Assembly (NCBI GenBank): GCA_001304015.1 | Contig: LJUY01000058.1 | Span: forward strand, 1-16,715 | Length of the DNA: 16,715 bases | Source: a candidate division Zixibacteria bacterium SM23_81 | GTDB lineage: Bacteria; SM23-81 | Direction: 5' to 3' | Shown: positions 1 through 16,715 of the stretch, piece by piece | Numbering within the stretch: position 1 is the first letter of the stretch | Layout: each line of letters starts with the position of its first letter | The notes under the pieces: model-generated | The model's input: only the letters and a program-made list of their open reading frames with translations | Database searches by the model: none | What the model was told of the DNA's origin: nothing | Position numbers and translations under genes: made by a program

Positions 1-89
1 ACGATATTGAGCCGAGCAGGTTCGTGTATAAGGCGATCCAGCTGAACAATGTGCTGAAGGTCGTCACTGGTCTTTTTCTCTTCGGCCAT
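1..89 (-). CDS. Winged-helix transcriptional regulator, 5' part only
   Basis: Only the first 29 codons are in the window; the gene continues beyond base 1. The peptide begins MAEEKKTSDDLQ and continues with a helix reading LDRLIHEPARLNI. The pattern L-D-x-x-I-H-x-P-x-R-L-x-I is typical of the first helix of MarR/ArsR-like winged-helix regulators (the HTH_34 type), small cytoplasmic DNA-binding dimers. The ATG at 89-87 overlaps the TGA of the upstream membrane-protein gene by one base (TGATG), which suggests translational coupling in one operon. It could be the regulator of its own operon through the inverted repeats at 1373-1406; that is inference. The recognition helix and wing are not visible, so the family call rests on a short N-terminus. 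Confidence 0.7.
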   Translation of the reverse strand, partial: MAEEKKTSDDLQHIVQLDRLIHEPARLNI

Positions 90-721
90 CAGACATTCCC
101 CCCAGAGGCTTCGGGGTATTTATGCAGGAACCGTGTGAACTGCACCAGACCGACGAGAATCAGAATTGCGGCCAGACCCCAAAGTTGGTAGGCGGTGGCC
201 TTACCGAAATTGATTCCGAGGAAGTGGAGCACGAAGCCAACGAAGATGCTCTCCAGAAATATCGCTGCAAAGATATAGTCGAGGGCATATCCATATCTGT
301 GGGCTGCTGCGAGGGCCATACCTGCCAGCATCAGACCAGCATAGACAGGCAGAATCCAGCCCCAGGGAAAAACGACGCTTTTCTGAGCAACCGTCTCTGA
401 CACGAAGAGACCTAGTACTCCCAGACACAACATGAGAATAACACCCATAACGGCTCTCGATTTCCCTGCTTTGCTTTTCAAAATATGAAATTCGCCCTGA
501 TTAAGCAGATGATAGATAAAGCGCCGTCGAAATGACTCTTTCAGCCAATGCCAAAGCTGCACTCCCGCTCCTAGAACGAACGCCCAGCCGCGCTTTTGAT
601 CGTACAAAAAGAAGGCCATAAGAGTTAGGGAAACGCCATCCATGAGGCTATCAAGGCCATCCTGCCGCATAAATCGATAGGCTTTCCCCTCAAGTTCTTT
701 CAAGTTGACATTTTGCTCCAT
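89..721 (-). CDS. Integral membrane protein, paralogue of the gene at 738-1352
   Basis: A 210-residue protein of unknown function. A charged amphipathic N-terminus (MEQNVNLKELEGKAYRF) is followed by about six hydrophobic segments in three pairs and a short polar tail ending near FLHKYPEASGG. It shares the order and key residues of its neighbour at 738-1352: K-A-Y then Q-D-G-L near the N-terminus, an R-R-R-x-x-Y loop with G-x-x-E-F after the second membrane segment, and F-L-x-K-Y-P at the C-terminus. It is therefore a tandem paralogue, though it has lost the Pro-Arg and Gly-Tyr of the neighbour's loop. I chose the ATG at 721 rather than an upstream in-frame TTG because it aligns with the paralogue's start; no strong ribosome site is visible. 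The 16-nt gap upstream and one-base overlap downstream place it mid-operon. Function is not known to me. Confidence 0.8.
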   Translation of the reverse strand: MEQNVNLKELEGKAYRFMRQDGLDSLMDGVSLTLMAFFLYDQKRGWAFVLGAGVQLWHWLKESFRRRFIYHLLNQGEFHILKSKAGKSRAVMGVILMLCLGVLGLFVSETVAQKSVVFPWGWILPVYAGLMLAGMALAAAHRYGYALDYIFAAIFLESIFVGFVLHFLGINFGKATAYQLWGLAAILILVGLVQFTRFLHKYPEASGGNV

Positions 722-737
722 AATCAATTATCTTGCT

Positions 738-1352
738 TTACAGAGTATCGCTACGCGACGCCATCCTTTCAGGCAGCGGATACTTCCTCAAGAACCGAAT
801 GAGCAGCACCAGCCCGGAGAATGCGATGATGGCTCCGGCGGCGATGAAACTGAATTTCATATGAAAATTAAGCCGCTGAGCGCCTGCAAAGCTGAGGAAA
901 ATGACCCCGGCATATACATACAGACGCTTGATCCAATGTATAACTGCCATGAGGGCCAAAACGATGGCGACCATTGCTCCGAAGGCGATCTTAAAATATT
1001 GACGCAGCCAATCTCGCAAACTGGAAGAACCAAGTTGACTCATCCATAAGAGAAGCACAAGAACTCCTAGGAGCATGACGATGGCCAGCAAGATGGTCAT
1101 CTGCAGCTTACTCCTGCGAGCACGGGGAAACTCGGCGTAGCCCAGCCGGGGATATGTGATGCGCCGCTTGGCGGCCATCAGCAGGGGAAACAGCACCACA
1201 AACCAAACGCCGTTCATGCTGGCCATTTCGGTCATCATTGAGACACCCCAAGCGAGGATAATCGCCCCCAGAAAGATATCCCACAGACCATCCTGGTGGT
1301 AGGACATGTATGCTTTGCGCTCGATCTTTTTCACATCGATCTGCTCAGACAT
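738..1352 (-). CDS. Integral membrane protein, first gene of the minus-strand operon
   Basis: A 204-residue membrane protein. The N-terminus MSEQIDVKKIERKAY leads into D-G-L-W-D-I-F-L-G and about six hydrophobic segments. A basic loop between segments two and three reads KRRITYPRLGYAEF, and the C-terminus carries RFLRKYP. The ERKAY...QDGLWDI and Y-P-R-x-G-Y signatures recur in a family of uncharacterised membrane proteins often found near a winged-helix regulator; this is from memory. Three in-frame starts lie close together (GTG 1361, ATG 1358, ATG 1352). AGAGGG ends about eight bases before 1352, so that start fits best and matches the paralogue. Possible roles such as membrane stress sensing or partnering the regulator are speculation. 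Confidence 0.8.
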   Translation of the reverse strand: MSEQIDVKKIERKAYMSYHQDGLWDIFLGAIILAWGVSMMTEMASMNGVWFVVLFPLLMAAKRRITYPRLGYAEFPRARRSKLQMTILLAIVMLLGVLVLLLWMSQLGSSSLRDWLRQYFKIAFGAMVAIVLALMAVIHWIKRLYVYAGVIFLSFAGAQRLNFHMKFSFIAAGAIIAFSGLVLLIRFLRKYPLPERMASRSDTL

Positions 1353-1372
1353 GCTCATCACCCTCTTTACAG

Positions 1373-1387
1373 ATGTTTGTCAAACAT
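1373..1387. promoter_or_regulatory. Perfect palindrome, candidate operator 1
   Basis: ATGTTTGTCAAACAT is a perfect 7-bp inverted repeat around one central base. It lies 21 bases upstream of the ATG at 1352 of the minus-strand operon. Its size and dyad symmetry suit a small dimeric winged-helix repressor, and the last gene of that operon encodes one. Autoregulation is inferred only from this arrangement. Confidence 0.5.
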
Positions 1388-1391
1388 ACCA

Positions 1392-1406
1392 GTTTGCTAC
1401 ACAAAC
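1392..1406. promoter_or_regulatory. Second inverted repeat, candidate operator 2
   Basis: GTTTG and CAAAC flank five bases (ctaca), repeating the GTTTG/CAAAC half-sites of the palindrome at 1373-1387 with wider spacing. The centres of the two dyads are 19 bases apart, close to two helical turns, as expected for side-by-side dimer binding. It ends just before the possible minus-strand -10 box at 1408-1413. Confidence 0.4.
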
Positions 1407-1542
1407 CTCTATACGAAAATATTAAGAAAATTGTTTCAACCTGCCGACATTTTTTTATAAATTAGAGTCTGCAGGACTAGTTTATAAAATCAACTGCGAG
1501 AGAATTGCAATTCGTTTTATAGCATAAAGCAAAACTCTAAAC

Positions 1543-3069
1543 ATGAACAGAATCCCTCCGCGTCGCAAAAGCGATGCGTTTAGAAACACCCCGAAGATGA
1601 AACGAATTCTATCGAGTTCATGGAAAATACCACTCATCACGCTTCTCGCTCTTGTGGCCATTCACGCTTCTGTTAGCGCCCAGGATCACGCCGCCAAGAT
1701 CGATGAGTTCATCGGGCTCTATTACGACCGAGGCCGATTCAACGGCACCGCGCTGGTAGCCGAGGGCGGCCAGGTCATCTACAAGAAGGGCTGGGGAATG
1801 GCCAACAAGGAGTGGGGCATTTCCAACGAGCCGGACACGAAGTTCAGAATCGCTTCGATGAGCAAGCAGTTCACGGCCATGCTCATCATGCAGCTGGTCC
1901 AGGAAGGCAGAATCGCCCTGGACGACAAGCTCACCGATTATCTGCCAGAGTTCCGCCGGGACACCGGCGACCTGGTGACTATCCATCACTTGCTGACCAA
2001 TACCTCTGGCCTTCCGGATTACTCCGACGCCCCGGGATTCTGGAACGAGCTGATGCGCCACCCCATGTCATCGGAGTTCGTCATCGACTCCCTGAGCAGC
2101 GGCGACCTGCAGTTCCAGCCCGGCTCTGAGTACCGCTATAATAATGGCGGGTTCTACCTTCTCAGCCTGATCGTTCAGCGGGCCACCGGCCGGGATTTCG
2201 CAGAGGTCCTGCAGGAGAAGATCTTCCAGCCCCTGGGAATGAACGACTCGGGCCTGGATCGCCCCGAGGTCATCCTGGAGAAGCGGGCCACCGGCTATGA
2301 ACAATTCGTCGATGGCTTCGAGAACGCCCCCTACCGACAGATCGACAATCTGCTGGGCACCGGGGCCATCTACTCCACGGTGAAGGACCTCTACCTGTGG
2401 GATAGGGCCCTATACACCGACCGTCTGCTGGCGCCGGAATACAAGGAAATCATGTTCACCCCATTTCTGCAGAACTATGCTTACGGTTTGGGCGTCAAGA
2501 AGATTCCCCTGGGAGACACCGGGGACAGCACCGCTTACATGGGCCACAGCGGCAGCGTGGCTGGTTTCAACAGCCGCATTGCTCGGCTGGTTGAAGACGA
2601 ACATGTCATCGTTCTGTTGTGCAACATCTCGGAATGGACCAGGCTTAGCGACATGACTCAGGGCATCACCAACATCCTGTACGATCTGCCCTATGATGTG
2701 CCCAAAAAGTCCCTGGCCAAGGCTCTGTACAATACCTTTCTGAAAGAGGGAGTTAATGCGGCCCTGGCAGAATACCACGATTTTAGGGAGACGCATGCCG
2801 ACACCTACGATTTCGACGAGGACGAGCTGAACACCCTTGGCTACCGCTTGCTGCGGACGGACAGAATCGGTGAAGCCATCGAGATATTCACGCTCAACGT
2901 GAAGGCTTATCCTGAATCGTGGAACGTCTACGACAGCCTGGGCGAGGCGTATTTCGTCAATGGAAACCGCGAGTTGGCTTTGGAGAATCACAAAAAGTCG
3001 CTGGAGCTAAATCCCCAACAATCGAAGACTGCCCTGGCCATTATGTTGGATAAATCAAAGGCAAAGTGA
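1543..3069 (+). CDS. Exported serine hydrolase (beta-lactamase class C fold) with C-terminal TPRs
   Basis: A 508-residue peptidase S12/esterase-type enzyme. The catalytic S-x-x-K is S105-M-S-K108, the Y-x-N motif is Y199-N-N201, and the K-T-G position is H335-S-G337, the HxG variant common in non-lactamase members. Residues about 415-500 form two TPR-like helical pairs. A signal peptide (MKRILSSSWKIPLITLL to SVSAQ) starts at Met19, so the first 18 basic residues may be extra; the ATG at 1597 is an alternative start and neither has a clear ribosome site. The product should act in the periplasm or outside the cell. Substrate (D-amino peptide, ester or peptidoglycan fragment) cannot be read from sequence. 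Beta-lactam resistance is not implied. It stands 84 bases before the hydroxyproline pair. Confidence 0.88.
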   Translation: MNRIPPRRKSDAFRNTPKMKRILSSSWKIPLITLLALVAIHASVSAQDHAAKIDEFIGLYYDRGRFNGTALVAEGGQVIYKKGWGMANKEWGISNEPDTKFRIASMSKQFTAMLIMQLVQEGRIALDDKLTDYLPEFRRDTGDLVTIHHLLTNTSGLPDYSDAPGFWNELMRHPMSSEFVIDSLSSGDLQFQPGSEYRYNNGGFYLLSLIVQRATGRDFAEVLQEKIFQPLGMNDSGLDRPEVILEKRATGYEQFVDGFENAPYRQIDNLLGTGAIYSTVKDLYLWDRALYTDRLLAPEYKEIMFTPFLQNYAYGLGVKKIPLGDTGDSTAYMGHSGSVAGFNSRIARLVEDEHVIVLLCNISEWTRLSDMTQGITNILYDLPYDVPKKSLAKALYNTFLKEGVNAALAEYHDFRETHADTYDFDEDELNTLGYRLLRTDRIGEAIEIFTLNVKAYPESWNVYDSLGEAYFVNGNRELALENHKKSLELNPQQSKTALAIMLDKSKAK

Positions 3070-3090
3070 TGGCTGCGGTCGGCCAGCCAT
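3069..3090 (+). terminator. Hairpin overlapping the serine hydrolase stop codon
   Basis: ATGGCTG (3069-3075) and CAGCCAT (3084-3090) form a perfect 7-bp stem with an 8-nt loop, beginning on the last base of the TGA stop. No T-run follows directly; five Ts occur only at 3106-3110. It may slow or end transcription before the next genes, but it is not a canonical intrinsic terminator. Confidence 0.3.
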
Positions 3091-3153
3091 TCATGATATG
3101 AGCACTTTTTAAAATACCTCATTCATTTCCCGAAGATCTGAGAAGGTGTCGGT

Positions 3154-4059
3154 GTGATCACAGGAACAATATTTGATATAAAGAAGTTCTCCCTTCATGA
3201 TGGCCCCGGCATTCGCACCACCGTCTTTTTTAAGGGCTGTGACATGCGATGCCGATGGTGCCATAATCCGGAGAGCCACCGGCTAGAACCCGAACTGATG
3301 TTTCGTCCTGACCGGTGTATCGGCTGCCAGTCGTGCCTGACGGTCTGCACACAGAAAGCCATCTCTCTCAACGACGATGTCATCACTCACCAGAAGGAAA
3401 AGTGTATCCAATGCGGCCGCTGCGCGGATGTGTGCAACGCTCAGGCCAGGGAGATGGTCGGCCGGGAATCGACCGTAGAAGAGGTTATGACTGAGATTGA
3501 AAAAGATCTGCCTTTTTACGTCCAATCCGGCGGCGGAGTTACTTTCTCGGGCGGAGAACCTCTGCTGCAAAAGGATTTTTTATCCGCCCTTCTTCACAGC
3601 TGCAAAGCAAGAGGCATTCACACTGCCGTAGACACTTGCGGATACGCGGATTGGAAGGACATCGATAGCATTCGGAACCAAACCGATCTCTTTCTCTACG
3701 ATCTCAAGCTGGTCGACGACGTCCTTCACAGAAAGCACACGGGCGTTACCAACAAGAATATTCTTCGGAACTTACAAAAGCTTTCCGACGGAGGACAGGA
3801 TATCATTATCCGCGTTCCCATCGTTCCCGGAATAACCGACACAAAGGAGAACATACATCACATCGGTGAGCTTACCATGAGATTATCCCATCTTCGCCGC
3901 CTGGACATTTTGCCCTATTTTCATATTGCCGCCGAAAAGTACCAGCGGCTTCACCGGGTCTACGACTTAACCGAAACACGTCCTCCCAGCGCCGAAAGAA
4001 TGTCTCAGATCGCCGACCTGCTGCGGGATTTTGGCCTGAAAGTGCACATTGGGGGCTAA
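3154..4059 (+). CDS. hypE: Glycyl radical enzyme activase (radical SAM), partner of HypD
   Basis: A 301-residue radical-SAM activating enzyme that should install the glycyl radical on the dehydratase encoded next. The SAM [4Fe-4S] motif is C29-x3-C33-x2-C36. Two ferredoxin-type clusters follow, C55-x2-C58-x2-C61-x3-C65 and C84-x2-C87-x2-C90-x3-C94, the insert typical of activases of dehydratase-type glycyl radical enzymes and absent from PflA. The SAM-binding GGEP is at 133-136. The start is GTG at 3154, supported by AGAAGG at 3141-3146. The TAA ends four bases before the dehydratase ATG, and that gene's GGGGG ribosome site lies inside the last codons here, so the two are probably translated together. 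The C. difficile name HypE is unrelated to hydrogenase maturation HypE. Specificity for HypD is inferred from adjacency. Confidence 0.92.
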   Translation: MITGTIFDIKKFSLHDGPGIRTTVFFKGCDMRCRWCHNPESHRLEPELMFRPDRCIGCQSCLTVCTQKAISLNDDVITHQKEKCIQCGRCADVCNAQAREMVGRESTVEEVMTEIEKDLPFYVQSGGGVTFSGGEPLLQKDFLSALLHSCKARGIHTAVDTCGYADWKDIDSIRNQTDLFLYDLKLVDDVLHRKHTGVTNKNILRNLQKLSDGGQDIIIRVPIVPGITDTKENIHHIGELTMRLSHLRRLDILPYFHIAAEKYQRLHRVYDLTETRPPSAERMSQIADLLRDFGLKVHIGG

Positions 4060-4063
4060 TATC

Positions 4064-6445
4064 ATGGCAATGAGCGAGAGAGTGGCCCAATTGAGACAGC
4101 AGAGCCTGTCAGCGGTCCCGAGCATATCCTCAGAACGAGCAGAGCTGCTCACGGATTTCTACCAGCAAGATCTGGGCTCCATGTCCACCCCCATGGTCCG
4201 AGCCAGGGCCTTTGAGCACCTAATGGACAGCAAGACGATCTGTATCAACCAGGGAGAGCTCATCGTCGGGGAAAAGGGCCCCGCCCCAAAAGCCACCCCG
4301 ACCTATCCAGAGCTCTGCTGTCATACCCTTGAAGACCTCGATATACTCAACTCCCGCGAGAAGATATCCTTCGCCGTCAGTTCAAAGGTCCGCCAGACCT
4401 ACCAGCGAAGGGTAATCCCCTTCTGGCGGGGAAAGACCATGCGTGAAAGCATCTTCGACAAGATGACCGGGGAGTGGATGGATGCCTATGAAGCCGGCGT
4501 GTTCACCGAGTTCATGGAGCAGCGTTCGCCTGGTCACACCGTTCTGGACGATAAGATCTACCGCAAGGGATTTCTGGACTTCAAAGAAGACATCCAGCGC
4601 AGCCTGGATCGGCTCAATGTCCAGAATGATCCCCAGGCCCAGGGCCAACTGGAACAGCTCAGGGCCATGGAGATTTGTGCCAATGCCCTGATCCGCTTCG
4701 CCCACCGTCATGCTGAAAAGGCCCGCGCGCTGGCCCAAGTGGAAGCCAACCCGGAAAGAAAAGAGGAGCTAGCGCGCATAGCCGATATCTGCGATCACGT
4801 CCCCGCTCACCCTCCCCGGAACTTTTGGGAGGCGTTGCAGTACTATTGGTTCGTCCATCTGGGAGTCACCACAGAGCTCAATCCTTGGGACGCCTTTTGC
4901 CCGGGCAAACTCGACCAGCATCTCTATCCCTTCTACCGTCGTGAGCTGGAGGAAGGAACGCTGACCCGGGATGGGGCCGAGGAGCTGCTGCAGTGCCTGT
5001 GGGTGAAGTTCAACAACCAGCCGGCGCCGCCGAAGGTCGGTGTAACAGCGGCGGAGAGCAGCACCTACACCGATTTCGCCCAGATCAACACCGGTGGCCT
5101 CAAGGAAGATGGATCCGATGCCGTCAATGAGGTTACTTATCTGATCCTGGACGTCATCGAGCAGATGCGGCTGCCGCAGCCCAGCTCATCCATCCAGGTC
5201 AGCAAGGAGAGTCCCGATAGATTCATCAAGAGAGCGGCCGAGATCATCCGCACCGGCTTCGGCCAGCCCTCGGTGTTCAACTCCGACCTGGTGGTGCAGG
5301 AGCTGCTGCGGCAGGGGAAATCCCTGCTCGACGCGCGCAATGGGGGCACCAGCGGCTGTGTGGAAACCGGCGCTTTCGGCAAGGAGAACTACAACCTCTC
5401 GGGGTATTTCAATATGCCCAAGGTTCTCGAGATCACCCTGAATAACGGCATCGATCCCCGGACGAAGCGCCGCATCGGGCTGCAGACCGGGGACCCAGCC
5501 CGGTTCGAGACCTTTGAGCAGCTGCTGGAGGCCTATGAAACTCAGCTCAACCATTTCGTCAACATCAAGATCCAGGGCAACAACGTCATCGAGAGATTGT
5601 ACGCCACCCACATGCCTGCACCCTTCCTCTCGCTGCTCATCGACGACTGCATTGCAACGGGTAAAGATTACCATCAGGGTGGGGCCAGATACAACACTAC
5701 CTACATTCAGGGTGTCGGCTTGGGAACCATCACCGACGCCATGACGGCCATCAAGTATGCCGTCTTTGACAAAAAGATCCTCTCCATGAAAGAACTACTC
5801 AAAACTCTGAAAGCTGATTTTGCCGGGGACGAGAAGACGCGCCAGATGTTGTTGAACAGAACGCCAAAGTACGGCAACGACGACGACTATGCCGATGACG
5901 TCATGGTTTCACTGTTCGAGGCATATTTCTGCGCCATTGACGGCCGCAAGAATACCCGGGGCGGAGAGTACCACATCAACCTGTTGCCCACCACGGTTCA
6001 CGTGTACTTTGGATCGGTCATTGGCGCGACACCCGATGGACGAAAATCGGGTCAACCTCTCTCGGAAGGCATTTCGCCTGTGCAGGGCGCAGACCGGCGG
6101 GGGCCAACGGCCGTCCTCAAGTCGGCATCCAAAATGGATCATATCCGTACCGGCGGCACGCTGTTGAATCAGAAGTTCACACCCCAGCTGCTTCAAGACG
6201 ACGCCAGCCTGGACAAGCTGGTCCATCTGATACGGACCTATTTCAGGTTAGACGGGCATCATGTTCAGTTCAATGTAGTGGACGCGGCCACCCTGCGAGC
6301 CGCCCAAAAGAATCCCGAAAAGTATCGGGATCTCATTGTCCGAGTGGCGGGCTACAGCGATTATTTCTGTGATTTGGGCACAGCGCTTCAAGATGAGATC
6401 ATCTCGCGGACGGAGCATACGGTCTTTGGTTCAGCTCAATTTTGA
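4064..6445 (+). CDS. hypD: Glycyl radical dehydratase, probable trans-4-hydroxy-L-proline dehydratase
   Basis: A 793-residue glycyl radical enzyme. The thiyl-radical cysteine lies in G-C432-V-E434-T-G and the glycyl site in R-V-A-G763-Y-S-D. By my recall, C. difficile HypD uses C434, E436 and G765, plus H160, D278, S334, D339, F340, Y450 and T645. The equivalents here are present: H158, D276, ESS-TYTDF near 331-338, Y448 and T643, with a constant offset of two at each position I counted. Long blocks such as FTEFMEQR, FNNQPAPPKVG and TPKYGNDDDYAD also fit that family, so dehydration of trans-4-hydroxy-L-proline to pyrroline-5-carboxylate is the best call. The ATG at 4064 is chosen for its GGGGG site at 4051-4055 and the offset; an in-frame TTG at 4049 is unlikely. 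Cytoplasmic and O2-sensitive. A related hydroxy-amino-acid dehydratase cannot be excluded. Confidence 0.9.
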   Translation: MAMSERVAQLRQQSLSAVPSISSERAELLTDFYQQDLGSMSTPMVRARAFEHLMDSKTICINQGELIVGEKGPAPKATPTYPELCCHTLEDLDILNSREKISFAVSSKVRQTYQRRVIPFWRGKTMRESIFDKMTGEWMDAYEAGVFTEFMEQRSPGHTVLDDKIYRKGFLDFKEDIQRSLDRLNVQNDPQAQGQLEQLRAMEICANALIRFAHRHAEKARALAQVEANPERKEELARIADICDHVPAHPPRNFWEALQYYWFVHLGVTTELNPWDAFCPGKLDQHLYPFYRRELEEGTLTRDGAEELLQCLWVKFNNQPAPPKVGVTAAESSTYTDFAQINTGGLKEDGSDAVNEVTYLILDVIEQMRLPQPSSSIQVSKESPDRFIKRAAEIIRTGFGQPSVFNSDLVVQELLRQGKSLLDARNGGTSGCVETGAFGKENYNLSGYFNMPKVLEITLNNGIDPRTKRRIGLQTGDPARFETFEQLLEAYETQLNHFVNIKIQGNNVIERLYATHMPAPFLSLLIDDCIATGKDYHQGGARYNTTYIQGVGLGTITDAMTAIKYAVFDKKILSMKELLKTLKADFAGDEKTRQMLLNRTPKYGNDDDYADDVMVSLFEAYFCAIDGRKNTRGGEYHINLLPTTVHVYFGSVIGATPDGRKSGQPLSEGISPVQGADRRGPTAVLKSASKMDHIRTGGTLLNQKFTPQLLQDDASLDKLVHLIRTYFRLDGHHVQFNVVDAATLRAAQKNPEKYRDLIVRVAGYSDYFCDLGTALQDEIISRTEHTVFGSAQF

Positions 6446-6493
6446 GGAGCCTGATGAAACGAGCAGTGGGAATAGAAACAGAAGTGAGGAGAA

Positions 6494-6967
6494 ATGTCGA
6501 GCGTCAAAAATTACAGCCGTAATACCATCTTAATTTTCCTTCTGTCCATCTCTCTGTTCGCCTGCGCCTCCAAGGACAAACCCAAACCGCAATCCGATTT
6601 GACCACACTGGCGGACACGTCAGCCTCCCACAAGGCTTCGGCATTTATTCACCGTCAGGCGAGTCTGGAGGAGATAGAGATCCAAATGTCGAATTCCTCG
6701 CCTCCACAGGCTCAAGTGGTAGTAAAAGGCTTCCTGTCCGACGGCTGTACCAAAATCGATAGGATCAAACAGAAACGCAGTGACAATGACTTCTCCATCA
6801 CCATCACCACCATTCGTCCCGCTGAGCTGAATTGCATTCAGGTGATTGTGCCCTTCGAGGAAATCATCCCCTTGGATGTGTTGGGCTTGAAAGCCGGCCT
6901 CTACACAGTGACCGTCAACGACATGAGCGACACTTTCTCCCTGGAGGTGGAAAATTTGCAAAAATGA
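6494..6967 (+). CDS. Small lipoprotein of unknown function
   Basis: A 157-residue secreted lipoprotein. A short basic start and a hydrophobic stretch end in the lipobox L-F-A-C, followed by A-S-K, then a low-complexity Ser/Thr/Pro linker to about residue 50. The C-terminal 90 residues look like a beta-sandwich domain containing GFLSDGCTKIDRI, a later N-C-I-Q, a V-P-F-E-E-x-I-P-L-D-V stretch, and L-K-A-G-L-Y-T-V. I recall similar C-terminal domains in other small bacterial lipoproteins, some with META domains, but cannot assign a function. The two cysteines in D-G-C-T and N-C-I-Q could form a disulfide. GAGGAG at 6486-6491 supports the start, though the spacing is tight. It lies 48 bases after the dehydratase and may be cotranscribed. 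Confidence 0.75.
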   Translation: MSSVKNYSRNTILIFLLSISLFACASKDKPKPQSDLTTLADTSASHKASAFIHRQASLEEIEIQMSNSSPPQAQVVVKGFLSDGCTKIDRIKQKRSDNDFSITITTIRPAELNCIQVIVPFEEIIPLDVLGLKAGLYTVTVNDMSDTFSLEVENLQK

Positions 6968-6975
6968 TACCCATG

Positions 6976-6994
6976 ATGCTGCTTGAGTCAGCAT
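6976..6994 (+). other. Small hairpin between lipoprotein and glycosidase genes
   Basis: ATGCTG (6976-6981) and CAGCAT (6989-6994) form a 6-bp stem around a 7-nt loop, nine bases after the lipoprotein stop. There is no following T-run, so it is more likely an RNA-stability or processing stem, or chance, than a terminator. Confidence 0.25.
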
Positions 6995-7044
6995 TGGAGG
7001 CCTCGAGCTATGGCGAGATTTCCCAAGGATAAAGGGGGCAAAAT

Positions 7045-8973
7045 ATGAAAGGAATTATTCGGCTTACCACAAACTCTACCGGGTTGAGTTATCCCTCCTT
7101 ATATTATTCCCTCTTGGCTCTGGCCCTCCTCATGGGAAGCTCAGTCTGTAGCGAGGAGCTCAATGCCATGCCAAAACGTTGGCCTGGATACGCCATTCTG
7201 GGAAACGGCTCCATCTGTGCTGTCTATTCTGACGATGCCCGCTTAGCTCCCAAATCAAGGCTGCGGGGCATCAGGCATCTCTACTACCGGGACTATACGA
7301 ACGACTACATCGCCTCCACCAGCTTCGAATTGCTGGACAAAGCCAATAACATCTGCAAAAAAGATTCAACGCTGATCGATTCGGTGGGCATGGCAAATTT
7401 TTTCACCACCCTGAGCCAATCACATCTGTCTGACGGAATCCTCGTCGAATCGCGGGCCTATGCACACCAGAAAGATGCCATCATGCTCAGCTTTTCGGCA
7501 AAAGGAGCGCCACACACCTACTCGTATCGGTTTCGAGCCAGGCTGCCCAAGCGAATGGTTACCGACCGCACCGTCACCATGGATCACTCCGGAGCCAGGG
7601 GAAGCTGGGCTGTGTTCTCTTGGTCAAACGGGACGACTCTGGTCTTCGGTCTCCACACCGGCTCTGGAAAGGCGGCCATAGACGACCTGGGGCTGGTAAT
7701 GGATGGCCGTCTCGAGAACGGATCAGTGGTGCTGATCATCGCAGCTGGGGACTCGAAAAAGAAGGCACTGGAGACACTCAATGCAATTCAGAGGGAAAAA
7801 ACTCCTTCTGCCAGCGCCGCTGCCCATTGGGAGGCTTGGCTGAATGAAGGCTTCGTTCCGGAATTTGGCAACGATGCTCTCCTTGAGGCTTATCGTCGCA
7901 ATCTGTATGCCGCGAAGGCCTCTAACTTGAATGGGCTGATCCCGGCGGACATCACCGGCCAATTCGTAACCAATAACATGCCCCAGCTCTATCCCCGAGA
8001 CACCCTGATGTGCGCTCGAGTTTTTCTGCTCACAGGACATCTCGAAGAGGCTCGTCAGATCCTATCCTTCTGGACCGACTCTCGAATTCCCATGAAAAGC
8101 CCAGGAGAATGGTTTGCCCGCTATGATGCCCATGGGCAGGCTGTGGACGCTGGGAGCGGCGCACGCTATGATGAGCCCGAGTGGGACTCCAACGGGTACC
8201 TGATCCAGCTGGCCGAGACATACCGCCAGAAAGTTGGCCAATGGCCCGTGGATTCCTCTTTCCTCCTCAAATCGGCCGATTTTCTAGTGGATCATATCAA
8301 CGAGAACGGCCTTTTGTATGAAGGAGGCATTGTGGAGTGGTCCGGTTACCTCCCGGCTACCAATATGATCGCCGCAGCTGCCCTTCGGACGGCTGCAGAA
8401 ATCGCCGGCTCCCTGGGAGATTCCGCCAGAAAGAATCTTTATGGCCAGGCATCCCAGACCATCTCCGCCTCTCTGGATGGCATGTTCGACAAAGAACGGA
8501 GCACTTACGCCGATGTGCACTTTGCCGGCAGCAAGAGCATCGACAATCGAAGTTTAGCCCAGACCTCTGGCGAGGCGCTGTACCTCTGGGACACATCGGC
8601 CAACTTCGGCGTGTTGTGGGGCTATCCCGATCATCCTCGGATACAGCAGTCCAACGCCTTTTATGCCCAGCATTGTGTGAAAGAAGCCGGCGCGATGCAG
8701 TATTTCGACGCTCCCGATGCCGGATTAGCCGGTTATGGGCACGACCTGTTCTTCTTCACCACATCGGCCGCGGCCCAGTATCAAGCCAAATACGGCGATC
8801 CCGTCAGGGCCAAGCTGCACATCGACTGGATGATGAACAACGCCAATCTTTACGGCCTGATGCCCGAGCGTATCTACCTGAACGGTTCTGGCTGCAGCCA
8901 GGCTTCCCCCCTTTCCTGGTGTTGCGCAGAGTTCGCCGCAGCGCTTTTGGAGTGGCAAGCAACAAGACAATAA
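7045..8973 (+). CDS. Exported (alpha/alpha)6 glycoside hydrolase, GH15-like
   Basis: A 642-residue protein with a signal-type segment near residues 17-36 and ending near VCSEELN. Residues about 45-250 look like the N-terminal beta-domain of GH15-type enzymes. Residues about 265-642 look like the helical-barrel catalytic domain, with NLYAAKASNL, L-Y-P-R-D-T and EPEWDSNGYLIQLAE. Near the C-terminus, L-M-P-E608-R-I followed by A-S-P-L-S-W-C-C-A-E-F matches the GH15 pattern M-P-E-Q then A-P-L-x-W-A-x-A-E-F, where the Glu is the general base. E377 or E379 in DEPEWD could be the general acid. The expected activity is release of a sugar from the non-reducing end of an oligosaccharide, outside the cytoplasm; the sugar cannot be told. 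GGGGG at 7034-7038 supports the start. Family-level call only. Confidence 0.78.
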   Translation: MKGIIRLTTNSTGLSYPSLYYSLLALALLMGSSVCSEELNAMPKRWPGYAILGNGSICAVYSDDARLAPKSRLRGIRHLYYRDYTNDYIASTSFELLDKANNICKKDSTLIDSVGMANFFTTLSQSHLSDGILVESRAYAHQKDAIMLSFSAKGAPHTYSYRFRARLPKRMVTDRTVTMDHSGARGSWAVFSWSNGTTLVFGLHTGSGKAAIDDLGLVMDGRLENGSVVLIIAAGDSKKKALETLNAIQREKTPSASAAAHWEAWLNEGFVPEFGNDALLEAYRRNLYAAKASNLNGLIPADITGQFVTNNMPQLYPRDTLMCARVFLLTGHLEEARQILSFWTDSRIPMKSPGEWFARYDAHGQAVDAGSGARYDEPEWDSNGYLIQLAETYRQKVGQWPVDSSFLLKSADFLVDHINENGLLYEGGIVEWSGYLPATNMIAAAALRTAAEIAGSLGDSARKNLYGQASQTISASLDGMFDKERSTYADVHFAGSKSIDNRSLAQTSGEALYLWDTSANFGVLWGYPDHPRIQQSNAFYAQHCVKEAGAMQYFDAPDAGLAGYGHDLFFFTTSAAAQYQAKYGDPVRAKLHIDWMMNNANLYGLMPERIYLNGSGCSQASPLSWCCAEFAAALLEWQATRQ

Positions 8974-8976
8974 AAG

Positions 8977-9477
8977 ATGATGTCGCACAATGAAAAAAGT
9001 GACCTGGTGATCACCAAGCTGGATAACGAAGATCAGGCAAGCCATTGTGCTCGGATGATGGCCCACTCGGAGCCGTGGATCACCCTGCGCAGAGACTACC
9101 CGACCGCGCTGAAAATGCTTCGGGACACTTCGCGGGAGGTCTACGTGGCGCTCATCGGCGAGCAGGTCGTTGGCTTCATCATCTTGGTGATGCACGGTCC
9201 CTTTCGAGGATACATTCAAACGGTGGGGGTTATGCCTCGGTGGAGAAATCGTGGCATCGGGACCAAGCTGATCGAGTTCGCCGAACAGAGGATCCTTCGC
9301 GAGGCCCCCAATGTGTTCATGTGCGTCTCCTCATTCAACGAGCAGGCGCAGAAGCTCTACAAGCGGCTCGGCTATGAGGTGGTGGGAGAGCTAAGGGAGT
9401 TCATCGTCCCGAATCATTCGGAGATATTGCTGAGAAAAACCACAGCCCCATGGACCGAGTTTAAGAAATCTAAATAG
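8977..9477 (+). CDS. GNAT-family N-acetyltransferase
   Basis: A 166-residue cytoplasmic acetyl-CoA-dependent acyltransferase. The acetyl-CoA loop is in V-M-P-R-W-R-N-R-G-I-G-T (motif A, Q/R-x-x-G-x-G/A), preceded by the beta4 strand GYIQTVGV. A C-terminal F-N-E-Q-A-Q-K-L-Y-K-R-L-G-Y-E is the motif B helix and turn. E-V-Y-V-A-L-I-G-E-Q-V-V-G-F-I is the usual central hairpin. Length is normal for a single-domain GNAT. It starts three bases after the glycosidase stop, with two consecutive ATGs and no clear ribosome site, so translation probably depends on coupling with the upstream gene. The acceptor could be an amine, an amino sugar or a protein N-terminus; nothing in the sequence decides. Confidence 0.9.
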   Translation: MMSHNEKSDLVITKLDNEDQASHCARMMAHSEPWITLRRDYPTALKMLRDTSREVYVALIGEQVVGFIILVMHGPFRGYIQTVGVMPRWRNRGIGTKLIEFAEQRILREAPNVFMCVSSFNEQAQKLYKRLGYEVVGELREFIVPNHSEILLRKTTAPWTEFKKSK

Positions 9478-9514
9478 AAATCCTCAACAGTTCATTCCGA
9501 GAGGTGAGAAACAG

Positions 9515-10225
9515 ATGAAAGCGGTATGCTTGAGTCTGGGATTTTTATGTCTCGTCTCCGTTTCCCTTTTTGTCTGTGGTCCTCGGGAGAAAAATCCACC
9601 ACAAGAGTCCGCTGTCCACGGCGGAGCGGTGCTGAAGGACCTACCAACAGATATCCGACCAGATGCGCGATATCTCTTCTACCTGCACGGCGCCATCATC
9701 GAGGAGGAGGAACTTCGTCCGGAGCACCCCACATTCGGATTCTATGAGTATGAGGCCATCCTCGACTCCCTGGCCGCTCACAGGCTGGTGGTCATCAGCG
9801 AGGCCAGAAAACCCGGCACAAACGTCTCCACCTATGCGGAAAAGGTCACAGGGCAGATTGAGCGGCTACTGGAGACAGGTGTGCCTCCGGAGCACATCTC
9901 CGTGGTAGGCCACTCCAAAGGCGGGGCCATCGCCATCATGACCTCTTCCTCTCTCAAAAACGACAAGGTGAACTTCGCGTTTATGGCCTGCTGTAGCCAT
10001 CGGTTGCTGCAGAATCCAGAGGTCGATCTCCGTGGACGCATTCTCTCCATCTACGAAGCCAGCGATGAGTGGTTCGGATCCTGCCAAAAGGCCTTTGACC
10101 AGGCCTCCCATCCTCTGGTAACCCACGAGATCGAGATTCACACCGGAGAAGGACATGGAGCTTTCTACCGACCGATACCAGAATGGGTAAATCCCGTGGT
10201 GGAGTGGGTCAAAATCGGTGAATGA
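9515..10225 (+). CDS. Alpha/beta-hydrolase lipoprotein
   Basis: A 236-residue hydrolase with a lipoprotein signal, lipobox L-F-V-C then G-P-R-E, so probably anchored at the envelope facing the periplasm. The nucleophile elbow is G-H133-S134-K-G-G. The oxyanion-side strand is L-F-Y-L-H-G followed by A-I-I-E-E. The likely acid is D184 in Y-E-A-S-D-E-W and the likely base is H214 in G-E-G-H-G. The triad is therefore complete. The lack of a large lid domain and the small size suggest an esterase, peptidase or thioesterase-like activity on a small substrate, but none can be named. GAGGTGAG at 9501-9508 supports the start. It follows the acetyltransferase by 37 bases and is probably in the same transcript. 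Confidence 0.85.
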   Translation: MKAVCLSLGFLCLVSVSLFVCGPREKNPPQESAVHGGAVLKDLPTDIRPDARYLFYLHGAIIEEEELRPEHPTFGFYEYEAILDSLAAHRLVVISEARKPGTNVSTYAEKVTGQIERLLETGVPPEHISVVGHSKGGAIAIMTSSSLKNDKVNFAFMACCSHRLLQNPEVDLRGRILSIYEASDEWFGSCQKAFDQASHPLVTHEIEIHTGEGHGAFYRPIPEWVNPVVEWVKIGE

Positions 10226-10332
10226 AAGCCGGCATCACATGGGATGAAACAGTTGAAACTCTGCTGGCGACGTGCCCGATCTAGCCCTGATTAGGCTTTT
10301 TACTCATGTGAACATGAAGTACGGAGGATCTC
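10226..10332 (+). other. Intergenic gap, weak terminator only
   Basis: A 107-base gap. It contains AGCC (10283-10286) and GGCT (10294-10297) with a 7-nt loop, leading into five Ts (10297-10301). The 4-bp stem is short for an intrinsic terminator, so it is only a possible transcript end after the hydrolase gene. GGAGG at 10323-10327 is the ribosome site of the next gene. I see no tRNA or other RNA gene. Confidence 0.3.
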
Positions 10333-10935
10333 ATGACCTATCAATTCCAGCGTTTGGCTCCCGCCCTTATTTTTATTCTACTCATGGCTTCATGTGCTGG
10401 AGAAAGGTCTTCAAATCTGGAGCGCCTGGTGCATGAATATATAGATGCCTGCAATCTCCATGATCTGGAAACGCTGAGAGGCATGCTCACCGACGACGTG
10501 GTGTGGTATCTGGGAGCAGATACATTGGTGGGAAAAGACCAAGTCCTCGGACCTCTGGCGTATGACGAAGCCATAAACACTTATCTTGAAGGCAGCAATA
10601 TGGTAGTGAAGGGAGATACCGTCGAGTTTGAACTTTTAGAGAAAAACGATGTCCTCACAGTCCTCAAAATAGATGAGCTTCGCCATTTTCCACGGTTCAT
10701 ATTCAAAGAAGGCTTAATCCTGGAAAAGGCCTCACGAAAGACTTACGCGAGAGCTCAAGAGTTAGAAGAACAAATAGCTGCTTTTCGGGAATGGCTTGGA
10801 GAAAACCATCCAGATGATCTGGCTCGACTCGAAGCCCCGGATGGCTCCTTGATTTATAGCAGCGACAACGGGTATTTGGTGGTAAAATTACTCAAAATAT
10901 GGGCAGCAGAAAAACAATCTGAGTACAGGGAGTGA
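10333..10935 (+). CDS. Lipoprotein with NTF2/SnoaL-like domain
   Basis: A 200-residue lipoprotein: signal segment, lipobox L-M-A-S-C, then A-G-E. The mature part opens with L-V-H-E-Y-I-D-A-C-N-L-H-D-L-E-T-L, then M-L-T-D-D-V-V-W-Y, the helix and first strand typical of NTF2/SnoaL-like cone-fold domains (a tally of helices followed by T-D-D-V-x-W). The rest contains strands such as D-T-V-E-F-E-L-L-E-K and a helical stretch ARAQELEEQIAAFREWLGEN. Such domains bind or isomerise small hydrophobic ligands or serve as non-catalytic pockets; no catalytic residues are evident, so I leave function open. GGAGG lies five bases before the ATG. Confidence 0.75.
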   Translation: MTYQFQRLAPALIFILLMASCAGERSSNLERLVHEYIDACNLHDLETLRGMLTDDVVWYLGADTLVGKDQVLGPLAYDEAINTYLEGSNMVVKGDTVEFELLEKNDVLTVLKIDELRHFPRFIFKEGLILEKASRKTYARAQELEEQIAAFREWLGENHPDDLARLEAPDGSLIYSSDNGYLVVKLLKIWAAEKQSEYRE

Positions 10936-10962
10936 CCCTCAGATCCTAACTTTTCAGAATCC

Positions 10963-10991
10963 TTGCATCCTGAATCCTGGGACGCTATCTT
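10963..10991 (+). promoter_or_regulatory. Possible sigma-70-like promoter for the nuclease-ATPase-nadE genes
   Basis: TTGCAT (10963-10968) and TATCTT (10986-10991) are 17 bases apart, 39 bases before the nuclease ATG. The -35 match is poor and the -10 match fair. Position and spacing are the only support. Confidence 0.2.
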
Positions 10992-11030
10992 TCCCTTATC
11001 CAAGAATCCGCTCCCATCTCGAGGTCTAAG

Positions 11031-12098
11031 ATGAAATTCCTACACGCCGCGGATCTGCATCTGCAGACGGCTGCTGCCGCAGAACAGCTTGACGCCCTGA
11101 AGCTCATCCTCCGGCTGGCGGATGAAAATAACGCCGAATTCCTTCTCTTCGCAGGCGATCTCTTCGACAGCGATCATGACGCCGATCGTATCCGCCCCCA
11201 GGTGCGTGAGGTTCTGACCTCCTGGGACAAACCGACCGTCCTGGTTCCTGGTAACCACGATGCCTCCAGCTACAGTACGACAGCCGACTACGGAGAGCAC
11301 GCTCTGGCGGCTAGAGAGGACATCCACGTCTTCGAGAAGCTGGGTGAGTTCCCTCTTGTTTGCCTACCCTACCAGGAGAAACGCGCCTTTGCCGACTGCC
11401 GGGAGGGCTTGGCACATCTCAAGGGGCCTCTGGTGGTGTGCTGCCATGGCACCCTCTATCTCGAGCAATGGCTGGGCTGGTTGCGGGAGGAAAAAGAAGA
11501 CGTGGGCGATTACTTCCCCGTCTATCCCGAGGACCTCAAAGGCCTGTCCATAGGCTACCTGGCCATGGGCCATTTCCACAAGGGCTTCTCTCAGACCACC
11601 TCCCCCGTAACCTGCTGCTATCCAGGCTCGGCTTTCCCGGTGACGGCCAGGGAGCTGGGCCCCCGCTCCGTGGCTTTGGTCCACCTGAACGGTGAGGGAT
11701 CAGCTCAGGTTATTCCGCTCAACCTCAAAGGCGTCCCATGGTACCAGGAGGTTTCGCTGAAATCCTTGCCCTGGCGTGAAGATGAGATGTTTGCAGAACT
11801 GGAGCAGCATCTGAAGAACCTGGATCCTCAAGCCCGTCCCGTGGTCTCCGTCACGGGCTATGCTCAGGACGAGCGGGGACTGAGAGAACGGTTGGAGAGG
11901 AGGCTCAAAGGCCTAGGAGGGCCGCAGCCCAAAATTGAGTTGTTTGACTACAGCCGCCTGATGGAAAACACCTTCTACCGGATGTTCGTAGAGGAGATCG
12001 AGATAGAAAAGGCCGACCAGCAAGAAAAAGCCATCTCTGAGAAAGCTCTGGAGATCATCACCCATGGTTTTTCCCGACTGCAAAAGAGGAGCCGATGA
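11031..12098 (+). CDS. Mre11/SbcD/YhaO-type DNA exonuclease subunit
   Basis: A 355-residue calcineurin-like metallophosphoesterase. The two-metal motifs are in order: D8-L-H10, G42-D43-L-F-D46, G74-N75-H76-D77, C-C-H139-G, and G180-H181-F-H183. This is the Mre11/SbcD set and all ligands are present. Residues after about 245 form a small capping region and a helical tail (EEIEIEKADQQEKAISEKALEI, 22 residues, split here as EEIEIEKADQ and QEKAISEKALEI) that probably binds the base of the partner ATPase coiled coil. It should be an ATP-regulated 3'-5' exonuclease and endonuclease acting on DNA ends or hairpins. GAGG at 11021-11024 supports the start. The last four bases overlap the ATPase start (ATGA). 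The short length and the membrane-anchored partner point to YhaO rather than SbcD. Confidence 0.92.
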   Translation: MKFLHAADLHLQTAAAAEQLDALKLILRLADENNAEFLLFAGDLFDSDHDADRIRPQVREVLTSWDKPTVLVPGNHDASSYSTTADYGEHALAAREDIHVFEKLGEFPLVCLPYQEKRAFADCREGLAHLKGPLVVCCHGTLYLEQWLGWLREEKEDVGDYFPVYPEDLKGLSIGYLAMGHFHKGFSQTTSPVTCCYPGSAFPVTARELGPRSVALVHLNGEGSAQVIPLNLKGVPWYQEVSLKSLPWREDEMFAELEQHLKNLDPQARPVVSVTGYAQDERGLRERLERRLKGLGGPQPKIELFDYSRLMENTFYRMFVEEIEIEKADQQEKAISEKALEIITHGFSRLQKRSR

Positions 12099-14326
12099 AT
12101 CTCAAGAGCCTCACCATGGAAAAGTTCGGCCTCTTCCGGAACCGGAAGCTGGAGTTCTGTCCTGGCTTCAACCTGATCTTCGGCCCCAACGAGTCGGGCA
12201 AGACCACTCTGTTGGACGCCATCGTATTGGCTCTGCTATCCCGCACCGACAAGAAGGGCGCTAAGCTAAAGGGCTACCCCCGGGCTCTGAAGCCCATCAG
12301 AGACCGGTACGGCTCGGAGATCTCCCTACAAATGGTGGTAGAGCATGACGCTCAGGAGCTAATTTTCCCGGCCGCGGAAAGCTTCCATGACCTCTGGGGG
12401 GTGGGCTGGGACGAGCTGCGAGCCATCTTCATCGCCCGGGAGGGAGACCTGGAGCTGGCCAAGAGGGAAACTTTTCCGAAGTGGTGGAATACCCTAAAGG
12501 GCAAGCTTTTGGGGTTCGAGGAAGAGCCCAAGCGGGTTCTGAAAAAGATCGCAGAGGAGGCGGGTTTGACAGACAATCTTGCCCTCACCATGGTCCAGAG
12601 GGAGTATAGAGAGGACATTCAGAAGAAATTGACCTGGTATGAAGTTAACAAGGAAAGAATTCATTCTCTACGAAGGTTGAAAAAAGACTACCAGGGTCTC
12701 AAGCTCAAAGAGGAAGAGCTAGCCCGAGAAGCGGACAAAAAGAAGAAAGGGATTCTCAAGACCAGGCTCCTTCGAGCTAACGTTATCTATAGCCAACTGA
12801 AATCAGCAACGGAGAAGTTGAGGGAAGAATTCGCTCGCTACGATGAACAGGACTTGAAAGAATGGGAGAGACTGGAGCGGGAACTCGAGAAGGAGCTGGC
12901 CCTGCTGGAGCGGCTGCTCCTACAGAAGCGTCAAGAAGAGGAGCGGCACAAGCAGGCCGTGAAGGATGTGGCCCAGATGACCCACCATCTGACAGCTATG
13001 ATGGAGAAGTTGCGTTTGGTAGACGATAGGGAGGTGGAACTGACCGCGGCGGTTCATCTAGAGGAAAAAGATTCCTCTCGCGGCATCCCCCACTGGATAC
13101 CATGGGCACTCTGGGCGTGTGCTATCCTGGCCCTCATCTTTGGCTTATATTCGACGCCGCTGCTTTTCATCCTCTGCGGCATTTTGGTAGTTACAGCCCT
13201 CTCCTTCACCTACAAACTTCGCAAAGCTGCTGCAGAGGAAACATTACTAAATCGCCAGCGGCAAAAGTTTCTCCGCTGGGCTCGAGATCTAGATCTGAAG
13301 GCGGAGTCGTTGACAGACCTCCTGCTGAAACTGATGGACCTGCGTAGAAACAAGGACCGACTAGAGGGCCAGCGCAACCAGCTTCAGGATCAGCTGCCCA
13401 AACTGGCCGATACAGCTGGGGAGGTCGCTAAGCTAAAGAGGTCAAAAGAAGATGCCGTGGAAAAGATCCGTGGCAAGATTCGCCAATTGCGGGACAAGGT
13501 GGGATTGAGTGATCTGGAACAACTGCGCCAGCGCGTTCAGAGCAAGAAAGAGCTGCAAAGCGATGTCGAGAAAAGGTACAAGAGCGAACTGAGAGCTCTT
13601 TTGGATTCCAAAGAGGCCTCTTGGGCCGGACAGTTGGAGGAGCTGAAATCTATGGAGGATGTGCCGCCTGTGGAGGACAACAGCCAGGTTGAAAAAATCA
13701 CCCGGGGCTTGGAGAATCTCCGCAGAGAGCAGCAGGGCAAGTACGAGCAACTGACCCAATTGAACGCCGAGATTAAGGCACATTTTGGTGTTCAAACCCC
13801 CGAGGAAGTCATCTGGAAGGTGGAAGACCTGCAGAGAGAACTGCAGGAGATGAAAATTCTCAAACAGGCTGGTCAGAAGGTTCATCAGATCTTCGACCGG
13901 TTGCTACAGCGATCCGACACCGTTCTGGACGATATAATCGGCGGAAAGACGGTCTGCGCCGGCTTCCAGCAGGTCACCGGTGACAAGTACCAGGCGGTGA
14001 CCATGGAAGATCTGGTCCTACGGGCTACCGACGCTCAGGGGAAGACGTGGGATTTTCAAGACCTGAGCACGGGTACCAGAGACCAGCTTCTCACCGTATT
14101 GCGCCTGGCCCTGGCGGAGAAGCGCCTTCAGGGTAAGGGATTCCTTATCTTTGATGACGCTCTGGTGACCAGCGATCGAACCAGGCTCAGGGAGCAGATG
14201 GAGATGCTGGGGCAGCTCACTCAGGCTGGCTGGCAAATTCTGTTCATGACCGCGCAGGACGAAGTACGACAGGAAGCCGAGCGACTTGCCGGATTGGAGA
14301 TGGAAGTGAGGATTGTGGATTTATAA
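12095..14326 (+). CDS. Rad50/YhaN-like SMC-family ATPase with a central membrane hairpin
   Basis: A 743-residue ABC-type ATPase split by coiled coils. Walker A is G30-P-N-E-S-G-K36-T37-T38. The signature is L657-S658-T-G660-T-R-D-Q-L. Walker B is F-L-I-F-D687-D688-A-L, with T-S-D as D-loop. Two charged coiled-coil arms, about 185-325 and 375-590, flank an unusual centre. Residues about 335-373 hold two hydrophobic stretches (WIPWALWACAILALIFGLY and LLFILCGILVVTALSF) joined by S-T-P. No CxxC zinc hook is present; a short membrane hairpin takes its place, as I recall for B. subtilis YhaN. The protein is shorter than SbcC (about 1050) or YhaN (about 960). Q-loop Gln appears as E116 in I-A-R-E-G-D, and the catalytic Glu as D688. 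AGGAG precedes the ATG, which overlaps the nuclease stop. Confidence 0.9.
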   Translation: MNLKSLTMEKFGLFRNRKLEFCPGFNLIFGPNESGKTTLLDAIVLALLSRTDKKGAKLKGYPRALKPIRDRYGSEISLQMVVEHDAQELIFPAAESFHDLWGVGWDELRAIFIAREGDLELAKRETFPKWWNTLKGKLLGFEEEPKRVLKKIAEEAGLTDNLALTMVQREYREDIQKKLTWYEVNKERIHSLRRLKKDYQGLKLKEEELAREADKKKKGILKTRLLRANVIYSQLKSATEKLREEFARYDEQDLKEWERLERELEKELALLERLLLQKRQEEERHKQAVKDVAQMTHHLTAMMEKLRLVDDREVELTAAVHLEEKDSSRGIPHWIPWALWACAILALIFGLYSTPLLFILCGILVVTALSFTYKLRKAAAEETLLNRQRQKFLRWARDLDLKAESLTDLLLKLMDLRRNKDRLEGQRNQLQDQLPKLADTAGEVAKLKRSKEDAVEKIRGKIRQLRDKVGLSDLEQLRQRVQSKKELQSDVEKRYKSELRALLDSKEASWAGQLEELKSMEDVPPVEDNSQVEKITRGLENLRREQQGKYEQLTQLNAEIKAHFGVQTPEEVIWKVEDLQRELQEMKILKQAGQKVHQIFDRLLQRSDTVLDDIIGGKTVCAGFQQVTGDKYQAVTMEDLVLRATDAQGKTWDFQDLSTGTRDQLLTVLRLALAEKRLQGKGFLIFDDALVTSDRTRLREQMEMLGQLTQAGWQILFMTAQDEVRQEAERLAGLEMEVRIVDL

Positions 14327-14389
14327 AGCAGTCCAAAACTCTCTGGGATCTGCCAGAAGACCTAACGATCTGACAGGAGCCATCCAAAA

Positions 14390-16036
14390 ATGAAAGTAAC
14401 CATGGCCCAGCTAAATCCAGTCGTTGGCGATGTGGAGGGGAACATGGCGCAAGTGGTGGATACCCTCCGGAAGTGCTCCGGCGATGCTCCGGATCTGGTG
14501 ATCTTCCCAGAGCTTTTCCTGATGGGATACCCGCCTCGTGATCTCCTGGAGCGCCGGTGGTTCGTAGAAAAAAGCCAGCGGGCAATACAAGAGCTCCGGG
14601 GTATCTCCCAAACCTATCCGGAGACGGGAATACTGCTGGGAACTGCCATTCCCACTGGGGAGGGCACGGGCAAGGGTCTATACAACTCCGCTCTGCTCAT
14701 CTACCGGGGTCAGGTTTTATTTCGCCAAAACAAATCTCTCCTGCCCAGCTATGACGTCTTCGATGAGTCCAGATACTTTGATCCCGCCCCCAAAATTGAG
14801 GTTTTCCCCTTCAAAAACGAGGTCTTGGGTATCTCCATCTGCGAAGACGCATGGAATGACCCAGAGTTCTGGCCCAGGAGAACCTATCCCCTGGACCCCA
14901 TCGCGATACTGGCGAAAAAAGGGGCCACCCTTTTGGTGAACATCTCAGCATCTCCTTTCCACGTGGGCAAGGAGGAAATCCGCCACCGCCTCCTGGGCAA
15001 TCATGCTCGAAAACACGCGCTGCCGGTTGTTTTCGTCAACCAAATTGGGGCCAATGATGAGCTGATCTTCGATGGACGGAGCCTGTTCGTGAATTCGCGC
15101 GGAGATGCCGTGCTGGCATTTCCTCCCTTCAATGAACACCTCCAGACCATCGAGACAACTTCCGGCGAGGCTCTCGAGCAGTACACCCCCCAAGAACGAG
15201 TGGAATCCGTTCACCAGGCTCTGGTCCTGGGCATCCGGGATTACGCTCGAAAGTGCAGCTTCTCAAAGGTCACCCTGGGACTTTCCGGCGGCATTGACTC
15301 CTCCTTGACGTGTTGTCTGGCTCGTGCGGCTCTGGGTGGTGAAAACGTCCTGGGCGTCTCCATGCCTTCCCCTTATTCCTCCCAGGGAAGCGTCGAGGAC
15401 TCCCGGAAGCTGGCCCAAAACCTAGGCGTTCAGTTTCGGGTTATCCCCATCTCCGATATATACGCCACCTATCTGGCATCCCTGAAGGAGCATTTTAAGA
15501 GAAAAGAATCCGACGTGACCGAGGAAAACATTCAGGCCCGAATCCGGGGCAATCTGCTCATGGCGCTGTCCAACAAATTCGGCTATCTGGTTCTGTCTTC
15601 GGGGAACAAGAGCGAGGTGGCCGTGGGCTATTGCACCCTCTATGGAGATATGAGCGGCGGCCTGAGCGTCCTATCAGATGTGCCCAAGACCATGGTATAC
15701 GAGTTAGCCCGCTACGTGAACCGTGCCGGTGAGGTCATCCCCAAACAGATTATCGAGAAACCTCCCTCTGCGGAGCTAAAGCCCGATCAGCGAGACCAGG
15801 ACACACTGCCACCGTACGAGGTTCTCGACCCTATCCTTCGCCTCTATGTGGACGACGGGCGCTCCGCCAAAGAGATCATCGATCACGGCTTCGAGCCCGA
15901 GGTGGTCACATGGGTCATCCGAGCCGTGGATAGAAATGAGTACAAGCGCCGGCAGGCAGCCCCTGGCCTGAAGGTGACCTCAAAGGCCTTCGGCATGGGC
16001 CGGAGAATGCCAATAGCGGCGAAGTACAACTCGTAG
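14390..16036 (+). CDS. nadE: Glutamine-hydrolysing NAD+ synthase
   Basis: A 548-residue two-domain enzyme of full length. It makes NAD+ from deamido-NAD+, ATP and glutamine. Residues 1 to about 260 are the nitrilase-like glutaminase, with triad E41 (F-P-E), K115 (N-K-S-L-L-P) and C151 (I-C-E-D-A-W). Residues about 270-548 are the ammonia-dependent synthetase: the PP-loop S299-G-G-I-D-S, then SSGNKSEVAVGYCTLYGDMSG (split: SSGNKSEVAVG and YCTLYGDMSG), K-P-P-S-A-E-L at the binding site, and a C-terminal G-R-R-M-P-I-A. The call is firm. AGGAG at 14375-14379, ten bases before the ATG, supports the start. It lies 63 bases after the Rad50-like ATPase and may be cotranscribed without functional linkage. 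The TAG stop is the first bases of a repeat palindrome. Confidence 0.97.
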   Translation: MKVTMAQLNPVVGDVEGNMAQVVDTLRKCSGDAPDLVIFPELFLMGYPPRDLLERRWFVEKSQRAIQELRGISQTYPETGILLGTAIPTGEGTGKGLYNSALLIYRGQVLFRQNKSLLPSYDVFDESRYFDPAPKIEVFPFKNEVLGISICEDAWNDPEFWPRRTYPLDPIAILAKKGATLLVNISASPFHVGKEEIRHRLLGNHARKHALPVVFVNQIGANDELIFDGRSLFVNSRGDAVLAFPPFNEHLQTIETTSGEALEQYTPQERVESVHQALVLGIRDYARKCSFSKVTLGLSGGIDSSLTCCLARAALGGENVLGVSMPSPYSSQGSVEDSRKLAQNLGVQFRVIPISDIYATYLASLKEHFKRKESDVTEENIQARIRGNLLMALSNKFGYLVLSSGNKSEVAVGYCTLYGDMSGGLSVLSDVPKTMVYELARYVNRAGEVIPKQIIEKPPSAELKPDQRDQDTLPPYEVLDPILRLYVDDGRSAKEIIDHGFEPEVVTWVIRAVDRNEYKRRQAAPGLKVTSKAFGMGRRMPIAAKYNS

Positions 16037-16061
16037 GGGCGAGATGTCAAACCCGCCCCTA
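16034..16061 (+). terminator. Hairpin over the nadE stop codon, possible terminator
   Basis: TAGGGGCG (16034-16041) and CGCCCCTA (16054-16061) are perfect 8-bp arms with a 12-nt loop. The first three bases are the nadE stop codon. A T-rich but not pure-T stretch (tgttttatata) follows. It belongs to the same GGGCGG/CCGCCC palindrome class as those at 16336-16357 and 16680-16701, so it is as much a repeat edge as a terminator. Confidence 0.5.
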
Positions 16062-16350
16062 TGTTTTATATAACCGCTTCAATTATCTGTCTATCCCTCA
16101 CGGATCGCCAGCTATGCTAAGTGACGAAGAATCCACTTTTCATGTCATTCTGAGCGAAGGGTAGATTAAGAAACCGATTTCCCGTAAAATGGGCCATGAG
16201 ACCAATAAATCCAACTTTAGGGGGCGCAAAAAGAAACGGTCACAACCTTGCGGGCTTGATGAAACCCGTCGCCTGAGATTCTTCGGTCGTCCTCGCGGTG
16301 CTCGGACTTCCCTCAGAATGACAACAATAATAAAAGGGCGGGGTTGAAAA
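16052..16350. repeat. Tandem noncoding repeat, copy 1 (299 bp)
   Basis: First unit of a direct tandem array, beginning at CCCGCCCCT and closing with GGGCGGGGTTGAAAA. It aligns closely to copy 2 along its length. It holds TGTCATTCTGAG (16143-16154) and its exact complement CTCAGAATGACA (16312-16323), and CTGAGATTCTTCG (16273-16285), whose partner arm is missing here. No open reading frame or transposase is present. Relative to copy 2 it lacks 45 bases after position 16215. Confidence 0.85.
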
Positions 16351-16357
16351 CCCGCCC
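16336..16357. repeat. GC-rich palindrome at the repeat junction
   Basis: GGGCGGG (16336-16342) and CCCGCCC (16351-16357) form a perfect 7-bp stem with loop gttgaaaa. The palindrome straddles the boundary of copies 1 and 2, so each unit both begins and ends in half of it. Confidence 0.7.
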
Positions 16358-16694
16358 CTATATTTATATAACCACTCCAATTATCTGTCGATCCCTCACG
16401 GATCGCCAGCTATGCTAAGTGACGAAGAATCCACTTTTGCATGTCATTCTGAGCAAAGGCTAGATTAAGAAACCGGTTTCCTGCAAAATGGGCCATGAGG
16501 CCAATAAATCCAACCGAAACGGATCTCGTGCAGCGGAGCGAAGAATCTCAGTCGATAGTTTTAAGGGGCGCAAAAAGAAACGGTCACAGCCTTGCGGGCT
16601 TGATTAAAGCTGTCGCCTGAGATTCTTCGGTCGTCCTCGCGGTGCTCGGACTTCCCTCAGAATGACAACAATAATAAAAGGGCGGCGTTGAAAA
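16351..16694. repeat. Tandem noncoding repeat, copy 2 (344 bp)
   Basis: Second unit, with the same borders as copy 1 and 45 extra bases at 16515-16559. The extra segment holds CGAAGAATCTCAG (16539-16551), exactly complementary to CTGAGATTCTTCG (16617-16629). The outer arms TGTCATTCTGAG (16442-16453) and CTCAGAATGACA (16656-16667) enclose it. Nested inverted repeats of CATTCTGAG...GAAGAATCTCAG type are widespread noncoding repeats in many uncultured bacterial genomes (recall). Confidence 0.85.
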
Positions 16695-16715
16695 CCCGCC
16701 CCTATATTTATATAA
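16680..16715. repeat. Second junction palindrome and start of repeat copy 3
   Basis: GGGCGG (16680-16685) pairs with CCGCCC (16696-16701); a C replaces the G of the other junction, leaving a 6-bp stem. From 16695 the sequence repeats the first 21 bases of copy 2, so a third unit begins and is cut off by the window end. Confidence 0.65.

Follow-up and report, generated by a model that had tools for sequence, protein, structure and literature searches.

We analysed a 16,715-nucleotide stretch of DNA (the window) from the candidate division Zixibacteria bacterium SM23_81, in which two overlapping genes on the forward strand occupy positions 11031..12098 and 12095..14326. The first encodes a 355-aa Mre11/SbcD/YhaO-like metallophosphatase (Pfam Metallophos, E 9.7e-14; AlphaFold; Foldseek) and the second a 743-aa Rad50/YhaN-like ABC ATPase with a predicted membrane hairpin at the apex of its coils. 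The ATG start codon of the ATPase gene overlaps the stop codon of the nuclease gene (ATGA), 4 bp being common to both. Downstream, at 14390, an open reading frame has carbon-nitrogen hydrolase/NAD-synthase-like sequence, and the downstream frame of a sister locus matched CN_hydrolase in a Pfam search. Unlike the yhaONM operon of Bacilli, the window carries no HD-domain YhaM gene downstream of the pair. Elsewhere in the window, two adjoining and similar small membrane proteins of ~207-212 aa, apparently paralogues, are encoded on the minus strand at 89-1361, and a pair at 3154-6445 resembles a pyruvate formate-lyase-like glycyl radical enzyme together with a radical-SAM glycyl-radical activating enzyme.

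The ATPase was modelled with AlphaFold (mean pLDDT 82, 62-row alignment). The model shows an ABC head built from both ends of the protein and two long helical arms at residues 192-326 and 406-615, roughly the coiled-coil lengths proposed in an earlier note on this DNA. The head is of the Rad50 type, as that note had suggested: VIA-align superposed it on Rad50 3auy with a Z-score of 23.7 (rmsd 4.8, 309 residues aligned) and on SbcCD 6s85 with a Z-score of 20.6. In Walker A (GPNESGKTT, residues 30-38, 12182..12208), G30, N32, G35 and K36 show no variation among 62 relatives. The ABC signature (LSTGTRDQ, residues 657-664, 14063..14086) has S658, G660 and Q664 invariant, L657 conserved in 61/62 and D663 in 60/62. 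Walker B and the D-loop (FLIFDDALVTSD, residues 683-694, 14141..14176) lie near the C-terminus, where the Walker B core reads FLIFDDALV. The catalytic glutamate that follows the Walker-B aspartate in the hook-type Rad50 controls is absent: D687 and D688 are invariant, position 688 being Asp in 62/62 relatives, and the replacement of Glu by Asp suggests slow ATP turnover. The Asp-Asp pair also occurs in most hairpin-bearing YhaN-like proteins examined, with Asp-Glu in two exceptions (L155 and L157). The window ATPase matches Pfam AAA_27 (PF13514) at 40.2 bits against a curated cut-off of 22; two distant members of the compact family, L099 and L089, have no AAA_27 match listed at E 1e-5.

The Mre11–Rad50 machine is central to the handling of broken DNA, and its zinc hook counts as a defining dimerisation module. 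The ATPase of the window has instead, at the apex of its arms, a hydrophobic helical hairpin at residues 330-377 (13082..13225), and a motif search found no CxxC anywhere in its 743 residues. The replacement of the hook by such a hairpin, first proposed in the earlier note, is thus a real and conserved feature; the segment had been placed at 337-373, correctly located but slightly narrow. In the AlphaFold model it forms two helices (334-350 and 356-398) where the arms end. Within it, a run of 40 residues (WIPWALWACAILALIFGLYSTPLLFILCGILVVTALSFTY) is free of D, E, H, K and R, the 19-residue Kyte-Doolittle maximum reaches 2.31 compared with 0.74 elsewhere in the protein, and its 44-residue hydropathy mean was reached in only 2/5000 shuffles of the ATPase. 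The octanol scale of Wimley and White gives -13.8 and -10.8 for its two 19-residue segments. Insertion of the hairpin into the membrane is strongly predicted.

This architecture is widespread. A search of 145 sampled genomes recovered relatives ~20-25% identical with the same pair and hairpin, and screening 84,980 species genomes yielded 80 loci. Among these are loci of Zixiibacteriota (59% identical), the window's own family; the phyla represented also include Bacillota, Thermotogota, Spirochaetota, Calditrichota, Aminicenantes, WOR-3 and Chloroflexota as well as haloarchaea, with the proviso that single phylum labels may be wrong because many of the loci are metagenome assemblies. The hairpin was found mid-protein in 77 of the 78 extracted frames, the exception being a 413-aa fragment, and none of the 78 has an apical CxxC (two have a CxxC elsewhere). 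Across the family, the best octanol-scale segment has a median of -13.1 in the hairpin versus -1.3 outside it. Two adjacent favourable 19-residue segments were called in 67/78 proteins; in the other 11 the automatic two-helix rule failed since the second-best segment was weaker or located elsewhere. In the 67 proteins scored, the 24 hairpin-flanking residues hold 5.4 K/R against 2.4 D/E and the turn ~0.5 charges. By the positive-inside rule, such K/R-rich flanks and a nearly uncharged turn would place the heads in the cytoplasm.

A soluble role for the apex must be weighed against these data. The hairpin sits exactly where Rad50 has its zinc hook and SMC proteins their hinge, both dimerisation modules (PMC6969161); the predicted hairpins of two or four protomers might bundle into a soluble dimerisation device that replaces the hook away from any membrane. 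We consider this unlikely. The hairpin keeps its hydrophobicity while its sequence drifts, being retained in 77/77 sufficiently complete relatives at ~20% identity. This drift fits lipid rather than a specific soluble core, as do ~40 residues lacking any charge or histidine, segment energies of -14 and -11 on the octanol scale, and a K/R bias flanking an uncharged turn.

The partner gene was also recognised in the earlier note, and its position is conserved: the nuclease gene lies immediately upstream of the ATPase gene in 69/78 cases and in 69/69 where the upstream flank is available, the other nine ATPase frames starting within ~560 bases of a contig end. The 355-aa product has the metal site of Mre11/SbcD phosphoesterases. 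Indeed, its AlphaFold model (pLDDT 90) gave only Mre11/SbcD proteins as top Foldseek matches, and the residues D8, H10, D43, N75, H76, H139, H181 and H183 are invariant in 36 relatives. Its C-terminal end is a helical segment (314-354) that may be the counterpart of the Rad50-binding part of Mre11. A membrane hairpin joined to heads of a DNA-binding type could also serve as a structural tether of chromosome or plasmid to the membrane, with a nuclease that is regulatory or vestigial, and the slow turnover suggested by the Walker-B aspartate would suit such a role. The invariance of all eight Mre11-type metal-site residues argues instead for retained catalysis and makes a pure tether improbable.

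We compared the family with its nearest known systems, Bacilli YhaN being represented by Listeria and Latilactobacillus homologues standing in for B. subtilis YhaN. Against a profile of seven YhaN-like proteins, a profile of the compact family aligned end to end (706 columns, E 2.4e-45, probability 100) and the two hairpins coincided, whereas only 115 C-terminal columns aligned with a profile of seven hook-type Rad50/SbcC proteins. The resemblance to longer YhaN proteins mentioned in the note is full-length homology, with 743 residues in the window ATPase versus 907 in YhaN of Bacilli and shorter arms in the compact form. YhaN/YhaO (SbcE/SbcF) of Bacilli share with the compact pair a nuclease gene directly upstream, a head with the LSxGTxxQ signature and the Walker-B Asp-Asp. 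The Listeria and Latilactobacillus proteins also have a mid-protein hydrophobic hairpin, as do several unnamed YhaN-like proteins, and the Latilactobacillus gene order, exonuclease–ATPase–HD, is that of yhaONM. The membrane reading of the hairpin made in the note is probably correct, although the hairpin is shared with these other proteins. With Rad50–Mre11 and SbcCD the pair shares the ABC head fold, coiled-coil arms and an Mre11-type nuclease partner; it differs in the hairpin, where Rad50/SbcC controls have a mid-protein hook, and in Walker B, which is Asp-Asp rather than Asp-Glu.

In a head-domain tree, the compact family (support 100/98) and YhaN (99/98) formed separate clades, the compact sequences falling outside the YhaN clade; with only three usable hook sequences and long branches, the deeper order was left unsettled by this tree. 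The family is best filed under the YhaN/YhaO (SbcEF) kind, as a compact clade that stands deeply apart and has the invariant Walker-B Asp-Asp as its mark. The hairpin itself belongs to the known but little-studied YhaN/SbcE kind; the novelty lies in a widespread clade, compact and separate, in which this pair does not vary. Proteobacterial proteins annotated 'YhaN family protein' (1154-1161 aa, with plasmid-borne examples) resemble the compact pair in their AAA_27 head and in the annotated DNA repair exonuclease upstream. In two plasmid-borne examples of alpha/betaproteobacterial origin (L207:1212-4697 and L208:1407-4868), unlike the compact ATPase, both the hairpin and the hook are missing, so the YhaN kind as a whole can do without a membrane anchor. 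A 2.9-Mb Listeria monocytogenes record (NZ_CP030101.1, L205) is filed as a plasmid in PLSDB but, judged by its size, looks like a chromosome.

We favour, with a probability of about 0.7, the view that the two genes encode a compact, membrane-anchored complex for processing DNA ends, of Mre11–Rad50 type and more specifically of the YhaN/YhaO (SbcEF) kind. ATP binding would bring two ATPase chains together through their ABC heads, with two nuclease chains docked at the coil base in the manner of Mre11–Rad50. At the far end of each coil, a two-helix hairpin would take the place of the zinc hook, crossing into the cytoplasmic membrane and exposing its turn on the outer side. This arrangement would keep the heads in the cytoplasm, at a distance of perhaps 15-20 nm from the membrane, where they would hold and trim DNA ends.

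What such a complex may do is borrowed from B. subtilis. SbcE (YhaN) acts in double-strand break repair and competence, according to the title of a study cited in PMC4205851, and is named as interacting with YabT, a transmembrane kinase activated by DNA (PMC4205851). In B. pumilus, yhaONM is an SOS-listed cluster that rises with SOS genes (PMC3896406). These reports on SbcE (PMC4205851) and the SOS link of yhaONM (PMC3896406) make envelope-tethered DNA-end processing the best reading, and by analogy the compact pair may serve in break repair or act on imported DNA. The homology is distant, and the precise function of SbcEF has been called poorly characterised (PMC6452273). Membrane-tethered DNA-end processing is thus the most likely role, with a predicted tether and a presumed nuclease activity, and the handling of broken DNA is probably tied to the cell envelope wherever the hairpin design recurs.

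An anti-phage or anti-plasmid system anchored in the membrane and attacking incoming DNA, to be sought by recurrence of the pair in defence islands, was rejected as very improbable: SMC-like complexes such as Wadjet and Lamassu do act in defence (PMC10586767) and the ATPase head has weak matches to PADLOC models, but these cover mainly the shared ABC head, the flanks are varied and mostly housekeeping (among 69 neighbouring proteins PADLOC matches are single and scattered and Pfam families largely housekeeping), one clade keeps the pair in conserved housekeeping synteny, and searches of neighbours, viral contigs and plasmids found no association with defence genes or mobile DNA and no relative in the latter two.

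More tentatively, at somewhat less than even odds, the hairpin proteins may represent a widespread class, as yet without a name, of Mre11–Rad50-type complexes shared by bacteria and haloarchaea. In these, a membrane hairpin would replace the zinc hook, DNA ends would be captured and trimmed at the envelope (on imported DNA or at forks or breaks associated with the membrane), and the invariant Walker-B Asp-Asp would keep ATP turnover slow. Nothing relevant on a membrane-anchored Mre11–Rad50 complex appeared in the literature searched, which does not prove that no description exists. If this view is true, end processing in a large prokaryotic branch would be bound to the envelope by a membrane anchor that replaces the hook, and the effect of tethering could be tested by swapping the hairpin for a hook. 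The hairpin would likewise offer a concrete handle on the poorly characterised role of SbcEF (PMC6452273).

Replacement of SbcCD by the compact pair was considered and set aside. Strong family matches are carried by ~17/386 sampled genomes, and at E 1e-15 TIGR00618 matched 0/17 of these strong carriers versus 88/386 genomes overall, in a scoring with uneven sampling and two candidates per genome; yet 6/26 genomes of another set of carriers have a TIGR00618 match, so mutual exclusion with SbcCD is not established.

Some loci depart from the common arrangement. Two compact hairpin ATPases (L152 and L153, frames of 784 and 684 aa) have no recognisable Mre11-like gene in the flanking sequence analysed. 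On one contig (L179, G159:C45), a hook-type SbcC-like frame is accompanied on the opposite strand by a frame of 853 aa whose N-terminus is again Rad50-like. Finally, L155 (G081:C1:79000-86500) encodes a Rad50-like ATPase of 919 aa whose coil carries a hydrophobic hairpin midway (~403-451) and whose Walker B is Asp-Glu; it adjoins an Mre11-like gene and a HerA-like ATPase gene, and may be a further hairpin lineage.
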